Shown here in pieces: positions 1 through 64,000 of a stretch of 64,000 nucleotides of DNA (the first letter of the stretch is position 1; every line of letters begins with the position of its first letter). Origin of the DNA: Massilia niastensis DSM 21313 (lineage in GTDB: Bacteria > Pseudomonadota > Gammaproteobacteria > Burkholderiales > Burkholderiaceae_D); the NCBI RefSeq assembly GCF_000382345.1, contig NZ_KB908111.1, forward strand, positions 1 through 64,000. The letters are read 5' to 3'. Made by a program: the position numbers and the translations under genes. The notes below the pieces were generated by a model. It did no database searches and was not told where the DNA came from. It saw only the letters and a list, made by a program, of their open reading frames with translations.

Positions 1-772
1 ATCGGCATGTGATCAACGGAATACTTTGGCGTTTGCGCACAGGAGCGCCCTGGCGCGACATACCTGCCCGCTACGGGCCTTGGCAAACCTGCTATGACCG
101 GTTTGTTCGCTGGTCGCGCGACGGCACTTGGCAACGCCTGCTCAAGGTGATGCAAGCAGCAGCCGAGCAAGCCGGTCTGATTGATTGGGATGGCGCTGCA
201 CTCGATGCCACGCATATCAAGGCGCACCGCAGCGCGGCTGGGGCACGAAAGAAACTTCCGCCATCCGAAAAAAGGGGGCCATAGCTGACGAGTGGTTGGG
301 CCGCTCACGCGGCGGCATCACCAGCAAGATCCACTTGTGTGTTGATGGGCACGGTTTGCCTTTGTCCATCGTGATCACGGCCGGACAATGCAGCGATGCG
401 GCCCAGATTGAAGCGGTGCTCGATGCGATCTGCGTGCCACGTTGTGGCAGGGGACGTCCGCGCAAACGCCCATCGAGCTTGCGCGTGGATCGGGCCTATG
501 GAGCTCGGCACTACCGGCGACAAATTCAATGCCGTCACATACGCTGTGTTTGTCCGGAGCGCCTCGATGCGCAGAAAAGCCGGCTCCGCAAAGGTCGCCG
601 TGGCGGCGCGCCGCCGCGTTTTGATGCCGACGCCTACAAAGGCCGCAATGTCGTCGAGCGCGCCATCAACCGCCTGAAGGACTTCCGTGCTGTCGCAACA
701 CGCTATGACAAGCGCGGCTATAACTACTTAGCCGCAGTCATGGTCGCAACAATTATGTTGTGGCTCCTATGA
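1..772 (+). CDS. IS5-family transposase, two-frame, 5' partial
   Basis: Cut-and-paste DDE transposase. The upstream frame (open from the window edge to a TAG at 282-284) has the N-terminal half with [15 protein letters not shown] and [10 protein letters not shown], the first catalytic Asp. The downstream frame (to 772) has VDRAYG (second Asp) and [13 protein letters not shown] (the Glu). The frames are joined by a -1 shift at the A6G5 run at 268-278, as in IS427-group elements, where frameshifting makes the full protein. All three acidic residues are present, so the enzyme may be active. The N-terminal residues lie outside the window. A sequencing or decay frameshift in the homopolymer cannot be excluded. 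Confidence 0.8.
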
Positions 773-789
773 GGTCAGTCAGACAGACC
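1..789 (+). mobile_element. IS5-family (IS427-like) insertion sequence, right part; left end outside window
   Basis: The element is cut by the window start. It carries a two-frame DDE transposase, and its right end lies just beyond the transposase stop. The likely terminal repeat, read inward from the right end, begins GGTCTGTCTGAC and abuts the tetranucleotide CTAG at 790-793, a plausible duplicated target. The left terminal repeat and the second CTAG would lie before position 1 and cannot be checked here. The boundary at 789 is inferred from where the neighbouring lipoprotein gene resumes. Confidence 0.7.
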
Positions 790-1341
790 CTAGCGCCGGA
801 TCACCCCGCCGGCCGTGCTGACGCGGTCGCCGCTGCGAAACCCGGGCGCGCTGTCCTGGGTGACGACCTGGGTGCTGCCGTCGTCCATGCGCAAGGTGAT
901 GCGGTAGACCTCGCTGGAAGGCGAACTGCCGGTGGCGCCGGCCGCGCCGCTGCTACCGATCGCCGAACTGGCCGAACCGGCCGAGCTGCTCGCGCCGGCA
1001 GCCTGGCTGGGGACGATCTCGATCGACTGGACCGTGCTGTTGGGAACGGCGTTGCCGGCTGCGCCAAAGGTGCGGCCATCCTCGACGGGGGTAGTGGTTT
1101 CCGGGCTGCCCGAACTTCCGGTCCCCATCGTGCCCGAACTGCCGGAAGCGTCCGTGCCGCCGGGCTTGCCCGCGGCCCCGGACCCCGTTGCCGACTGGCC
1201 AGCGCTGCCGCTCGCGCCGTGCGACATGCCGCCGCCCGCGCTGTCCGCAGCCTGGTCGCCGCTGGTGGCGGCGCAGCCGGACAGCCCGAGGGCCAGCGCC
1301 AGCAGGCCCGCCAGGGCCAGGTTCTGGTGTTGTTGCTTCAT
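790..1341 (-). CDS. SlyB-like Gly/Ser-rich outer-membrane lipoprotein
   Basis: A 183-aa predicted lipoprotein. A type II signal peptide ends in the lipobox LGLSGC near residue 22. About 110 residues of low-complexity Gly/Ser/Ala/Thr sequence follow. The conserved C-terminal segment (YRITLRMDDGSTQVVTQD, then a GDRV motif) resembles the C-terminus of SlyB/Pcp-type outer-membrane lipoproteins, which are thought to stabilise the envelope. GAGGAG stands just upstream of the ATG. The usual glycine-zipper part of SlyB is replaced by the low-complexity linker. The stop codon TAG lies in the CTAG that borders the insertion sequence, so the insertion left the reading frame complete or nearly so. Precise function is unknown. 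Confidence 0.7.
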   Translation of the reverse strand: MKQQHQNLALAGLLALALGLSGCAATSGDQAADSAGGGMSHGASGSAGQSATGSGAAGKPGGTDASGSSGTMGTGSSGSPETTTPVEDGRTFGAAGNAVPNSTVQSIEIVPSQAAGASSSAGSASSAIGSSGAAGATGSSPSSEVYRITLRMDDGSTQVVTQDSAPGFRSGDRVSTAGGVIRR

Positions 1342-1506
1342 GTTCTACTCCTCTTTCGATATGGATAGTCGGAGAGTGGGTGCGCGGAATGCAGCGCACC
1401 ACACTGTCAAGAGGCGGGAACAGGGCGTGTGTTCCAGCTGACCCGGGCTGAACAGGACTGGATCAAGGAGAAGAAAAAGCTGCCGAACTTCAGGCAGGTA
1501 CTGCCG

Positions 1507-1908
1507 TCATTGCTGCCTTGCCGGGACGGCCCGGAACGCCAGCAGGGCCAGCAGGAACGACGTCGTCGTGGCCGCGGTGACATCCACCAGCCAGTCGCGC
1601 ACATCGCCGGAGCGGTAGGGCAGGAAACTCTGCACCAGCTCATCGGCGGCGCCCATCAGCGCGATCGCCAGCACCGCTTTCAGCGCACGTGAGGCAACAC
1701 TGCCGCTGCTCCCGAGGAACCACAGCAGGGTCAGGAAGGAATAGGTCATGCCATGCAGCACGACGCCCGAGGCAAATTTACCGGCTTCGGCACGTGCACC
1801 AGGGATCGAGCCAGTGATCACGATGCCGGCGAACAAGGCCAGGGCAACCGTACGCAGGGCAAGACGGTATCTCGGTTCAAGGGACAGCAGCGAGATCAGG
1901 GCAGGCAT
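1507..1908 (-). CDS. VanZ-like membrane protein
   Basis: A 133-aa integral membrane protein with about four hydrophobic segments. It contains the VanZ-family signature around ALMGAADELVQSFLPYRSGDVRDWLVDV: an Asp-Glu-x-x-Gln motif followed by an R-x-x-D-x-x-D loop. VanZ itself gives low-level teicoplanin resistance, but most chromosomal VanZ-like proteins have no known role, so no resistance should be inferred. It stands alone, on the same strand as the lipoprotein gene downstream but about 165 bp from it. Confidence 0.75.
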   Translation of the reverse strand: MPALISLLSLEPRYRLALRTVALALFAGIVITGSIPGARAEAGKFASGVVLHGMTYSFLTLLWFLGSSGSVASRALKAVLAIALMGAADELVQSFLPYRSGDVRDWLVDVTAATTTSFLLALLAFRAVPARQQ

Positions 1909-1981
1909 GGCAGGTAATGAAAGTTAAAAAAACACTAACAATACCATGCCATCCGATCCTTTGCTTACACGCTTGTTGCTG

Positions 1982-2302
1982 TCAGATAGTGAGAGCTGGT
2001 TCGCCGTCGGCGTAGTGAGCGTCAAAACAGCTCGCGCAGTCGGCGCAGAACAAGTGGGCCATGCGCACGCTATGCTGTCGCAGGACCAGTTTCAGGTGGG
2101 TTTGCTGGCATTTCGGGCAGACTTCCCGCACGCTACCGAAGGTCAGCAGGTTGAGGGGCTCCACGTCGCCGTCGATGTCGTCGACAACGGCATGCGGATT
2201 CAGTTCGCTGAGAACAAGGTCTCCAGCCTCATTGTGCCGCCGGCCGGGCTCGGGTTGATGACTGGGCGGATGCGATACAGTTCGAAGTACACGTAAACTC
2301 AT
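1982..2302 (-). CDS. Small protein with two CxxC pairs (zinc-ribbon-like)
   Basis: A 106-aa protein I do not recognise. The second half has two cysteine pairs, CPKC and CADC, about 27 residues apart. This spacing suits a zinc ribbon or a similar metal site. There is no signal peptide or membrane segment. The start was placed at the ATG at 2302 because GGGAG lies 7 bases upstream; a longer in-frame start at 2335 has no such site. The first 40 residues are Pro/His-rich and look less like folded protein than the cysteine half, so a frameshift near the start is possible. Confidence 0.5.
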   Translation of the reverse strand: MSLRVLRTVSHPPSHQPEPGRRHNEAGDLVLSELNPHAVVDDIDGDVEPLNLLTFGSVREVCPKCQQTHLKLVLRQHSVRMAHLFCADCASCFDAHYADGEPALTI

Positions 2303-2443
2303 AGGACAGGCTCCCGTAATCGTCTCGTTGTACACAACTCCTGCTCCAGCTCAGGAAAAAGGAGTGCGAACTTCATGATAGCCAAACTGGCGCTGGCTGC
2401 AAGCTCTACCGCGACTTTTTCTGGCTGTGTTGCTAACACGCAG

Positions 2444-2473
2444 AAAAAAATGCCCACCAGAATCTGGCGGGCA
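2444..2473 (-). terminator. Rho-independent terminator of the candidate small RNA
   Basis: On the minus strand the stem has arms TGCCC/GGGCA and CCAG/CTGG around a 3-base loop, with one mismatch, followed by a run of seven Ts. It acts on leftward transcripts. No leftward protein gene ends just upstream of it. Confidence 0.75.
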
Positions 2474-2577
2474 CAACCCAAGATCAGGGCCAAGAGACGC
2501 GAAATCGGTTGGTGTGCTGCGCCCCAAGCGCACCACACCTGCTGCAATCACGCATATCGGTTGCGTGTATCGCAGGT
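2444..2577 (-). ncRNA. Candidate structured small RNA (~134 nt) with own terminator
   Basis: Read on the minus strand there is a TATACT -10 box (2584-2589). It is followed by a 13-bp stem with one bulge and a G-U pair (2542-2575), then a second hairpin with GTGTG/CACAC and TGCGC/GCGCA arms (2512-2538). Last comes a terminator hairpin (2451-2473) running straight into seven Ts (complement of 2444-2450). No protein-coding frame explains these structures. The -35 region is weak. I do not recognise the RNA as 6S, tmRNA or 4.5S RNA. Confidence 0.55.
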
Positions 2578-2583
2578 GAATCA

Positions 2584-2589
2584 AGTATA
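2584..2589 (-). promoter_or_regulatory. -10 box (TATACT) of the candidate small RNA
   Basis: TATACT on the minus strand, about 7 bases before the first stem of the candidate small RNA. No good -35 hexamer is seen 16-18 bases upstream, so the promoter is weak or activator-dependent. Confidence 0.4.
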
Positions 2590-2676
2590 GGATGGGATTG
2601 TGACTTGGCCATGACAGGGCGCAAGGACGTGAAGCGCCCTGGGAACCCTGTCGCATGGGATCGAGCGCCTGCGGCA

Positions 2677-2873
2677 TTCAGGGTCAGGTCTGTCATTCGG
2701 ACAGCGATCGAGCACCTTTGCTCCATCTCACAATGCTGCTTTGTTTATCCCAAACTCGCCAATGCTCAGCTCACCATGTCGGAAAGAGCAAAGAATCCTC
2801 AGCATTCGTGAAACCGTTCTGAGATTTCGCAAGGGTTGTGCGTCCATGTCCGAATGACAGACCTGACCCTGAA
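2677..2873. repeat. 27-bp perfect inverted repeat pair (REPIN/MITE-like)
   Basis: The arms 2677-2703 and 2847-2873 are exact reverse complements, each containing GGTCAGGTCTGTCATTCGG. They enclose about 143 bp of comparatively AT-rich DNA with no convincing gene. Each arm can also fold a short TGTC/GACA hairpin, as REP sequences do. The arrangement fits a REPIN (two inverted REPs) or a small non-autonomous element. No RAYT transposase is in the window. Confidence 0.7.
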
Positions 2874-2875
2874 AC

Positions 2876-2903
2876 AAAAAAAAGCCCGCTTTGTGCGGGC
2901 TTA
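2876..2903 (-). terminator. Terminator of the SDR gene
   Basis: On the minus strand the hairpin AGCCCGC/GCGGGCT has a 5-base loop and is followed by eight Ts. It lies about 130 bases after the SDR stop codon. The rightward side has only a weak T-rich stretch, so it works best for leftward transcription. Confidence 0.8.
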
Positions 2904-3033
2904 AAACTATTTTCTTGGAGGAGAATAGTGGAGACAGATGCATTATGTTGCGTCGCGAAATATATGTCCAATTTGCAATTCAGATACCGGACATGCGTTT
3001 CATCAATATCTCCACCCTGTCCCTCGTCGCGCA

Positions 3034-3798
3034 TCAGTCGCGCACCGGCACCGTATAGTTGAGCGCCATGCGTCCGCCGTCGGCGTACAGCGTCTGGCCG
3101 GTCATGTAGGAGGCGTCGTCGCTGGCCAGGAAGGCGGCGATGGCGGCGATTTCCTCGGGTTCCCCGCAACGGCCCAGCGGCGTGCGCGACAGGATCGTAT
3201 GGCGCGCTTCCGGGCTGCCGAGCACGGCCTGCTTGGCCAGTTCGGTGAGGATGGTGCCGGGGCCGATCGCATTCACGCGGATGCCGTACTGGGCCAGGCC
3301 GATCGCGGCGACGCGGGTCAGCTGGTTGACGCCGCCCTTCGACACGACGTAGGGCACCTGGTTCGGGATCGTCAGTTCGGCATTGACGCTCGACATGTTG
3401 ATGATGCAGCCGCTGCCGCGCTTGACCATGGTGCGCGCCACGGCCTGGCTGCACAGGAACATCGATTTCAGGTTGATGCGCAGGACGCGGTCGAAGTCTT
3501 CCTCGGCCAGGTCGAGGAAGTCGGCGGCGTGGGTGACGCCGGCATTGTTGACCAGGATATCGATCTGTCCGAAGGCGTCCAGGGTCGCCTGCACCATCGC
3601 GTCGACCTCGGCCTTCCGGCTGACGTCGGCGCGGAAGAAGCGCGCCGCCTCGCCGAGGCCGGCGGCGGCCTGCTCGCCCTCCGGCTTGAGGTCGACGAGC
3701 ATCACGCGGGCGCCTTCACGCACCAGGCGCTGGGCACAGGCAAGGCCGATGCCCTGGCTGGCGCCGGTAACGATGGCAATCTTCTGGGCTAGTTTCAT
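3034..3798 (-). CDS. Short-chain dehydrogenase/reductase (classical SDR)
   Basis: A cytoplasmic 254-aa NAD(P)-dependent oxidoreductase of usual SDR length. It has the cofactor motif TGASQGIG (residues 11-18), NNAG (84-87) and the catalytic Ser137-Tyr150-Lys154 set. An Asp at the end of the second beta strand (VDLK) suggests NAD(H) rather than NADP(H). The C-terminal DDASYMTGQTLYADGG is typical of FabG-like and sugar or alcohol SDRs. The substrate cannot be told from the sequence. It is monocistronic, with its own terminator downstream and no functional partner nearby. Confidence 0.85.
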   Translation of the reverse strand: MKLAQKIAIVTGASQGIGLACAQRLVREGARVMLVDLKPEGEQAAAGLGEAARFFRADVSRKAEVDAMVQATLDAFGQIDILVNNAGVTHAADFLDLAEEDFDRVLRINLKSMFLCSQAVARTMVKRGSGCIINMSSVNAELTIPNQVPYVVSKGGVNQLTRVAAIGLAQYGIRVNAIGPGTILTELAKQAVLGSPEARHTILSRTPLGRCGEPEEIAAIAAFLASDDASYMTGQTLYADGGRMALNYTVPVRD

Positions 3799-3940
3799 GG
3801 CAGGCTTTCATAGGGGCGGAAGGCTGCCATTCTATCAACAGCCGGGCAAGCTGCGTCGGCGGATTATCTTCGGAGGTGAAAGCGCCATCCTGGCCGATTC
3901 CCTGCGCTGACTCTGGCGCGACTGAGGGCGGTTCAGCCCT

Positions 3941-4639
3941 TCACGCAGGCCTGGCGCCGCGCAGGGCCTCGAGCTGGGTGCGCAGGCTCTCGATCTCGTG
4001 CGCGAACTCGTTGCGCGCGGTGACGGCGCCGACCAGCTCCATCTCGGCGGCCAGGCGCGCATCCGATTCCGCCGCCGACGCCGCCACGTTGCGTTCGAGC
4101 TGGGCGCGCAGGTCGGTCAGCTGGCGGTCCTTGCCTTCGATGGCCAGCTGGTCCTTCGCCTTGCCGACCAGGGCCTCGGTGGCGATCTGGCGGGCGTCGC
4201 GCAGTTCGATCGTCAGGCGCTCGATCTCGGCGGAGCGCTCGGCGACCGCCTTCGCGGCCTGGTGCCGCTCCGTCTCGAGCCGTTCGCCCGAGGCGAGCAG
4301 GGCTTCCATGTCGCTCTCGGAATCGGCCAGCGCCTCGCGCACGGGGGCGCTGGTTTCCTGCGCGACCTGCTGGACCCAGCTGTTCAGGGCGGCGATGAGC
4401 GACTCCGGGATGTCCAGCTGCGGCGCCGCGGCCTGGCCGGCGCGCCAGGCCGCCAGGTGCTGGTGGATGGCGCCGGGCGAGCCTGCGCCCAGCAGCTCGC
4501 GCACGGCCTCGATGGTGACGCGGGCGCCCTCGTCCCGCAGGCTGGCGGCGGCCGCCGCGACCTCGTCGAAGCTCACGCCCGCGCTTGCCGAATCCGTCTC
4601 CAGGGGCGACGGGATGGTGTGGTGTTCTGCATGATTCAT
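3941..4639 (-). CDS. KfrA-like DNA-binding coiled-coil protein
   Basis: A 232-aa protein with an N-terminal helical DNA-binding domain of the KfrA type (about residues 20-110: SFDEVAAAAASLRDEG, then VRELLGAGSPGAIHQHL) and a long heptad-rich coiled coil to the C-terminus, rich in Glu, Ala, Arg and Gln. KfrA proteins are mostly plasmid-encoded. They bind their own promoter and form filaments that help plasmid stability. Chromosomal copies in Burkholderiales are usually single genes of unknown role. No plasmid partition genes or origin lie nearby. Function here is inferred from architecture alone. Confidence 0.75.
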   Translation of the reverse strand: MNHAEHHTIPSPLETDSASAGVSFDEVAAAAASLRDEGARVTIEAVRELLGAGSPGAIHQHLAAWRAGQAAAPQLDIPESLIAALNSWVQQVAQETSAPVREALADSESDMEALLASGERLETERHQAAKAVAERSAEIERLTIELRDARQIATEALVGKAKDQLAIEGKDRQLTDLRAQLERNVAASAAESDARLAAEMELVGAVTARNEFAHEIESLRTQLEALRGARPA

Positions 4640-4883
4640 TGTGCACGTCCCTGGTGTTAAGTAACAGAAAGATTTCCTGCGGGCATTATCTCATCCAGGC
4701 GGCCAGATTTGAACCGTGTATTGACGTTCGCCGCGCTGCCGGCGCTGGTGCAAGTCCCCCCACTGGTGATGGGAGACAGCGCCATCCCGAGGCAGGACAC
4801 TGTGCACTGGCCTGGGAACGACTTTCCAGGCTCGTTGCGCGCAGCGCCGCCGCGCAGCTGCCTCATTCCACACGGAGCGCACC

Positions 4884-5633
4884 ATGAAGACACTGAAGAT
4901 GCTGATGCTGGCGGGCGCCTGCCTGTCGGCGGGCAGCCAGGCCCAGTCGCTTGGCGATTTCCTGAAGTCCAGCGCGACCGAAGCGGCCCGCAAGGTCGTG
5001 TCGGGCAAGCTCGAACAGGCGCTCACCGGCGCCGTCGGACAGGCGGCCGGAGCGGCCGCCCCGCAGGCGGCCGAGGCGGACCAGCCCGCCGCCGCCACGC
5101 CCGATCCGGGCGCGCCGGCCGCAGCCAGGGCGCCGGCCCTCCCGGGCGGCTGCAAGCGGATGAAGGGCGCCAACCTGATGGTCGGCCCCCGCCCCGAATC
5201 CTTCCAGCCGGCCAGCCTGTGGCCGGAAAATACGGCATGCCCGGTGGGCAGCTTCATGGACCTGAAGTTCGAACAGGCCAGGGCGGCCAAGACCGCGTTC
5301 CGCGAGGCGAGCAAGATCCGCTGCAACGACTGCGAAGGCGGCTATGCCTTCGACGCCTGGGGCGGCCGTTCATTGGTCAGAAGCGGCGACTATTCGAAGG
5401 AATTCCCCAAGCTGCTGGCCGCCCTGAAGGAAGGAGAAAGCGTGGGATGGAAGGGCAACAAGTACCACGTGTCGATCACCGCCACCGGCGCGCATCCGAT
5501 CGGCGACACGCCGTGCAGGCAGCTCCATTACGTGCTCAAGGACGCCGGCAGGACGGTGTCCGAATACGACGGCATGGTTTGCCAGTACAAGGGCTACTAC
5601 GCAGCGAATCCGTCCTGGAACGAGGTCCTGTAG
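4884..5633 (+). CDS. Secreted protein of unknown function with cysteine-rich C-terminal half
   Basis: A 249-aa exported protein. A signal peptide (MKTLKMLMLAGACLSAGSQA) ends at an AxA-like site near residue 21. An Ala/Pro-rich linker (about 50-85) follows, then a folded domain holding six cysteines (CKRM, ACP, IRCNDC, TPCRQ, VCQY), which probably form periplasmic disulfides. The end of the protein (TPCRQLHYVLKD, then GMVCQYKGYY) resembles the tail seen in 17-kDa surface-antigen-like proteins. I cannot give a function. It sits alone between two oppositely oriented genes. Confidence 0.65.
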   Translation: MKTLKMLMLAGACLSAGSQAQSLGDFLKSSATEAARKVVSGKLEQALTGAVGQAAGAAAPQAAEADQPAAATPDPGAPAAARAPALPGGCKRMKGANLMVGPRPESFQPASLWPENTACPVGSFMDLKFEQARAAKTAFREASKIRCNDCEGGYAFDAWGGRSLVRSGDYSKEFPKLLAALKEGESVGWKGNKYHVSITATGAHPIGDTPCRQLHYVLKDAGRTVSEYDGMVCQYKGYYAANPSWNEVL

Positions 5634-5652
5634 GAGCGCTGCGCAAGCCGGT

Positions 5653-6168
5653 TCACAGCATCACGGGATGGTCGGGCAGCTCGTTCGGACGCTCGCCCTC
5701 GGCCGGGAAATGCTGGCGCAGCAGGGCGTTGACCTGTTCGATGGCGGCCAGGGTCGACTCGTGGAAGCGGCCCTGGCGGAAGCCGTCGGTCATGGTACGG
5801 CACACCGCCTGCCAGGTCGCGCTGTCGATCCTGCGGTCGATGCCGCGGTCGGCCACGATGTCGACCTTGTGCTCGGCCAGGTTCACGTAGATCAGCACCC
5901 CGCAATTGTCCTCGGTGTCCCACACGCCGTAGTCGGCGAACAGGGCCAGGGCGCGCTGGCGGTTGGTCACGCCGTCCCAGGCCGCGTCGAAGGGCAGGCC
6001 TTTCTCGACGATCAGCCGCACCTCGCCGCGGTGGGTGCGTTCGCCGGCGTCGATCGCCTGGGCGATGGCGCCCAGGGTCTCGTCGGGAAAGGCGCGGCGC
6101 GCTTCGGCCGCGCTGCTGTTCAGGTGGCGCCATGCGCGCCGGATGCGTTGTCCCATCGATTGCCTCAT
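5653..6168 (-). CDS. TPM-domain protein, short form
   Basis: A 171-aa TPM (YgcG/Psb32-like) domain protein without a signal peptide or membrane segment. The TPM core (HRGEVRLIVEKGLP to YVNLAEHKVDIVADRGID) fills most of the chain. It is the third gene of a lemA-TPM-TPM operon: its ATG overlaps the stop of the preceding TPM gene by one base. LemA/TPM operons are common in proteobacteria and are linked to the envelope, with no proven enzymatic activity. The domain probably acts as a partner of the membrane-anchored TPM protein encoded just before it. Confidence 0.85.
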   Translation of the reverse strand: MRQSMGQRIRRAWRHLNSSAAEARRAFPDETLGAIAQAIDAGERTHRGEVRLIVEKGLPFDAAWDGVTNRQRALALFADYGVWDTEDNCGVLIYVNLAEHKVDIVADRGIDRRIDSATWQAVCRTMTDGFRQGRFHESTLAAIEQVNALLRQHFPAEGERPNELPDHPVML

Positions 6169-7004
6169 TACCAGTCTCCCGAGGCGCCGCCGCCGTCGAA
6201 ACTCCCGCCGCCGCCGGAGAATCCGCCGCCGCCAAAGCCGCCGCCGCCGCTGCTGAAACCGCCTCCGCCGCCGCGATTCATGTTGCCGATGATGTTGCCG
6301 AGGATGAAGCCGGTCGTCGCGCCGCCCAGGCCGCTACTACGTCCCCAGCCGCCGCTCGACAGGCCGCCGCGACGGCGCGGCCGGAAGATCGAGCGCAGCA
6401 AGGTGATGCCGATGAGCATCACCAGGATGGCGAAGAAGGGGAAGCCGCCGTCGTCGGCCGGCGCCGCCTGGCGCTGCGGCTGCTGGGCCGGCGCCGGGAA
6501 GGCTTCCTGGTTGAGCAGGGTGGCGATGGCGCCGACGCCGGCGACCAGGCCTTCATAAAAGTGGTTCTGGCGGAAGTGCGGGGCGATCACGTCCTGCAGG
6601 ATGCGCTTGGACTGGGCGTCGGTCAGCACGCCCTGGACCCCGCGCCCGGCCTCGATGCGCAGGCGGCGCAGCGCACTCGGGTTGTCGCGCGCGACCAGCA
6701 GCAGGACGCCGTCGTCCACGCCCTTGCGGCCGAGCTTCCAGGCGTCGGTGACGCGGATGCCGTACTGCTCGATCGCTTCCGGCTCGGTGGACTTGACCAG
6801 CAGCACCGCGATCTGGCTGCCGGTCTTGGCCTCGTAGTCGGCCAGCACGGCTTCCAGGCGCTGGACCTGGGTGGCCTCGAGCATGCCGGCCTGGTCGATG
6901 ACGCGCGCGGTCAGCGGCGGCACTTCCTTGAGCTGCGCAAACGCCGGCACGGCCAGCGCCAGCGCGAGCGCCACGGTCCACAGGGTACGCAGCAGGCTCG
7001 GCAT
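6168..7004 (-). CDS. TPM-domain membrane protein (YgcG family)
   Basis: A 278-aa envelope protein. It has an N-terminal signal peptide (about residues 1-23, ending VPAFA), a periplasmic TPM domain (about 30-155), one transmembrane helix (FPFFAILVMLIGITLL, near 190) followed by RRRR, and a cytoplasmic or membrane-proximal tail of Gly/Ser/Phe repeats (GGGGFSSGGGG) ending in SGDW. This is the typical YgcG architecture. It is the middle gene of lemA-TPM-TPM, with 1 base after the lemA stop and a 1-base overlap with the next gene, so the three are surely co-transcribed. Confidence 0.9.
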   Translation of the reverse strand: MPSLLRTLWTVALALALAVPAFAQLKEVPPLTARVIDQAGMLEATQVQRLEAVLADYEAKTGSQIAVLLVKSTEPEAIEQYGIRVTDAWKLGRKGVDDGVLLLVARDNPSALRRLRIEAGRGVQGVLTDAQSKRILQDVIAPHFRQNHFYEGLVAGVGAIATLLNQEAFPAPAQQPQRQAAPADDGGFPFFAILVMLIGITLLRSIFRPRRRGGLSSGGWGRSSGLGGATTGFILGNIIGNMNRGGGGGFSSGGGGFGGGGFSGGGGSFDGGGASGDW

Positions 7005-7005
7005 C

Positions 7006-7617
7006 TTATTTGCCGAAGTCGACCGACGGTGCGGTCGAGATGGCTTTCTCGTTCTCGACGGTGAACGAAGGCTTGGTCTCGTAGCCGAACACCATTGCGG
7101 TCAGGTTGGTCGGGAACTTGCGCACCGTGATGTTGTAGTCCTGGACCGAGGCGATGTAGCGCTGGCGCGCGACCGTGATGCGGTTTTCCGTGCCTTCGAG
7201 CTGAGACTGCAGGTCGCGGAAACTGGTGTCGGCCTTCAGGTCGGGGTATTTTTCCGAGACCGCCATCAGGCGCGACAGGGCGCCGGACAGTTCGCCCTGG
7301 ACCTGCTGGAACTTCTGGAAGGCGGCAGGGTCGTTGAGGACTTCGGGCGTGATCTGGAAGCTGGTGGCGGCGGCGCGCGCACGGGTGACCGCTTCGAGCG
7401 TCTCGCGCTCATGCGCGGCATAGCCCTTGACGGTGTTGACCAGGTTGGGGATCAGGTCGGCACGGCGCTGGTACTGGTTCACGACTTCCCCCCAGGACGC
7501 CTTGGTCGCCTCGTCCTTGGTCTGGAACTCGTTGTAGCCGCAGCCGGACAGCAGCGTGCCGGCGAACACCGCTGCGGTAATGAGTCGGGCCAGGTGGGAA
7601 ATGAAGGAATGCGTCAT
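7006..7617 (-). CDS. lemA: LemA family lipoprotein
   Basis: A 203-aa LemA protein. Its N-terminal hydrophobic segment ends in a lipobox, LLSGC, and the conserved helical LemA domain follows ([49 protein letters not shown]), with the late IASVQDYN and [13 protein letters not shown] motifs. The start at 7617 was chosen because the upstream in-frame ATG at 7635 adds only six unrelated residues. LemA proteins are membrane-anchored helical bundles of unknown biochemical role. This is the first gene of the operon with two TPM genes. Confidence 0.9.
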
Positions 7618-7720
7618 GGTCGATTGTCCGTACAAGTTGTCGAATGGTTAAAATATACCTGAATCCAACACCGGTTGGCGCATCCGGTGGACGAACATGC
7701 CGACAGGGGCGGCTGCCGGG

Positions 7721-7726
7721 TACAAT
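7721..7726 (+). promoter_or_regulatory. -10 box for pyrF
   Basis: TACAAT lies 37 bases before the pyrF start codon. The -35 region is poorly matched. The assignment rests on position and the -10 match only. Confidence 0.4.
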
Positions 7727-7763
7727 AATGGGTTTGCATTTTCAAAGATACAAGGGGCCCGAC

Positions 7764-8585
7764 GTGACTTTCATCAATAAGCTTTCCGCGGCATGGACCC
7801 GCAATAACTCCCTGCTGTGCGTCGGTCTCGATCCGGATGTGTCCCGCCTGCCGGCGCACCTGCAGGGTCAGCCGGACGGTATCGCCCAGTTCTGCAAGGC
7901 GATCATCGATGCGACGGCCGACCTGGCCTGCGCCTTCAAGCCCCAGATCGCCTACTTCGCGGCGCTGGGCGCCGAGGCGCAGCTCGAAGAGATCTGCCGT
8001 TACCTGCGCGAGAACTATCCGCACATCCCGCTGGTGCTGGACGCCAAGCGCGGCGACATCGGCGCCACCGCCCACCAGTATGCGCGCGAAGCCTTCGACC
8101 GCTACGGCGCGGACGCGGTGACGGTCAGCCCGTACATGGGTTTCGATTCGGTCGAGCCCTACATGGAATGGGCGGACCGCGGCGTGATCGTGCTGTGCCG
8201 CACCTCGAACGCGGGCGGTTCCGACCTGCAGTTCCTGGACGTGAACGGGCAGCCGCTGTACCAGCACGTGGCCAGGCTGGTGGCCGAGAAGTGGAACCGC
8301 AACGGCCAGTGCGCGCTGGTGGTGGGCGCGACCTTCCCGGAAGAACTGGCGCAGGTGCGCAAGCTGATCGGCGACATGCCGCTGCTGGTGCCGGGCATCG
8401 GCGCGCAGGGCGGGGATATCGCGGCCACCGTCAAGGCGGGGTGTACCGCCGACGGGACCGGGATGATGATCAATTCGTCGCGCGCGATCCTGTATGCGAA
8501 GCCGCTCGACGGCGAGGATTTCGCGGCGGCGGCGCGCAGGGTGGCGACCGAGACGCGCGATGCGATCAATGCCGTGCGCGGCTGA
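7764..8585 (+). CDS. pyrF: Orotidine 5'-phosphate decarboxylase (type 2)
   Basis: Catalyses the last step of de novo UMP synthesis, OMP to UMP plus CO2, in the cytoplasm. At 273 aa it matches the longer PyrF subfamily 2. The catalytic motif is [13 protein letters not shown], with the Lys and Asp of the charge network, preceded by LLCVGLDPD and followed by [12 protein letters not shown] and [11 protein letters not shown]. The GTG start at 7764 gives the usual family N-terminus ([10 protein letters not shown]) and has AAGGGG upstream; an upstream ATG at 7728 would add 12 atypical residues. Monocistronic, ending in a strongly palindromic region shared with sbcB. Confidence 0.95.
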
Positions 8586-8609
8586 TCAAGGCATCAAGTT
8601 ACCGCTGAG

Positions 8610-8720
8610 ATCAGCGCGTGGGCGGATTCCCGCCCACGCGCTGATGGTTGGCGGCGCGATCATCGCGCCCGATATCGGCACCGCCAACGATCACCGCGTG
8701 GACAGCAAAGCTGTCCACGC
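8610..8720. repeat. Three tandem palindromes between pyrF and sbcB
   Basis: Three hairpins follow one another. 8610-8645 has perfect 16-bp arms (ATCAGCGCGTGGGCGG) and a 4-base loop. 8647-8688 has GTTGGCGG/CCGCCAAC outer arms and an inner GGCGCGAT/ATCGCGCC palindrome. 8696-8720 has 11-bp arms (GCGTGGACAGC) and an AAA loop. They lie between convergent genes and probably act as a bidirectional transcription stop, although none has a T-run. They could also be REP-like. Confidence 0.75.
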
Positions 8721-8729
8721 TACCGGGAC

Positions 8730-10178
8730 TCAATACCGCGAGGGCGCGATCCCCTCCGCATAATCGTACAGCGCCCCCAGTATCTCTTCCCCGCGCTCAT
8801 CCGCCGTCTCCGACAGCGCATCGATCTCCATGAACAGCTGGTCCACCGTGCGCGCCCCGGCGGCGCCATCGAACAGCCGCGCCGCCCGATGCTCTTCCCA
8901 GCGCTGCATTTCCTGCTCCGACAGCGTGTGCGGGAAATTGCGGGCGCGGTAGCGGAACAGCAGTTCGGACAGGCGCTCGTCCTCGAAGCCCGGACGCCGC
9001 CCGGCCAGCGCCGCCGGCGGTTCGGCGCGCAGCGCCTCCAGCTTGCGGCGGTCGCCGTTGCTGACGAAGCCGCCGTACAGGTCTTCGTCCACGTCCACTT
9101 CCTCGGCCGCCGCCGGCTTCTGGAACACCTGCGCCCACACCGCCTTCATGTCGCGCCCGCCCGCCGCCAGCGCCGCATGCGCGCGGCCGCGCTCCAGGTC
9201 GATCTCCCAGCGCGTGGCCAGGTCCGGCCGCAAGGTCTTCAGGTTCCCCACCAGCATGGGCGACTTGTTCAGGTGCACGCTCTTGACCGGCAGCCGCGTC
9301 ACGCCCTCCGGCAGGTCGGCGTTGCGCGTGAACATGCGCATCCGGATCGTCTCGGCATCCATGCGGAACAGCTCGGACGGATCGTGGCGGCAATCCCAGA
9401 CCAGGATCTCGTTCTTGTTGGTCGGGTGCTGGGCCAGCGGCCACACCAGGCCCAGGCAGCCATGTTCGACCGGGAACATGCCGGACACGTGCAGGAAGGG
9501 CTGGCGCTGGGCCGGGTCCAGGTGCAGGCCCATCTCGGCCGCCACCCGGTCCTTGCGGCGCAGCTCGAGGCAGAAGTCGAACAGGCGCGGCTGCCTGTCG
9601 CGGATCAGGCGCGCCAGGGCGATCGTCGCGCGCACGTCGGACAGCGCATCGTGCGCGGACTCGTGCGCCAGGCCGTTGGCGGCGGTCAGGTGCTCCAGCC
9701 GGAAGCTGGGCTTGCCGTCCTCGCGGCGCGGCCATTCGATGCCGTCCGGGCGCAGCGCATGCACCATGCGCACCACGTCCAGCAGGTCCCAGCGCCCGCA
9801 CTGGTTCTGCCATTCGCGCGCATACGGATCGATCAGGTTGCGCCAGAACAGGAAACGCGTGAACTCGTCGTCGAAGCGGATCGTGTTGTAGCCCACGCCC
9901 ACCGTGCCCGGCTCGCTGAACGCGGCCTCGATCCGGCGCGCGAATTCGTGCTCGGGCACGCCCAGCTCCAGGCATTGCTGCGGAGTGATGCCGGTGATCA
10001 GGCAGGACTGCGGATCCGGCAGGAAGTCGTTGGCCGGCTGGCAGTACAGCATGATCGGTTCGCCGATTTCGTTCAGCTCGGCGTCGGTGCGGATGGCGGC
10101 GAACTGGGCCGGGCGGTCGCGGCGCGGCGTCGCGCCGAAGGTTTCATAGTCGTGCCAGAGAAAGGTATGCGTGCTCAT
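8730..10178 (-). CDS. sbcB: Exodeoxyribonuclease I
   Basis: A 3'-5' single-strand DNA exonuclease used in recombination and mismatch repair. The 482-aa protein has the usual length. DEDD exonuclease motifs are visible: HDYETFG (Asp10, Glu12) at the start, then GYNTIRFDDEFTRF and ESAHDALSDVRATIALARL. These are followed by the SH3-like and helical C-terminal regions typical of ExoI (HVSGMFP, SELLFRYRARNFP). The ATG at 10178 was chosen because MSTHTFLWHDYETFG is the family N-terminus. It converges on pyrF and is divergent from nothing; the cNMP/GGDEF gene follows upstream on the same strand after 58 bases. Confidence 0.93.
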   Translation of the reverse strand: MSTHTFLWHDYETFGATPRRDRPAQFAAIRTDAELNEIGEPIMLYCQPANDFLPDPQSCLITGITPQQCLELGVPEHEFARRIEAAFSEPGTVGVGYNTIRFDDEFTRFLFWRNLIDPYAREWQNQCGRWDLLDVVRMVHALRPDGIEWPRREDGKPSFRLEHLTAANGLAHESAHDALSDVRATIALARLIRDRQPRLFDFCLELRRKDRVAAEMGLHLDPAQRQPFLHVSGMFPVEHGCLGLVWPLAQHPTNKNEILVWDCRHDPSELFRMDAETIRMRMFTRNADLPEGVTRLPVKSVHLNKSPMLVGNLKTLRPDLATRWEIDLERGRAHAALAAGGRDMKAVWAQVFQKPAAAEEVDVDEDLYGGFVSNGDRRKLEALRAEPPAALAGRRPGFEDERLSELLFRYRARNFPHTLSEQEMQRWEEHRAARLFDGAAGARTVDQLFMEIDALSETADERGEEILGALYDYAEGIAPSRY

Positions 10179-10236
10179 CTGTTTTTCTGTGTTGAAGCGG
10201 TCCGGCGCCATGGTGGCACAGAACCTGCCGGCCGTG

Positions 10237-11199
10237 TTAGAGACAAACGCGGTCGCGTCCCGCTTCTTTTGCCCGGTACAGCGCCGCGTCGGCGGCAGCC
10301 ACCAGCGCGCCCTCGTCGGCGCCGGGCGCCAGGCTGGCCACGCCGAAGGAACCGGTCATGTGGGGCAGGGGCAGGCGCATGTCGGGAAACACGATCGTGG
10401 CGCGCAGGCGCCGGCACAGGCGCTCCGCCACCACGCCGGCCAGCTGGGCGCTGGTGTCCGGCAGCACCGCCATCATTTCTTCGCCACCGTAGCGCACCGC
10501 AAAGTCGGACGGGCGCAGCGCGCCGCGGATCACGTTCGCGGCGGCCTCCAGCGCGGCGTCGCCGGCCAGGTGGCCGTGGGTGTCGTTGAAGCGCTTGAAG
10601 TGGTCGAGGTCGATCATGACCAGCGACAGCGGGCTGTCTTCCTGGCGCGAGCGCGCCACCAGCTTGGGCAGCATCTCGTTCAGCCAGGCGCGGTTGTACA
10701 GCCCGGTCAGGCCGTCGTTCAGCGACAGCTGGCGGTAGAACTCGCCCAGTTTCTGGCGCCGGCGCAGCAGGGCGTTGGCGGCGCGGATGCGGAAGGACAG
10801 CAGGCGCAGCAGGTTGCGCGCGAGGACGTTCGAGCGGTCGATCAGGTCCGACACCAGATCCGGCTCGATCACCAGCAGGTCGCTGTCTTCCAGCGCGGTG
10901 ATGGCGGCCAGGTTGACCGCGTCGTCCAGCACCGCCTGCTCGCCGACGCTCTCGCCCGGCAGGATGCGGATGGTGCCGCCATCGTCGCCCGCATGGGTGT
11001 CGGACGCCACTTCGAGCTGGCCGGCCAGCACGATGTACAGCCGCGCCCGCACGCCATCCTCGATCCGGCGTCCCCGGCCGACCCGCACGACCGCGCATGC
11101 CGCCAGGGTCGCGGCGACCGAGGCGTCGTATTCGTCGCGAAACAGCTGCAGGTCGCGGACGGTGTAGCGGGAAGCACCGAAGGTGCCGATCTGTTCCAA
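10237..11199 (-). CDS. cNMP-binding/GGDEF diguanylate cyclase, TTG start
   Basis: A 320-aa signalling protein. An N-terminal cyclic-nucleotide-binding fold (about 20-115; RLYIVLAGQLEVA, then GESVGEQAVLDD) is followed by a short helix and a GGDEF domain (about 160-320; SLNDGLTGLYNRAWLNE, IDLDHFKRFNDTHGHLAGD). The active loop reads RYGGEEMM, a GGEE variant, and an inhibitory-site RxxD (RPSD) stands five residues before it, so it should make c-di-GMP under product feedback. No ATG exists near the domain start. The TTG at 11199, with GAGG six bases upstream, is the best start. Confidence 0.85.
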   Translation of the reverse strand: MEQIGTFGASRYTVRDLQLFRDEYDASVAATLAACAVVRVGRGRRIEDGVRARLYIVLAGQLEVASDTHAGDDGGTIRILPGESVGEQAVLDDAVNLAAITALEDSDLLVIEPDLVSDLIDRSNVLARNLLRLLSFRIRAANALLRRRQKLGEFYRQLSLNDGLTGLYNRAWLNEMLPKLVARSRQEDSPLSLVMIDLDHFKRFNDTHGHLAGDAALEAAANVIRGALRPSDFAVRYGGEEMMAVLPDTSAQLAGVVAERLCRRLRATIVFPDMRLPLPHMTGSFGVASLAPGADEGALVAAADAALYRAKEAGRDRVCL

Positions 11200-11304
11200 G
11201 GGGATCCTCAAGCGGGGGGCATCGTGACAGCAACGAATAATAACGCATTGCAATAGCTGAGCGGAGGCTGGCGTTTCATAAACAACAGTGTTCCAATAAC
11301 GGCC

Positions 11305-12117
11305 ATGACAACTTCCATCTCCTCCTTGACGGACGCCATCGGCCGGGTGCATGCGCCGGCGCCGGGTGCGCGCATCGTTTCCCTGGTGCCGTCCATTACC
11401 GAACTGCTGTGCGATCTCGGACTGGCCGCGCAGCTGGTCGGCCGCACCGGTTTCTGCATCCACCCGCGCGAGACGCTCGCCGCGATCCCGAAGGTGGGCG
11501 GCACCAAGGATGTCAATATCGACAAGATCCGCAAGCTGGCGCCGACCCATGTGGTGGTCAACATCGACGAGAATGAAAAGCCGACCGTCGACCTGCTGGC
11601 CGAATTCGTGCCCCACATCGTGGTGACCCACCCGCTGGCGCCGCGCGACAACCTCGGCCTGGCGCGCCTGATGGGCGGCATCTTCGGCGCCGGGGCCGCC
11701 GCCGAAGCCTGGTGCGCGGCCTTCGAGGAGGAATACGCGACGCTGCGCGCGCTGCCGCCGGGACCGGGCCGCACGGTGCTGTACTGCATCTGGCAAGACC
11801 CGTGGATGAGCATTTCGCAGGACACCTATATCGCCGCCATGCTGGCGGAGCTGGGCTGGCGCGTACCCAGCCTGGGAGAGGAGCGCTATCCGCGCTTCGA
11901 GTGGTCGGAGCGGCTGGTGGACGGGCTCGACGCGGTGCTGCTGTCGACCGAGCCCTACCGCTTCACGGAAGCGCATGCGGACGCGCTCGAGAAGCAGATC
12001 GGCATCCCGGTATTCCTGGTCGATGGAGAAATGATGTCGTGGTATGGCAGCCGCGCGCTGGCCGGCCTGCGCTACCTGCGCGTGCTGCGCGCCATGCTGG
12101 AGGGGACGGGAGGCTAG
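11305..12117 (+). CDS. Cobalamin-binding-like protein (BtuF/TroA helical-backbone family)
   Basis: A 270-aa protein of the periplasmic-binding-protein class III fold. It has RIVSLVPSITELLCDLGL near residue 25, VGRTGFCIHP, GGTKDVNIDKIRKLAPTHVV and the long backbone helix region, like BtuF and the common cobalamin-binding proteins. It lacks any signal peptide, so it should be cytosolic, and no ABC permease or ATPase gene lies nearby. Such orphan versions are frequent in Burkholderiales and their ligand is not established. The upstream neighbour is divergent, and the shared 105 bp must hold both promoters. Confidence 0.8.
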   Translation: MTTSISSLTDAIGRVHAPAPGARIVSLVPSITELLCDLGLAAQLVGRTGFCIHPRETLAAIPKVGGTKDVNIDKIRKLAPTHVVVNIDENEKPTVDLLAEFVPHIVVTHPLAPRDNLGLARLMGGIFGAGAAAEAWCAAFEEEYATLRALPPGPGRTVLYCIWQDPWMSISQDTYIAAMLAELGWRVPSLGEERYPRFEWSERLVDGLDAVLLSTEPYRFTEAHADALEKQIGIPVFLVDGEMMSWYGSRALAGLRYLRVLRAMLEGTGG

Positions 12118-12127
12118 TGGGCTGCGC

Positions 12128-12162
12128 CCTCGCAGGCGCGCCCTGCGGACGTTCCTGCGAGG
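12128..12162. terminator. Hairpin between convergent genes
   Basis: A 9-bp perfect stem, CCTCGCAGG/CCTGCGAGG, with a 17-base loop lies between the convergent BtuF-like and HPF-like genes. No T-run follows, so termination is only likely. Confidence 0.4.
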
Positions 12163-12176
12163 ATCGCTGAAGCGGG

Positions 12177-12551
12177 TCAGGAATCCGTCAGGTGCTTGTC
12201 GGCCGTCGGGTCGTCGAGCACCGGCGGAGTGTGCTTGTTCTTGTCCTGCAGGCGGCCGAGCGCGCTGTCGAGCGCACGCGCGAGCTTGTTGCCCGCATTC
12301 TGGATCGCCTGGTGCAGGTCGATGGCATGGTCGTGGACGACCACCGGCGCGTAGCCGCTGACGCGCGCTTCCATCATGCAGTCGTTGCCGCCGTCTGCTT
12401 TCTTTTGCTTGTTCTCATTGCTGAGGTGTACATCGACGCGGGTGATCTGTTCGCCGAAACGCTCGATGGAAGAACGGATGATGGATGCAACGTGCTCGTC
12501 CAGGCCTTGGTGTTTATCGATGGTACGGTCGGTATTGACATTGATTTGCAT
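12177..12551 (-). CDS. HPF/RaiA-family ribosome-associated protein
   Basis: A 124-aa protein with the short HPF/YfiA fold: MQINVNTDRTIDKHQGLDEHV, then VDVHLSNENKQK, then ARVSGYAPVVVHDHAIDLHQAIQNAGNKLARALD. Family members bind the small subunit and help hibernation or prevent miscoding. It is longer at the C-terminus than short HPF but lacks the dimerisation domain of long HPF. AGGAG seven bases before the ATG at 12551 fixes the start. This is probably an accessory paralogue: the main hpf normally sits beside rpoN, which is not here. Confidence 0.85.
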   Translation of the reverse strand: MQINVNTDRTIDKHQGLDEHVASIIRSSIERFGEQITRVDVHLSNENKQKKADGGNDCMMEARVSGYAPVVVHDHAIDLHQAIQNAGNKLARALDSALGRLQDKNKHTPPVLDDPTADKHLTDS

Positions 12552-12693
12552 ATGTACGCTCCTGTTGTCATGTCGACCCCATCTTACACCGACTGGCGGT
12601 TTCTCCGCGTCCTCCCTGGCATCTTGCACAAGAGGCAAGCTCATGGCGGGCTCATTGGCTATCATGGTGGTCCCTGATCATTTGAAACCAGAC

Positions 12694-13245
12694 ATGAAAC
12701 GACAAGCTGCATTCGTTGCCGGCGCCGTCGCCGCGGGCCTGCTCGCGATGTCCGTCGCCGCGAGTCCTTACTGGGCGCTGCACCGCCTGCGCTCCGCCGT
12801 CGAGGAGCGCGACGCCCAGGCATTTTCCGAGCGGGTCGACTATCCGCTGCTGCGCGCCAGCATGAAGGAGCAGTTGAAGGGCGCGATGCGCGCGGAACTG
12901 GGCGGCGAGGGCGCGGACGGGAATCCGCTCGCCGCCTTCGGACAGGCCATGGCGGGCGTCCTGATCGATCCCCTGGTCGACATGGTGGTGACGCCGGGCG
13001 GCGTGATGGTCATGATGGAACGCGGGAAGACCAGCCTGCCCAGGCCCGGCCAGGAACCGGAGCGCCCGGCGCCGGCGGATCGGCCGGGCCGGGATGCGGA
13101 AAAGGTCGACTACGCGCTGTCCTACCGCGGCTGGGACCGGGTCGCGCTCACCCGCAAGGGCGGCGACGGCGGCAGCTTCATCCTCAGGCGCTACGGCGTG
13201 TGGCACTGGAAGCTGGCCGGCATCGAGCTGCCCCCCGGGACCTAG
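12694..13245 (+). CDS. DUF2939-family protein
   Basis: A 183-aa protein with one N-terminal hydrophobic segment (about residues 7-25, signal anchor or signal peptide) followed by a DUF2939-like domain: SPYWALHRLRSAVEERDAQA, YPLLRASMKEQL, then DYALSYRGWDRVAL and YGVWHWKLAGIELP. The family is predicted to be exported and has no known function. The ATG at 12694 starts the hydrophobic segment. The stop codon TAG lies within the left CTAG of the palindromic element at 13242-13406. Confidence 0.75.
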   Translation: MKRQAAFVAGAVAAGLLAMSVAASPYWALHRLRSAVEERDAQAFSERVDYPLLRASMKEQLKGAMRAELGGEGADGNPLAAFGQAMAGVLIDPLVDMVVTPGGVMVMMERGKTSLPRPGQEPERPAPADRPGRDAEKVDYALSYRGWDRVALTRKGGDGGSFILRRYGVWHWKLAGIELPPGT

Positions 13246-13406
13246 TGGGTCACTTGGCAACAGATCGGGGCATAAAAGCGCTTCTTCTTGCGCCAGGCGT
13301 TGTTGCAAATCCTCGCGATAGCCAGCTATCGCTGCGGTTTGCGCCTGGCCTGGCGCAAAAATCCATCGCTTTTATTGGCCACTCCCGTTGCCAAGTGACC
13401 CACTAG
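13242..13406. mobile_element. MITE-like palindromic element with CTAG duplication
   Basis: The termini TGGGTCACTTGGCAAC (13246-13261) and their exact reverse complement (13387-13402) are each flanked by CTAG (13242-13245 and 13403-13406), which fits a 4-bp target duplication. The interior has further dyads: TTGCGCCAGGC/GCCTGGCGCAA and GCGATAGC/GCTATCGC. There is no coding capacity. Both neighbouring convergent genes end on the TAG within these CTAGs, so the insertion broke neither gene. Confidence 0.65.
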
Positions 13407-14653
13407 GCGGCCTTGGCCTGTTCCTTCTCGTGGTGGGGGAAGCGGTCCATCTTCGACAGCACCGGGAACAGCACCGCCCACAGCCCGGTGACGGCCAGGG
13501 TCGCGGCGCCGCCCAGCAGGATCGAGCGCACCAGTCCCAGCCAGCCGGCGGTCACGCCCGACTCGAATTCGCCCAGCTCGTTGGAGGCGCCGATGAAGAC
13601 CGAATTGACGGCGCTGACGCGGCCGCGGATCTCGTCCGGGGTCTCGTACTGTACCAGCAGGTGGCGGATGTAGACGCTCACCATGTCGCCCGCGCCGAGC
13701 AGGAACAGGGCGCCCAGCGCCAGCGGGAAGCTGCTGGTCCAGCCCAGCGCCAGGGTGCACAGGCCATACACGGCCACGCCGCCGAACATCCAGGCCCCGA
13801 CCCGGCGCGTGATCGGGAAGAAGGCCAGCGTGATCGAGCACAGGGCCGCGCCGAGGCCCGGCGCGGTGCGCAGCAGGCCCAGGCCGGTGGGGCCGGCGTG
13901 CAGCACGTCGTGCGCATAGGCCGGGAGCATGGCGGTGACGCCGCCGAACAGCACCGCGAACAGGTCGAGCGAGATCGCGCCCAGCACGATGGGCCGCGAC
14001 CACACGAAGCGCAGGCCCTCGAGCAGGCTGTGCCAGCTGACCGGGGCCTTGTTGATGGTCTGCGAGATGCTGCGGGTGCCGGACATGAGCAGCACCGCCA
14101 CCGCCAGCAGGCTGGCCGACATCATGTGCACGGTCTGCGGCCCGAAGGCGTACAGCAGGCCGCCCACGATCGGGCCGGCGATCACGGCCACGTGGAAGCT
14201 CGAGGAGCCCAGGGCGACGGCCTGGCTGAATTCGCGGTCCGACACCAGGTTCTTGAGCACCGCCTGCGAGGCCGGCATCATGAAGGCGCGCGCGCTGCCG
14301 AACAGCACCAGGATCGCGAACACGGGCCAGACCACCTTGCTGCCGCTGGCGGTGAAGGCGATCAGCATGGCGCTGCACAGGAGCTGGGTCGCCATGCACA
14401 GCAGGACGATGATGCGGCGGTTGTAGCGGTCGGCCACGTGGCCCGCCCACAGGATCAGTACCAGGAAGGGCGCGAACTGGGCCAGGCCGATCAGGCCGAG
14501 GTCGAACAGGCTGCCGGTGATCTGGTAGACCTGCCAGCCGATCGCGACGCTCTGCATCTGGATGGCGAGCGTGCCGAGGAAGCGGGCGGAGAGGTAGAAG
14601 GACAGGTTGCGGTTGCGCAGGATGGCCAGGCCGGATGGCGACACCAGGGACAT
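13403..14653 (-). CDS. MFS transporter (EntS/MFS_3-like)
   Basis: A 416-aa inner-membrane permease with 12 predicted helices. The MFS loop motif GHVADRYNRRIIVLL follows helix 2, and a cytoplasmic central loop lies near FVWSRPIVLGAI. The pattern (FLGTLAIQMQSVAIGWQVYQITGS, ARAFMMPASQAVLKNLV) matches the MFS_3/EntS exporters used for siderophores or drugs. The start at 14653 gives MSLVSPSGLAIL just before helix 1; a longer start at 14704 adds 17 unlikely residues. The stop codon lies in the right CTAG of the palindromic element. Substrate unknown. Confidence 0.85.
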   Translation of the reverse strand: MSLVSPSGLAILRNRNLSFYLSARFLGTLAIQMQSVAIGWQVYQITGSLFDLGLIGLAQFAPFLVLILWAGHVADRYNRRIIVLLCMATQLLCSAMLIAFTASGSKVVWPVFAILVLFGSARAFMMPASQAVLKNLVSDREFSQAVALGSSSFHVAVIAGPIVGGLLYAFGPQTVHMMSASLLAVAVLLMSGTRSISQTINKAPVSWHSLLEGLRFVWSRPIVLGAISLDLFAVLFGGVTAMLPAYAHDVLHAGPTGLGLLRTAPGLGAALCSITLAFFPITRRVGAWMFGGVAVYGLCTLALGWTSSFPLALGALFLLGAGDMVSVYIRHLLVQYETPDEIRGRVSAVNSVFIGASNELGEFESGVTAGWLGLVRSILLGGAATLAVTGLWAVLFPVLSKMDRFPHHEKEQAKAA

Positions 14654-14750
14654 GGGAGCTTTCGGGACGATGCGGAGGTGAACTCGACATTGTGCCCGAA
14701 ACAACGACTACCTGCTGGCGGCCATGTTCATGCCGCGGTGGCGCCCAGCC

Positions 14751-15779
14751 TCACGGTTGCGCCAGGTCGGCTTCCGAAGTGAACGCGTCGGCGAAGAACT
14801 CGTCCGCCGGCAGGCCGCACCGTTCCACGTAGTCGCGGCGGGCCGAGTCGACCATGACCGGGGCGCCGCAGGCATACACCTGGTAGCCCGACAGGTCGGG
14901 GATGTCCTGCATCACGGCCGCGTGCACGAAGCCGGTGCGGCCCTGCCAGGCATCCTCGGGCAGCGCCTCGGACACCACCGGCACGTAGCCGAAGTCGGGC
15001 AGGGTGGTTTCCCATGCGCGGCACAGTTCGTCCATGTACAGGTCCTGCGGACGGCGGCCGCCCCAGTACAGGCGCACGGGACGGGCCGACTTCAGGTGCA
15101 TCAGGTGCTCGACCAGGGCCTTGACCGGCGCGAAGCCGGTGCCCGAGGCCAGCAGCACGATCGGCTTGTCCGACTCTTCGCGCAGGAAGAAGGTGCCCAG
15201 CGGCGCCTCGAAGCGCAGGATGTCGCGCTCCTTCATGGCGCCGAACACGTGGTCGGTGAACAGGCCGCCCGGCATGTGCCGGATGTGCAGTTCGAGCGGG
15301 CCGTCGAAGGACGGCGCGTTGGCGATGCTGTAGGCGCGGCGCTTGCCGTCCTTGAGCAGGAATTCGAGATACTGGCCGGCGCGGTAGGCCAGCGCCTCGT
15401 TGGCCGGCAGCTGCAGGTTCAGGATGGTCACGTCCGGCGCGGCCCGGCGGATGCCCGCGATCCGGGTCGGCATCTTGCGCACCGGGTAGTCGGAGCTGCC
15501 GCCGACCTCGCGCGCCTCGATCACGAGGTCGCCCTCGGGCACGGCGCAGCAGAACAGGGACATGCCCTGGGTCTTTTCGAGATCGGTCAGGGAGCGCTGC
15601 TGGTGCGGCTTGTGGCCGACCGCGCCGTCGAGCACCTTGCCCTTGCACGAGCCGCAGGCGCCGTTCTTGCAGCCATACGGCAGGCCGATGCCGGCGCGGA
15701 TCGCTGCGGCGAGGACGGTTTCATCGGCCTCGCAGGTGAACTGGTGGCCGCTCGGCTGGACGGTAATCTGGAAACTCAT
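14751..15779 (-). CDS. Ferredoxin-FAD reductase, CDP-6-deoxy-delta-3,4-glucoseen reductase type
   Basis: A 342-aa soluble electron-transfer protein. Residues 1-90 form a plant-type 2Fe-2S ferredoxin (YGCKNGACGSCKGK: Cys37, Cys42, Cys45; fourth Cys at 77 or 78). Next are an FAD domain (RAYSIANAP) and an NAD(P) domain (LLASGTGFAPVKALVEHL, VYACGAPVMVDSARRDY). This arrangement is that of AscD/RfbI and of oxygenase reductases. In Burkholderiales it is usually named CDP-6-deoxy-glucoseen reductase, but no deoxysugar genes accompany it, so its partner is unknown. Monocistronic, convergent with nothing adjacent. Confidence 0.82.
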   Translation of the reverse strand: MSFQITVQPSGHQFTCEADETVLAAAIRAGIGLPYGCKNGACGSCKGKVLDGAVGHKPHQQRSLTDLEKTQGMSLFCCAVPEGDLVIEAREVGGSSDYPVRKMPTRIAGIRRAAPDVTILNLQLPANEALAYRAGQYLEFLLKDGKRRAYSIANAPSFDGPLELHIRHMPGGLFTDHVFGAMKERDILRFEAPLGTFFLREESDKPIVLLASGTGFAPVKALVEHLMHLKSARPVRLYWGGRRPQDLYMDELCRAWETTLPDFGYVPVVSEALPEDAWQGRTGFVHAAVMQDIPDLSGYQVYACGAPVMVDSARRDYVERCGLPADEFFADAFTSEADLAQP

Positions 15780-15938
15780 GCGATATCGGATGGTTGTGCG
15801 CCGCTGGCGCAAGCTGTTGATCTTGAGGCGGTTTTGCCGCGTGACAGGGCGCCATTCTACACCGGCCCCGCTTTTGCCGGAAAACACGGCACGGGACGCT
15901 GTGCTAGAGTACCGGGCTTTGGAACCACTCTTTACGTC

Positions 15939-16829
15939 ATGACCCGGTCCGTTGCCCTTGACCGTCCGCGCCTGCTCATCGTCGGCTGCGGCGACGTCGG
16001 AATGCGCCTGCTGCCGCTGGTGCGCGAGCGCTTCCGCGTGTTCGCCCTGACCAGCCAGCCGGAGCGCCGTCCTGAACTGCGCGCCGCGGGCGCGGTGCCG
16101 GTGCTGGCCGACCTCGACCGCCCGGAGACGCTCGCGCGCCTGCGCAACCTGGCGCCGTGGGTCATCCACCTGGCGCCGCCCCAGCCGGACGGCGACCAGG
16201 ACCGGCGCACGCGCCGCCTCGCGGCGGCGCTCGGCGACCAGGTCAGGCGCATGGTGTACGTGAGCACCAGCGGCGTGTACGGCGACTGCGGCGGCGCGCT
16301 GGTGAGCGAGAGCCGGCCGGTGGCGCCGCGCAATGCGCGCGCGCGCCGGCGCGTGGACGCCGAGCGCGTGCTGCGCGCCTGGGCGCTGGCGACCGGCGCG
16401 CAGCTGGCGATCCTGCGCGTGCCGGGCATCTATGCGCCCGGGCGCCTGCCGCTCAAGCGCCTGGAGCAGGGCACCCCGGCCCTGCGCCCGGAGGATGACG
16501 TCTACACCAGCCACGTGCACGCCGACGACCTGGCGCGCATCGCGCTGCTGGCGCTGCTGCGCGGCCGGCCCGGGCGCGTCTACCATGCGGTGGACGACAC
16601 GCGCATGAAGATGGGCGACTATTTCGATGCCGTCGCCGATGCCTTCGGCCTGGCGCGCCCGCCGCGGCTGCCGCGCGAACAGCTCCAGGCCGCCGTGTCG
16701 CCGATGCTGCTGTCCTTCATGTCCGAGTCGCGCCGGCTCGACAACACGCGCCTGAAGCGCGAACTGCGGATGCGCCTGCGCCATCCCGACGTCGCCATGG
16801 CGCTTGGCCGCATGCTGGCCGTACAATGA
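15939..16829 (+). CDS. NAD(P)-dependent epimerase/oxidoreductase (extended SDR-like)
   Basis: A 296-aa cytoplasmic protein with an N-terminal Rossmann motif (RLLIVGCGDVGMRLL, about residue 11), a YVSTSGVYGDCGG segment with the SDR Ser and Tyr, IYAPGRLPLKRLE and HVHADDLARIALLAL. These are features of the NAD-dependent epimerase/YeeZ-like group. The usual catalytic YxxxK is not clear: the Tyr in SGVYGD lacks a Lys four residues later, so it may not be a standard reductase. The ATG at 15939 places the Rossmann motif at the normal distance from the N-terminus. Confidence 0.75.
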   Translation: MTRSVALDRPRLLIVGCGDVGMRLLPLVRERFRVFALTSQPERRPELRAAGAVPVLADLDRPETLARLRNLAPWVIHLAPPQPDGDQDRRTRRLAAALGDQVRRMVYVSTSGVYGDCGGALVSESRPVAPRNARARRRVDAERVLRAWALATGAQLAILRVPGIYAPGRLPLKRLEQGTPALRPEDDVYTSHVHADDLARIALLALLRGRPGRVYHAVDDTRMKMGDYFDAVADAFGLARPPRLPREQLQAAVSPMLLSFMSESRRLDNTRLKRELRMRLRHPDVAMALGRMLAVQ

Positions 16830-16851
16830 TGGCCCCATTGGAGAGGCACCC

Positions 16852-17073
16852 ATGACCTACGAAGAATACCTGGACGAAGTCACCACCCTGATCGTCGAGA
16901 AATATGGCGTCGACGACGCCGCCGCGATCAAGATCGTGGTCGCGGCCCAGGACAAGGACTATTTCGTCGCCCACGACGACAACGCGGCGATGCGCACCCT
17001 CGACCGCGCCCACGCCGATGCGCGCACACTATACCAGGCCAGCCCGCTGGCCAAGGCCCAGCGCCGCAAGTAG
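16852..17073 (+). CDS. Small conserved-looking protein, 73 aa, unknown
   Basis: An acidic 73-aa protein starting MTYEEYLDEVTTLIVEKYG, predicted largely helical, with no membrane segment. GGAGAGG sits seven bases before the ATG, and the gene lies 22 bp after the epimerase-like gene on the same strand, so the two are probably co-transcribed. I recognise no domain. The regular acidic/aromatic pattern and the good ribosome site support a real gene. Confidence 0.6.
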   Translation: MTYEEYLDEVTTLIVEKYGVDDAAAIKIVVAAQDKDYFVAHDDNAAMRTLDRAHADARTLYQASPLAKAQRRK

Positions 17074-17198
17074 GAAGCCGGCGGCGCTGCCGTCCCGGAA
17101 GCGAAATCTCACGCTCGTCAGCAACAAATAACGACTCTGTGTATGATTTCGCATTCCGCGAAAAAAGCCGTATAAATGGTGCCATTCATGCTTCAGGT

Positions 17199-17228
17199 AC
17201 TAATTTTTCGCTGCGAAACAACATTAGT
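17199..17228. promoter_or_regulatory. Nested dyad, candidate operator
   Basis: The outer arms ACTAAT/ATTAGT enclose an inner TTTCGC/GCGAAA palindrome, in an AT-rich region 33 bp before the start of a small helix-turn-helix-like protein. It could be an operator for autoregulation. No direct evidence. Confidence 0.35.
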
Positions 17229-17260
17229 GAAAAATTTATAACATTCCTGAAAGCCCCGCC

Positions 17261-17518
17261 ATGCCCATCCGCCGACTGCCGCCCGGTGCGGAGTACGACC
17301 CCAACCGCGTCCTCGACGCCATCATTGCCAAACTGCGCCTGAAGAACGACGCCGCGCTGTCGCGCGTGCTCGAAGTGGCGCCGCCGGTGATCAGCAAGAT
17401 CCGCCACAGCGCGCTGCCGATCGGCGCGACGATCCTGTTGCGCATGCATGAAGTGAGCGACTACAGCATCCGCGAACTGCGCGCGCTGATGGTCAAGCCG
17501 GACGGCGCTCCGGCCTGA
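17261..17518 (+). CDS. Small helix-turn-helix-like protein
   Basis: An 85-aa basic protein. The middle (LRLKNDAALSRVLEVAPPVI, then SKIRHSALPIGATILLRMHE) reads like an XRE/Cro-type helix-turn-helix: LKNDAALSRVLEVAPPVISK gives the two helices. The rest is a helical tail (SIRELRAL). This points to a DNA-binding repressor or CI-like regulator, but I do not recognise the family with certainty. It is preceded by 187 bp of AT-rich DNA with a nested dyad, and followed by a strong hairpin shared with the repeat protein on the other strand. Confidence 0.6.
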   Translation: MPIRRLPPGAEYDPNRVLDAIIAKLRLKNDAALSRVLEVAPPVISKIRHSALPIGATILLRMHEVSDYSIRELRALMVKPDGAPA

Positions 17519-17525
17519 AAACGCC

Positions 17526-17566
17526 CGCGGCCGGGGCGGCGGTTCGAGTCCGCCGCGCCGGCCGCG
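17526..17566. terminator. Strong bidirectional hairpin between convergent genes
   Basis: The arms 17526-17542 and 17550-17566 pair over 16 of 17 positions (CGCGGCCGG and GCGGCGG with one G-G mismatch) around a 7-base loop. It lies between the stops of the small helix-turn-helix-like gene and the repeat-protein gene. No T-run on either side. Confidence 0.55.
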
Positions 17567-17580
17567 ACGTCAGGGGACGA

Positions 17581-18258
17581 TCAGGCGGCGGCCAGGGCCT
17601 TGCCGGGGAAGGCGCACCAGGCGCTGGCGCTGCCTTGCGCCAGCGCCTTGCCCGGCGAAGCGCACCAGGCGATGTCGCCGCCTTTGGCCACGGCCTTGCC
17701 CGGCGAGGCGCACCATGCGGCCTCGCTGCCCTTGGCCAGCGCCTTGCCCGGCGAGGCGCACCACGCGGCCTCGCTGCCCTCGACCAGCGCCTTGCCCGGC
17801 GAAGCGCACCAGGCCTCGGCCAGCGACTTGCCCGGGAACGCGCACCATGCTTCCTGACCGGTCGCGGGGATCCCGAACTCGGCCTCGTACAGCGCGCGCA
17901 TGCGCTCGCCCGCGCGCGCCTGTTCGCCTTCGTCGGCCCCGGCGCCGATGCCGACGTACGGGTAGTGGTGCAGGAAGTAGCCGAACGCCTGCTCGCAGTC
18001 GCGCGCGTACTTCATCGTATCCAGGATGTGGTAATGCCAGAAGGTGTCGACGTCGACCGTCGGCGAAGCCTGGGAGTCCGGGTACTTCTTCATCAGGAAC
18101 AGGAAGCGCCGGTACTCGGCTTCCACGGCGGCGGCGCGGACCTCGGACCATCCTTCGCCCGATTCCACATGCATCAGTTTCATCTTGATGGGCGCAAGGT
18201 CCAGCGCTTCGAACGTTTCGAACACTGCAAGCGTTTCAACTTCGGATTTCGTCGACAT
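17581..18258 (-). CDS. GRDP-like protein with six AWCA[S/F]PGK repeats; possible multi-core peptide precursor
   Basis: A 225-aa protein without a signal peptide. Residues 1-130 form a helical domain with TFWHYHILDTMKYARDCEQ (about 72-90), similar to the glycine-rich-domain-protein-like family (DUF1399 type). Residues 137-220 hold six copies of AWCA[S/F]PGK at 137, 149, 165, 181, 197 and 213, the last five with an exact 16-residue period. Each copy has one Trp-Cys pair, and a Gly-rich/acidic spacer separates them. The layout (folded leader, then tandem identical cores) resembles multi-core RiPP precursors, but no modifying enzyme is adjacent. AGAGGTG before the ATG at 18258 fixes the start. 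The histidine kinase gene lies 246 bp upstream on the same strand. Confidence 0.75.
   Translation of the reverse strand: MSTKSEVETLAVFETFEALDLAPIKMKLMHVESGEGWSEVRAAAVEAEYRRFLFLMKKYPDSQASPTVDVDTFWHYHILDTMKYARDCEQAFGYFLHHYPYVGIGAGADEGEQARAGERMRALYEAEFGIPATGQEAWCAFPGKSLAEAWCASPGKALVEGSEAAWCASPGKALAKGSEAAWCASPGKAVAKGGDIAWCASPGKALAQGSASAWCAFPGKALAAA
17599..17850 (-). repeat. Tandem coding repeat, 48-bp unit
   Basis: The six AWCA[S/F]PGK units are nearly identical also at DNA level (GCCTTGCCCGGCGA(A/G)GCGCA on the plus strand recurs), with a 48-bp period over the last five. The low number of silent differences suggests recent expansion or recombination between units. Confidence 0.85.
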
Positions 18259-18504
18259 CGTATTCACCTCTTGTCTGGAGTTTGTGGGGGTGGTGCATGG
18301 CATCCCTGGTTCTGTCCTGCTCGATACCTTACGGTTGGTCCTCCTGCATGAAGCGGATCACGGCCCGATCGAAGACGGTGTCCTTGACCGGTGACAGCGA
18401 TATCCATTTTCCTGTGTATGGTCAGGAGAAATGTTGAGTTTGCTCAAGCAATAACAGGTGTTATTTTTTAATTACAAATGCTTGAGGGTAATTTAGAGGA
18501 GGTC

Positions 18505-20358
18505 TCAGGCTGCTTCGGGGACGCTGGCCGTCCGCTCGGCCTGCGCGGCGGGCAAGCTGCCGGTGAAGGGGATGGTGACGACGATCGTGGTGCCGGTGTC
18601 GGGGCCGCTGCTGAGCGAGAACGAGCCGCCCAGGATGCCGACCCTTTCCTCGATGCCGACCAGGCCGAAGGAGCCGTTGCGGTTGCGGCTGCCCGGCAGC
18701 ATGCCGACGCCGTTGTCGCGGATGGTCATGGTCAGCATGTCGGCATGCTGGCGCAGGTCGATCCAGGCCCGCGTCGCATGCGCATGGCGGGCGACGTTGT
18801 TCAGCGACTCCTGCAGGATGCGGAAGAAGGCGGTGGCGCAATGGTCGTCGATGCGGTAGTCGCCGTCGTCGTCGACCAGCTCGCAGGCGATGCCGGTGCG
18901 GCGCGCGAAGTCGGCCACCTGCCAGTCCACCGCCGCGCTCAGTCCCAGGTCCAGCACGTTCGGGCGCAGGTCGTTGATGATCTGGCGCACGCTGCGGATC
19001 GTGATGTCGATCTGGCGCACCGTGGCCTCGGCGCGCGCGTGCAGGCGGCGGTGCGGGCCGCGGGTGCGGTTGGCCAGGAACTCGGCCTCGATCTTCAGCG
19101 CCAGCAGGTTCTGCGCCAGGTCGTCGTGGATCTCGCGCGCGATGCGCTTGCGCTCGCCCTCCTTGATCTGCTCGGCGTGCGCGGCCAGCAGCCGCAGCTT
19201 CTCGTGGCTGGCCTGCAGCTTGGACTGGCTGGCGCGCAGCTCGCGCGTCATCTCCTCGGCCATGCGCAGCGCATTGCGGCGCGACGAGGCCATGGTCTGG
19301 AACAGCGCATACAGCAGGGCGGTGCTCATCGCGCCGGCGAACGCCGCCAGCCACGGGTAGTACATGTCGAAGCTGGTGTACAGGGCCGACTTGGCGATGC
19401 TGAAATCGGCGCGCCAGAGGCGCTGGTTGAACTCGATCGGCAGGCTGGCGGCGAACATGCTGCCGTCGCCCGCCTGCGGCGGCGGCGGGGCGGGGCGGGA
19501 CGCGCTGGCCAGGCTGTCGTACAGGACCGCGCGCGGCGGCTCCTCGCCCGGCTCGGGCGGCACTTCGGTGAGGTCGGTCAGCACCAGGCGCGCGCCCTTG
19601 ACCGGGAATTCGTCCAGCACCCCGCTCACCAGCCTGGCCACGCCGAAGCCGATGCCGACCGAGCCCACGTAGGCCAGGCGCCGCTCTTCGGGCGTCGCGG
19701 CGGGCAGGCCGCTGCGGTAGACCGGCAGGCGCAGCGCCAGTCCGCTCTGGTTCGGCCCGGGCAGGAGGGCGACCCGGGTGCCGGATGCGCTCACGCTGTT
19801 GGTGTCGCGCGCACGCGCCAGCACCCGGCGCGTATGGCTGCGCGCCTCGAGGTCCATGCCCAGCTTGTCGAGCGAAGGCCGCAGGCGCGGCTCGATGTAG
19901 ACCAGCACCGTGTAGGAGTCGCGTCCCGGCAGCGCCGCCAGCGGCTCGGCGCCATGCGCCAGGCCGAGCGCCCGCATGCGTTCGCGCAGTTCCCGGTCCA
20001 GCGCCGGCAGGCTGGAGGCGGGCACCGCGCGCGCATAGTTGATGACCTGGATGCCGGGGAAGTTGCGCTCGATGTCGAGCTGCTCGACGTAGTGGCGGAA
20101 CTGGTCGGCGCTGGCGTCGGGATCGGCGCGGAACAGGCCGGCGGCGCCGCGCAGCACGTCGCTGTAGCTCTTGATGCGCGCATCGATGGTGTACTGGGCG
20201 GAGCGCGCCATGCTGCGAAAGCGCGTGCGCGCATCGCTCTCGATCGCCTCGGCGGTGGCCAGGTAGCTGCCCGCGCCGAACCCGAGCGACAGCAGCGCTC
20301 CGCTCAGCAAGGTCGCCGGCAAGGCAATCGCGCCGGCGGGATGGCGGGGTGGTTTCAT
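18505..20358 (-). CDS. CHASE-domain sensor histidine kinase (NarL/HisKA_3 type)
   Basis: A 617-aa membrane kinase. Helix 1 (about 10-30) is followed by a periplasmic CHASE domain (about 70-290; FPGIQVINYARAVP), helix 2 (near 320; YPWLAAFAGAMSTALLYALF), a coiled coil and HisKA_3 with the phospho-acceptor His in RKRIAREIHDDLAQNLLAL. The HATPase domain follows (FRILQESLNNVARHAHA; DNGVGM; GSFGLVGIEERV). HisKA_3 kinases normally pair with a NarL/FixJ regulator, but none is adjacent, so it is an orphan here. The CHASE ligand is unknown. It is separated from glnS upstream by a terminator. Confidence 0.88.
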   Translation of the reverse strand: MKPPRHPAGAIALPATLLSGALLSLGFGAGSYLATAEAIESDARTRFRSMARSAQYTIDARIKSYSDVLRGAAGLFRADPDASADQFRHYVEQLDIERNFPGIQVINYARAVPASSLPALDRELRERMRALGLAHGAEPLAALPGRDSYTVLVYIEPRLRPSLDKLGMDLEARSHTRRVLARARDTNSVSASGTRVALLPGPNQSGLALRLPVYRSGLPAATPEERRLAYVGSVGIGFGVARLVSGVLDEFPVKGARLVLTDLTEVPPEPGEEPPRAVLYDSLASASRPAPPPPQAGDGSMFAASLPIEFNQRLWRADFSIAKSALYTSFDMYYPWLAAFAGAMSTALLYALFQTMASSRRNALRMAEEMTRELRASQSKLQASHEKLRLLAAHAEQIKEGERKRIAREIHDDLAQNLLALKIEAEFLANRTRGPHRRLHARAEATVRQIDITIRSVRQIINDLRPNVLDLGLSAAVDWQVADFARRTGIACELVDDDGDYRIDDHCATAFFRILQESLNNVARHAHATRAWIDLRQHADMLTMTIRDNGVGMLPGSRNRNGSFGLVGIEERVGILGGSFSLSSGPDTGTTIVVTIPFTGSLPAAQAERTASVPEAA

Positions 20359-20482
20359 CGTCCTGGTCTCGCGAACTGGCACGTCGTGGCGTACCGATCC
20401 CGCTACGCTAAGCAATGTATTTACCGATGTGCCCTAGCAGGCCTGCTAGGTTTTGCGGAAAAGCAACAGTCATGTGCCAGGC

Positions 20483-20519
20483 GAAAAAAATCCCGCCGCG
20501 GCGCGAACCGGGGCGGGAT
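20483..20519 (-). terminator. Terminator of glnS
   Basis: On the minus strand, ATCCCGCC/GGCGGGAT arms close a 14-base loop and run into seven Ts, about 20 bases past the glnS stop codon. Confidence 0.8.
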
Positions 20520-20537
20520 CCCTGCGGGGAGTGGCGA

Positions 20538-22292
<1,755 letters not shown>

Positions 22293-22475
22293 GAAAAAGT
22301 GTTTTCGATGGGTAAGTTGCGGGCATTTTACCGTAGACAGGGCCGCTTGGTCCCTTGTATGTGGTGAAGCGCACGGTCCGGCGACACCTGGCGGGACATA
22401 CTTGGGGGCCTCGATGATCCCTTGCAAGGTTCAATGATGCATCCGGCATGCCTGCCACGTAATCGTTTTCTATAG

Positions 22476-22481
22476 GATAAT
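22476..22481 (+). promoter_or_regulatory. Possible -10 box of the J-domain operon
   Basis: GATAAT lies 43 bases before the GTG of the J-domain gene in a short T-rich stretch. The -35 region is poor. Confidence 0.3.
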
Positions 22482-22523
22482 CTCCTTTTTGCCCGTTTTG
22501 CGGCTGTTGCCGGGAGAGTTCAA

Positions 22524-22814
22524 GTGGAAAATCTGTATGCGATCCTCGGCGTCGCGCCGAATGCCAGTGACGACGAGATCAAGAAGGTCTACCGTTCGCT
22601 GGCCATGCGCTACCACCCGGACCGCAACCACGCGCCGGGCGCGGAAGCGCGCTTCAAGGCCGTGACCAAGGCCTACGAGGTCCTGTCCGATCCCGCCAGG
22701 CGCGAGGAATACAACCAGAGCGTCAACCACCGCATCGTACTCGATGCCGAGGCCGAGGCCTTCGAGTTGTGGCGTTCGCTGTTCGCGCTCAATGGCGTGA
22801 ACCTGCAGGTCTAG
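22524..22814 (+). CDS. Short J-domain protein
   Basis: A 96-aa protein, essentially a lone J domain ([20 protein letters not shown], then HPD at residues 31-33, then [17 protein letters not shown]), with a 25-residue tail. J domains stimulate the ATPase of Hsp70/DnaK. Without the G/F and zinc regions it must direct DnaK to a specific partner rather than bind unfolded substrate. The GTG start has GGGAGAG upstream. It begins a cluster of five same-strand genes whose later members overlap by 4 bp, so its target may be encoded next to it. Confidence 0.88.
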
Positions 22815-22878
22815 TCGGCACGGCCGCCGCGCCGGCAGGTCCGCCGGTTGCGCATCATTACATCAACAGGATAGAACA

Positions 22879-23388
22879 ATGAAACACGTACATCCCGAAT
22901 TCTCCTTCCAGTCGCGTGAACTGGAAGGGCAGATCGAGGGCACGCTGGGCGATCCGCCCAACCGCAAGAACTACGACATGATGGTCGGCGCCCTGGTGTC
23001 CGAATACGCCGGCGGCTCCGGCCTGGACGACATCAACCTGATGGCGTTCGCGCTGGTCGACAAGATCCGCTTCCTGGACGCCAAGGGCCTGATGCGGGAA
23101 GCGGCGGATTACGAAGGCGGCGATCCGGCGCGGGTGTTCGCGATGGCGGAGTGCAACGGCGAGGACGGCAAGGCCATGTACGAGTCGATGACGGCCAACT
23201 ACCCGGACCTGGCGCGCCAGGCGATCATCACCGCTTTCCTGTACAAGAACCAGGGCCGCTGGGATGACGAAGACCGGTCGCTCGACCAGCTCGGCCGGGA
23301 CGACGACGGCGACGACGACATGGACGACAGCGCCGCGACCGACGATTTCACCCAGCTGTTCGATCCGGAAGGAGGGGATCGCGAATGA
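22879..23388 (+). CDS. Unrecognised acidic protein in the J-domain operon
   Basis: A 169-aa soluble protein with no signal peptide. The N-terminal 130 residues look mainly helical (GLDDINLMAFALVDKIRFLD; ARQAIITAFLYKNQGRWDD), and the tail is strongly acidic (a DDDGDDDMDDS-type segment). I recognise no family. It follows the J-domain gene by 64 bp, and its stop overlaps the next start in ATGA, so it is translated together with the next gene. An acidic tail of this kind can mimic nucleic acid or bind basic partners, but that is speculation. Confidence 0.7.
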   Translation: MKHVHPEFSFQSRELEGQIEGTLGDPPNRKNYDMMVGALVSEYAGGSGLDDINLMAFALVDKIRFLDAKGLMREAADYEGGDPARVFAMAECNGEDGKAMYESMTANYPDLARQAIITAFLYKNQGRWDDEDRSLDQLGRDDDGDDDMDDSAATDDFTQLFDPEGGDRE

Positions 23389-24161
23389 GTGAGAAGAGCA
23401 AGCTTCCCGCGCTGACCAAGCAGGTCAGCGAACTGGTGCTGGCCGGCTCGCTGGAGCACGCCGAAGAGGCGTTCTCGCAGGCGGCCGAGGAGCACGGCGA
23501 CTACGCCGTGACCGAGGTGCTGGCCAGCCTGCCCCCGCAGGTCACCGCCCTGCACCTGTCCGGCTTCGACGGCTCCAAGACCTCGCTGGCGACCATGCTG
23601 GTGCCGGCCAAGGCCTGGGCCGACAGCCTGGCCTACATCGCCGCCACCTGGCCGGACGACATGATCGAGGACGATCCCGAGCGGATCGCCGAGAACCTGT
23701 TCAACCACGTGCACGGCATCGTCTACGCCCAGGACGGCGAGGACCGCCGCAACGAACTGCTGGCCGAAGCCTCGGCGACCGACCATGGCGCGACCGTGTT
23801 CGCGATCCTGTGGTCGCTGGCGCCCAAGGAAATCCTGGAAGTGGCCGGCGAGATCATCTCGAAGGGCCGCTACGTGACCGGCCAGACCACCGGCGACAGC
23901 GACATCGTGCCGCTGGCGATCGACCTGGCCAAGGCCAGCGAGGATGGCTGGGAACGTTCGCTGATCGAGCTGTTCCCGGAATTCCGCCACAGCGCCGACC
24001 TGGCCGATGCCGAACTGCCCGACGATCCGGACGAGGAATCCGAAGTCATGCAGCGCACGACCCGGGAACTGCTGTACCGCCTGCGCAAGCAGGTGCCGTC
24101 GGTGCGCAGCATGCCGCGCCGCGGCACCCGCAAGAGCCTGGGCACGGACATCTTCTCGTGA
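23385..24161 (+). CDS. Unrecognised 258-aa protein in the J-domain operon
   Basis: A soluble, acidic, probably all-helical protein (HAEEAFSQAAEEHGDYAVTE; DDPERIAENLFNHVHGIVYA; RNELLAEASATDHGATVFAI) that ends in a basic stretch (RSMPRRGTRKSLG). No catalytic motif, membrane segment or known domain is visible. The TPR-like alternation of short helices is suggestive only. It overlaps both neighbours by 4 bp (ATGA at the start, GTGA at the end), so it is co-translated with them. Confidence 0.7.
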   Translation: MSEKSKLPALTKQVSELVLAGSLEHAEEAFSQAAEEHGDYAVTEVLASLPPQVTALHLSGFDGSKTSLATMLVPAKAWADSLAYIAATWPDDMIEDDPERIAENLFNHVHGIVYAQDGEDRRNELLAEASATDHGATVFAILWSLAPKEILEVAGEIISKGRYVTGQTTGDSDIVPLAIDLAKASEDGWERSLIELFPEFRHSADLADAELPDDPDEESEVMQRTTRELLYRLRKQVPSVRSMPRRGTRKSLGTDIFS

Positions 24162-25051
24162 GCGGGGCGAGCGCGACAATGCTGCCAGCCATCGTCATCG
24201 AGAAGCCGCCGCGCCTGGTGCGCGCGGTCAGGCTGCTGCCCGGCGAGGCCACGCACGAGGAGGCGGCGGTCCTGGCGGACGAACTGTCCGGGATCACCGC
24301 CATGGTGGCCGAGAAATTCACCAACGACCGCACCGCGGAAGGCATCCAGCGCGCGCTGCTGCTGACCGTGGGCGGCGTCTCGCTCGGCCTCGAGCACCTG
24401 GTCGAGGGCGAGGACGACCTCCCCGCGCTCGACATCCTGATCGGGGAGGGCGCCGAGCACGTGTTCCAGACCGGCTTCCGCCTGATCCGCGAACTGGCCG
24501 CGCTGCCCGAGGACAGCCTGGTCGGCGAATACGACAACGACCCGGTCTACTCGCAGCGCCGCCTGAAGGAGCTGTTCGTCGACATCTGCACCGCCGATCC
24601 GGGCGAGTCCTGGTCCGGCTACGAGCGCTACCTCGGCCAGCTGGAGCAGCGCAAGGGAGTGCAGGCCATCGTGCGCGCCGCCCAGTGGCTGCGCCGCCAC
24701 CACTACGAAGGCCCGATCAACGACCCCGACCTGAACGCCGAAGGCGTGATCGCGCTGGCGATCATCTTCGCGGTCGAAGGCGGCGGCCGGATCACCGCGC
24801 GCGCCGGGCAGAAGGAATTCGAGCGCTTCGTCGCTTCGGTGCGCAGGAACAAGCCCGACTTCGAGGCCGGCTGGGCCGAGCTGATGGCGCGCATTCCCGC
24901 GGCCCACCAGGGCATCATCGCCGAGCGCATCGATACCTACCGCAAGAGCTGCACGCTGCTGCAGAGCATCGGCACCAGGGCCGGCATCAAGCAGCTGTTC
25001 GCCGAACTGGAGAACTACGCCGGGTCGGAACTCGACGCGGACTATCCGTGA
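24158..25051 (+). CDS. Unrecognised 297-aa protein in the J-domain operon
   Basis: A soluble helical protein (ATHEEAAVLADELSGITAMV; LKELFVDICTADPGESWSGY; KQLFAELENYAGSELDADYP) without a recognisable domain. The GTG at 24158 forms a GTGA overlap with the previous stop, matching the other junctions in this operon; an ATG at 24179 is the alternative. Its composition is similar to the two preceding genes, so the three may form one complex with the J-domain protein. Confidence 0.68.
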   Translation: MSGASATMLPAIVIEKPPRLVRAVRLLPGEATHEEAAVLADELSGITAMVAEKFTNDRTAEGIQRALLLTVGGVSLGLEHLVEGEDDLPALDILIGEGAEHVFQTGFRLIRELAALPEDSLVGEYDNDPVYSQRRLKELFVDICTADPGESWSGYERYLGQLEQRKGVQAIVRAAQWLRRHHYEGPINDPDLNAEGVIALAIIFAVEGGGRITARAGQKEFERFVASVRRNKPDFEAGWAELMARIPAAHQGIIAERIDTYRKSCTLLQSIGTRAGIKQLFAELENYAGSELDADYP

Positions 25052-26274
25052 GCGCGGCGCGCGGCAAGGTGGCCGCCGGCAGTCCCGACTTCCGGCGCAT
25101 CAACCGCGCGATGGCGTTCGCGGGCTTTTCGGTATTCGCCCTGCTGTACTGCGTCCAGCCGCTGATGCCGCTGCTGGCGCAGGACTTCCTCCTCACCCCC
25201 GCCCAGAGCAGCCTGGCGCTGTCGGTGTCCACCGCCACCCTGGCGCTGGCGCTGCTGGCGTCCAGCGGCGTGGCCGACCGCTTCGGCCGCAAGACCGTGA
25301 TGGTGGCCTCGATGTATGGCGGCGCGGTCCTGACCGTGCTGTCCGCGCTCACGCTCGACTATGCCCAGCTGGTGGCCGTGCGCGGCCTGCTCGGCCTGAT
25401 GCTGGGCGGCCTGCCGGCGGTGGCGATGGCCTACCTCAGCGACGAGATCGAGCCGACTTCGCTCGGCCTGTCGATGGGCATGTACATCAGCGGCAGCGCC
25501 TTCGGCGGCATGAGCGGGCGGGTGCTGTCGGCCCTGGTCAGCGACTTCGCCTCATGGCGCATCGCGGTCGGGCTGCTGGGGGTGGCCGGGCTGTACGCGG
25601 CCTGGGAATTCTCGCGCAGCCTGCCGCCCTCGCGCCATGCGGGCACCAGGCCCGCGCGCGGTCCGGGCTTCCGCGACGGCCTGCGCATCCACCTGGGCGA
25701 TGCCGGGCTGCCCTGGCTGTTCCTGCTGCCCTTCCTGCTGATGGGCGCCTTCATCAGCCTGTACAACTACATCGGCTACCGCCTGCTGGCGCCGCCGTTC
25801 GGCCTGCGCCAGAGCGCGGTCGGCGCGCTGTCGCTGCTCTACCTGCTGGGCATCTTCAGCTCGATGTGGGCCGGCAAGCTGGGCGACCGGCTGGGGCGGC
25901 GCAACGTGCTGTGGCTCATGATGGGTGTGATGATCCTGGGACTCCTGGTCACCCTGCACGATTCGGTGGTGGCGGTGGTGCTGGGCGTGGGGCTGGCCAC
26001 CTTCGGCTTCTTCGCCTCGCACTCGCTGGCCAGCAGCTGGGTCGGGCGGCGCGCCAGGCCGCCGCAGGCGCTGGCCTCGGGCATCTACCTGTTCTCCTAC
26101 TACCTGGGCTCGAGCGTGGTGGGGTGGTTCACCGGCCATGTGTGGGAACACTGGGCCTGGACCGGCGTGGTGGCCATGCTGGGGGCGATCCTGATGCTCG
26201 GCATGCTGATCGCGCTGCGCCTGCGCAGCCTGGCGCCGGTGCCGGTGCCGCCGTCGCCCGGTCCCGGCGCCTGA
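25048..26274 (+). CDS. MFS transporter (YnfM-like)
   Basis: A 408-aa inner-membrane permease with 12 helices. It starts with a cytoplasmic tail (PDFRRINRAMAFAGFSVFAL), then VQPLMPLLAQDFLLTPAQSS and the MFS motif GVADRFGRKTVMVAS, and a second copy GKLGDRLGRRNVLWL after helix 8. The pattern resembles the YnfM/arabinose-efflux-like drug exporters. A GTGA overlap couples it to the preceding unknown gene, although a transporter seems unrelated to the J-domain group. Substrate unknown. Confidence 0.85.
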   Translation: MSAARGKVAAGSPDFRRINRAMAFAGFSVFALLYCVQPLMPLLAQDFLLTPAQSSLALSVSTATLALALLASSGVADRFGRKTVMVASMYGGAVLTVLSALTLDYAQLVAVRGLLGLMLGGLPAVAMAYLSDEIEPTSLGLSMGMYISGSAFGGMSGRVLSALVSDFASWRIAVGLLGVAGLYAAWEFSRSLPPSRHAGTRPARGPGFRDGLRIHLGDAGLPWLFLLPFLLMGAFISLYNYIGYRLLAPPFGLRQSAVGALSLLYLLGIFSSMWAGKLGDRLGRRNVLWLMMGVMILGLLVTLHDSVVAVVLGVGLATFGFFASHSLASSWVGRRARPPQALASGIYLFSYYLGSSVVGWFTGHVWEHWAWTGVVAMLGAILMLGMLIALRLRSLAPVPVPPSPGPGA

Positions 26275-26290
26275 CCGGGGAAGCAGGCCG

Positions 26291-27079
26291 TCAGGCGATG
26301 CTTTCGACGATGCCGCCGTCGACGCGCAGCGCCGCGCCGGTGGTGGCGGAGGCCTGCATCGAGCAGGCATACACCACCATGTTGGCGACTTCCTCCGTGG
26401 TCGCGACGCGCTGCAGGATCGAGGAGCTGCGGTGCTCGCGGACGAATTCGTTGGCCAGCTTTTCCGCGGCGGCGCGGTCGCCGCCCGAGCCCAGCATGTC
26501 CTGCACGCCTTCGGACAGGGTCGGCCCCGGCAGGACCGCATTGACGGTGATGCCGGTGCCCGCCAGGCTCTTGGCCAGCCCGCGCGAGATGGCCAGGTTG
26601 CCGGTCTTGGTGAAGCCGTAGTGGATCATGTCGGCGGGAATGTTCAAGCCCGACTCGGAAGAAATGAAGACGATGCGGCCCCAGTTCTTGCGCTGCATGC
26701 CCGGGAGATAGGCGCGGCTGGCGCGCACCCCGGACATCACGTTGACCTCGAAGAAGCGGGTCCATTCCTCGTCCGGGATCTCCGCGAAGGGCTGGACGGC
26801 GAAGATGCCGACGTTGTTGACCAGGATGTCCGCCTGCGGCTCGGCCGCCGTCAGCACCCTGAAACCTTCCGCGCTGCCCAGGTCGGCCGCCACGCCGCGC
26901 ACCCGCGCGCCCGGCGCCGCGCTGCGCAGGGAGGCGAGGGCGCGGTCGACGTCGTCCTGCTTGCGGCCGGTGATCACGACGTCGGCGCCGGTGCGCGCCA
27001 GCCCCGCCGCGATGGCATGGCCGATGCCCCGCGTCGAGCCGGTCACGATGGCGGTCTTGCCCGTCAAGTCGATGTGCAT
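26291..27079 (-). CDS. Short-chain dehydrogenase/reductase
   Basis: A 262-aa classical SDR with TGSTRGIG (13-20), NNVG and a Ser-Tyr-Lys set (SSESG near 141, Tyr154, Lys158 in YGFTKTG). An Arg in TGRKQDD after the second beta strand suggests NADP(H). It resembles the common 3-oxoacyl-ACP-reductase-like oxidoreductases. It lies on the same strand as, and 98 bp after, the isochorismatase-like gene, so the two could share a transcript, but the substrate is unknown. Confidence 0.85.
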   Translation of the reverse strand: MHIDLTGKTAIVTGSTRGIGHAIAAGLARTGADVVITGRKQDDVDRALASLRSAAPGARVRGVAADLGSAEGFRVLTAAEPQADILVNNVGIFAVQPFAEIPDEEWTRFFEVNVMSGVRASRAYLPGMQRKNWGRIVFISSESGLNIPADMIHYGFTKTGNLAISRGLAKSLAGTGITVNAVLPGPTLSEGVQDMLGSGGDRAAAEKLANEFVREHRSSSILQRVATTEEVANMVVYACSMQASATTGAALRVDGGIVESIA

Positions 27080-27177
27080 GATGAGTCCTTTCCGAGTTGG
27101 TCCGCCGGGCAGGCACCATGCCTGCATGGCGATGGAAGCATGGTAATGCTCCCGGCGGATCGACGTGCGGCATGCAT

Positions 27178-27795
27178 TCAGGTCCGGGCGCGCAGGTTCG
27201 ACTGGTAGATGTTGTCGGTCTCGAGGGACTTGCCTTCCTGCACGGCCGCGATCCATCCGGCCGTGCCGGTCACCGCCGCGAAGTTCGAGTGGAACACGGT
27301 GCTGAACACGCGGTGGATCTCTTCGGCGCTGGCGCTGCCGGCGGCATTCCGGTACGGCAGCGAGCCGCTGGCGTCGGCCAGGAACTCGACCTTGAAGCCA
27401 TCGTGCGAGGCCTGGTAGATCGTCGACGCGTCGCAGTTGTGGGTCATGTAGCCGACGATGGCCAGGGTGTCGATCGCATGGCTTGCGAGCCAGTCGCGCA
27501 AGTCCGTGCCGGCGAAGACGCTGGCCATGGTCTTGTTGACGTGATGGTCGTACGGCTGCCCGGCGACCTGCGGATGCAGCTGCCAGCCGTGCGATCCCCT
27601 GGCGAACACGGGCGACCCCTCCGGCGTATCGTGCTGGACCATCACGACCGGGACCCCGTGCGTGCGCGCGGCCTCGATGGCGCGTACGATGTTGGGCAGC
27701 GATTCGGCGACGGGCGGGTATTCGATGGGCATGTTGCCGTCGAAGTATTCGTTCTGCACATCGATGACGAGCAGGGCGCGGCGGGGTGTGGACAT
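27178..27795 (-). CDS. Isochorismatase-like cysteine hydrolase
   Basis: A 205-aa cytoplasmic hydrolase. It has the catalytic triad of the family: Asp12 in LLVIDVQNEY, Lys88 in HVNKTM, and Cys121 in YMTHNCDAS, after the cis-peptide region. Members hydrolyse amides or isochorismate (nicotinamidase, N-carbamoylsarcosine amidase and others). The THNCD motif groups it with uncharacterised cysteine hydrolases. It is transcribed divergently from a GlxA-type regulator, which is the likely controller. Confidence 0.88.
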   Translation of the reverse strand: MSTPRRALLVIDVQNEYFDGNMPIEYPPVAESLPNIVRAIEAARTHGVPVVMVQHDTPEGSPVFARGSHGWQLHPQVAGQPYDHHVNKTMASVFAGTDLRDWLASHAIDTLAIVGYMTHNCDASTIYQASHDGFKVEFLADASGSLPYRNAAGSASAEEIHRVFSTVFHSNFAAVTGTAGWIAAVQEGKSLETDNIYQSNLRART

Positions 27796-27876
27796 GGCGA
27801 AACTCCTGTGGTGGCGGGTGGCATGGAGTCGACATGATCGGCTGCCGGCGCGTTCCGGAACAGCGGCCCGAAGGTC

Positions 27877-27891
27877 TATATTCGATATAAT
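27877..27891 (+). promoter_or_regulatory. -10 box with overlapping palindrome before the GlxA-type regulator
   Basis: TATAAT (27886-27891) lies 6 bases before the ATG at 27898, so the mRNA would start at or next to the start codon. The palindrome TATATTCGATATA (27877-27889) overlaps the -10 and could be an operator for repression or autoregulation. The -35 hexamer is weak. Confidence 0.5.
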
Positions 27892-27897
27892 CGGGCC

Positions 27898-28893
27898 ATG
27901 GCTCCCACCCCCACCTCCAGTGCTGCGCTGCGAATTGCCGTGATCGCATTCGACGGCATGACGCCGTTTCACCTGTCCGTGCCTTGCCTCGTGTTCGGCA
28001 GCAGCCCGGGCGAGCCCGCTGCCGCCTTCGAGGTGCTGGTCTGCGCCGCCGAGCGGGCGCCGCTGCGGACCTCGGCCGGCTTCGGGCTGGCGGTGGAGCG
28101 CGATCTCTCGGCGATCGACGAGGCCGACATCGTCATCATGCCCACCTGGCATGAGGATTGCCGTCCGGCGCCGCCCGGCTTGCTGGACGCCCTGCGCCGG
28201 GCGCACGGGCGCGGCGCGCGCGTGGTGGGCTTGTGCCTGGGCGCCTTCCCGCTGGCCGAGGCCGGATTGCTGGACGGCAGGAAGGCGACGACGCATTGGG
28301 AACAGGCCGCTGCGCTGGGCGGGATGTACCCGAAGGTCGAGGTCGACCGGGACGTGCTGTATGTGGACGAGGGCCAGGTCCTGACCTCCGGCGGCGTGGC
28401 CGCGGGCCTGGACTGCTGCCTGTACCTGTTGCGCGAACTGCGCGGCGCCGAGGCGGCCAACCGGGTGGCGCGGCGCCTGCTGGTCGCGCCGCACCGGCAG
28501 GGCGGCCAGGCGCAGTTCATCGAGCATCCGCTGCCGTCGAGCCAGAGCGAAGGGCGCTTTGCCGAGGTGCTCGACTGGGTGCTGCGTCACCTGGCCCAGC
28601 CCCACGGCATCGATGCGCTGGCGCAGCGCGCGGCCATGAGCCGGCGCCACTTCACCCGGCATTTCCGGCAGGCGACGGGCACCTCGTTCAAGCAATGGCT
28701 GTTGAGCCAGCGGCTGGCGCAGGCGCGGCGGATGCTGGAATCCACGGATGCGTCGATCGAGGTGGTCGCGGAAGAGGCGGGATTCGGCAGCGCGCTGTCG
28801 CTGCGCCAGCATTTCCGGGCCAGCCTGCATACCTCGCCGTCCGATTACCGCAGGCAGTTTCGTGCCGCACGGGACGACGCCGGCGCTGCCTGA
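27898..28893 (+). CDS. GlxA-type AraC transcription regulator
   Basis: A 331-aa regulator. An N-terminal DJ-1/PfpI-like domain (about 10-190; LRIAVIAFDGMTPFHLSVPC, VVGLCLGAFPLAEAG with the nucleophile-elbow Cys) is followed by an AraC-type HTH pair (about 225-325; IDALAQRAAMSRRHFTRHFR, ARRMLESTDASIEVVAEEAG, SPSDYRRQF). This is the GlxA family. It diverges from the isochorismatase-like gene across 102 bp and probably controls it. Ligand unknown. Confidence 0.9.
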   Translation: MAPTPTSSAALRIAVIAFDGMTPFHLSVPCLVFGSSPGEPAAAFEVLVCAAERAPLRTSAGFGLAVERDLSAIDEADIVIMPTWHEDCRPAPPGLLDALRRAHGRGARVVGLCLGAFPLAEAGLLDGRKATTHWEQAAALGGMYPKVEVDRDVLYVDEGQVLTSGGVAAGLDCCLYLLRELRGAEAANRVARRLLVAPHRQGGQAQFIEHPLPSSQSEGRFAEVLDWVLRHLAQPHGIDALAQRAAMSRRHFTRHFRQATGTSFKQWLLSQRLAQARRMLESTDASIEVVAEEAGFGSALSLRQHFRASLHTSPSDYRRQFRAARDDAGAA

Positions 28894-29105
28894 CCGGTGC
28901 GCCGTACCTCGGCGCGTTGGGGCGGAAATGTTAAATCGCCATGCCTCCTGATGTCTTTACGTGTTGCATTATTGCCGCACGGCATCGAAAAATCCATTCC
29001 CAGCGGTTATACTGTCCGTGCGATTCATTCGCCCTCTTTATCAAGCTCACGCCATCACGCTCACGCATGGCCGTGAGATCAAGTCTCGACAGAAGGATTC
29101 CCTCC

Positions 29106-30701
29106 GTGAAGAATTTGAAGATCGGTGCCCGGCTCGGCATCGGATTTGCCATTGTCCTGGCCCTGCTGGCCGCCGTCACCGTCACCGCGCTGACCCGCAT
29201 GCAGTTCGCCGGCGACCTGACCCACCGCCTGGTCTACACCAGCATCAAGAACCAGCGCACCCTGGCGGACTGGCGCAAGCTGATCGAACTCAACAGCGCG
29301 AGGATGGAAACGGTCGCCGTCGCCACCGACCTGGCGATGGTGGGCGAGATCCAGCAGCGCATGAAGGCGTCCTCCGTCCATTCCAGCAGCTACCAGGAAG
29401 AGCTGGAGAAATCCCTGCGCAACGAGGGCGTGAAGCTCCAGTTCCAGCTCGTGAAGCAGTCGCGGCAGGGGTATGTCGCCGCGCGCGACGCCGTGTTCAA
29501 GGCCAAGCTGGAAGGGAACAACGAGCTGGCGGCGAGCCTCTATCGCGAACAGCTGGTGCCGGCCAGCGGGGCCTATCTCGGCTCGATGGAAAAGCTGGCG
29601 ACGATGCAGGTGACGGCCTCGGACGTCGTCGCCTCGACGATCCTGGACTCCTATGCGAGCACCCGCATCATCGTGATCGTCCTGGGCATCGCGGCCCTGG
29701 TGCTGGGCGCCGCCTGCGCCTGGTGGATCACCCGTTCGATCACCGCGCCGATCCATGAAGCGGTCAAGGTGGCCGAGATGGTGGCCTCGGGCGACCTGAC
29801 CAGCCGCATCGTGGTGCGCAGCAGGGACGAAACCGGCCAGCTGATGCAGGCCCTGCGCAGCATGAACGACAGCCTCGCCGACATCGTGGGCCGCACCCGC
29901 GCCGGCACCGGCGCCATCGCTCTGGCCTCGAGCGAGATCGCGTCCGGCAACCAGGACCTGTCCGCCCGCACCGAGCAGCAGGCCGGCTCGCTCGAAGAGA
30001 CCGCATCGTCGATGGAAGAACTGACTTCCACCGTCAGGCAGAATGCCGACAACGCCCGCCAGGCCAACCGGCTGGCCAGCGACGCGGCCGCGATCGCCGC
30101 CGACGGCGGCCGCGCGGTGGCCGAGGTCGTGGCGACCATGGGCTCGATCAACGCCTCGTCGCACAAGATCGTGGACATCATCGGCGTGATCGACAGCATC
30201 GCCTTCCAGACCAACATCCTGGCGCTGAACGCGGCCGTCGAAGCCGCCCGGGCGGGCGACCAGGGCCGCGGCTTCGCGGTGGTCGCGACCGAGGTGCGCA
30301 ACCTGGCGCAGCGCTCGGCGACGGCCGCCAAGGAGATCAAGGCGCTGATCGACGACTCGGTCGGCAAGGTCGGGGCGGGCACGCAGCAGGTCGACCAGGC
30401 CGGGGCCACGATGAACCGGATCGTGAAGAGCATCGCCGACGTCACCGCCATCATGAGCGAGATCGCCCATGCCAGCGAAGAGCAGAGCGCCGGCATCGAA
30501 CAGGTGAACCGCGCGATCGCCGAGATGGACCGGGTCACGCAGCAGAACGCGGCCCTGGTCGAGGAGGCCGCCGCGGCGGCCGAATCGATGCAGGAGCAAT
30601 CCGGCGACCTGGCGCGCGTGGTCAGCACCTTCAAGCTGGCGTCGACGCATGCCGCGCCGGCCGTCCCGGCGCCGCAGCCGCGGGTGGCCATCGCGGCCTG
30701 A
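29106..30701 (+). CDS. Methyl-accepting chemotaxis protein
   Basis: A 531-aa chemoreceptor: TM1 ([20 protein letters not shown]), a four-helix-bundle periplasmic domain (about 35-185), TM2 ([20 protein letters not shown]), HAMP (about 210-262) and the signalling domain with the highly conserved hairpin tip region ([40 protein letters not shown]). No C-terminal NWETF pentapeptide; the Pro/Ala-rich tail ends RVAIAA. The GTG at 29106 has AAGGA upstream and gives the usual [10 protein letters not shown]. Ligand unknown. Confidence 0.95.
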
Positions 30702-30840
30702 AGATCCTCGCCCGGCCGGCCTTGCGCTGACGGGGCGTGCGCCGCGGCGCACGGTGCGCCCATCCGTGGCGGACCCGATTCGCTATAATGCATCGACACC
30801 GGGGCCCTCCGCCCCGGCCCACCCCTGCGGACCAGCTGCC

Positions 30841-31401
30841 GTGACCAGCGCCCCCGACGAGTTCGACTATGACGCCGCCCTGAGCGCCTGTGCCCGTGGG
30901 GACCGGCAGGCCTTGCGCCGCCTCTACGACCAGGAAGGCGCGCGCCTGCTGGGCGTGGCGCTGCGCATCGTGCGCGAACGGCAGGCGGCCGAAGACGTGC
31001 TGCACGACGCCTTCGTCAGCATCTGGACCCGGGCCGGCAGCTTCGACCCCAGGCGCGGCGCCGGCCGCGGCTGGATGTATGCCGTGGTGCGGCACCAGGC
31101 GCTGGACGCGGTCCGGCGCAAGGCGCACGAAGTCCTGGTCGACGAGGAGGCCATGGAAGCCATCGGCAACGATGCCGCGGCCGACGCCCGCCATGCCGAT
31201 CCGTTCGAACTGCGCGCCGACCTCGGGCGGCTCCACGATTGCCTGAAGCAGCTCGAGACCGGAAAACGCAACAGCATCCTGTTCGCCTACGTGGACGGCT
31301 GCACGCACAGCGAAATCGCCGAGCGCCTGGCGTCGCCGCTGGGGACGGTCAAGGCATGGATCAGGCGCGGCCTGGACGCGCTGCGGGAGTGCATGCAATG
31401 A
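30841..31401 (+). CDS. ECF-type RNA polymerase sigma factor
   Basis: A 186-aa sigma factor. Sigma region 2 (LYDQEGARLLGVALRIVRER, AEDVLHDAFVSIWTRAG) is followed by a linker and region 4 (GKRNSILFAYVDGCTHSEIA, LASPLGTVKAWIRRGLDAL). It overlaps the next gene, its cognate anti-sigma, in ATGA, so the pair is translationally coupled. The GTG start at 30841 has only a weak ribosome site; TATAAT at 30784-30789 may be the promoter. Confidence 0.9.
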   Translation: MTSAPDEFDYDAALSACARGDRQALRRLYDQEGARLLGVALRIVRERQAAEDVLHDAFVSIWTRAGSFDPRRGAGRGWMYAVVRHQALDAVRRKAHEVLVDEEAMEAIGNDAAADARHADPFELRADLGRLHDCLKQLETGKRNSILFAYVDGCTHSEIAERLASPLGTVKAWIRRGLDALRECMQ

Positions 31402-32105
31402 GCCCGGTACGCGACCCCCATGAACTGGCCGGGGAATACGTCCTCGGCACCCTGTCGGCCGAGCGCCGCCGGGAAGTGGAGCAGGCGCTGCGCGACGATG
31501 CCGCGCTGCGCGCCGCCGTCCAATACTGGGAAGAACGCCTGCTGCCCCTGACCAGCCTGGCGGAACCGGTCGCGCCTTCCGCCGGACTGTGGGCGCGCAT
31601 CGAGCACAGCCTGGCGCCGCCCGCGCCGCTGGGCGAGGCGGGGCAGGCGGCGCAGGCGGCGGGCTGGTGGAACCGGCTGAACCTCTGGCGCGGCCTGGCC
31701 GCGGGCGGCTTCGCGGCCGCCGCGATCATGGCGGCGGTGCTCGGGGTGCGCATGCAGGCCGTCGAGCAGCCGCGCTACATGGTCGTGCTGGCCGCGCCGC
31801 AGGACATGGCGCCCGGCTGGGTGATCAGGATGACCGGCGCCGGCACCCTGCGCCTGGAGCCGCTGGCCAGGACGGCCTTGCCGGACCAGCGCGCGCTGCA
31901 GCTGTGGACCAAGGCCGACGACTGGAAAGGGCCGGTGTCGCTGGGCCTGGTCACGCCGGGCCAGGCGGTCGACGTGCGCCTCGACAAGCTGCCGCCGGTG
32001 CAGCCGAACCAGCTGTTCGAGATCACGCTGGAACCGGCCAGCGGCTCGCCGATCGGCCGGCCCACCGGGCCGATCCTGTACATCGGCCGCGCGGTCAGGA
32101 TGTAG
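31398..32105 (+). CDS. RskA-type anti-sigma factor
   Basis: A 235-aa membrane anti-sigma factor. The N-terminal sigma-binding segment (HELAGEYVLGTLSAERRREV; the cytoplasmic ASD) is followed by one transmembrane helix (LAAGGFAAAAIMAAVLGVRM, about 105-125) and a C-terminal periplasmic RskA domain (VIRMTGAGTLRLEPL; LQLWTKADDWKG; LFEITLEPASGSPIGRPTGP). It should hold the ECF sigma factor inactive until a signal. The ATGA overlap with the sigma gene supports the pairing. Confidence 0.9.
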   Translation: MSPVRDPHELAGEYVLGTLSAERRREVEQALRDDAALRAAVQYWEERLLPLTSLAEPVAPSAGLWARIEHSLAPPAPLGEAGQAAQAAGWWNRLNLWRGLAAGGFAAAAIMAAVLGVRMQAVEQPRYMVVLAAPQDMAPGWVIRMTGAGTLRLEPLARTALPDQRALQLWTKADDWKGPVSLGLVTPGQAVDVRLDKLPPVQPNQLFEITLEPASGSPIGRPTGPILYIGRAVRM

Positions 32106-32362
32106 GCGCGCGCGGCTGTTCGCGTGCTTCCGGCATTCCTCGGCCTTGCCAACTTCCTTCCTCCCGGAAACGCCTTCCGATTTATTTTGATCCGGCTGCA
32201 TCCAGCGGCCGCCGTCCCGCGTAGTCAGGGTATCGGATCCATCGCGCTCCGGTCATCGTGTTGCGCCGCCGGCTCGTCCATCACGCCGCGACACCTTCCT
32301 CGTCCCACGGCGCAGCACGAGCGCTTCGGCGTGGGCAGACAGCATTTTCTGGGAGAAGCATT

Positions 32363-33262
32363 GTGAAGAAGATAGCCAAGATAGCAGTTGCCGCGGCCTG
32401 TGCCGCCCTGTCCCTGCCGGCCATGGCCGACGACGATTCGAAGGACCGCTGGCGCCCGGGTTGCGACACCGACGACAAGCGCTGGCAGTCGGGTGCCTTG
32501 CGGGTCATCGGCCTGACCGACGACATGCGGCTCGTGTGCTTCAGCGAACATCGCCCCGGCAACGCGCGCAGCATCGGCGCCATCAGTGGCCTGATGCGGG
32601 GCGATGAGCTGGTGGGGATCGATTTCCGGGTACAGGACAACAGGCTGTACGGCGTCAGCAGGACCGGCGGCGTGTACGTGATCAACCTGCGCAACGCGGT
32701 GGCCACCAAGGTGAACAACCTGTCGGTGCCGCTGCAGGGCAGCGCGTTCGGCGTGGATTTCAATCCCGCCGCGGACCGCCTGCGCATCGTCAGCGATACC
32801 GGCCAGAACCTGCGGCACAACGTCAACACGGGCGGCGTCACCGTGGTCGACGATCCCCTCGACTATCCGCCCGCCACCCCGGTGAACGCGGTCGGCCCGG
32901 CCGCGACCCAGGTCACCGGGTCGGCGTACACCAACAACGACCTGTCCCCGCTCACCGCCACGACCCTGTATGCGCTCGACACCCTGCTGGACCAGGTCGC
33001 GCTGCAATCGCCGCCGAACGACGGCACGCTGGCGGCCACCGGCAAGCTGGGAAGCGACGCCGCGCCGGCGGTCGGCTTCGATATCTACAGCACGGTACGC
33101 GCCGGCGTGACGGTCGACGTGCAGGCGCTGGCCTCGCTCTACTCGGAAGAGGGGAACAAGCTGTACAGCATCAAGCTGTCGACCGGCAAGGCCACCGTGC
33201 GCGGGGCCTTTCCGAAGCAGTACAAGGTGATCGGCATCGCCATTCCATTGAACCAGCTGTAA
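32363..33262 (+). CDS. DUF4394-domain secreted protein
   Basis: A 299-aa exported protein. The signal peptide (KKIAKIAVAAACAALSLPAMA, residues 1-22) is followed by a DUF4394 beta-propeller-like domain (LVGIDFRVQDNRLYGVSRTG; FGVDFNPAADRLRIVSDTGQ; VTGSAYTNNDLSPL; TLYALDTLLDQV). DUF4394 proteins are secreted, with no known activity. It follows the ECF sigma/anti-sigma pair by 257 bp and is a likely target of that sigma factor. GGGAGAA before the GTG start supports it. Confidence 0.85.
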   Translation: MKKIAKIAVAAACAALSLPAMADDDSKDRWRPGCDTDDKRWQSGALRVIGLTDDMRLVCFSEHRPGNARSIGAISGLMRGDELVGIDFRVQDNRLYGVSRTGGVYVINLRNAVATKVNNLSVPLQGSAFGVDFNPAADRLRIVSDTGQNLRHNVNTGGVTVVDDPLDYPPATPVNAVGPAATQVTGSAYTNNDLSPLTATTLYALDTLLDQVALQSPPNDGTLAATGKLGSDAAPAVGFDIYSTVRAGVTVDVQALASLYSEEGNKLYSIKLSTGKATVRGAFPKQYKVIGIAIPLNQL

Positions 33263-33270
33263 GGGCGGCT

Positions 33271-33294
33271 TCCCTGCGCCCGCCGGCGCAGGGA
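33271..33294. terminator. Hairpin between convergent genes
   Basis: A perfect 10-bp stem TCCCTGCGCC/GGCGCAGGGA with a 4-base loop lies between the DUF4394 gene and the tryptophan-dioxygenase-like gene. No T-run, but the position fits a bidirectional stop. Confidence 0.6.
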
Positions 33295-33307
33295 GGCGTC
33301 GCGCGCG

Positions 33308-34201
33308 TCAGCGCTCCCGGCTGGCCTGGTGCGGACAGGCCGCCTGCGGCGTGCCGATATGGGTGCGCGCCGACCACAGTTCCGGGAACGGAATCTCGTC
33401 CAGCGTCGGCGCCAGCCATGCGACGCCTTCGGTGCCGAAGTAGGCGGGCCGCGCACCGAAGGTGCGGCGGGTCGCCATCAGGTGGCGGTACTTCCACTGG
33501 CAGAATCCTTGCGCGATATCGGCCAGCGTTTCGCCGAGCTGCTGGAGTCCGGCATGCGCATTCGGCTCGGCATAAATGGCGCGCCATATCTGCTCGACCC
33601 GCCCGTCCGGGACATAGGGCGCGCGCAGGTCGCGCTCCAGCAAGGCCTTCGGCACCTCCATGCCGATGCGGCTGAAATAGGCCAGGACATCGTCATACAG
33701 GCTGGGTTCCGCCAGCGCCCGGTCCAGCTGTTCCCGGCGCCGGGGCTGCGGCGTGAAATGCTGCAGGTGTTCTTCCTGCTTGATCCCCAGCAGGTAGACC
33801 ATCTGGCGATAGGTCCAGCCCTGCAGCGCCGTATCCTTGCCGTAGGTGGCGACGACGCGCGTCAGGATGGCGAACAGGTCGTTCGGCGTCATCCATTCGA
33901 TCAGGCGCCAGTTGGCGTCGAGCGCCTCGTGATGCGCGACGATGCGGCGCAGGGTCCGGCAGGCCTGCGCCAGGTCGTCGGCGCGCAGGCAGCGTTGCGC
34001 GCTCTGGAGTTCCCTGATGATGAGCATCCAGTAGAGTTCGGTCACCTGCACATGCGTGTTCCAGGCGTGTTCGCCGGGATGATCGGTCAGGGTGCGCTGC
34101 AGGGAGTGGAGCAGGTCGGTCTGCAGCCACGCACTATAGGGTGTGTGCCCGTCGGGAGGGGTGGCCGCCTGGTGGCTGTCGAGGGTCGCGGTATCGCTCA
34201 T
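33308..34201 (-). CDS. Divergent tryptophan 2,3-dioxygenase-family protein
   Basis: A 297-aa cytoplasmic protein with the all-helical TDO fold: PYSAWLQTDLLHSLQRTLTD, NTHVQVTELYWMLIIRELQS (the VxELWFK-like region), ALQGWTYRQMVYLLG in place of the usual SGFQSxxYR, and FCQWKYRHLMATRRTFGARP (the heme-His region, WxxxHxxxxxR). The canonical GTGGSSG loop reads RPAYFGTEGVAWL. It therefore belongs to the TDO superfamily but probably is not the kynurenine-pathway enzyme; no kynurenine genes are near. Substrate unknown. It diverges from the nitroreductase gene. Confidence 0.8.
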   Translation of the reverse strand: MSDTATLDSHQAATPPDGHTPYSAWLQTDLLHSLQRTLTDHPGEHAWNTHVQVTELYWMLIIRELQSAQRCLRADDLAQACRTLRRIVAHHEALDANWRLIEWMTPNDLFAILTRVVATYGKDTALQGWTYRQMVYLLGIKQEEHLQHFTPQPRRREQLDRALAEPSLYDDVLAYFSRIGMEVPKALLERDLRAPYVPDGRVEQIWRAIYAEPNAHAGLQQLGETLADIAQGFCQWKYRHLMATRRTFGARPAYFGTEGVAWLAPTLDEIPFPELWSARTHIGTPQAACPHQASRER

Positions 34202-34478
34202 GTCGTCTCCATGTTGTCGATGTCGGTCGGTGCGCTGTGCTGGCGCCTGATCGTGACGACAGCATAAGCACCGCTTTACACAGCCACAAGCCGGCGCTCC
34301 CGGACGCTGCGTCCAGGAACTGGAACGATTCGATGCGGTTTTCATCGTTCGCGAATCCGGAACCATGCGTACAAGCCCAGCGGCTTCCCGCTCCAAAAAA
34401 ATCCTCCTAAGCTAGGTCCCGTCACAGACACCCAACAAACGGGGACGGCCTCACGCCACACCCCGGCAAGGAGACTAT

Positions 34479-35162
34479 ATGGAGACGAATCCGTTCATCG
34501 ATGAGGTGATCCGCAAGCGCCGCTCCAAGCGCGGCTTCCTGGATCAAGCGGTCGACATGGCGATGGTGAAGGACATTCTCGCGGCGGCGGGCAGCGCGCC
34601 CAGTTCGAGCAACAGCCAGCCCTGGCGCTGCTATGTCATCACCGGCGCGGCGCGCGAACGCATCACCACGCTGGCCGTCGATGCCTACCGCGCCGCGCCC
34701 GACGGGCAGGCGCCGGAATATCCCTTCTTCCCCCAGCCGCTGCACGAGCCGTATGCGAGCCGCTTCAACGGCTTCCGCGGCCAGCTAGGCGATGCGCAGG
34801 GCTGCTGCAGGAGCGACAAGGTCAAGCGGCGGCGCGACGTCGAGCGCCAGTTCCGCTTCTTCGATGCGCCGGTGGGCATCATCTTCACGATGGACCGCCG
34901 GCTCGAATGGGCAAGCTTCCTGTGCTACGGCGGCTTCCTTCAAAACATCATGCTGGCGGCGCGGGGCAGGGGGCTCGATACCTGTCCCCAGCAGATCTGG
35001 TCGCTGCAGCACCCGCTGCTGCGCGCCGAACTCGGGCTCGCCGAGGAGCAGATGGTCGTGGCCGGCATGTCGCTCGGCTGGGCCGACGACAGCCTGCCGG
35101 AAAACCGGATGACGGTGCCCAGGCTGCCGCTCGACGAATTCGTGACTTTCGTCGCCGATTGA
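34479..35162 (+). CDS. Nitroreductase-family FMN oxidoreductase
   Basis: A 227-aa FMN enzyme with the nitroreductase N-terminus (IRKRRSKRGFLDQAV, SAPSSSNSQPWRCYVITG) and the C-terminal MVVAGMSLGWADDSLPENRM. It reduces nitro-aromatics, quinones or similar acceptors with NAD(P)H. It starts a run of three same-strand genes (nitroreductase, VOC dioxygenase, WrbA), 41 and 75 bp apart. Together these suit quinone or aromatic stress. CAAGGAG lies upstream of the ATG. Confidence 0.88.
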   Translation: METNPFIDEVIRKRRSKRGFLDQAVDMAMVKDILAAAGSAPSSSNSQPWRCYVITGAARERITTLAVDAYRAAPDGQAPEYPFFPQPLHEPYASRFNGFRGQLGDAQGCCRSDKVKRRRDVERQFRFFDAPVGIIFTMDRRLEWASFLCYGGFLQNIMLAARGRGLDTCPQQIWSLQHPLLRAELGLAEEQMVVAGMSLGWADDSLPENRMTVPRLPLDEFVTFVAD

Positions 35163-35203
35163 GGTTCCCCCCTTCCTTCAACAAACAGAAACAGGAGATA
35201 CAC

Positions 35204-36151
35204 ATGTCATTAATCAAGGGTTTTCACCACCTGACCGCCGGCGTCAGCGGAGCGCAAGAAGATATCGACTTCTATGTGAAACTGCTGGGACAAAGCCTGG
35301 TCAAGAAGACGGTGCTGCTGGACGGCGACGAACCGATCTATCACCTCTACTACGGCAACGCCAATGGCGATGCCGGCACGCTCGTGACGTCCTTCCCGTT
35401 CCGCCAGCGGGGCGTCAAGGCGCGTCCGGGCTCGGGCCAGATCAGGGTCATCAATTATTCGGTGCCCAGGGATTCGCTGGATTTCTGGCAGGCCCGTTTC
35501 GCGGCCAGGAAGCTTCCATTCGAAACCGTGAGCACGCGCTTCGGCGAACAGCGCCTGCGCTTCCAGCATCCCTGCGGCATCGAGTTCGACCTGGTCGCGA
35601 CCGAGCGCGACACCCGTCCCGCCTGCGTGGCCAGCGACATCCCCGAGCAGTTCGCGATTCGCGGCGTGCACAGCATCACGCTGTCGCTGCGCGAGGTCGC
35701 CGAGTCGATCATCTTCATGAAGGAGGCGCTCGACTTCCGCTACGTGGGAGAAGAGGGGCCCTACCACCGTTTCGAGATCGCCGGCGGCGGACCGGGAACC
35801 GTCGTCGAATTCCAGCATGAGCCGGATCGCCTGCAAGGTTCGTCGATCTATGGCGAAGGCACGATCCACCATGTCGCCTTCGCGGTCGATAACGTCGACC
35901 AGCAGATGGTCCTGAAGGACAGGCTGATGTCGATGGGCCATATCGATACCTCCGAATCGGTGCATCGCAACTACTTCCGCTCGATGTACTTCAAGATGCC
36001 GGGCGGCGTGATGTTCGAGGCGACCACCACCGACATCGGATTCCTGATCGACGAGCCGCGGGAAGCGCTCGGCGCCGAGTTCCAGTTGCCGCCCTGGCTG
36101 AAGGAGCGCAAGGACGAACTGCTCGGCCGGCTCGAACCGATTGCCGTCTAG
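35204..36151 (+). CDS. Ring-cleavage-type VOC dioxygenase (MhqA/MhqO-like)
   Basis: A 315-aa two-domain vicinal-oxygen-chelate protein. The repeats are at about 5-130 (IKGFHHLTAGVSGAQEDIDF; HHL supplies the first metal His) and 150-280 (IRGVHSITLSL; GTIHHVAFAVDN; RSMYFKMPGGVMFEATT with the metal Glu). It matches the MhqA/MhqO group, which acts on hydroquinones or in quinone resistance. AGGAG is six bases before the ATG. It sits between a nitroreductase and WrbA, both quinone-reducing, so hydroquinone products are plausible substrates. Confidence 0.85.
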   Translation: MSLIKGFHHLTAGVSGAQEDIDFYVKLLGQSLVKKTVLLDGDEPIYHLYYGNANGDAGTLVTSFPFRQRGVKARPGSGQIRVINYSVPRDSLDFWQARFAARKLPFETVSTRFGEQRLRFQHPCGIEFDLVATERDTRPACVASDIPEQFAIRGVHSITLSLREVAESIIFMKEALDFRYVGEEGPYHRFEIAGGGPGTVVEFQHEPDRLQGSSIYGEGTIHHVAFAVDNVDQQMVLKDRLMSMGHIDTSESVHRNYFRSMYFKMPGGVMFEATTTDIGFLIDEPREALGAEFQLPPWLKERKDELLGRLEPIAV

Positions 36152-36226
36152 GCCGGCCTGGCAGCCGGTTCATCCCACGGCCGCGCAGGCATGCGCAGCC
36201 CACGTTTTTCATCCACAGCCAACACC

Positions 36227-36844
36227 ATGTCCAAACCAAGAATCCTGATCGTTTTTTATTCCCGCAACAGCTCGACCGAGATCCTCGCCAACGCGATCGC
36301 GCGAGGAGCAGCGGCGGAAGGCGCCGAAGTACGCCTGCGCCGGGCCCGCGAACTCGTCGGCCGCGACCTCATGCAGCAGGTGCCCGGCTGGGTCGACGCG
36401 GCGGACGCCATGAACGAACAATACCCGGCGCCGACCGAGGCCGACGCCGAGTGGGCCGACGCCATCGTCTTCGGCACGCCGACCCGCTTCGGCTCCGTCT
36501 CCTCCGAATTGAAGGCCTATATCGACAGCCTGGGCGGCCTGTGGTTCGCGGGCAAGCTGAATGGCAAGGCGGGTTCGGTGTTCGGCTCGACCTCGTCCAG
36601 GCACGGCGGCAACGAAGCGACCCTGCTGTCGCTCTACGGACCGATGGCCCACCTGGGCCTGATCATCGTGCCGCTCGGTTACGCCGACCCTGCGATGTTC
36701 AAGGCCGGCACCCCGTATGGCGCCACCCACGTGTCGAACCAGGATGCGCTGACGCCGGACGGGGACCACCTGGCGGTCGCGCAATACCAGGGCCGGCGCG
36801 TCACCTCGGTCGCCCGCGCCCTGCGTGATCCGCGGGCGGCGTGA
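36227..36844 (+). CDS. wrbA: NAD(P)H:quinone oxidoreductase, WrbA family
   Basis: A 205-aa flavodoxin-like FMN protein (ILIVFYSRNSSTEILANAI, GTPTRFGSVSSELKAYIDSL, FGSTSSRHGGNEATLLSLYG), the WrbA signature set. It carries out two-electron reduction of quinones to hydroquinones and so avoids semiquinone radicals. It is the third gene of the nitroreductase-VOC-WrbA run. The ATG at 36227 begins MSKPRILIVFYS. It converges with the GST gene; the 20-bp palindrome at 36856-36875 lies between them. Confidence 0.9.
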   Translation: MSKPRILIVFYSRNSSTEILANAIARGAAAEGAEVRLRRARELVGRDLMQQVPGWVDAADAMNEQYPAPTEADAEWADAIVFGTPTRFGSVSSELKAYIDSLGGLWFAGKLNGKAGSVFGSTSSRHGGNEATLLSLYGPMAHLGLIIVPLGYADPAMFKAGTPYGATHVSNQDALTPDGDHLAVAQYQGRRVTSVARALRDPRAA

Positions 36845-36855
36845 TGGAGGGCGGG

Positions 36856-36875
36856 GCGCGGCCGCGCGGCCGCGC
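36856..36875. repeat. 20-bp perfect palindrome between convergent genes
   Basis: GCGCGGCCGCGCGGCCGCGC is self-complementary and lies between the wrbA and GST stop codons. Possible transcription stop; no T-run. Confidence 0.45.
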
Positions 36876-36880
36876 GCCGT

Positions 36881-37486
36881 TCAGGCGGCATGCGACAGGT
36901 CGATCCAGCCGGGCTGCTGCCTGACCCGCGCCATCCACTGTCCGATGGCGGCGAACTTCCTCATCTCGAAGCCGCCTTGCGCGGCCAGTGCGACGTAGGC
37001 GAAGACGCCGAGATCGGCGACCGTGTAGCCGTCGCCGACCAGCCAGTGGCGCCCTTGCAGCCACTGGTCGAGTTTCTCGAGCCCGAGGTAGCCTTCCGTG
37101 TGCAGGCGCTCGATCTGCGGCGCCATCCGCTCGGCCAGGCCGCGCAGGTGGTAGACGCGGCACAGGCTGAGCGCCCTTTGCAGGTCGCCCTGCTCGAACA
37201 GCAGCCAGCTGGCGATGTCCGCACGCAGGTAGGGGTCGTCGGGCAGGTAGCGCGTGCCGTTCGCCAGGTAGAGCAGGATGGCGCCCGACTCGACGAGCGC
37301 GCGCCCGTCTTCGAGCTGGAGCACCGGGACGCGCGCAAACCGGCTGAGCTTGCGGAACTCGGGGGTGCCGGCCGCGCCTTCCTCGAGCTCCAGCGTGATC
37401 CGTTCGTACGGGAGCCCGAGCTGGTTCAGCAGGATCCGTACTTTCCACGAGTTTCCGGATAGCCGGCTATCAAACAGGCGCAACAT
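36881..37486 (-). CDS. Glutathione S-transferase family protein
   Basis: A 201-aa GST. The thioredoxin-like N-terminal domain (LRLFDSRLSGNSWKVRILLN; FARVPVLQLEDGRALVESGA with the cis-Pro and the Glu-Ser that bind glutathione) is followed by the helical C-terminal domain (LVGDGYTVADLGVFAYVALA). The catalytic position shows Ser-Gly-Asn-Ser. It is on the opposite strand to wrbA and divergent from the LysR gene, which is likely its regulator. Probably detoxifies electrophiles such as quinones. Confidence 0.9.
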   Translation of the reverse strand: MLRLFDSRLSGNSWKVRILLNQLGLPYERITLELEEGAAGTPEFRKLSRFARVPVLQLEDGRALVESGAILLYLANGTRYLPDDPYLRADIASWLLFEQGDLQRALSLCRVYHLRGLAERMAPQIERLHTEGYLGLEKLDQWLQGRHWLVGDGYTVADLGVFAYVALAAQGGFEMRKFAAIGQWMARVRQQPGWIDLSHAA

Positions 37487-37709
37487 GGTCTGGTTCCCTT
37501 CACGACGGTGTCGATCGCATCATGCGCCGATCGATCGGCCCGCACCACGATTTTAATGAGTCATCTCGCCCCGGCGACTGACAAGTTCCCGATAAAAACT
37601 GCCAAACAGCTGAACCGCCACTCAAGCGGGATGGGCGGCAAGCCGGCTGCTTGATATCATCGAACGGCCGCGCCAGGCATGCCGTCATCACTCCACACGC
37701 AAGGGCCAG

Positions 37710-38618
37710 ATGTTAGATTTAAAAGACGTCTATTACTTCGTTCAGGTCATCGACCGCGGCGGTTTCACCGCTGCCGGATCGAGCCTGCGCCTGCCCAAGT
37801 CGACGCTCAGCCACCGGATCCAGGAACTGGAATCCTACCTCGGCGTGCGCCTGATTAACCGCACCTCGCGCCAGTTCGGCATGACGGACATCGGCAGCGA
37901 ATTCTATCGATACGCCCTGGCGATGCTGAGCAGCTCGGAGATTGCGGAGGAGGCCGTGCGGCAAAGGCTGTTGGAACCGAGTGGCGTCATCCGCGTCACG
38001 ACCCCCGCCGAACTCGCGCAATTCGCACTGCGCGACCTGCTGCCGGTGTTCCTGGACCGCCATCCCAAGGTGCAGATCGTGCAGATCTCGACCGACAGGC
38101 TGGTCGACATGATCGGCGAGGGATTCGACCTGGCGATCCGGGGGCATGTCGCGGACCTGCAGGATTCGACCCTGGTCCAGCGCGCCATTGCGCGCGTGCC
38201 CTGGTCCCTGTTCGCCGGCTCCGAATACCTGGCGAAGACGGGCATGCCGGCGCATGTCGACGACCTGGCCGGTCATGCGACCCTCTCGATCGTGCGCGAC
38301 GGACCGCTGCAATGGCAGCTGCGCGGACCCGCCGGCGAGGAAGCGACGATCCCGATGGCGCCCCGCTTCCAGAGCAACGACATGATCGCGATCAAGGAGG
38401 CGGCCTGCGCCAACCTGGGGATCGCCGCCTTGCCCGCATATATCTGCAAGGCCGAGCTCAGGGCCGGTACGCTGCTGCCGGTCCTTCCCGGATGGGTGGC
38501 CGCGGACGCCCGCATCACGGCCCTGATGCCTTCCCGCACCGGCATGCTGCCGGCCGTGCGCGCCCTGGTCGACTTCCTCGCCGTCGAGATTCCCAAGGCG
38601 ACGGCCTTCGACGGCTAG
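37710..38618 (+). CDS. LysR-family transcription regulator
   Basis: A 302-aa LysR protein. The N-terminal winged HTH (LKDVYYFVQVIDRGGFTAAG, LRLPKSTLSHRIQELESYLG) is followed by a periplasmic-binding-like effector domain (about 90-295). It is divergent from the GST gene across 223 bp and its stop overlaps that of the amidase gene: both TAG codons lie in the CTAG at 38615-38618. It probably controls the GST gene or the neighbouring redox genes. Effector unknown. Confidence 0.9.
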   Translation: MLDLKDVYYFVQVIDRGGFTAAGSSLRLPKSTLSHRIQELESYLGVRLINRTSRQFGMTDIGSEFYRYALAMLSSSEIAEEAVRQRLLEPSGVIRVTTPAELAQFALRDLLPVFLDRHPKVQIVQISTDRLVDMIGEGFDLAIRGHVADLQDSTLVQRAIARVPWSLFAGSEYLAKTGMPAHVDDLAGHATLSIVRDGPLQWQLRGPAGEEATIPMAPRFQSNDMIAIKEAACANLGIAALPAYICKAELRAGTLLPVLPGWVAADARITALMPSRTGMLPAVRALVDFLAVEIPKATAFDG

Positions 38619-39952
38619 CCCGCGGCCAGCAGGGCTTCGACCCGCAGCGCCAGCCGCAGCAGGCCGCCGTCGTCCCCGGGCCGGCCGACCAGCTGCAGCC
38701 CTGTGGGCAGGCGGCCCGGACGTGCGGGCAGGGGAATCGAGATCGCCGGGAAGCCGGCCAGGTTGAACGGCGCGGTATAGGTCATCAGCGCCTCGCGCTC
38801 GGTGCCGGTCCAGGCGCCGATCGTCACGCTCGATTGTTCCACGCGCGGCGCCGCGCACGGGCAGGTCGGCAGGACCAGGTAGTCGACATCGCGCATGGCG
38901 CGCTCGAGCCGGGGCGCGAAGCGGCGCCGTTCCTGCTGCCAGTGCGCGTAGTCGCCCAGCGCCACGCCCCTGGCGCGCCGCAGGCGGTCGACCGTCTCGG
39001 CGCCGTAGCGCGCGGCGATGAAGTCCCAGTCGCTGCGTCCGAAGTGGACCATGCCGCCCTCGGCCAGGACGATCCCGGCGAAGGTCTGGAAGGCGCCGTC
39101 GAACAGGCCGGCGCTGTCGATCGCGCCGCAGGCATGGACCCGGCCCAGGAGCGCGAGCGCGTCCGCCATGTCCGCGGCCACGCCGTCCTCCAGCGGAACC
39201 GGCGCGATGGCGTCGATCACCCCCAGGCGCAGCGCGGCGGCGGCATGCTCGCCGAGCCCGATGCCGAGGGCGCCCGCCAGCAGCACGATGTCGGCCACGC
39301 CGGCGCCCAGCAGGCCCGGGTGGTCCAGGCTGGGCGCCAGCGGGAAGATGCCCTGGGTCGGGAGCACGCCGCGGGTCGGCTTGAATCCGGCCACGCCGCA
39401 CAGGGCCGCCGGAATGCGGACCGAGCCGCCGGTATCGGTGCCCAGGCCGGCGGCGACCGCGCCGCAGGCGATCGCCGCCGCCGCGCCGCCGCTGGAGCCG
39501 CCCGGGATATGGCGCGGATCGTGCGGATTGAGCGTGCTGCCGAACGCGCTGCTGGCGGTCGTGACGCCCCAGGCGAATTCGTGGGTCGCGGTCTTGCCGA
39601 TCACGATCGCACCCTGCTCGACCAGGGTGCGCACGATGGCGGCGTCTGCCCGGGGAACGTTGCCGACGTAGGCGGCCGAGCCGTAGCGCGTCTCGATGCC
39701 CCTGGTGTCGATCAGGTCCTTGACGCCGATCGGCAAGCCTTCGAGCGGCCGGGCGGTGCCGGTGGCGAGGCGGCGGTCGCTTTCGGCGGCGGCCGCCAGC
39801 GCCTCCTGGCGCGCAATCGCGGCGAACGCCCTGATCCTGTCCTGGCTGGCGTCGGCGGCGGCCAGTGCCTCCTGCACCAGGGCGGTGGCGCTCAGGCGTC
39901 CCTCGGCCAGCGCAGAACGGGCCTGCCCCAGCGCCAGCGGACGGCCGCTCAC
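38615..39952 (-). CDS. Amidase (amidase signature family)
   Basis: A 445-aa amidase. The Ser-cisSer-Lys triad is visible as Lys in IGVKDLIDT, cis-Ser in IPGGSSGGAAAAI and nucleophile Ser in GLGTDTGGSVRIPAALC. Substrates range from aliphatic amides to amino-acid amides and cannot be told. The GTG at 39952 overlaps the dehydrogenase stop (GTGA), so the two genes are translationally coupled. An acyl amide might be cleaved and the product reduced by the neighbour, but that is inference. Confidence 0.88.
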   Translation of the reverse strand: MSGRPLALGQARSALAEGRLSATALVQEALAAADASQDRIRAFAAIARQEALAAAAESDRRLATGTARPLEGLPIGVKDLIDTRGIETRYGSAAYVGNVPRADAAIVRTLVEQGAIVIGKTATHEFAWGVTTASSAFGSTLNPHDPRHIPGGSSGGAAAAIACGAVAAGLGTDTGGSVRIPAALCGVAGFKPTRGVLPTQGIFPLAPSLDHPGLLGAGVADIVLLAGALGIGLGEHAAAALRLGVIDAIAPVPLEDGVAADMADALALLGRVHACGAIDSAGLFDGAFQTFAGIVLAEGGMVHFGRSDWDFIAARYGAETVDRLRRARGVALGDYAHWQQERRRFAPRLERAMRDVDYLVLPTCPCAAPRVEQSSVTIGAWTGTEREALMTYTAPFNLAGFPAISIPLPARPGRLPTGLQLVGRPGDDGGLLRLALRVEALLAAG

Positions 39953-41067
39953 CACAGGCTCTCCAGCAGGGCCTCGAGCTTGGCGGAGGCGTCGCTGCCG
40001 AGGTCGGCCACCTCGTTCGCGTAGTTCAGCTTGAGCAGGGTGGCGACCGCGCCCAGTTGCGACTTGTCGATGTCGAAATGGCTGATCCGGTCGGGCAGGC
40101 CGAGCGAGTACACCAGGGCGGCGATGCGGTCGGCCAGCCGGTCGGCGGCGCTGTTCGTGCCGGCCGGCGGCGCCAGCGCATCGAGCTTCGGACCGTAGTA
40201 GCCGGCGCAGGCGCGGATCACCGGGGCCAGGGTGATGCACGAGGTGACGCTGTGCGGCAGGCCGAAGGTGCCGCCGAGGATATGGCCGATGCGGTGGCTG
40301 AGCCCATAGAGGACCGAGGCTGGCGAGAAATAGCATTGCCAGGCGGCGAGCTGGAGCTGCAGCAGGTCCTCGGCCGTCACCAGGCCGCTGTCGACGGCGC
40401 GGCGGGTCTCGAGCTCGCGCGGCCACTTCTCGAGGACGGTGAAGAAGCGTTCCAGTCCGCTGGCCGCCATGATCGCGTGCGGATGGTCCTCGCCCACCTT
40501 GCGCATGCCTTCCACCGCATGGTCCATGCCCTTGATGGCCGAGGACAGCAGCAGCGCGCGCGGGGTATCGAGGATGAGGGCGGGATCGATCGCCACCACG
40601 TTGGGGACGGTCTCGCGGATCGCGTAGCTGCGCTTGAACTTTTCCCTGCCGGTGGTCTCGGTGATGCCGAAGTAATGGGAAAACTCCGATCCGGACAGCG
40701 TGGTCGGCAGGGCCGCGATCGGCAGGAAGCGGCCGGTTCGCTGGTAGTGCAGGTGGGAGACGGCCTTGGCGGCGTCGAGCACCGAGCCTCCACCCAGGGC
40801 GATGATCGACCTGGCCCCGCGTTCGAGGCAGGCTTCGAGGCCTTTCCGGACGGCGACGTCGGGCACGTGCGGCGGCAGGTCGGCGAAGCTGCCGACACCG
40901 TCCCTGAGATTCGGCTGGACATGGATGCGGTTCAGCTGTTCCAGGGGCGCCACCGTGAAGGTGATCGGACGCTCGATCTCGTATTCGCCGAAGCGGGCGA
41001 CGGTGGGAGCCAGGATGTCGGCGCCCCAGAATACCGCGCTTTGCGGCAGGCAATTCAATTGATTCAT
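39949..41067 (-). CDS. Iron-containing alcohol dehydrogenase, maleylacetate-reductase-like
   Basis: A 372-aa group III dehydrogenase. The GGGSVLDAAKA cofactor loop (about 100) is followed by LPTTLSGSEFSHYFGITETT, KFKRSYAIRETVPNVVAIDP and HRIGHILGGTFGLPHSVTSC. The last is the metal-His region. The SGSEFSHYFGIT stretch is typical of maleylacetate reductases, which act in hydroquinone/resorcinol breakdown, so it may fit with the VOC dioxygenase 3.8 kb away. The start at 41067 (MNQLNCLPQS) was chosen because the upstream ATG adds 12 residues of no likeness. Forms an operon with the amidase. Confidence 0.8.
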   Translation of the reverse strand: MNQLNCLPQSAVFWGADILAPTVARFGEYEIERPITFTVAPLEQLNRIHVQPNLRDGVGSFADLPPHVPDVAVRKGLEACLERGARSIIALGGGSVLDAAKAVSHLHYQRTGRFLPIAALPTTLSGSEFSHYFGITETTGREKFKRSYAIRETVPNVVAIDPALILDTPRALLLSSAIKGMDHAVEGMRKVGEDHPHAIMAASGLERFFTVLEKWPRELETRRAVDSGLVTAEDLLQLQLAAWQCYFSPASVLYGLSHRIGHILGGTFGLPHSVTSCITLAPVIRACAGYYGPKLDALAPPAGTNSAADRLADRIAALVYSLGLPDRISHFDIDKSQLGAVATLLKLNYANEVADLGSDASAKLEALLESLW

Positions 41068-41242
41068 GTTGAAGGACTCGCAGGGAAGGATGCTCAAAAG
41101 CATATGGGCTGGCTACACCCCTCACAAGCCGGTGAATCGGGAACGGTGCGTCCGAAAATCTGGACGATGGTCACCGGGACGCCATCCGGGACGCGTCTGT
41201 GTCAGACTGCTCGATGTCGAGGATCGCAGGAAGGAGGACGGT

Positions 41243-41446
41243 ATGGCCAATGATCAGCAAGCGCAGGATCCGGCAACGGCCGCGCCGGCGCAGGCCCCGG
41301 AACCGCAGCAGAAACAGGACGTACAGCCACATGTGCAGTCCGCCGATAACTTCGACGGACTGGAAGGCAAGAAACCGGAAGAATTGACGCCGGAAGAGCT
41401 ACGCTTGATGGCGGACACGATGCCGGGCGAGGGCCCCGGGGACTGA
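41243..41446 (+). CDS. Small disordered protein, 67 aa
   Basis: A short acidic, Gln/Ala/Pro/Glu-rich protein (MANDQQAQDPATAAPA; QKQDVQPHVQ; KKPEELTPEELRLMADTMPG), predicted mostly unfolded with one helical stretch near the C-terminus. A very strong AGGAGG ribosome site lies five bases before the ATG. I recognise no family, but the pattern EELTPEELRLMADTMPGEG is typical of small stress-linked proteins. No partner is evident. Confidence 0.6.
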   Translation: MANDQQAQDPATAAPAQAPEPQQKQDVQPHVQSADNFDGLEGKKPEELTPEELRLMADTMPGEGPGD

Positions 41447-41582
41447 CCGGGGAATGTCAACAGGGAAGGTCATGCCCCGTCTTTGTCCCGCCACCGATGC
41501 GGTGGCGAGCTTGATAAGCACCGGATGGGGTACCAGCTTGTAAGCTCCAGCGGAAATCCGCACAACTTTCAGGAGGTCAATC

Positions 41583-41906
41583 ATGTTGCAACCTGCCGAA
41601 ATCAAACAGCGCTTCAGCCAAGTCCAGCAAGTCGTGAACCAGGCCGAAAGCGTCTGCCAGAGCGACCAGAGCATCCCGAGCGAGATCCGGGACTGCATCC
41701 ATAAACTGGCCGACGAAACCGGCCGCGCCCAGAGCGTCATGCAGTCGAACCAGGAGTCCGACATCATCGAGTGCATCGACAACCTGGAAGCGATCGGCGA
41801 CGAGGCCAAGCGCGTCTGCCGTAGCGCCCAGCCGTCACCGCAGGTCGCATCGATGGTGATGCGCGTGCACGACGAACTGTCCGACTTCAAGCACAAACTG
41901 CACTAA
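41583..41906 (+). CDS. Small helical protein, 107 aa, unknown
   Basis: A 107-aa soluble, helical protein (QRFSQVQQVVNQAESVCQSD; IRDCIHKLADETGRAQSVMQ; IECIDNLEAIGDEAKRVCRS; VHDELSDFKHKLH) with four cysteines (QSVCQS, RDCIH, IECID, RVCRS). AGGAGG eight bases before the ATG makes it a real gene. No known domain; the spaced cysteines might bind a metal. It is convergent with speD and separated from it by the hairpin at 41920-41949. Confidence 0.65.
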   Translation: MLQPAEIKQRFSQVQQVVNQAESVCQSDQSIPSEIRDCIHKLADETGRAQSVMQSNQESDIIECIDNLEAIGDEAKRVCRSAQPSPQVASMVMRVHDELSDFKHKLH

Positions 41907-41919
41907 AGAACCATCCCGG

Positions 41920-41949
41920 CCCCTCCTCGGTGTGCTGCCCGAGCAGGGG
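41920..41949. terminator. Hairpin between convergent genes
   Basis: CCCCT-c-CTCGG pairs with CCGAG-c-AGGGG around a 7-base loop, between the small helical protein and speD. No T-run. Confidence 0.5.
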
Positions 41950-42014
41950 CGGCGGCGCGGAGGGAGCGGTCCCGGATTGCGTCATGCGGCCGATCGATGC
42001 TTGATGCAGACCGA

Positions 42015-42374
42015 TCATGGCTGGCCGCGTTCGACGGTCCGGACGGTCCGCGTGGCCGGGCGCAGGGCCTCCTCGATGAGCTCGAGCGCGCGCTGCGGCC
42101 GGGCCTCGCCGCACATGAAGATGTCGGCCGCCGCGAAGCCGTGTTCCGGCCAGGTATGGATCGAGATGTGCGATTCGGCCAGCAGCAGCACCCCGGTCAC
42201 GCCCATGCCGGGACCGAAGGCGTGGAAGTGGCTGTGCAGGATGCGGGCGCCGGCGGCCAGCGCCGCCTCGCGCAGCAGCGCATCGATCCGGCTCGGTTCG
42301 CTGAGCAGGGCGGCGTCGACGCCGCCCAGGTCGGCCAGCAGGTGGATGCCGGCGGGGCGATGCGGGGTCGTCAC
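42015..42374 (-). CDS. speD: S-adenosylmethionine decarboxylase proenzyme
   Basis: A 119-aa class 1B-type proenzyme. The self-cleavage site is Glu67-Ser68 in AESHISIHTWPE; the new Ser68 becomes the pyruvoyl group. His in HSHFHAFGPG and Cys88 in ADIFMCGEA complete the active site. It makes decarboxylated SAM, the aminopropyl donor. Its GTG overlaps the stop of a 51-aa gene (GTGA), and it ends the leftward operon. The matching aminopropyltransferase is the divergent gene at 45501. Confidence 0.9.
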   Translation of the reverse strand: MTTPHRPAGIHLLADLGGVDAALLSEPSRIDALLREAALAAGARILHSHFHAFGPGMGVTGVLLLAESHISIHTWPEHGFAAADIFMCGEARPQRALELIEEALRPATRTVRTVERGQP

Positions 42375-42526
42375 TTGTGGCCGCCGCCCGAATAGGTCGA
42401 GCCGCCCGAGCCGTAGCCGCTCCGGAAGCCGCCGCTGTTGCGCGCGGAATCGAACATGTTGACCCAGCAGAGGATGGTGGTGATCACGGTCACCGCCAGC
42501 GCGTAGGCGAAGAAGCGCTTATTCAT
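42371..42526 (-). CDS. 51-aa membrane peptide with Gly/Ser-rich tail
   Basis: A short gene between the DUF4178 and speD genes: one transmembrane helix (FFAYALAVTVITTILCW, residues 5-21) and a Gly/Ser/Tyr tail ending SGGGHK. Its ATG overlaps the DUF4178 stop region and its TGA overlaps the speD GTG, so it is translated within the operon. It contains no known domain. Similar Gly-rich tails occur in other membrane partners. It could anchor SpeD or DUF4178 at the membrane, which is speculative. Confidence 0.7.
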   Translation of the reverse strand: MNKRFFAYALAVTVITTILCWVNMFDSARNSGGFRSGYGSGGSTYSGGGHK

Positions 42527-43967
42527 GTTCGCCTTTCTTGACGATGCCGGGCGGGAGGAACAGCGCCGCCAGGGCCACGCACAGCCAGACCAGGGTCTCG
42601 CCGAAATTCAGGAGCAAAGGGATCAAGTTGAGCCCGACGATCCACAGCAGGAAGCGCCATTTCAGGTCGCCCTTGCCGAGCGCCTTCTTCACCGGCTTGG
42701 GCGGTGCGGGCAGCTTGAACCAGGCGCGCACCTGGTCGAAGGCCACCGGCGTCGAACGCGACCAGCCCAGTTCCTCCTCGTTCGATTCGGCGCTCAGGCT
42801 GGCCTGGCCGTGCTCGAATTCGCGCACCCGCATGCGGTCGCCGACCGCCACCCGCCAGTTGAAGGCGCCGGCGGCCCAGGTCACGCGCGCCGGATAGTCG
42901 AGCGTGCGCTCGTAGGACACGCGCTGCAGGGTGGCCGCGGGCACGGCCGGCGTGCCCGGCAGGGGCCACTCGTCCATCACGTCCGAGCGCCACCAGCCCT
43001 CGCCGGTTTCCACCAGCCAGAAGAACTGCGCCTTGGTGCTGTACAACAGGTACTCGGTCCATTCCTCGCCGTCGTCGTCCATGCGCTTCATGGCGCCGAG
43101 CACGCGGTAGTCGTTCGCGCCGATCTTCGCTTCCTGGCCCAGCGCCAGGGTCAGGGGCACCGCGGCGGCGCGCTCGCCGGTTTCCAGCACCACGGCCTCG
43201 GGCGCACTGGCGTCGATGCGGGTGGCGCAGGCCTGGCAGACCAGGTTGCCCGCCAGGCCGGGCAGGTAGGCGATGGCGGCGCCGCAGTTGGGGCAGGAGA
43301 GCGGGGCGACCCTGCCCCGGTAGCGGCCCGCGCTGGCCTTGATGGCTTCGTCGTCGCGCAGCAGCTGGCACTGCATGCTCTCCAGCGTGACGGCGACGCC
43401 GCCGTACAGCACCGGCGTGTCGCCGTCGGAGTAGTCGAGGGTGGCGAAGGAAGCGCCCAGGCGCAGGTCGGCCACGCGCGCCTGCCAGCCGTCGCCGACC
43501 CTGAACGGCAGCTCGCCCTGGCCGCCGGTGCACCGGGCCGTACGCTTGTCCGAGACCACGTACAGGCCGGCGCCCAGGTCGTGCTGTCCGCCGACCCGGA
43601 TCGCATCGAACGCCGGCCACCCGGGCGGCAGCGGGCGTTCGCTGGTCACCATGTACTGCCCCGAGGCGTCGCCCAGCCAGCCGCTGGCGCCGTCGTCGTA
43701 CATCAGGAACCACTCGTTCCACAGGCCCGCCGGATAGCGCAGCTGGATGCGGCCGATCACGGTGAAGCCGCGTCCTCCCACCTTGCCCGAGGTGCCGAGC
43801 TGGATCGGCGAATAGTCTTCCAGCACCTCGGACAGCTTGCCCAGGTCGCGCACCGCGCCGGCGTCCTTGTGCACGGTCGTGCGGCAGTACTCGCACACCG
43901 CCATGACGGAGGCGTGCGAGCGGAACTGGACGGGTGCGCCGCAGGAAGGGCAGGAAACTCGCAGCAT
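42519..43967 (-). CDS. DUF4178 protein with two zinc ribbons
   Basis: A 482-aa protein. The N-terminal zinc ribbon (CPSC at 6-9, CEYC at 25-28) is followed by a DUF4178 domain (about 50-200; LGKLSEVLEDYSPIQLGTSG, WNEWFLMYDDGASGWLGDAS), a second ribbon (CPNC, then CQAC), a second DUF4178 (WTEYLLYSTKAQFFWLVETG) and one or two transmembrane helices at the end (LLWIVGLNLIPLLLNF, LVWLCVALAALFLPPG). Double-DUF4178 proteins occur with SpeD, DUF350 and SPFH proteins in polyamine-linked operons. Function not known. Confidence 0.85.
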   Translation of the reverse strand: MLRVSCPSCGAPVQFRSHASVMAVCEYCRTTVHKDAGAVRDLGKLSEVLEDYSPIQLGTSGKVGGRGFTVIGRIQLRYPAGLWNEWFLMYDDGASGWLGDASGQYMVTSERPLPPGWPAFDAIRVGGQHDLGAGLYVVSDKRTARCTGGQGELPFRVGDGWQARVADLRLGASFATLDYSDGDTPVLYGGVAVTLESMQCQLLRDDEAIKASAGRYRGRVAPLSCPNCGAAIAYLPGLAGNLVCQACATRIDASAPEAVVLETGERAAAVPLTLALGQEAKIGANDYRVLGAMKRMDDDGEEWTEYLLYSTKAQFFWLVETGEGWWRSDVMDEWPLPGTPAVPAATLQRVSYERTLDYPARVTWAAGAFNWRVAVGDRMRVREFEHGQASLSAESNEEELGWSRSTPVAFDQVRAWFKLPAPPKPVKKALGKGDLKWRFLLWIVGLNLIPLLLNFGETLVWLCVALAALFLPPGIVKKGEHE

Positions 43968-43987
43968 GGAGTGTGTCGTTCGGCCGC

Positions 43988-45013
43988 TCAGCCGATCAGC
44001 TTCTTGAGCAGCTCGGCTTTCGTGCTGTCGTAGTCGGCCTGCGAGATCAGTCCCTTGTCGAGCAATCCCTTGAGCTTGGCGAGGCGGTCCTCGATCGATT
44101 CGCCGGATGCCGGAACGGCGGGCGGCTGGGGCGGGGCGAAGGCGCCGGTCATGCCCTGGGCCATGGCCTGGCCGATCGCGATGCCGGCGCCGGCGCCCGC
44201 GCCGATGCCGGCGATGCCGCCTTCGTTCCGGGCCGCCAGCGGAATGCTGCTGGCCACCTGGAACTGGGTGAAGCTGCCCATCTTGTCGGCGCCCAGGCTG
44301 GCCTTCATGCCGGCCGAGATGCGCTCGTCGAGGGCGCCCTGCAGTTCTTCCGGCAGGCTGACGCTGGCGACGTTGAATTCGTCCAGGCCCACGCCGTAGC
44401 GCGCGAAGGCGTCACCGAGATCGCCGCGGATCTGCTGCGCCATCAGGGTCTGGTTGGCGGCCATGTCGAGGAAGGCGATCTTCGAGGCGCCCAGCGAGTT
44501 GGCCATGGTCGCCAGCATGATGCCGCGCAGCTGGTCCTCGACCTCGTCGCGGGTGTACTGGGCGCGGGTGCCGCTGATCTCGGTGAAGAACTTGCGCGGG
44601 TCGGCGATACGGTAGGAATACATGCCGAAGGCGCGCACCCGGATCATGTCGAAATCCTTGTCGCGGATCGTCACCGGCTGGGTGGTGCCCCAGCGGCGCC
44701 CGGTCTGCACCCGGGTGCTGAAGAAGTACACGTCCGACTTGAACGGGGAGGCGAACAGCTTGTCCCAGTTCTTCAGGTTGGTCAGCACCGGCAGGGTGCT
44801 GGTGGTCAGGCGGTGGGTGCCGGGGCCGAACACGTCGGCGATGCGGCCCTCGTCCACGAACACCGCGACCTGCGACTCGCGCACGTTCAGGATCGCGCCG
44901 TTCTGGATCTCGAAGTCCTCCATCGGGTGGCGCCAGGCGAGCACGCCCTCGCTCTCCTCGTTCCACTGCAGGACGTCGATAAACTGCTTCTTGATGAAAG
45001 AACCGAGAGACAT
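43988..45013 (-). CDS. SPFH-domain protein with SHOCT tail (YdjI-like)
   Basis: A 341-aa protein. The SPFH/band 7 domain (about 25-230; RESQVAVFVDEGRIADVFGP; IRDKDFDMIRVRAFGMYSYR) is followed by a Gly/Ala/Pro linker (about 255-300) and a short C-terminal SHOCT-like helix pair (AKLKGLLDKGLISQADYDST). The group is often called virion core protein because of poxvirus likeness. It probably assembles at the membrane as a scaffold. It lies between DUF4178 and DUF350 in the leftward operon. Confidence 0.88.
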   Translation of the reverse strand: MSLGSFIKKQFIDVLQWNEESEGVLAWRHPMEDFEIQNGAILNVRESQVAVFVDEGRIADVFGPGTHRLTTSTLPVLTNLKNWDKLFASPFKSDVYFFSTRVQTGRRWGTTQPVTIRDKDFDMIRVRAFGMYSYRIADPRKFFTEISGTRAQYTRDEVEDQLRGIMLATMANSLGASKIAFLDMAANQTLMAQQIRGDLGDAFARYGVGLDEFNVASVSLPEELQGALDERISAGMKASLGADKMGSFTQFQVASSIPLAARNEGGIAGIGAGAGAGIAIGQAMAQGMTGAFAPPQPPAVPASGESIEDRLAKLKGLLDKGLISQADYDSTKAELLKKLIG

Positions 45014-45052
45014 GGACTCCTCCGTATGCGTGCGGGATGGGTGTTTCTTGTA

Positions 45053-45451
45053 TCAGGAAATGCTGCCGGCGTTGACCAGGCCGATCGACAGCGAGATGGC
45101 GCCGAGCAGGCCGCCGAAGCCGGCGTTGTCGGCCTCGATCTGGTCCTTCGACATGCGCAGCATGCGCGTCGCGATCACGTACACCAGCACCTGGATCAGC
45201 ATGCCGAGCGCGCCCCAGCCGAGGAACTCGTAGTAATCGCCGGTGTGCATCAGGGCCGAGGCGATCGTCAGCGAGAAGCCGAGCAGGGTGCCGCCCAGCG
45301 AGAGCGCCGCCGCGCGGTTGCCCTGGCGGATCAGGTTGACTTCATCATAGGGCGTGACCCGCGTGTACACCACAAAAAATCCCATCACCAATGCAACAGC
45401 CGTCGTCAGGTGCAGCAGATAGTTTAGGATGGCGGGCACGGCGTTCTCCAT
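45053..45451 (-). CDS. DUF350 membrane protein
   Basis: A 132-aa protein with four predicted helices (LTTAVALVMGFFVVYTRV; LSLGGTLLGFSLTIASALM; GALGMLIQVLVYVIATRM; GLLGAISLSIGLVNAG). It has the DUF350 arrangement of paired helices with a polar loop (TPYDEVNLIRQGNRAAALSL). Its role is unknown; a pore is sometimes proposed. It is the first gene of the leftward operon, 49 bp from the divergent aminopropyltransferase gene. Confidence 0.88.
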   Translation of the reverse strand: MENAVPAILNYLLHLTTAVALVMGFFVVYTRVTPYDEVNLIRQGNRAAALSLGGTLLGFSLTIASALMHTGDYYEFLGWGALGMLIQVLVYVIATRMLRMSKDQIEADNAGFGGLLGAISLSIGLVNAGSIS

Positions 45452-45500
45452 AGAAATTATAAAACTGTCAGCAGCGCGATCTTAGAGCAAAAAAACCTGG

Positions 45501-47012
45501 ATGACCAAAAAAATTCTGATCCTGTCGGTGTTCGTCGTCGCGTCCTGCGGCCTGGCGTACGAACTGATCGCCGGCGCGCTGTCGAGCTACCTGCTGGGCG
45601 ACTCGGTGCTGCAGTTCTCCACCATTATCGGCTGCTACCTGTTCGCGATGGGCGTGGGCGCCCATGTCTCCAAGTATGTACGCGACGAGGACGTGCTGTC
45701 GCGCTTCATCGACATCGAGCTGGCGGTGGGCCTGATCGGCGGCCTGTCGGCGGCCGTGCTGTTCTTCACCTATACCTGGATGGCGGCGCCGTTCCGCACC
45801 GTGCTGTACGTGACCGTGTTCCTGATCGGCGCCATGGTCGGCATGGAAGTGCCGCTGGTGATGCGCGCGCTGAACGAGCGCCGCACCGGCTTCGCCGAGA
45901 TCGTGAGCCGGGTGCTGACCTTCGACTATCTTGGCGCGCTGGCCGTGTCGCTATTGTTCCCGCTGGTGCTGGCCCCGCACCTGGGACTGGTGCGCACCGG
46001 CTTCCTGTTCGGGATGCTCAACGTCGGCGTCGCCATCTGGACCCTGTACGTGTTCCGCGCCGAGCTGGCCGACCTGGGCGGGCGGGCGATCCGCGCCGGC
46101 GCGGTGCTGTTCGTGCTGGCGCTGGGCTTCGGCCTGTCGGACCGGATGGTCGAATGGGGCGAGCGCGGCCTGTTCGGCGACGAGGTGGTGTACTCGACCA
46201 CCACCCCCTACCAGCGGCTGGTGATCACGCGCTGGAAGGACGACCTGCGCCTGTACATCAACGGCAACCTGCAGTTCTCCTCGCGCGACGAATACCGCTA
46301 CCACGAGGCGCTGGTGCACCCGGCCATGCATGCGGCGCCGTGGGCGCGCAAGGTGCTGGTGCTGGGCGGCGGCGACGGGCTGGCGCTGCGCGAGGTGCTG
46401 CGCTATCCGCAGGTCGAGGAAGTGACCCTGGTCGACCTCGACCCGCAGATGACCGGCGCCTTCGCCACCCGGCCCGAGCTGGTGAAGCTGAACGCCGGCG
46501 CGCTGAAGGACAAGCGGGTCAAGGTGGTCAATGCCGATGCCGCGATCTGGCTGCAGCGCGAAGCCGGCATGTACGACGTGGCCATCGTCGACTTCCCCGA
46601 TCCGTCCAGCTTCGCGCTGGGCAAGCTGTACTCGGTGCCGTTCTACGGCGTGCTGCGCAAGCACGTGGCCGCCAACGGCATGATCGCGGTGCAGTCGACC
46701 TCGCCGTTCTTCGCGCCGCACGCCTACTGGACCATCGACGCCACCCTGCGCGAAGTGGGCCTGCGCACCTGGCCCTACCACCTGTACGTGCCGTCCTTCG
46801 GCGAATGGGGCTTCGTGCTGGCTTCGCCGCAGGGACGGTTCGAACTGCCCGAACGCTATCGCCTGCCGATGCGCTACCTGAACGCCGAGACCACGCGCGC
46901 GATGTTCGCCTTCCCGCCCGACATGCAGCGCCTGGCCATGCCGCCCAACCGCCTCGACAGCCAGTCGCTGGTGCGCGAGTTCGAGGAAGACTGGAGCCGG
47001 GTGATCCGCTGA
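45501..47012 (+). CDS. Membrane-embedded polyamine aminopropyltransferase
   Basis: A 503-aa protein. Residues 1-220 hold about seven transmembrane helices. Residues 225-500 are a spermidine-synthase-like domain: STTTPYQRLVITRWKDDLRL, ARKVLVLGGGDGLALREVLR (SAM/dcSAM loop, GGGDG), VTLVDLDPQMTGAF and VAIVDFPDPSSF (the catalytic-Asp region). It transfers an aminopropyl group from decarboxylated SAM, which SpeD across the divergent region supplies. The TM part tells it from soluble SpeE. The stop overlaps the next start (TGATG). Confidence 0.88.
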   Translation: MTKKILILSVFVVASCGLAYELIAGALSSYLLGDSVLQFSTIIGCYLFAMGVGAHVSKYVRDEDVLSRFIDIELAVGLIGGLSAAVLFFTYTWMAAPFRTVLYVTVFLIGAMVGMEVPLVMRALNERRTGFAEIVSRVLTFDYLGALAVSLLFPLVLAPHLGLVRTGFLFGMLNVGVAIWTLYVFRAELADLGGRAIRAGAVLFVLALGFGLSDRMVEWGERGLFGDEVVYSTTTPYQRLVITRWKDDLRLYINGNLQFSSRDEYRYHEALVHPAMHAAPWARKVLVLGGGDGLALREVLRYPQVEEVTLVDLDPQMTGAFATRPELVKLNAGALKDKRVKVVNADAAIWLQREAGMYDVAIVDFPDPSSFALGKLYSVPFYGVLRKHVAANGMIAVQSTSPFFAPHAYWTIDATLREVGLRTWPYHLYVPSFGEWGFVLASPQGRFELPERYRLPMRYLNAETTRAMFAFPPDMQRLAMPPNRLDSQSLVREFEEDWSRVIR

Positions 47013-48625
47013 TGGACCGCCGTTCCTTCCTCATGTCCGCCGGCGGGGCGGGGCTGGCCGGCCTGGCCGGCGGCGCCGGTTTCCTGCACTGGCTGGAGAT
47101 CACGCCCAAGGTAAGCCATCCGGGACGGGTGGAAGGGCATGTCCTGCGCGATCGCACGCAACTGCCGCCGCCTGCCGAAGTCATCGACACCGACGTGGCC
47201 ATCCTCGGCTCGGGCATCGCGGGACTGAGCGCGGCCTGGAAGCTCGACCGGCTGGGCCGGCGCGACTTCCTGCTGTTCGATGGCCCCGAAGCCTTCGGCA
47301 ACGCGGCCGGGAGCGGCTTCGGCGAATTCGCCTGCCCGACCGGCGCGCACTACCTGCCCTTGCCGGGGCCGGAATCGGCCCATGTGCGCGAGATGCTCCT
47401 CGATCTTGGCGTGATCCGGCGCGATGCCATGGCCGCGCGGCCCTATTACGACGAGCGCTACATCCTGCACGGCCCCGGGGAACGCCTGCTGCTCGACGGC
47501 CGCTGGCACGACGGGCTGCTGCCGGTGGAAGGCGCCAGCGCGGACGAGCTGGCGCAGCAGCGGCGCTTCTTCGCGCACATGGAGCGCCTGCGCCGCCAGG
47601 CCGGGGCCGACGGGCGGCGCGGCTTCGTGTTCCCGTCGGTGCTGTCGTCGAACGATGCGGCGTTCGCGGAGCTCGACCGCCTGAGCTTCGCCCAGTGGCT
47701 GGAGCGCGAAGGCTACCGCGCGCCCGGCCTGCGCTGGTACCTCGACTACTGCTGCCGCGACGACTATGGCGCGGCCGCCGACCGCGTCTCGGCCTGGGCC
47801 GGCGTGCATTACTTCGCCGGGCGCTGGGGCGAGGCCGCGAATGCGGACGAGAACGCGCTGCTGACCTGGCCGGGCGGCCTGGCGCCGCTGGCCGAGGCGC
47901 TGGCGGCGCGCGCGGCGGGACGGCGCCGCGCCGGAACGGCGGCCTCCGTGCGCGTGAAGGACGGCCGGGCGGAAGCCCTGTGCTTCACCCTGGAAGGCGG
48001 CAAGCCGCGCAGCTTCCTGGTGCGCGCGCGCCGCATGGTGTGCGCGATGCCGCTGTTCGTCGCCGCGCGCGTGGTCGAAGGCATCGGCGAACTGGGCTTC
48101 GATGCGGGCAGCCACCTGCCGGCCTACGCGCCCTGGATGGTCAGCAACTTCCTGATGCGCGATTTCCCGCGCGAGCTGGGCGAGGCGCCGCTGTCCTGGG
48201 ACAACGTGGTGCATGGGGGGCAGGGCCTGGGCTATGTGGTGTCGACCCACCAGGACCTCCGGGTGCGCCCGCCCGCGAAGACCGTGTTCACCGCCTACAT
48301 GGCGCTGTCGCAGCGCACTCCCCGGGACGCGCGGCGCTGGCTGCAGGAAGCGGGCGCGGAGGAACTGCTGGCACTGGCCAGCGCCGACCTGAAGCAGGCC
48401 TATGGCTGGACCCTGGCTCCTTGCGTGGAGCGGGTCGACATCACCGTGCGCGCGCATGCGATGGCGATCCCGCAGCCGGGCTTCCGCGCGAATGCGGGCC
48501 TGCGCGCGCTGCGCGAGGCGGACGGGCCGCTGCTGTTCGCGCACGGCGACCTGTCCGGCTTCTCGGTGTTCGAGGAAGCGGCGTGGTGGGGCTGCGTGGC
48601 GGCGCAGCGGGCCGCCATGGGGTGA
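47012..48625 (+). CDS. FAD-dependent oxidoreductase with Tat-type signal
   Basis: A 537-aa protein. The N-terminus (MDRRSFLMSAGGAGLAGLAG) is a twin-arginine-like signal: an RR-x-F-L motif and a hydrophobic segment. An FAD Rossmann motif follows (VAILGSGIAGLSAAWKL, GSGIAG at 66-71), then an amine-oxidase-like body and a C-terminal FAD contact region (LLFAHGDLSGFSVFEEAAWW). The amine-oxidase/protoporphyrinogen-oxidase relationship and the context suggest oxidation of a polyamine product in the periplasm. It starts by overlapping the aminopropyltransferase stop. Confidence 0.85.
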   Translation: MDRRSFLMSAGGAGLAGLAGGAGFLHWLEITPKVSHPGRVEGHVLRDRTQLPPPAEVIDTDVAILGSGIAGLSAAWKLDRLGRRDFLLFDGPEAFGNAAGSGFGEFACPTGAHYLPLPGPESAHVREMLLDLGVIRRDAMAARPYYDERYILHGPGERLLLDGRWHDGLLPVEGASADELAQQRRFFAHMERLRRQAGADGRRGFVFPSVLSSNDAAFAELDRLSFAQWLEREGYRAPGLRWYLDYCCRDDYGAAADRVSAWAGVHYFAGRWGEAANADENALLTWPGGLAPLAEALAARAAGRRRAGTAASVRVKDGRAEALCFTLEGGKPRSFLVRARRMVCAMPLFVAARVVEGIGELGFDAGSHLPAYAPWMVSNFLMRDFPRELGEAPLSWDNVVHGGQGLGYVVSTHQDLRVRPPAKTVFTAYMALSQRTPRDARRWLQEAGAEELLALASADLKQAYGWTLAPCVERVDITVRAHAMAIPQPGFRANAGLRALREADGPLLFAHGDLSGFSVFEEAAWWGCVAAQRAAMG

Positions 48626-48732
48626 GGTCGCGGCGGATCCGGCCGGCGTGCGGTCAATGGCAGGCATTCATCGAATCAATGCCGAGGCAGCGCGCCAGAC
48701 CTTAGAATGCGCGAGATGGAAACGGGGGACCT

Positions 48733-49044
48733 GTGAAGCGTATTCTTATTGTCGGTATGGGCGCCATGACGATGTTCGTGGCGCAGGGCGCAATGGCCAA
48801 TGCCGACCTGGCGAAGGCCAGGAACTGCATGGCTTGCCATGCGCTTGCAAACAAGGTGGTCGGTCCTGCACTCAAGGATGTGGCCACGAAGTATGCGGGA
48901 CAGCCGGACGCCGAAGCCAGGCTGGCGGCGAAGGTGCTCAAAGGCAGTACCGGCGCCTGGGGGCCCGTCCCCATGCCCGCCAATCCGCAAGTATCCGAGG
49001 CCGACGCCAGGATACTGGCGAAGTGGGTCCTCACGCTGAAGTAA
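48733..49044 (+). CDS. Class I cytochrome c (c551/c552-like)
   Basis: A 103-aa periplasmic electron carrier. The signal peptide (residues 1-22) is followed by the heme motif CMACH (Cys32, Cys35, His36) and an axial Met81 in GPVPMPANP. This is the small c551/c552 size. It follows the FAD oxidoreductase on the same strand after 107 bp and might take its electrons, but that is inference. The GTG start has GGGGGA only three bases away. The end overlaps the PEP-CTERM gene by 14 bp on the other strand. Confidence 0.9.
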   Translation: MKRILIVGMGAMTMFVAQGAMANADLAKARNCMACHALANKVVGPALKDVATKYAGQPDAEARLAAKVLKGSTGAWGPVPMPANPQVSEADARILAKWVLTLK

Positions 49045-49717
49045 GCGGCGGCCGCGCGGGCCGCGCCCGGCGCACGGCGCCGCCGAGACCGAGCAGCAGC
49101 ATGCCTGCAACGAGCAGGATGCCCTGGCGCGACTCCGGTACCGCGCTGATCGACATGGAAAAATGCCCGGCCTCGCCGATCAGCCAGCCGTGGTCGGTCA
49201 GGCTGGTGCTCAGGACGATGAACACGTCGGCGGCGCGCGGCCCGTCGAATGCCCATTCCTGAAGGCTGAAGTCCTGGGAGCCGGGAAAGCTGCCGTCGGG
49301 CCAGTGTCCGCGGTGGTAGCCGCCCACCGAATACCAGTCCAGGGTGAAGATGTCGAAGTCGTGCTCGAAGTACCCGGTCTGGCGGCCGTCGAGCTCCCAT
49401 GCACCGTAGGTGGCGAAGGTAGTGGCAAGGCTGGCGCGGTCCGGAAAGCGGATCGAGCGGTCGCCGACGATCAGCGTCATGCCGGCCTGGTCGCCCTCCA
49501 TCGCCGGCAGCGGCCCCCATTCCTTGTCGCGGTCGAGCAGGGCGGTCGTGACGAGCTCGTAGCGGAAGCTCTCGGGCAAGCCGAGTTCGGCCTGGACCAG
49601 CTCGGTGGCCGTCATCGTGCCGGTACTGCGCAGGGTGACCGTGACTGGTTGCTGTGCATGCGCCAGGCCGGACAGGACCAGCGCAAGGACGACAGCGAAA
49701 GCGTAGCGGACCGGCAT
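49031..49717 (-). CDS. PEP-CTERM-sorted exported protein
   Basis: A 228-aa exported protein. It has a signal peptide (PVRYAFAVVLALVLSGLAHA), a beta-rich middle (TMTATELVQAELGLPESFRY; ADVFIVLSTSLTDHGWLIGE) and a C-terminal PEP-CTERM sequence: VPES in place of the usual VPEP, one helix (GILLVAGMLLLGLGG) and a basic end (RRARPAR). Exosortase should cleave or anchor it in the outer envelope; its gene is not in the window. GAGGT five bases before the ATG sets the start. Confidence 0.8.
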   Translation of the reverse strand: MPVRYAFAVVLALVLSGLAHAQQPVTVTLRSTGTMTATELVQAELGLPESFRYELVTTALLDRDKEWGPLPAMEGDQAGMTLIVGDRSIRFPDRASLATTFATYGAWELDGRQTGYFEHDFDIFTLDWYSVGGYHRGHWPDGSFPGSQDFSLQEWAFDGPRAADVFIVLSTSLTDHGWLIGEAGHFSMSISAVPESRQGILLVAGMLLLGLGGAVRRARPARPPLTSA

Positions 49718-49819
49718 GCCGCACCTCGACTCGGTGATGGAGGTATCGAGCATAGCGCGGCGGCGCGCCGCCGGCCCGGGCGTGTCTGGCGTGCGCGACT
49801 CGGCAGTCGCGGGCGCGGC

Positions 49820-51577
49820 TCAGGCGGCCGGCTGCTGCGGTTCCAGCAGCTTGGCGGCGAACTGGTCGCGCTCCTGGTCGACGATGTCGTCCACCACGCG
49901 CTCGTCCAGTCCCATCGCTTCCAGCACGAAGGCGGACAGCTGCAGGCTGGCTTCGAGCGTCTCCGGCACCACCACGCTGGCCCCGGCCAGGCGCAGCGCG
50001 CGCGCATGCTTTTCGTCGCGCGAGCGCACGAACAGGCGCGCGTGCGGGAATTCGCGCCGGATGCCGCGCACCGCCTGCATGGCCGACGCCGGGTGGTCCA
50101 TCGTCAGCACGATCGCGGGCGCTTCCTCGGCGTGCACGCGGCGCAGCAGTTCCGGGCGCGCGGCGTTGCCGAAGTAGACCGGCACGCCCTGGGCGTGCAG
50201 CTTCGACACCAGCCTGGCGTCGTTCTCGAAGGCGACGTAGGGGATCTTCTGCTCGTCCAGCAGCTTGGCGAGCTGCTGCCCGACCCGTCCGAAGCCGGCG
50301 ATGATGATGCGTCCGCGCGCCGTGGCGAGGGCGCGCTCGTCCTGGGTGGCGGCCTGCTCGCGCTCGTCGCGTTCCCAGCGGTCGCCGATGGAGCGGCCCA
50401 GGCGCGCCAGCATCGGCGTGATGAACAGCGACAGGCCGACCGCCAGCATGACGCGCGCGCCCAGCGCCGGGTCGAGCAGCTTCGCGCCCATGGCGGCGCC
50501 GATCACGATGAAGGCGAATTCGCCGCCCTGGCCCAGCAGCAGGCCGCCTTCGACGGCGCGGCCCCAGGACAGGCCGCCGGCGCGGAACAGCAGGGCGACC
50601 ACCAGGGCCTTGAGCAGCACCAGGCCGGCGACGAAGGCGGCCAGCCAGAGCGGGGCTTCGAGGATCTGGCGGGTATCGATGAGCATCCCGACGCTCATGA
50701 AGAACAGGCCCATGAGCAGGCCCTTGAAGGGCTCGACCATGAGTTCGACCTCGTGCTTGAACTCGGTCTCGGCCAGCAGCAGGCCGGCGATCAGGGCGCC
50801 GAGCGCCATCGACAGCCCGGCGGCGGCCGACAGGCCGGCGATGCCGAAGGTGGAAAGCAGGATCAGGGCCATGAACACGTCCGGCTGGCGGTGCCGGGCG
50901 AAGGCGCGGAACAGCGGATGGATGATGCGCCCGCCGACCAGGTAGATCAGGGCGATGGCGCCGGCGGCCTTGGCCATCGTGACCAGGGTCAGCATGGCGA
51001 TACCGTCGCCGCCGCCGCGTCCGAGGGCGCCGATCAGGATCAGGATCGGCACCACGGCCAGGTCCTGCAGCATCAGGACGGCGAAGGCGGCCTGTCCGAG
51101 GCGGGTGCCGGTGCTTTGCTGCTGGGCCATCAGCTGCATCACGACGGCGGTGGAGGACAGCGACAGCACCAGGCCGAGGATCACGGCGGCCTGGCCCGGC
51201 AGCCCGGCCAGGTAGAGCGCGCCGCCGATCAGGACCGCGCTGGCGGCCACCTGGGCGCTGCCGGCGCCGAACACCCAGCGCCGCATGGCCCACAGGCGGG
51301 CGGCGGACAGCTCCAGGCCGATCATGAACATCAGGAACAGCACCCCGATCTCGGCCAGCATCGAGACGCCCTGGCCGCTGGGGAAGGTGAGGTGGGAGAA
51401 CAGCGGATACTCGTCGGCCAGCAGGCCGAGGCCGAAGGGGCCGGCCAGGGTGCCGACCGCCAGGAAGCCGAGCACCTGGTTGATGCGCAGGCGCTGCAGG
51501 GTCGGGATCAGGATGCCGGAGAGGATCAGGAACAGGAGGATTTCCCGCAGGAAGGGGAATGCGTGTTGCTCTTGCAC
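49820..51577 (-). CDS. Monovalent cation:proton antiporter, Kef type
   Basis: A 585-aa inner-membrane transporter. The CPA2 antiporter domain has about 13 helices (LREILLFLILSGILIPTLQR; FLMFMIGLELSAARLWAMRR; LSLSSTAVVMQLMAQQQSTG; LLQDLAVVPILILIGAL). A cytosolic RCK/TrkA-N domain follows (about 410-530; GRIIIAGFGRVGQQLAKLLD). It resembles KefB/KefC, which expel K+ in exchange for H+ under electrophile stress. The GTG at 51577 is the first start. The fusion protein lies 180 bp upstream on the same strand. Confidence 0.9.
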   Translation of the reverse strand: MQEQHAFPFLREILLFLILSGILIPTLQRLRINQVLGFLAVGTLAGPFGLGLLADEYPLFSHLTFPSGQGVSMLAEIGVLFLMFMIGLELSAARLWAMRRWVFGAGSAQVAASAVLIGGALYLAGLPGQAAVILGLVLSLSSTAVVMQLMAQQQSTGTRLGQAAFAVLMLQDLAVVPILILIGALGRGGGDGIAMLTLVTMAKAAGAIALIYLVGGRIIHPLFRAFARHRQPDVFMALILLSTFGIAGLSAAAGLSMALGALIAGLLLAETEFKHEVELMVEPFKGLLMGLFFMSVGMLIDTRQILEAPLWLAAFVAGLVLLKALVVALLFRAGGLSWGRAVEGGLLLGQGGEFAFIVIGAAMGAKLLDPALGARVMLAVGLSLFITPMLARLGRSIGDRWERDEREQAATQDERALATARGRIIIAGFGRVGQQLAKLLDEQKIPYVAFENDARLVSKLHAQGVPVYFGNAARPELLRRVHAEEAPAIVLTMDHPASAMQAVRGIRREFPHARLFVRSRDEKHARALRLAGASVVVPETLEASLQLSAFVLEAMGLDERVVDDIVDQERDQFAAKLLEPQQPAA

Positions 51578-51710
51578 TTGGAGGGGCCTGGGTCGCGTTA
51601 TTGTCTGGCCGGAATTTTAACTTGGCGGGGCGGGGGGGCGGGCAGGTGCAAAAGTCAGAGCCCGTTCCGGCCCGCACCCCAACCCGTCACCGCCGCCGGT
51701 GGCAGCAAGT

Positions 51711-51733
51711 CATTGCTGCCGGTGGCAGCAATG
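51711..51733. repeat. Inverted repeat behind the GH1-RmlD gene
   Basis: CATTGCTGCC/GGCAGCAATG form a perfect 10-bp stem with a 3-base loop, 25 bases past the GH1-RmlD stop; GCCGGTGGCAGCAA occurs twice (51695-51708 and 51717-51730). It may serve as a terminator for the leftward gene, without a T-run. Confidence 0.5.
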
Positions 51734-51757
51734 ACAGGCAAAGGCTGCGGGCCCCTA

Positions 51758-54079
51758 TCAGGTCCCCGACTGCACCGCTGCCACGTCGGTCGCCTCCTGC
51801 TGCCGATGCCCGCTCGCCACCGGCTGCCGGCTTTCCGCGGTCATGAGCAGTTCCTCCAGCTCGACCGGATCGCCCGCGCGCAGTTCGAGGTAGCGCCCCA
51901 GCGCATCGTCGAGCCTGGGCAGCAGCACCCCGCGCTCGCTGTGCAGCGCGCAGTAGCGTGGGCGCGCCGCCGCGAAGCCGCAGCTCGCCACCGGCCTGGC
52001 TTCCAGCCGGCTGGGGTCGACCCCGGCCCGTTCCGCGGCGCGCAACGCCAGCTCGGCCCAGGTGAGCGCGCCGCCGTTCGACAGGTGCCAGATGCCGTTC
52101 TCGCGGTCGATCGCCAGGTCCAGGCAGGCATGCACCAGGTCCGGCACATAGGTCGGCGTGATGGTCAGGTCGCTCGCCGCCTGGAAGGATTCGCCGCGCC
52201 GCAGCGCGTCCAGCGCCAGGGTGACGAAGTTGTGCTGGTCCCAGGGGCCGAAGAAGGCGCTGGTGCGCACCATCAGGGCGGACGGGTTCCTGTCCAGCAC
52301 CTGGGCTTCGGCGTCGGCCTTGCTGCGGCCATAGACGTTCAGCGGCGCCACCGGGTCGGATTCGACATACGGCCGGTCCTGGCTGCCGTCGAACACCAGG
52401 TCGCTGGAGAAGCTGGTCAGGTGCACGCCATGGCGCGCGCAGGCCGCCGCCAGGATCGCCGGGCCGAGGGTGTTCTCGCGCAGGCAGCGCTCGACCTCGT
52501 TCTCGGCATCGTCGACCCGCACGTAGCCGCAGGTGTTGATCACCGCCCACGGCTGGTGCAGGGCCAGCGCGCGCTCGACCGAGTCGGGGTCGGCGATGTC
52601 CATCTCCTTGCGCGACAGCAGCCGGTAGGCCAGGTTGCGCTTCTGGCAGACGCGCGCGAAGGCGCGGCCCAGGGTGCCGGTCGCGCCCAGCACCAGGATC
52701 GGGGCGGCGCCGGTGCCGACCAGGCGGTGGCCGTCGGCCGAGATCGAGCTGAGGGCGGCCGGCGTGGCGATCGGCGGGCACAGGAAGCGGCCCGGCCGGC
52801 GCCACCAGCCCTGGCCGCGCAGCACCGGGTGCGACAGCGGCGCGCCGGACGACAGCTCGCGCATCATCTTCGCCACCGCGGTCGGGCGCGGCATGGGCGA
52901 GCGCACGTCGAACGGACCCGGCTCGTAGTAGCCGCGGTTCTGGGTGACCAGGCTGTTCCAGTCGAAGGAGCCGAGCAGGGCCCAGACCGTGACGGCGCGC
53001 ACGTCCACGCCGTTGTCGCGCGACTGCCGGGCCGAGTCCCAGATCTCGAGCAGCCAGCGCAACTGGTCTTCGCGGTTGGCGTCGATGTGGGCCTCGGTCA
53101 CGGCCAGCGGGATGCGGTAGCGGTCCCAGACCTCGGACAGCAGCGGCGAGATGCCGGCCGTCGGCGTGGCCAGCACGCGCGAGGCCTCGATGTCGGCGCA
53201 GGGCCTGCCGTCGGTCATGCCGCGGTGGTGTTCGGGATAGCGCTCCGGACGGTGGTCGAGCCAGCGTTCGCTGGTGACGTAGTAGTTGACGCCGATGATG
53301 TCGGGCGGGCAGGGATTGTCGCGGAACCAGAGGAATTCGTCGGGCGCGATGCCGGTGTCCAGCAGGTAGTTCCACAGGCGGTGCTCCGGGCCGACCATGC
53401 CGCACAACAGGTCCCAGGCCAGCCAGCGGCGTTCGTTGTAGAAGTCGGCCACATGGGCCATTTCCGGCGTGCCGTAGGTCTTGCCGAGGTCGTCGGTCTG
53501 GACCAGCTTGGCGTCCGGATTCACCTTGCGGATGGCGCGCATGGACAGCACCACGGCGCGGCACTGGACCAGCAGGGCCTGGATGAAGGTGCGGTCGTCG
53601 CGCCCGTGCGGGTACCAGACGCCGTACAGGCCGGCGAAGCGGGCGGTGGTGCAGGGTTCGTTGACGGGGGTGTAGTACTCGAGCCACGGATAGCGCGCGG
53701 CCACCGCGCCGGCATACTCGGCCAGTTTCTCGGCGAAGCAGGGTTCGACCAGGCTGGTGTGGCGCGGGCCGCTGCCGTGGTGGACCAGGCCGGCGATCGG
53801 GGTGACCCCGGCGTCGCGCAGGGCGGGCAGGCGTTCGTCGGGCCAGCTCCAGTCGGCGCTGGCAAGGCCGTCGGGGGCGGTGCGTTCCCACAGGATTGGA
53901 TAGCGAATTGCGCGGATGCCGAGCGAGGCGAAGCGTTCGATGTCGCAGGCGCGGCCCGCATGACCGTTACGGTCCAGCTGGCTGAAATATTCGTCGCGTA
54001 CGCGATTGACGGTGCATTCAAGGCCGCCCCACAGTTCGAGTGGACGGGTCGGGTTGTGCGAGCTCGTTTTTGAATCCAT
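51758..54079 (-). CDS. GH1-like glycosidase fused to RmlD-like sugar-nucleotide reductase
   Basis: A 773-aa two-domain protein. Residues about 10-400 are like family 1 glycoside hydrolases (LELWGGLECTVNRVRDEYFS; YYTPVNEPCTTARFAGLYGV, acid/base Glu in NEP; IPLAVTEAHIDANREDQLRW, nucleophile-position Glu in TEA). Residues about 470-750 are RmlD-like (APILVLGATGTLGRAFARVC, INTCGYVRVDDAENEVERC, FSSDLVFDGSQDRPYVESDP, VYGRSKADAEAQV with Tyr-x3-Lys). RmlD reduces dTDP-4-keto-rhamnose. No signal peptide. The ATG at 54079 is the domain start. It may act in surface polysaccharide or glycoside metabolism. Confidence 0.85.
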   Translation of the reverse strand: MDSKTSSHNPTRPLELWGGLECTVNRVRDEYFSQLDRNGHAGRACDIERFASLGIRAIRYPILWERTAPDGLASADWSWPDERLPALRDAGVTPIAGLVHHGSGPRHTSLVEPCFAEKLAEYAGAVAARYPWLEYYTPVNEPCTTARFAGLYGVWYPHGRDDRTFIQALLVQCRAVVLSMRAIRKVNPDAKLVQTDDLGKTYGTPEMAHVADFYNERRWLAWDLLCGMVGPEHRLWNYLLDTGIAPDEFLWFRDNPCPPDIIGVNYYVTSERWLDHRPERYPEHHRGMTDGRPCADIEASRVLATPTAGISPLLSEVWDRYRIPLAVTEAHIDANREDQLRWLLEIWDSARQSRDNGVDVRAVTVWALLGSFDWNSLVTQNRGYYEPGPFDVRSPMPRPTAVAKMMRELSSGAPLSHPVLRGQGWWRRPGRFLCPPIATPAALSSISADGHRLVGTGAAPILVLGATGTLGRAFARVCQKRNLAYRLLSRKEMDIADPDSVERALALHQPWAVINTCGYVRVDDAENEVERCLRENTLGPAILAAACARHGVHLTSFSSDLVFDGSQDRPYVESDPVAPLNVYGRSKADAEAQVLDRNPSALMVRTSAFFGPWDQHNFVTLALDALRRGESFQAASDLTITPTYVPDLVHACLDLAIDRENGIWHLSNGGALTWAELALRAAERAGVDPSRLEARPVASCGFAAARPRYCALHSERGVLLPRLDDALGRYLELRAGDPVELEELLMTAESRQPVASGHRQQEATDVAAVQSGT

Positions 54080-54395
54080 AACATTCACCAATGAATTATT
54101 AGTATTTTTACAATATAAACGACTCAGGTGGCAACCCGGATGAAAAAAAAGTCTTGGGGGAGCCAACCTGCCGTGTCATGGCGCGGTTGCGGTTGACAGC
54201 AGGCCGCCAACCTGCAACCATGCGGTCCATGAATTTTCTGAAAGCACATCGTTTGTTCCCTTCCTGGTGGCGCCGCTGACAGCGCGCGGCCACAGGAAAT
54301 GATGTGCATTTCACATAACGCCGCCTCGATCCGGGTGGCGTTTTTGTTGGCGCAGGACGATCGGGGCATAGGAAAAAGAAACCCGAGGAAACCCG
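54080..54395. other. 316-bp divergent leader region before trpS
   Basis: Between the GH1-RmlD gene and trpS no gene was found. It must carry both divergent promoters. On the plus strand it holds a small hairpin (54296-54312) and a terminator (54317-54345) before the trpS start. Otherwise nothing clear is seen. Confidence 0.55.
54296..54345 (+). terminator. Candidate attenuator upstream of trpS
   Basis: A hairpin GAAATG/CATTTC (54296-54312) is followed by a terminator stem AACGCC-GCC pairing with GGTGGCGTT (54317-54342), then five Ts (54341-54345), 50 bases before the trpS ATG. No plus-strand gene ends upstream of it, so the only transcript it can stop is the trpS leader. That fits attenuation. 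Confidence 0.5.
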
Positions 54396-55418
<1,023 letters not shown>

Positions 55419-55553
55419 CGCCCGCATTCCCGCCCCCGGTATCGTTCCACGGTACCAGGGGTAGCGCGCGCACGGGCTCTGGCGCAAGCCGGTAGCCCTG
55501 CGGCTCTTCCAGTGGCAAGCTTGAGCCTTGTTCACCACGCGAGGAGTGCCCCG

Positions 55554-56603
55554 ATGGATAAAGGCTTGCGCCTGACCGAGAAATGGCTGCAGCGCGGGCT
55601 GTGGCTGGTGGCGATCGTGTTCGCCGGTTTCCTGATCGGGCTGGGCAGCCTGGTGGTCAGGAACCTGTGGGACGTCGAGCGCCCGCTGACGGTCGAGCAG
55701 TTCATGGACCCGGCCCGGGCCCGCGCCCTGAAGGCCGAACTGGAGCAGTCCCGGGAGCGCCGGGAGGCGGCGCGCGAGCGGCTCGACCAGGCCACCCAGA
55801 AGCATGCCGTGGCCCAGTCGAATACCCGTTCGGCGCGCGCCACCTTCGACAACTGGCTGGCGACCCGGGACGCGACCGCGCGGCCCGAGCAGGATCCGGA
55901 GCTGATCGCCCGCACCAGGGCCCTCGACGCGCTCGAAGCCGACGAGCGCAAGGCGCTGGGGGCGGTCGAGGCCGAGCAGCAGGCGATGCTGGACGCCACC
56001 CAGGCGTCGGATCGCGCCCATGTCTCCTGGCGCCGCCTCGAGGAGCCGGCGCAACGGGCCTTCCTCGACGCCTCGGAAGCCAAGGAACTGCGGGTGTTCC
56101 TGTACCGGCTGGCGCTGACCCTGCCGCTGCTGCTGGTCGCCGGCTGGCTGTTCAGGCACAAGCGCAAGAGCGCCGACTGGCCCTTCGCCTGGGGCTTCAT
56201 CCTGTTCGCGCTGTTCACCTTCTTCTTCGAGCTGGTGCCTTACCTGCCCAGCTACGGCGGCTACGTGCGCTATGCGGTTGGGATCGTCCTGACCGTCATC
56301 GTGGGCCGCTATGCGATCACCTGGCTGCAGCACTACCTGGCGCGCCAGAAGCAGGCCGAGGCGCTGCCCGCTGTCGAACGGCGCCAGACCATGCGCTACG
56401 ATGTCGCCCTCGCCCGGCTGGGCAAGGGCGTGTGCCCGGGATGCGAGCGGCCGGTCGACCTGAAGGACAACGGCATCGACTTCTGCCCGCACTGCGGCAT
56501 CGGCCTGTTCGACCGATGCGGGTGCTGCAGCGCGCGCAAGAACGCGTTCGCCCGGTTCTGTTTCTCGTGCGGCACGGCGGCCAACACGACTCTCGCCGAC
56601 TGA
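55554..56603 (+). CDS. Zinc-ribbon membrane protein with coiled coil
   Basis: A 349-aa membrane protein. Residues 14-40 form helix 1 (LWLVAIVFAGFLIGLGSLVV); about 45-160 are a charged coiled coil; further helices follow (LALTLPLLLVAGWLF; FAWGFILFALFTFFFELVPY; YAVGIVLTVIVGRYAITW). The C-terminus holds two CxxC pairs as a zinc ribbon (GVCPGCERPVDLK; FCPHCGIGLFD) and more cysteines (RCGCCSARK; FCFSCGTA). Function unknown. The ATG at 55554 gives MDKGLRLTEKW. Confidence 0.7.
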   Translation: MDKGLRLTEKWLQRGLWLVAIVFAGFLIGLGSLVVRNLWDVERPLTVEQFMDPARARALKAELEQSRERREAARERLDQATQKHAVAQSNTRSARATFDNWLATRDATARPEQDPELIARTRALDALEADERKALGAVEAEQQAMLDATQASDRAHVSWRRLEEPAQRAFLDASEAKELRVFLYRLALTLPLLLVAGWLFRHKRKSADWPFAWGFILFALFTFFFELVPYLPSYGGYVRYAVGIVLTVIVGRYAITWLQHYLARQKQAEALPAVERRQTMRYDVALARLGKGVCPGCERPVDLKDNGIDFCPHCGIGLFDRCGCCSARKNAFARFCFSCGTAANTTLAD

Positions 56604-56618
56604 CATCGGTCGCGCAGC

Positions 56619-57044
56619 TCAGTCGCGCAAATCAGCCGGCACCTTTCCGCCATTGGCCGCCAGCTTGTTCATCACCTGCCGGTGCAGCCAGATGTTCATG
56701 GCCGCGGAATCGCCGGTGTCGCCGGTGTAGTTCAGCTCGGCAGCCAGTTCCTTGCGCGCCTGCAGGCTGCTGTCCAGGTTGAGCAGCTTGAGCAGGTCGA
56801 CGATGGAGCTGCGCCAGTTCAGCTGCTGGCCCGAGGACTGCTGCATTTTATTGAGAATCTCTTCCACGTCCACCTGCTGCATCGGTGCGGCGGCAGGTGC
56901 GGCCTGCGGCGCAGGCTGGGTGGGGGCCGGCTGCGGCGCCTGGCCTGCCGGCGCTGGCGCCTTGGTCGGCGCCGGAGCCGGGGCAGGCGCCGCTTTCGCG
57001 TGGCCCGGGAAGATCTTGCTGAAGATATTGCTCAGGATGCCCAT
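56619..57044 (-). CDS. DUF3597 protein
   Basis: A 141-aa protein. The N-terminus MGILSNIFSKIFP is followed by a Pro/Ala-rich linker (20-55) and the DUF3597 domain (QQVDVEEILNKMQQSSGQQL; WRSSIVDLLKLLNLDSSLQA; KELAAELNYTGDTGDSAAMN). The domain is LysM-associated in some proteins and its function is not known. It is on the same strand as the DUF937-like gene, 48 bp after it, so the two form an operon. Confidence 0.8.
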   Translation of the reverse strand: MGILSNIFSKIFPGHAKAAPAPAPAPTKAPAPAGQAPQPAPTQPAPQAAPAAAPMQQVDVEEILNKMQQSSGQQLNWRSSIVDLLKLLNLDSSLQARKELAAELNYTGDTGDSAAMNIWLHRQVMNKLAANGGKVPADLRD

Positions 57045-57092
57045 GATAGTCCTCGCTGGTTGGTGTTCTTGGGTTGGATGCTCTGGTGGGTA

Positions 57093-57608
57093 CTAGCGGC
57101 GCATGTTTTGTGCAATATGGCCAAGCGCGATGGCGAGCGCGGCGCCGCCGATCGCCTTGACCAGGGTGGGATTCTGGGCGTAGAAGTCGCCCATGCGGTC
57201 GACGATGCCCGGATTCTCCTGTTCGGCCTTCTCGGCGATCTCGCGCACCTGTTCGGGCGAGACCTGCGAAGCCTGTTCCGGCGTGACCTGGCTCGGGGTC
57301 TTGCCGCCGAACAGGTTGCCGAGGGCGCCGCCGGCCACCGAGGACAGCAGGCCCGGGCCGAGGGTGGCGAGCAGCTGGTTCAGCATGCCGGCGCGCTGGT
57401 CCGGATTGCTCTGGCCGAACAACTGGCTCACCATCTGCGGAAAGGGCGGGGTCTGGTCGGAACGCAGCGCGCCTGTCACGCCCTGCGCCACGGCTTCGCG
57501 CGGCGCGTTCTGCGCCACCCGGTCGAAGTCATCCGCGGCGTTGCCGGGGTTGGCGGTATTCGCTCCGCCCAGGTATTGCTGCAACAGGTTTCCTAGATCA
57601 AAAGCCAT
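57093..57608 (-). CDS. Small Gly/Ala-rich protein with helical tail
   Basis: A 171-aa soluble protein (MAFDLGNLLQQYLGGANTAN; LLATLGPGLLSSVAGGALGN; VTPEQASQVSPEQVREIAEK) with a hydrophobic C-terminal segment (LVKAIGGAALAIALGHI). It resembles DUF937/YidB-like proteins in its GLLSSVAGGALGNLFG pattern, but the match is not certain. AGGAG six bases before the ATG at 57608 sets the start. Operon with the DUF3597 gene. Confidence 0.65.
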   Translation of the reverse strand: MAFDLGNLLQQYLGGANTANPGNAADDFDRVAQNAPREAVAQGVTGALRSDQTPPFPQMVSQLFGQSNPDQRAGMLNQLLATLGPGLLSSVAGGALGNLFGGKTPSQVTPEQASQVSPEQVREIAEKAEQENPGIVDRMGDFYAQNPTLVKAIGGAALAIALGHIAQNMRR

Positions 57609-57755
57609 GTCGTTCTCCTGCTTCACTGATAGTGGGAAGATCGAGGGTAGGCTGGGTGGGAGGCTTTTCTCTGTTCGTTATCGAACGATAAACACACTAA
57701 GCCGGTGGTTTTTTGCCGTATGGACATTCACCCGTGAGAAACGTAAGCTCTCGCC

Positions 57756-58103
57756 ATGCCTTATTTCCCGCTCGCCCTGTTTGCCCTCCTGTATGCCTAT
57801 GCCAGCTTCGCATGGGACCTGCCGCTGCTCGTCGGCGCGGCCTACCTGGTCACCAGCCTGACCTGTTTCGTCGCCTATGCGATCGACAAGTCGGCCGCCC
57901 GCGCGAAGACCTGGCGCACGCCCGAGATCACGCTCCTGACGCTGAGCCTGGTCGGCGGCTGGCCGGGCGCGCTGCTGGCGCAGCAGTGGCTGCGCCACAA
58001 GACGAGCAAGCAGTCGTTCCAGTGGAAGTTCCAGCTGACGGTGGCGCTGAACATCGGCCTGTTCGCCTGGCTGGCCTGGCAGTTCGGCCTGGGCCGGGCC
58101 TGA
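57756..58103 (+). CDS. DUF1294 membrane protein
   Basis: A 115-aa protein with three or four helices (PLALFALLYAYASFAW; LVGAAYLVTSLTCFVAYAID; ALNIGLFAWLAWQFGL) and the DUF1294 core (AYAIDKSAARAKTWRTPE, LTLSLVGGWPGALLAQQWLR, HKTSKQSFQWKFQ). The family has no known role. It lies 18 bp before the glycerophosphodiesterase gene on the same strand, so they are likely co-transcribed. Confidence 0.85.
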   Translation: MPYFPLALFALLYAYASFAWDLPLLVGAAYLVTSLTCFVAYAIDKSAARAKTWRTPEITLLTLSLVGGWPGALLAQQWLRHKTSKQSFQWKFQLTVALNIGLFAWLAWQFGLGRA

Positions 58104-58121
58104 TCCTGAAAGGAGCGCCCC

Positions 58122-58874
58122 ATGTGGCGATATCCACGCATCCTGGCGCACCGCGGCGGCGGCACGCTGGCGCCGGAAAACACCATGGCCGGCCTGTGGC
58201 GCGGCATGGAACACGGCTTTCGCGCCATCGAGTTCGACGTCATGCTGGCGCGCGACGGCGTGCCGGTGGTGCTGCACGACCCCTGGCTGGGACGCACGGT
58301 CAAGGGCAGCGGACATGTCTTCGACTACGACGCCGCGGAACTGGCCGGCATGGACGCGGGCAGCTGGTTCGGCCATGAGCACCGCAAGGAACCGGTGCCG
58401 CTGTTCGCCGAATTCGCGCAGTATTGCCGGGCGCACGGGGTCTGGATGAACATCGAGATCAAGCCGGCGCCGGGCTTCGAACGCGCCACCGGCGCAACGG
58501 TCGCGCGCCTGGCCGCCGCCATGTTCGCCGGCGAGCTCGCGGCCGGGGACCTGGCGCGCGCGCCGCTGCTGTCCTCGTTCAGCCATGCAGCCCTGGAAGC
58601 GGCGCTCGCGGCCGCACCCGCGCTGCCGCGCGCCTGCCTGATGGTGGAGCTGGCCGCGGACTGGGAGCGCCAGGCGCGCTCGGTCGGCGCGGTGGCGATC
58701 CACGTCAACCACCGCCACCTGACGAAGGAGGGGGCGCAGGCGGTCAGGGCGGCCGGCCTGGGCCTGTTCTGCTACACGGTCAACGATCCGGCGCGCGCCC
58801 GCGCGCTGCTGGACTGGGGCGTGGACGCCTTCTGTACCGACAGGATCGACCTGATCGGCCCCGATTTCGCCTAA
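58122..58874 (+). CDS. ugpQ: Glycerophosphodiester phosphodiesterase
   Basis: A 250-aa cytosolic enzyme splitting glycerophosphodiesters into glycerol-3-phosphate and an alcohol. The catalytic residues are visible: HRGGGTLAPENTMAG (His, Arg, Glu), EFDVMLARDGVPVVLHD (metal Glu/Asp and His), NIEIKPAPG (Glu/Lys). The end (LFCYTVNDPARARALLDWGV, DAFCTDRIDLIGPDF) is the GDPD signature for substrate contact. Size and lack of signal peptide match UgpQ. Confidence 0.9.
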   Translation: MWRYPRILAHRGGGTLAPENTMAGLWRGMEHGFRAIEFDVMLARDGVPVVLHDPWLGRTVKGSGHVFDYDAAELAGMDAGSWFGHEHRKEPVPLFAEFAQYCRAHGVWMNIEIKPAPGFERATGATVARLAAAMFAGELAAGDLARAPLLSSFSHAALEAALAAAPALPRACLMVELAADWERQARSVGAVAIHVNHRHLTKEGAQAVRAAGLGLFCYTVNDPARARALLDWGVDAFCTDRIDLIGPDFA

Positions 58875-58922
58875 TGACAGATTTCTACAAATAGTTCGCC
58901 GCAGGTCTCAAGAAGATTGATG

Positions 58923-58946
58923 GGTTGTCGTTAAGTACAGACAACC
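58923..58946 (+). promoter_or_regulatory. Hairpin in the flagellinolysin leader
   Basis: GGTTGTC/GACAACC arms with a 10-base loop lie 20 bases before the ATG. It might modulate translation. No sigma-28 promoter was recognised upstream. Confidence 0.35.
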
Positions 58947-58966
58947 GCCCGTAGGGCGTGATAAAA

Positions 58967-60628
58967 ATGTCACTATCAATCCATAGCAACGCACTCTCAC
59001 TCGCCGCCCAGCGCAACTTCAAGACGCATACGACCGACCAGGCCACGCTGATAGCGCGCCTGACGACGGGCGCGCGCATCGGTGGCGCTGCCGACGACCC
59101 GGCCGGCCAGGCCGTGGTCGACCGCATGAGCTCGGGCCTGCGCGGGAACGGCATCGCCCTGCGCAGCATCAACGACGGCAGCTCCATGCTGCAGGTCGCC
59201 GACAGCGCCATGGCGAGCATCGGCGAGAGCCTGCAACGGCTGCGCGAGATGGCCGTTGCCTCCGGCAATGGCAGCTACAGCGCCGACGACCGCGCCGCCC
59301 TGCAAAAGGAAGCGGTGCAACTGCTGGGCCACATCGACCAGGTCGGCAAGGATACCCGCTTCAATGGCGAAGCCGTGTTCTCCCAGGATACGACCAGCAT
59401 CGGCGGCGACGCCAGGAAGCGCGTGGTGCTCGACGGTCTCAAGACCGGCTGGCTGAGCGCGGCCGAAGGCATGATCGAGCAGTACTACGGCCTGGAAGCG
59501 CAGGGCGGCAAGCTCACCGTCAACCTGGCCGACAGCCTCGATCCCGCCGACGGCTCGTCGAACGTGCTGGCCTCGGTCGGCCCGGCGAACGGGGGGCTGG
59601 GCCTGAACATCGACATGGCCGACTTCGGCACCGCGCCCAGCCTCGACGGCGGCGGCGCGCCCCTGTACAGCGACCGCATCATCGCGCACGAGATGGCGCA
59701 CGCCGTCATGATGAACACCATGGACGTGTCGTCGCTGCCGCAGTGGTTCGTCGAAGGCACTGCCGAGCTGATCCATGGCGGCGACGAGCGCCTGGCGTCG
59801 CGGATCGCCGGCGACGGCGGCGCGGGTGACGTGGTCAGCGACACCGCGGGCGGCACCTTCAGCTACGAAGGCGGGTATGCGGCCAGCCGCTACCTGCATG
59901 CGCGCATGAAGGAGCTGGGCGTCGAGGGCGGGATCAAGGGTGTCATGCAGCACATGGCGCAGCACCGGTCGGACCTGGACCAGGCGCTGGAGGCCGTCAG
60001 CGGCGGCGTGTTTGCGAACGAGGGCGCTTTCCTCGCCGAGTTCGGCGCCAGGGGCGAGGCCTTCATCAACGACCGCATGAACCTGAGCAATGCCGATACC
60101 GGCGCGATCGGCGGCCTCGACGCCGACGGCGGTCAGGTACGCCATGCACGCAACGTGGTGCCGGACGCGGGCGACAACAACGCCGGCGATGGCCTGTCCG
60201 GCTTCCAGGTGGTGTATCCCGAGCTCGGCGGCGCCACCGGCGTGCGGCGCGTGCAGGTGCAGGCAAGCAGCGAAGCAGGGGACTTGATCGAACTGCAATT
60301 CTCGTCGATGAATGCGCGCGCGCTCGGCCTGGCGGACCTCGACATGGACAAGTCGGCGGTGGCGATCCTGCACATCGACCAGGCGCTCGAGTTCGTCAAC
60401 CAGCAGCGCGCCGTGGTGGGGGCATCCAGCAACCGGCTCGACATCGCGGCGAGTGTGCTGCAGAACGGTTCCAACAACATGGAAACGGCGCGCGACCGGA
60501 TCCAGGACGTGGATTACGCCACCAGCACCGCCGGCCTGACGCGCATCCAGATCCTCCAGCAGGCGGCCTCGGCCATGTTGGCCCAGGCCAACAGCCAGCC
60601 GCGCGCGGTCCTCAACCTGCTGCGCTAG
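58967..60628 (+). CDS. Flagellin with inserted zinc protease (flagellinolysin)
   Basis: A 553-aa flagellin. The N-terminal D0/D1 region (residues 1-130; SLSIHSNALSLAAQRN, LQRLREMAVASGNGSYSADD) and C-terminal D1/D0 region (about 440-553; ASSNRLDIAASVLQN, AGLTRIQILQQAASAMLAQ) allow polymerisation. The variable middle (about 190-420) is a gluzincin metalloprotease: HEMAH at 241-245 (His241, Glu242, His245), with WFVEGTAE near 260-267 giving the third zinc Glu. This is the flagellinolysin arrangement. Exposed on the filament it could cut external protein. The ATG at 58967 was preferred over a GTG at 58958. Confidence 0.88.
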   Translation: MSLSIHSNALSLAAQRNFKTHTTDQATLIARLTTGARIGGAADDPAGQAVVDRMSSGLRGNGIALRSINDGSSMLQVADSAMASIGESLQRLREMAVASGNGSYSADDRAALQKEAVQLLGHIDQVGKDTRFNGEAVFSQDTTSIGGDARKRVVLDGLKTGWLSAAEGMIEQYYGLEAQGGKLTVNLADSLDPADGSSNVLASVGPANGGLGLNIDMADFGTAPSLDGGGAPLYSDRIIAHEMAHAVMMNTMDVSSLPQWFVEGTAELIHGGDERLASRIAGDGGAGDVVSDTAGGTFSYEGGYAASRYLHARMKELGVEGGIKGVMQHMAQHRSDLDQALEAVSGGVFANEGAFLAEFGARGEAFINDRMNLSNADTGAIGGLDADGGQVRHARNVVPDAGDNNAGDGLSGFQVVYPELGGATGVRRVQVQASSEAGDLIELQFSSMNARALGLADLDMDKSAVAILHIDQALEFVNQQRAVVGASSNRLDIAASVLQNGSNNMETARDRIQDVDYATSTAGLTRIQILQQAASAMLAQANSQPRAVLNLLR

Positions 60629-60706
60629 CGAAGAAGGCGGCGGGCCGGGACCGGCCTCGCCGTGTGTCAATATTCGCCACACTGATATTCCACAGGGCAG
60701 CTAGGC

Positions 60707-60712
60707 TATAAT
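60707..60712 (+). promoter_or_regulatory. -10 box for alaS
   Basis: TATAAT lies 43 bases before the alaS start codon. A consensus -35 is not clear. Confidence 0.5.
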
Positions 60713-60754
60713 CGACTCTTTATAAAGCATGCTGCCTTCTTCCGCCCATACGAC

Positions 60755-63364
<2,610 letters not shown>

Positions 63365-63395
63365 TCCATGGCGCCGCCAGGCGCCAGTCAGCCAG

Positions 63396-63434
63396 GGGCC
63401 GGGTCCTGTCACGCACAGGGCCCGGCCCTTTTTT
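63396..63434 (+). terminator. Terminator of alaS
   Basis: GGGCCGGG-t-CCTGT pairs with ACAGG-g-CCCGGCCC around a 5-base loop, followed by six Ts (63429-63434). It starts 32 bases after the alaS stop. Confidence 0.9.
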
Positions 63435-63470
63435 GGGCCCAGGCCGCCGCTTTCGCCCGCAGGCCAGGGT

Positions 63471-64000
63471 CTATGCTTCGATCTTCGTCCCCAGCAGCGC
63501 CAGGAACTGGGCCAGCCACTGCGGATGCGCCGGCCAGGCCGGCGCCGTGACCAGGTTGCCGTCCGTGACCGCCGCATCGACCGCGATCTCCGCATACTCG
63601 CCGCCCGCCATGCGCACTTCCGGGGAGCAGGCCGGGTAGGCCGAGACGCGCCTGCCGCGGATGACGTCGGCCGCCGCCAGCAGCTGGGCGCCATGGCAGA
63701 CCGCCGCGATCGGCTTGTCGTCGCGGGCGAAAGCCTGGACCAGGGCGATCACCTGCGGGTCCAGGCGCAGGTATTCCGGGGCCCGGCCGCCGGCGATCAT
63801 CAGCGCGTCATAGCTGCCCGCATCGGCCTCGGCGAAGTCGGCGTTCAGGGCGAACAGGTGGCCGGGCTTCTCGGTATAGGTCTGGTCGCCCTCGAAGTCG
63901 TGGATCGCGGTCTTGATCTTGTCGCCCTTTTTCTTGCCGGGGCAGACCGCGTGGACCATGTGCCCGACCATCTGCAGCGCCTGGAAGGGCACCATGGTTT
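63471..64000 (-). CDS. DJ-1/PfpI-family protein, 5' partial
   Basis: The C-terminal 176 residues of a DJ-1/PfpI protein. [20 protein letters not shown] and [20 protein letters not shown] show the nucleophile Cys elbow (AVCHG) of the amidotransferase/glyoxalase-like family; GGRAP and LDPQVIAL fit the YhbO/PfpI group linked to deglycation and stress. The N-terminus (about 20 residues with the first beta strand) lies beyond the window. Convergent with alaS. Confidence 0.88.

Follow-up and report, generated by a model that had tools for sequence, protein, structure and literature searches.

The window analysed here, a stretch of 64,000 nucleotides of Massilia niastensis DSM 21313, carries on its minus strand a gene for a protein with a GRDP-like N-terminal domain and a tail of tandem Trp-Cys units, preceded by a gene for a sensor histidine kinase with a CHASE domain and by a tRNA synthetase gene. 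The features are as follows.

17581..18258, minus strand: repeat protein gene, GRDP-like N-domain and six-unit tail, 225 amino acids (open reading frame, Pfam, homologues)
17599..17850, minus strand: array of six AWCA[S/F]PGK units with their linkers (pattern search, Tandem Repeats Finder)
17872..18258, minus strand: GRDP-like N-domain, about 129 amino acids (Pfam PF07173, alignment)
18259..18504, no strand: intergenic DNA from kinase to repeat gene, divergent between the tandem pairs of relatives (promoter scan, DNA identity profile)
18505..20415, minus strand: sensor histidine kinase, TM1-CHASE-TM2-HisKA_3-HATPase_c, 636 amino acids when read from TTG (Pfam, hydropathy)
18562..19155, minus strand: kinase half, HisKA_3 and HATPase_c, residues 421-618, homogenised between the tandem paralogues of relatives (Pfam, identity)
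19558..20115, minus strand: CHASE domain, residues 101-286, predicted to be extracytoplasmic (Pfam, hydropathy, structure-sequence match, tandem loci of relatives)
20538..22427, minus strand: class I tRNA synthetase (E and Q) gene (Pfam, locus comparison)

The AWCA[S/F]PGK cores start at 17828, 17792, 17744, 17696, 17648 and 17600 of the window, with a step of 12 residues (36 bp) from the first to the second unit and a spacing of 16 residues (48 bp) through units 2-6. The six units and the 16-residue period of five of them, as given in the original prediction, are borne out by the open reading frame, the pattern search and these core positions. The prediction had also called the 48-bp DNA units nearly identical; Tandem Repeats Finder recovered the period of 48 (4.7 copies) but with 78% matches, so that this wording was slightly too strong. 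A degenerate DNA pattern for the core matched six times in the whole 6.59-Mb assembly, every time in this gene, and the same pattern reversed, as a control, had 0 matches there. By hydropathy the repeat protein has no hydrophobic segment (best 19-residue Kyte-Doolittle mean 0.85). A scan of window positions 17400-18700 gave no sigma-70-like promoter, PHROGs and PADLOC searches gave no match, and NCBIfam models including TIGR04222 gave no useful match to the window protein or its relatives. A small convergent gene (17261-17515, plus strand, 85 amino acids, no Pfam match) appears by eye DNA-binding-like, and its cluster is present in 38 of the loci compared.

The N-terminal part passes the Pfam GRDP-like model PF07173 with 26 bits against a cut-off of 22.7, over profile positions 98-143 of 143 only; the earlier assignment to GRDP-like proteins thus holds above the gathering cut-off with partial coverage of the profile. 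Comparison of the domain with solved structures gave no match worth noting. Alignment of 68 N-domains, chosen by the pattern W[HR].[HR]I and leaving out L182 and one L142 fragment, has 25 invariant columns, among them W74, H75, H77, D80, T81, D87, C88, H97 and H98. Plant BURP-domain proteins modify or cut their own cores, and the GRDP-like domain might likewise modify or cut the cores to which it is fused by way of its conserved His, Asp and Cys, which could bind metal, and with no external enzyme. We consider this very unlikely as the explanation of the locus, given that the domain has no homologue of known structure, that H77 is Phe in the WHEFI-type relatives and that Arg replaces the first His (H75) in L182 and the L142 fragment.

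Cys-bearing tails behind a GRDP-like domain form a wider theme in several lineages of the phylum. A draw of 349 genomes from the phylum gave 23 matches at E 1e-8, with arrays seen only in the two same-genus genomes; the tails of the other relatives carry 0-2 aromatic-C/S pairs and are mostly Cys-bearing, e.g. GGGCGGCGGD. WHEFI-type GRDP-like membrane proteins of several phylum lineages (such as L284, L290, L293, L296, L104-L109, L186, L187 and L189-L192) mostly end in similar Ser/Gly/Cys-rich tails. Two distant genomes (L276 and L278) encode short GRDP-like proteins with closely similar, non-array Cys/His-rich ends, ACHxPxSCACRxPGACK, and two genomes of the genus have, in addition, another kind of GRDP-like gene (L052:5246-5767 and L053:7566-8087), whose short tail NCWHDCVGRCWHACSSKK likewise contains Trp and Cys.

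The kinase gene lies about 250 bp upstream of the repeat gene, and a start at the Met at residue 20 is likelier than at the TTG. Its product matches CHASE (PF03924, 104.6 bits), HisKA_3 (PF07730) and HATPase_c (PF02518), with TM1 and TM2 recognised by hydropathy, and the sensor matches by sequence the structures 3t4j and 6k62, the latter of which we take to be Xanthomonas PcrK. The original prediction had overlooked this neighbouring CHASE kinase. The two genes occur and duplicate together, and in tandem loci the kinase varies in step with the core of the repeat protein. The usual gene order is tRNA synthetase, kinase, repeat gene; the synthetase, the usual upstream neighbour outside the g63-type lineage, is probably genomic context only. 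A possible lead as an exporter is the MFS transporter encoded at window positions 13406-14707, roughly 3 kb off, which 47 Massilia-type loci retain but which was not seen in g63-type loci. Besides kinase and synthetase, the Pfam-annotated neighbours are DnaJ, the MFS transporter, ferredoxin reductase, epimerase, S30AE, a periplasmic binding protein, GGDEF, an exonuclease and a chemotaxis receptor; no protease, response-regulator receiver or ComQ-like enzyme was found among the Pfam-scanned neighbours, a few conserved ones of which have no Pfam match. In two loci (L060 and L061) a calcineurin-like phosphoesterase, identified by Pfam, and large proteins are inserted between synthetase and kinase.

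Matches to the repeat protein were identified in 66 of the 101 genomes searched (the window's own included), in 60 of 61 same-genus genomes (again with the window's; the exception is G016) and, in a family search, in 121 of 294 genomes at E 0.001 or better, weak WHEFI-type relatives included. Loci were fetched as stretches of 3-20 kb, 71 from matches of the first search and 54 from those of the family search, and 108 of them hold a relative. The genomes share ancestry and are not independent, and the counts below are of genes, not of events.

The tails of the relatives consist of repeated Ala-[W/F/Y]-[C/S] units that vary with lineage, e.g. AWCAAPGK in 24 copies (L043), AFCAGPR in 18 (L041), AYSGRV (L178) and AFCGIV (L154). 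The tails of 136 proteins total 19,111 residues. They contain 886 Cys, of which 857 directly follow W, F or Y, where composition alone would predict 70; the 1,502 tail aromatics have Cys as the next residue in 856 cases and Ser in 309, and Ala precedes the aromatic in 1,225 of about 1,500. Absence of the repeats from close homologues, named in the original prediction as an observation that would speak against it, is not what was found, because 130 of 136 relatives keep at least three units; the other six are fragments, frame-broken, at contig ends, or carry one or two units. Among the 130 arrays, 116 have a single dyad and 14 are mixed, 125 are pure for Cys or Ser and 117 for the aromatic, with a median of 8 and a maximum of 24 units. 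The linkers are variable in length and sequence, unit spacing is mostly 8-24 and no fixed cleavage site was seen; a protease recognising the core itself is a possible arrangement. A C-terminal motif RPx[L/I] within the last 30 residues (e.g. FYSERPRL) occurs in 16/16 proteins of g80, 10/10 of g46, 6/7 of g63 and 8/84 same-genus proteins, is missing from the window protein and may be an export or processing signal.

Adjacent units were compared codon by codon (1,014 comparisons), and around the dyad the differences are mostly synonymous. Position -1 has 45% synonymous and 7% residue-changing differences, position +2 36% and 7%, and position +4 42% and 13%, against 57-60% residue-changing differences in the linker codons -5 to -3. 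The dyad positions 0 and +1 behave alike but are no independent test, because the units were selected by the dyad; that test is provided by -1, +2 and +4. The synonymous excess around the dyad therefore indicates that the core motif is under purifying selection, which acts beside the recent duplication of units.

Two further readings of the tail were weighed against these data. A disordered sticker-and-spacer scaffold, or a surface or structural repeat expressed under control of the kinase, would suit the Ala/Gly/Ser/Pro-rich tails, the interchange of W, F and Y between genes and the arrays of up to 24 units; such a reading is unlikely, since it leaves unexplained the C/S after the aromatic, the pure aromatic of most arrays and the match between core and CHASE in tandem loci described below. 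A Cys repeat acting as a metal or redox sensor (thiol buffer) whose state the kinase reads would agree with Cys being the commonest second residue of the dyad (847 of 1,136 called units), but Ser takes its place through whole arrays in 10/10 proteins of g46 and 13/16 of g80 with the same kinase linkage, and single Cys residues 8-24 residues apart would seem poor chelators; we regard this reading as highly improbable.

A kinase gene lies at most 2.2 kb from 136 of the 140 repeat genes in the 108 loci (some of these genes being fragments), in the same or the opposite orientation. Two of the four repeat genes without a nearby kinase (L101 and L102) are at contig ends, one (L183) is 1.3 kb from a contig end, and L179 is a true lack. 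Among 77 named loci, which largely repeat genomes of the 108-locus set, the kinase is present in 76 and an array of at least three units in 74, and the single one without the kinase starts 570 bases from a contig end. In nine g63-type loci kinase and repeat gene are divergent and the surroundings are different; the pair has therefore been kept together through rearrangement. The g63-type kinase has an extra PAS domain between TM2 and the kinase domains (in L165 and L181, which were scanned). No third gene is consistently common to Massilia-type and g63-type loci, the only further matches being three cross-matches to cluster 31, a diguanylate cyclase. At the level of genomes, the kinase was found at E 1e-100 in 98 of 288 family genomes, of which 97 are positive for the repeat protein; the 98th is G016, where a contig end truncates the kinase, so that absence of the repeat gene is apparent and loss is not inferred. 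The 24 of 121 repeat-protein-positive genomes outside the kinase list are weak WHEFI-type hits, genomes of g63-like lineages whose kinase has diverged further, or genomes that were probably not part of the draw for the kinase search (G019, G365 and G366). Outside the family, the short stretches inspected around relatives for the most part lacked a kinase of this kind.

Kinase and repeat gene also co-duplicate in tandem. The pairing is not always one to one, because repeat genes outnumber kinases in 18 loci (the count for L051 includes broken pieces). One of the pieces in L051 (7072-7558) is a broken extra copy of the repeat gene, neighboured by an intact copy and two kinases. In L150, L172 and L174-L177 a single kinase gene precedes a pair of repeat genes whose cores often differ, which raises the question of two ligands for one receptor, or of an agonist and an antagonist.

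The original prediction took the gene for a possible multi-core RiPP precursor. In the form weighed here, an enzyme from another site in the genome would modify the W/F/Y-C/S dyads and the kinase would only regulate the cluster. Part of this stands: a leader-like domain precedes tandem, homogenised cores whose dyad is strongly conserved, and the account in PMC12452194 proposes, in other families, proteins with Cys-bearing low-complexity tails as MNIO substrates. The prediction was also right that no modifying enzyme lies beside the repeat gene, none being present among the neighbours scanned, nor is there a third gene consistently beside the pair in both kinds of locus. What lacks support is the enzyme elsewhere, for which co-occurrence had been proposed as the check: in a search of two enzyme families only, MNIO is present in 44 of 62 genus genomes (missing in 18) and YcaO in 58 (missing in 4, one of them 83% complete), and neither is required. 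All 18 MNIO-less genomes hold the repeat gene, 17 by the first search and G333 by the family search, its array having been read as well; one of them (G024) has two units only, and another (G042) has a 24-unit array on a single contig. Two MNIO genes of the window's own genome (L193:9390-10555 and L194:9248-11257) adjoin genes for secreted Cys-containing small proteins, which resemble bufferin precursors. A classic RiPP with MNIO or YcaO elsewhere is thus unsupported, the enzymes being missing where the repeat gene is present and Cys being replaced by Ser, and a multi-core RiPP precursor in general appears quite unlikely; a core modified by another enzyme family or by the GRDP domain is possible.

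Ten loci have two or more kinase genes, and a comparison of their copies provides insights into how the parts of the pair diverge. In 14 paralogue pairs from these loci the kinase halves are 92-100% identical and the CHASE halves 51-64%. Between-locus pairs with kinase identity 0.95-1.00 (n=123) have a mean CHASE identity of 0.69 (sd 0.12); the contrast between CHASE and kinase is general and is stronger in the paralogues. Divergence per 20-residue segment is 0.18-0.70 at residues 21-360 and 0.00-0.09 at residues 361-620, with a sharp drop at TM2; the ends of the kinase (1-20 and 621-636) are divergent too. Identity between the paralogues' GRDP N-domains is 83-100% for all but one of 13 pairs, the remaining one (L084, 72%) having a frame-broken copy, and in L039 identical N-domains are followed by different cores, YCAGPR and FCAGPH. 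DNA profiles of seven of the ten loci contain two homogenised islands, the kinase (mostly 90-100%) and the GRDP domain (83-100%), and between them intergenic DNA with 35-69% identity in the 150-nt bin 1951-2100 of the profile. Two islands around divergent intergenic DNA argue for gene conversion keeping the common parts alike, while CHASE, intergenic DNA and tail would be type-specific.

The divergent parts match each other. In all 18 units compared, from eight tandem loci, the core aromatic is that of the unit with the most similar CHASE among the other tandem loci; choosing the closest unit by the kinase gives such agreement in 6/18 and by the N-domain in 9/18 (L051, with its broken copy, and the L084 unit without a core were left out); shuffling labels within loci gave a mean of 7.6 matches, and 18 was reached in 10 of 5,000 shuffles. 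Some CHASE positions fully separate the core classes in these 18 units, e.g. residue 105, which is Q or K in Y-types, R in F-types and N in W-types. A partial Mantel test of core on CHASE, given kinase and N-domain, gave r 0.57 (p 0.001) in tandem loci. Over 111 of the 114 paired units (three without a usable kinase or core were dropped) the CHASE term is weak (r 0.149, p 0.001) and the N-domain reaches p 0.02; over 68 genus units it is not significant (r 0.018, p 0.34), kinase distance being significant instead (r 0.136, p 0.006). Among single-pair loci, CHASE identity is higher for the same dyad than for different dyads in each of five bins of kinase identity, e.g. 0.867 (n=19) against 0.739 (n=10) at kinase identity of at least 0.95. 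In tandem loci, these comparisons indicate, CHASE and core co-diverge against a homogenised kinase and N-domain. Neutral gene conversion limited to the similar parts could leave CHASE and tail divergent with no ligand role and could account for part of the mosaic, though alone it leaves the CHASE-core match in tandem loci unexplained; a regulated precursor alone likewise leaves unexplained that the CHASE half varies with the core.

On this sequence evidence we propose, with moderate confidence, that the two genes form a signal-receptor pair in which the core repeats would be the ligand of the CHASE domain of the neighbouring kinase; most likely the repeats are, or get cut into, that ligand. 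What varies with the core is the kinase's extracytoplasmic half and not its cytosolic one, and the tail or its fragments therefore most likely act outside the cytoplasm. The GRDP-like domain would be the carrier for many copies of one Ala-aromatic-Cys/Ser core, and these would bind the CHASE domain either after release as peptides or while displayed together on a multivalent tail, so that many copies per precursor may yield many released peptides or a multivalent ligand. Any modification or cutting of the cores by the GRDP domain is compatible with the signal-receptor pair and not exclusive of it. Each gene would supply one homogenised core type and its kinase a matching sensor, which would therefore give distinct specificities (pherotypes) in the lineages and tandem paralogues. 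More tentatively, the pair may represent a so far undescribed system of two genes by which Massilia, Duganella, Janthinobacterium and relatives communicate or recognise kin. It would encode up to 24 near-identical signals together with a dedicated CHASE receptor; the units would evolve in concert, and tandem duplication would give rise to new specificities while gene conversion keeps the kinase and carrier halves common. A search of a library of open-access literature found nothing describing this system in bacteria.

Dedicated pairs of peptide signal and receptor kinase are well known in Gram-positive bacteria and, to our knowledge, are little described in Gram-negatives; bacterial CHASE receptors mostly have, as far as we know, no known ligand. 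Here the presumed ligand is encoded beside its receptor, with many natural variants and within-genome tandem paralogues in many genera of one family, and the question of CHASE-kinase ligands thereby becomes directly testable with short synthetic peptides.

Several known systems resemble parts of the pair. The plant GRDP1/2 proteins have the PF07173 domain in common with the window protein and, like it, a low-complexity tail after the domain; they are described as glycine-rich proteins with roles in growth and stress, and the available excerpts of their descriptions mention neither tandem aromatic-Cys cores nor a kinase. The TIGR04222 membrane proteins, proposed MNIO substrates, combine an N-terminal domain with a Cys-bearing low-complexity tail, and the WHEFI-type GRDP relatives are similar to them by eye; unlike them, the window protein has no TIGR04222 match and MNIO is not required, and their tails lack homogenised arrays of dyads. 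Multi-core RiPP precursors also have a leader-like domain followed by repeated cores, but here there is no requirement for MNIO or YcaO, no fixed cleavage site was seen and Cys is replaceable by Ser.

For the receptor, DhkA, AHK4 and Xanthomonas PcrK have, as the window kinase does, a CHASE domain outside the cytoplasm between two transmembrane segments and a kinase after it; unlike in those, the gene of the presumed ligand adjoins the receptor here and co-varies with it. AHK4 and PcrK are cytokinin receptors, and we know of no cytokinin link for this pair. A peptide ligand has a precedent in DhkA of Dictyostelium, which is described as sensing the peptide SDF-2 (PMC1863423, PMC7316887).

In organisation the pair resembles the ComQXPA quorum-sensing loci of Bacillus. 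It is not a member of that family, because no modifying enzyme or adjacent regulator was identified: neither a ComQ-like enzyme nor an adjacent ComA-like regulator was found among the Pfam-scanned neighbours. It also differs in its receptor, which is of CHASE type and not polytopic, in its precursor of a GRDP-like domain and many cores, and in its Gram-negative hosts. According to the account in PMC4008528, variation in ComQXPA falls in the signal-bearing end of ComX and in the sensor region of ComP, and the cytoplasmic domain is conserved; as that system is described, a small precursor gene adjoins the histidine kinase, as it does here, and kinase families PF07730 and PF02518 are present in both. 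Signal part and sensor half are likewise variable and the cytoplasmic kinase conserved in the tandem loci of the present family, more weakly over single loci, and by this analogy the pair would work in the manner of ComQXPA.
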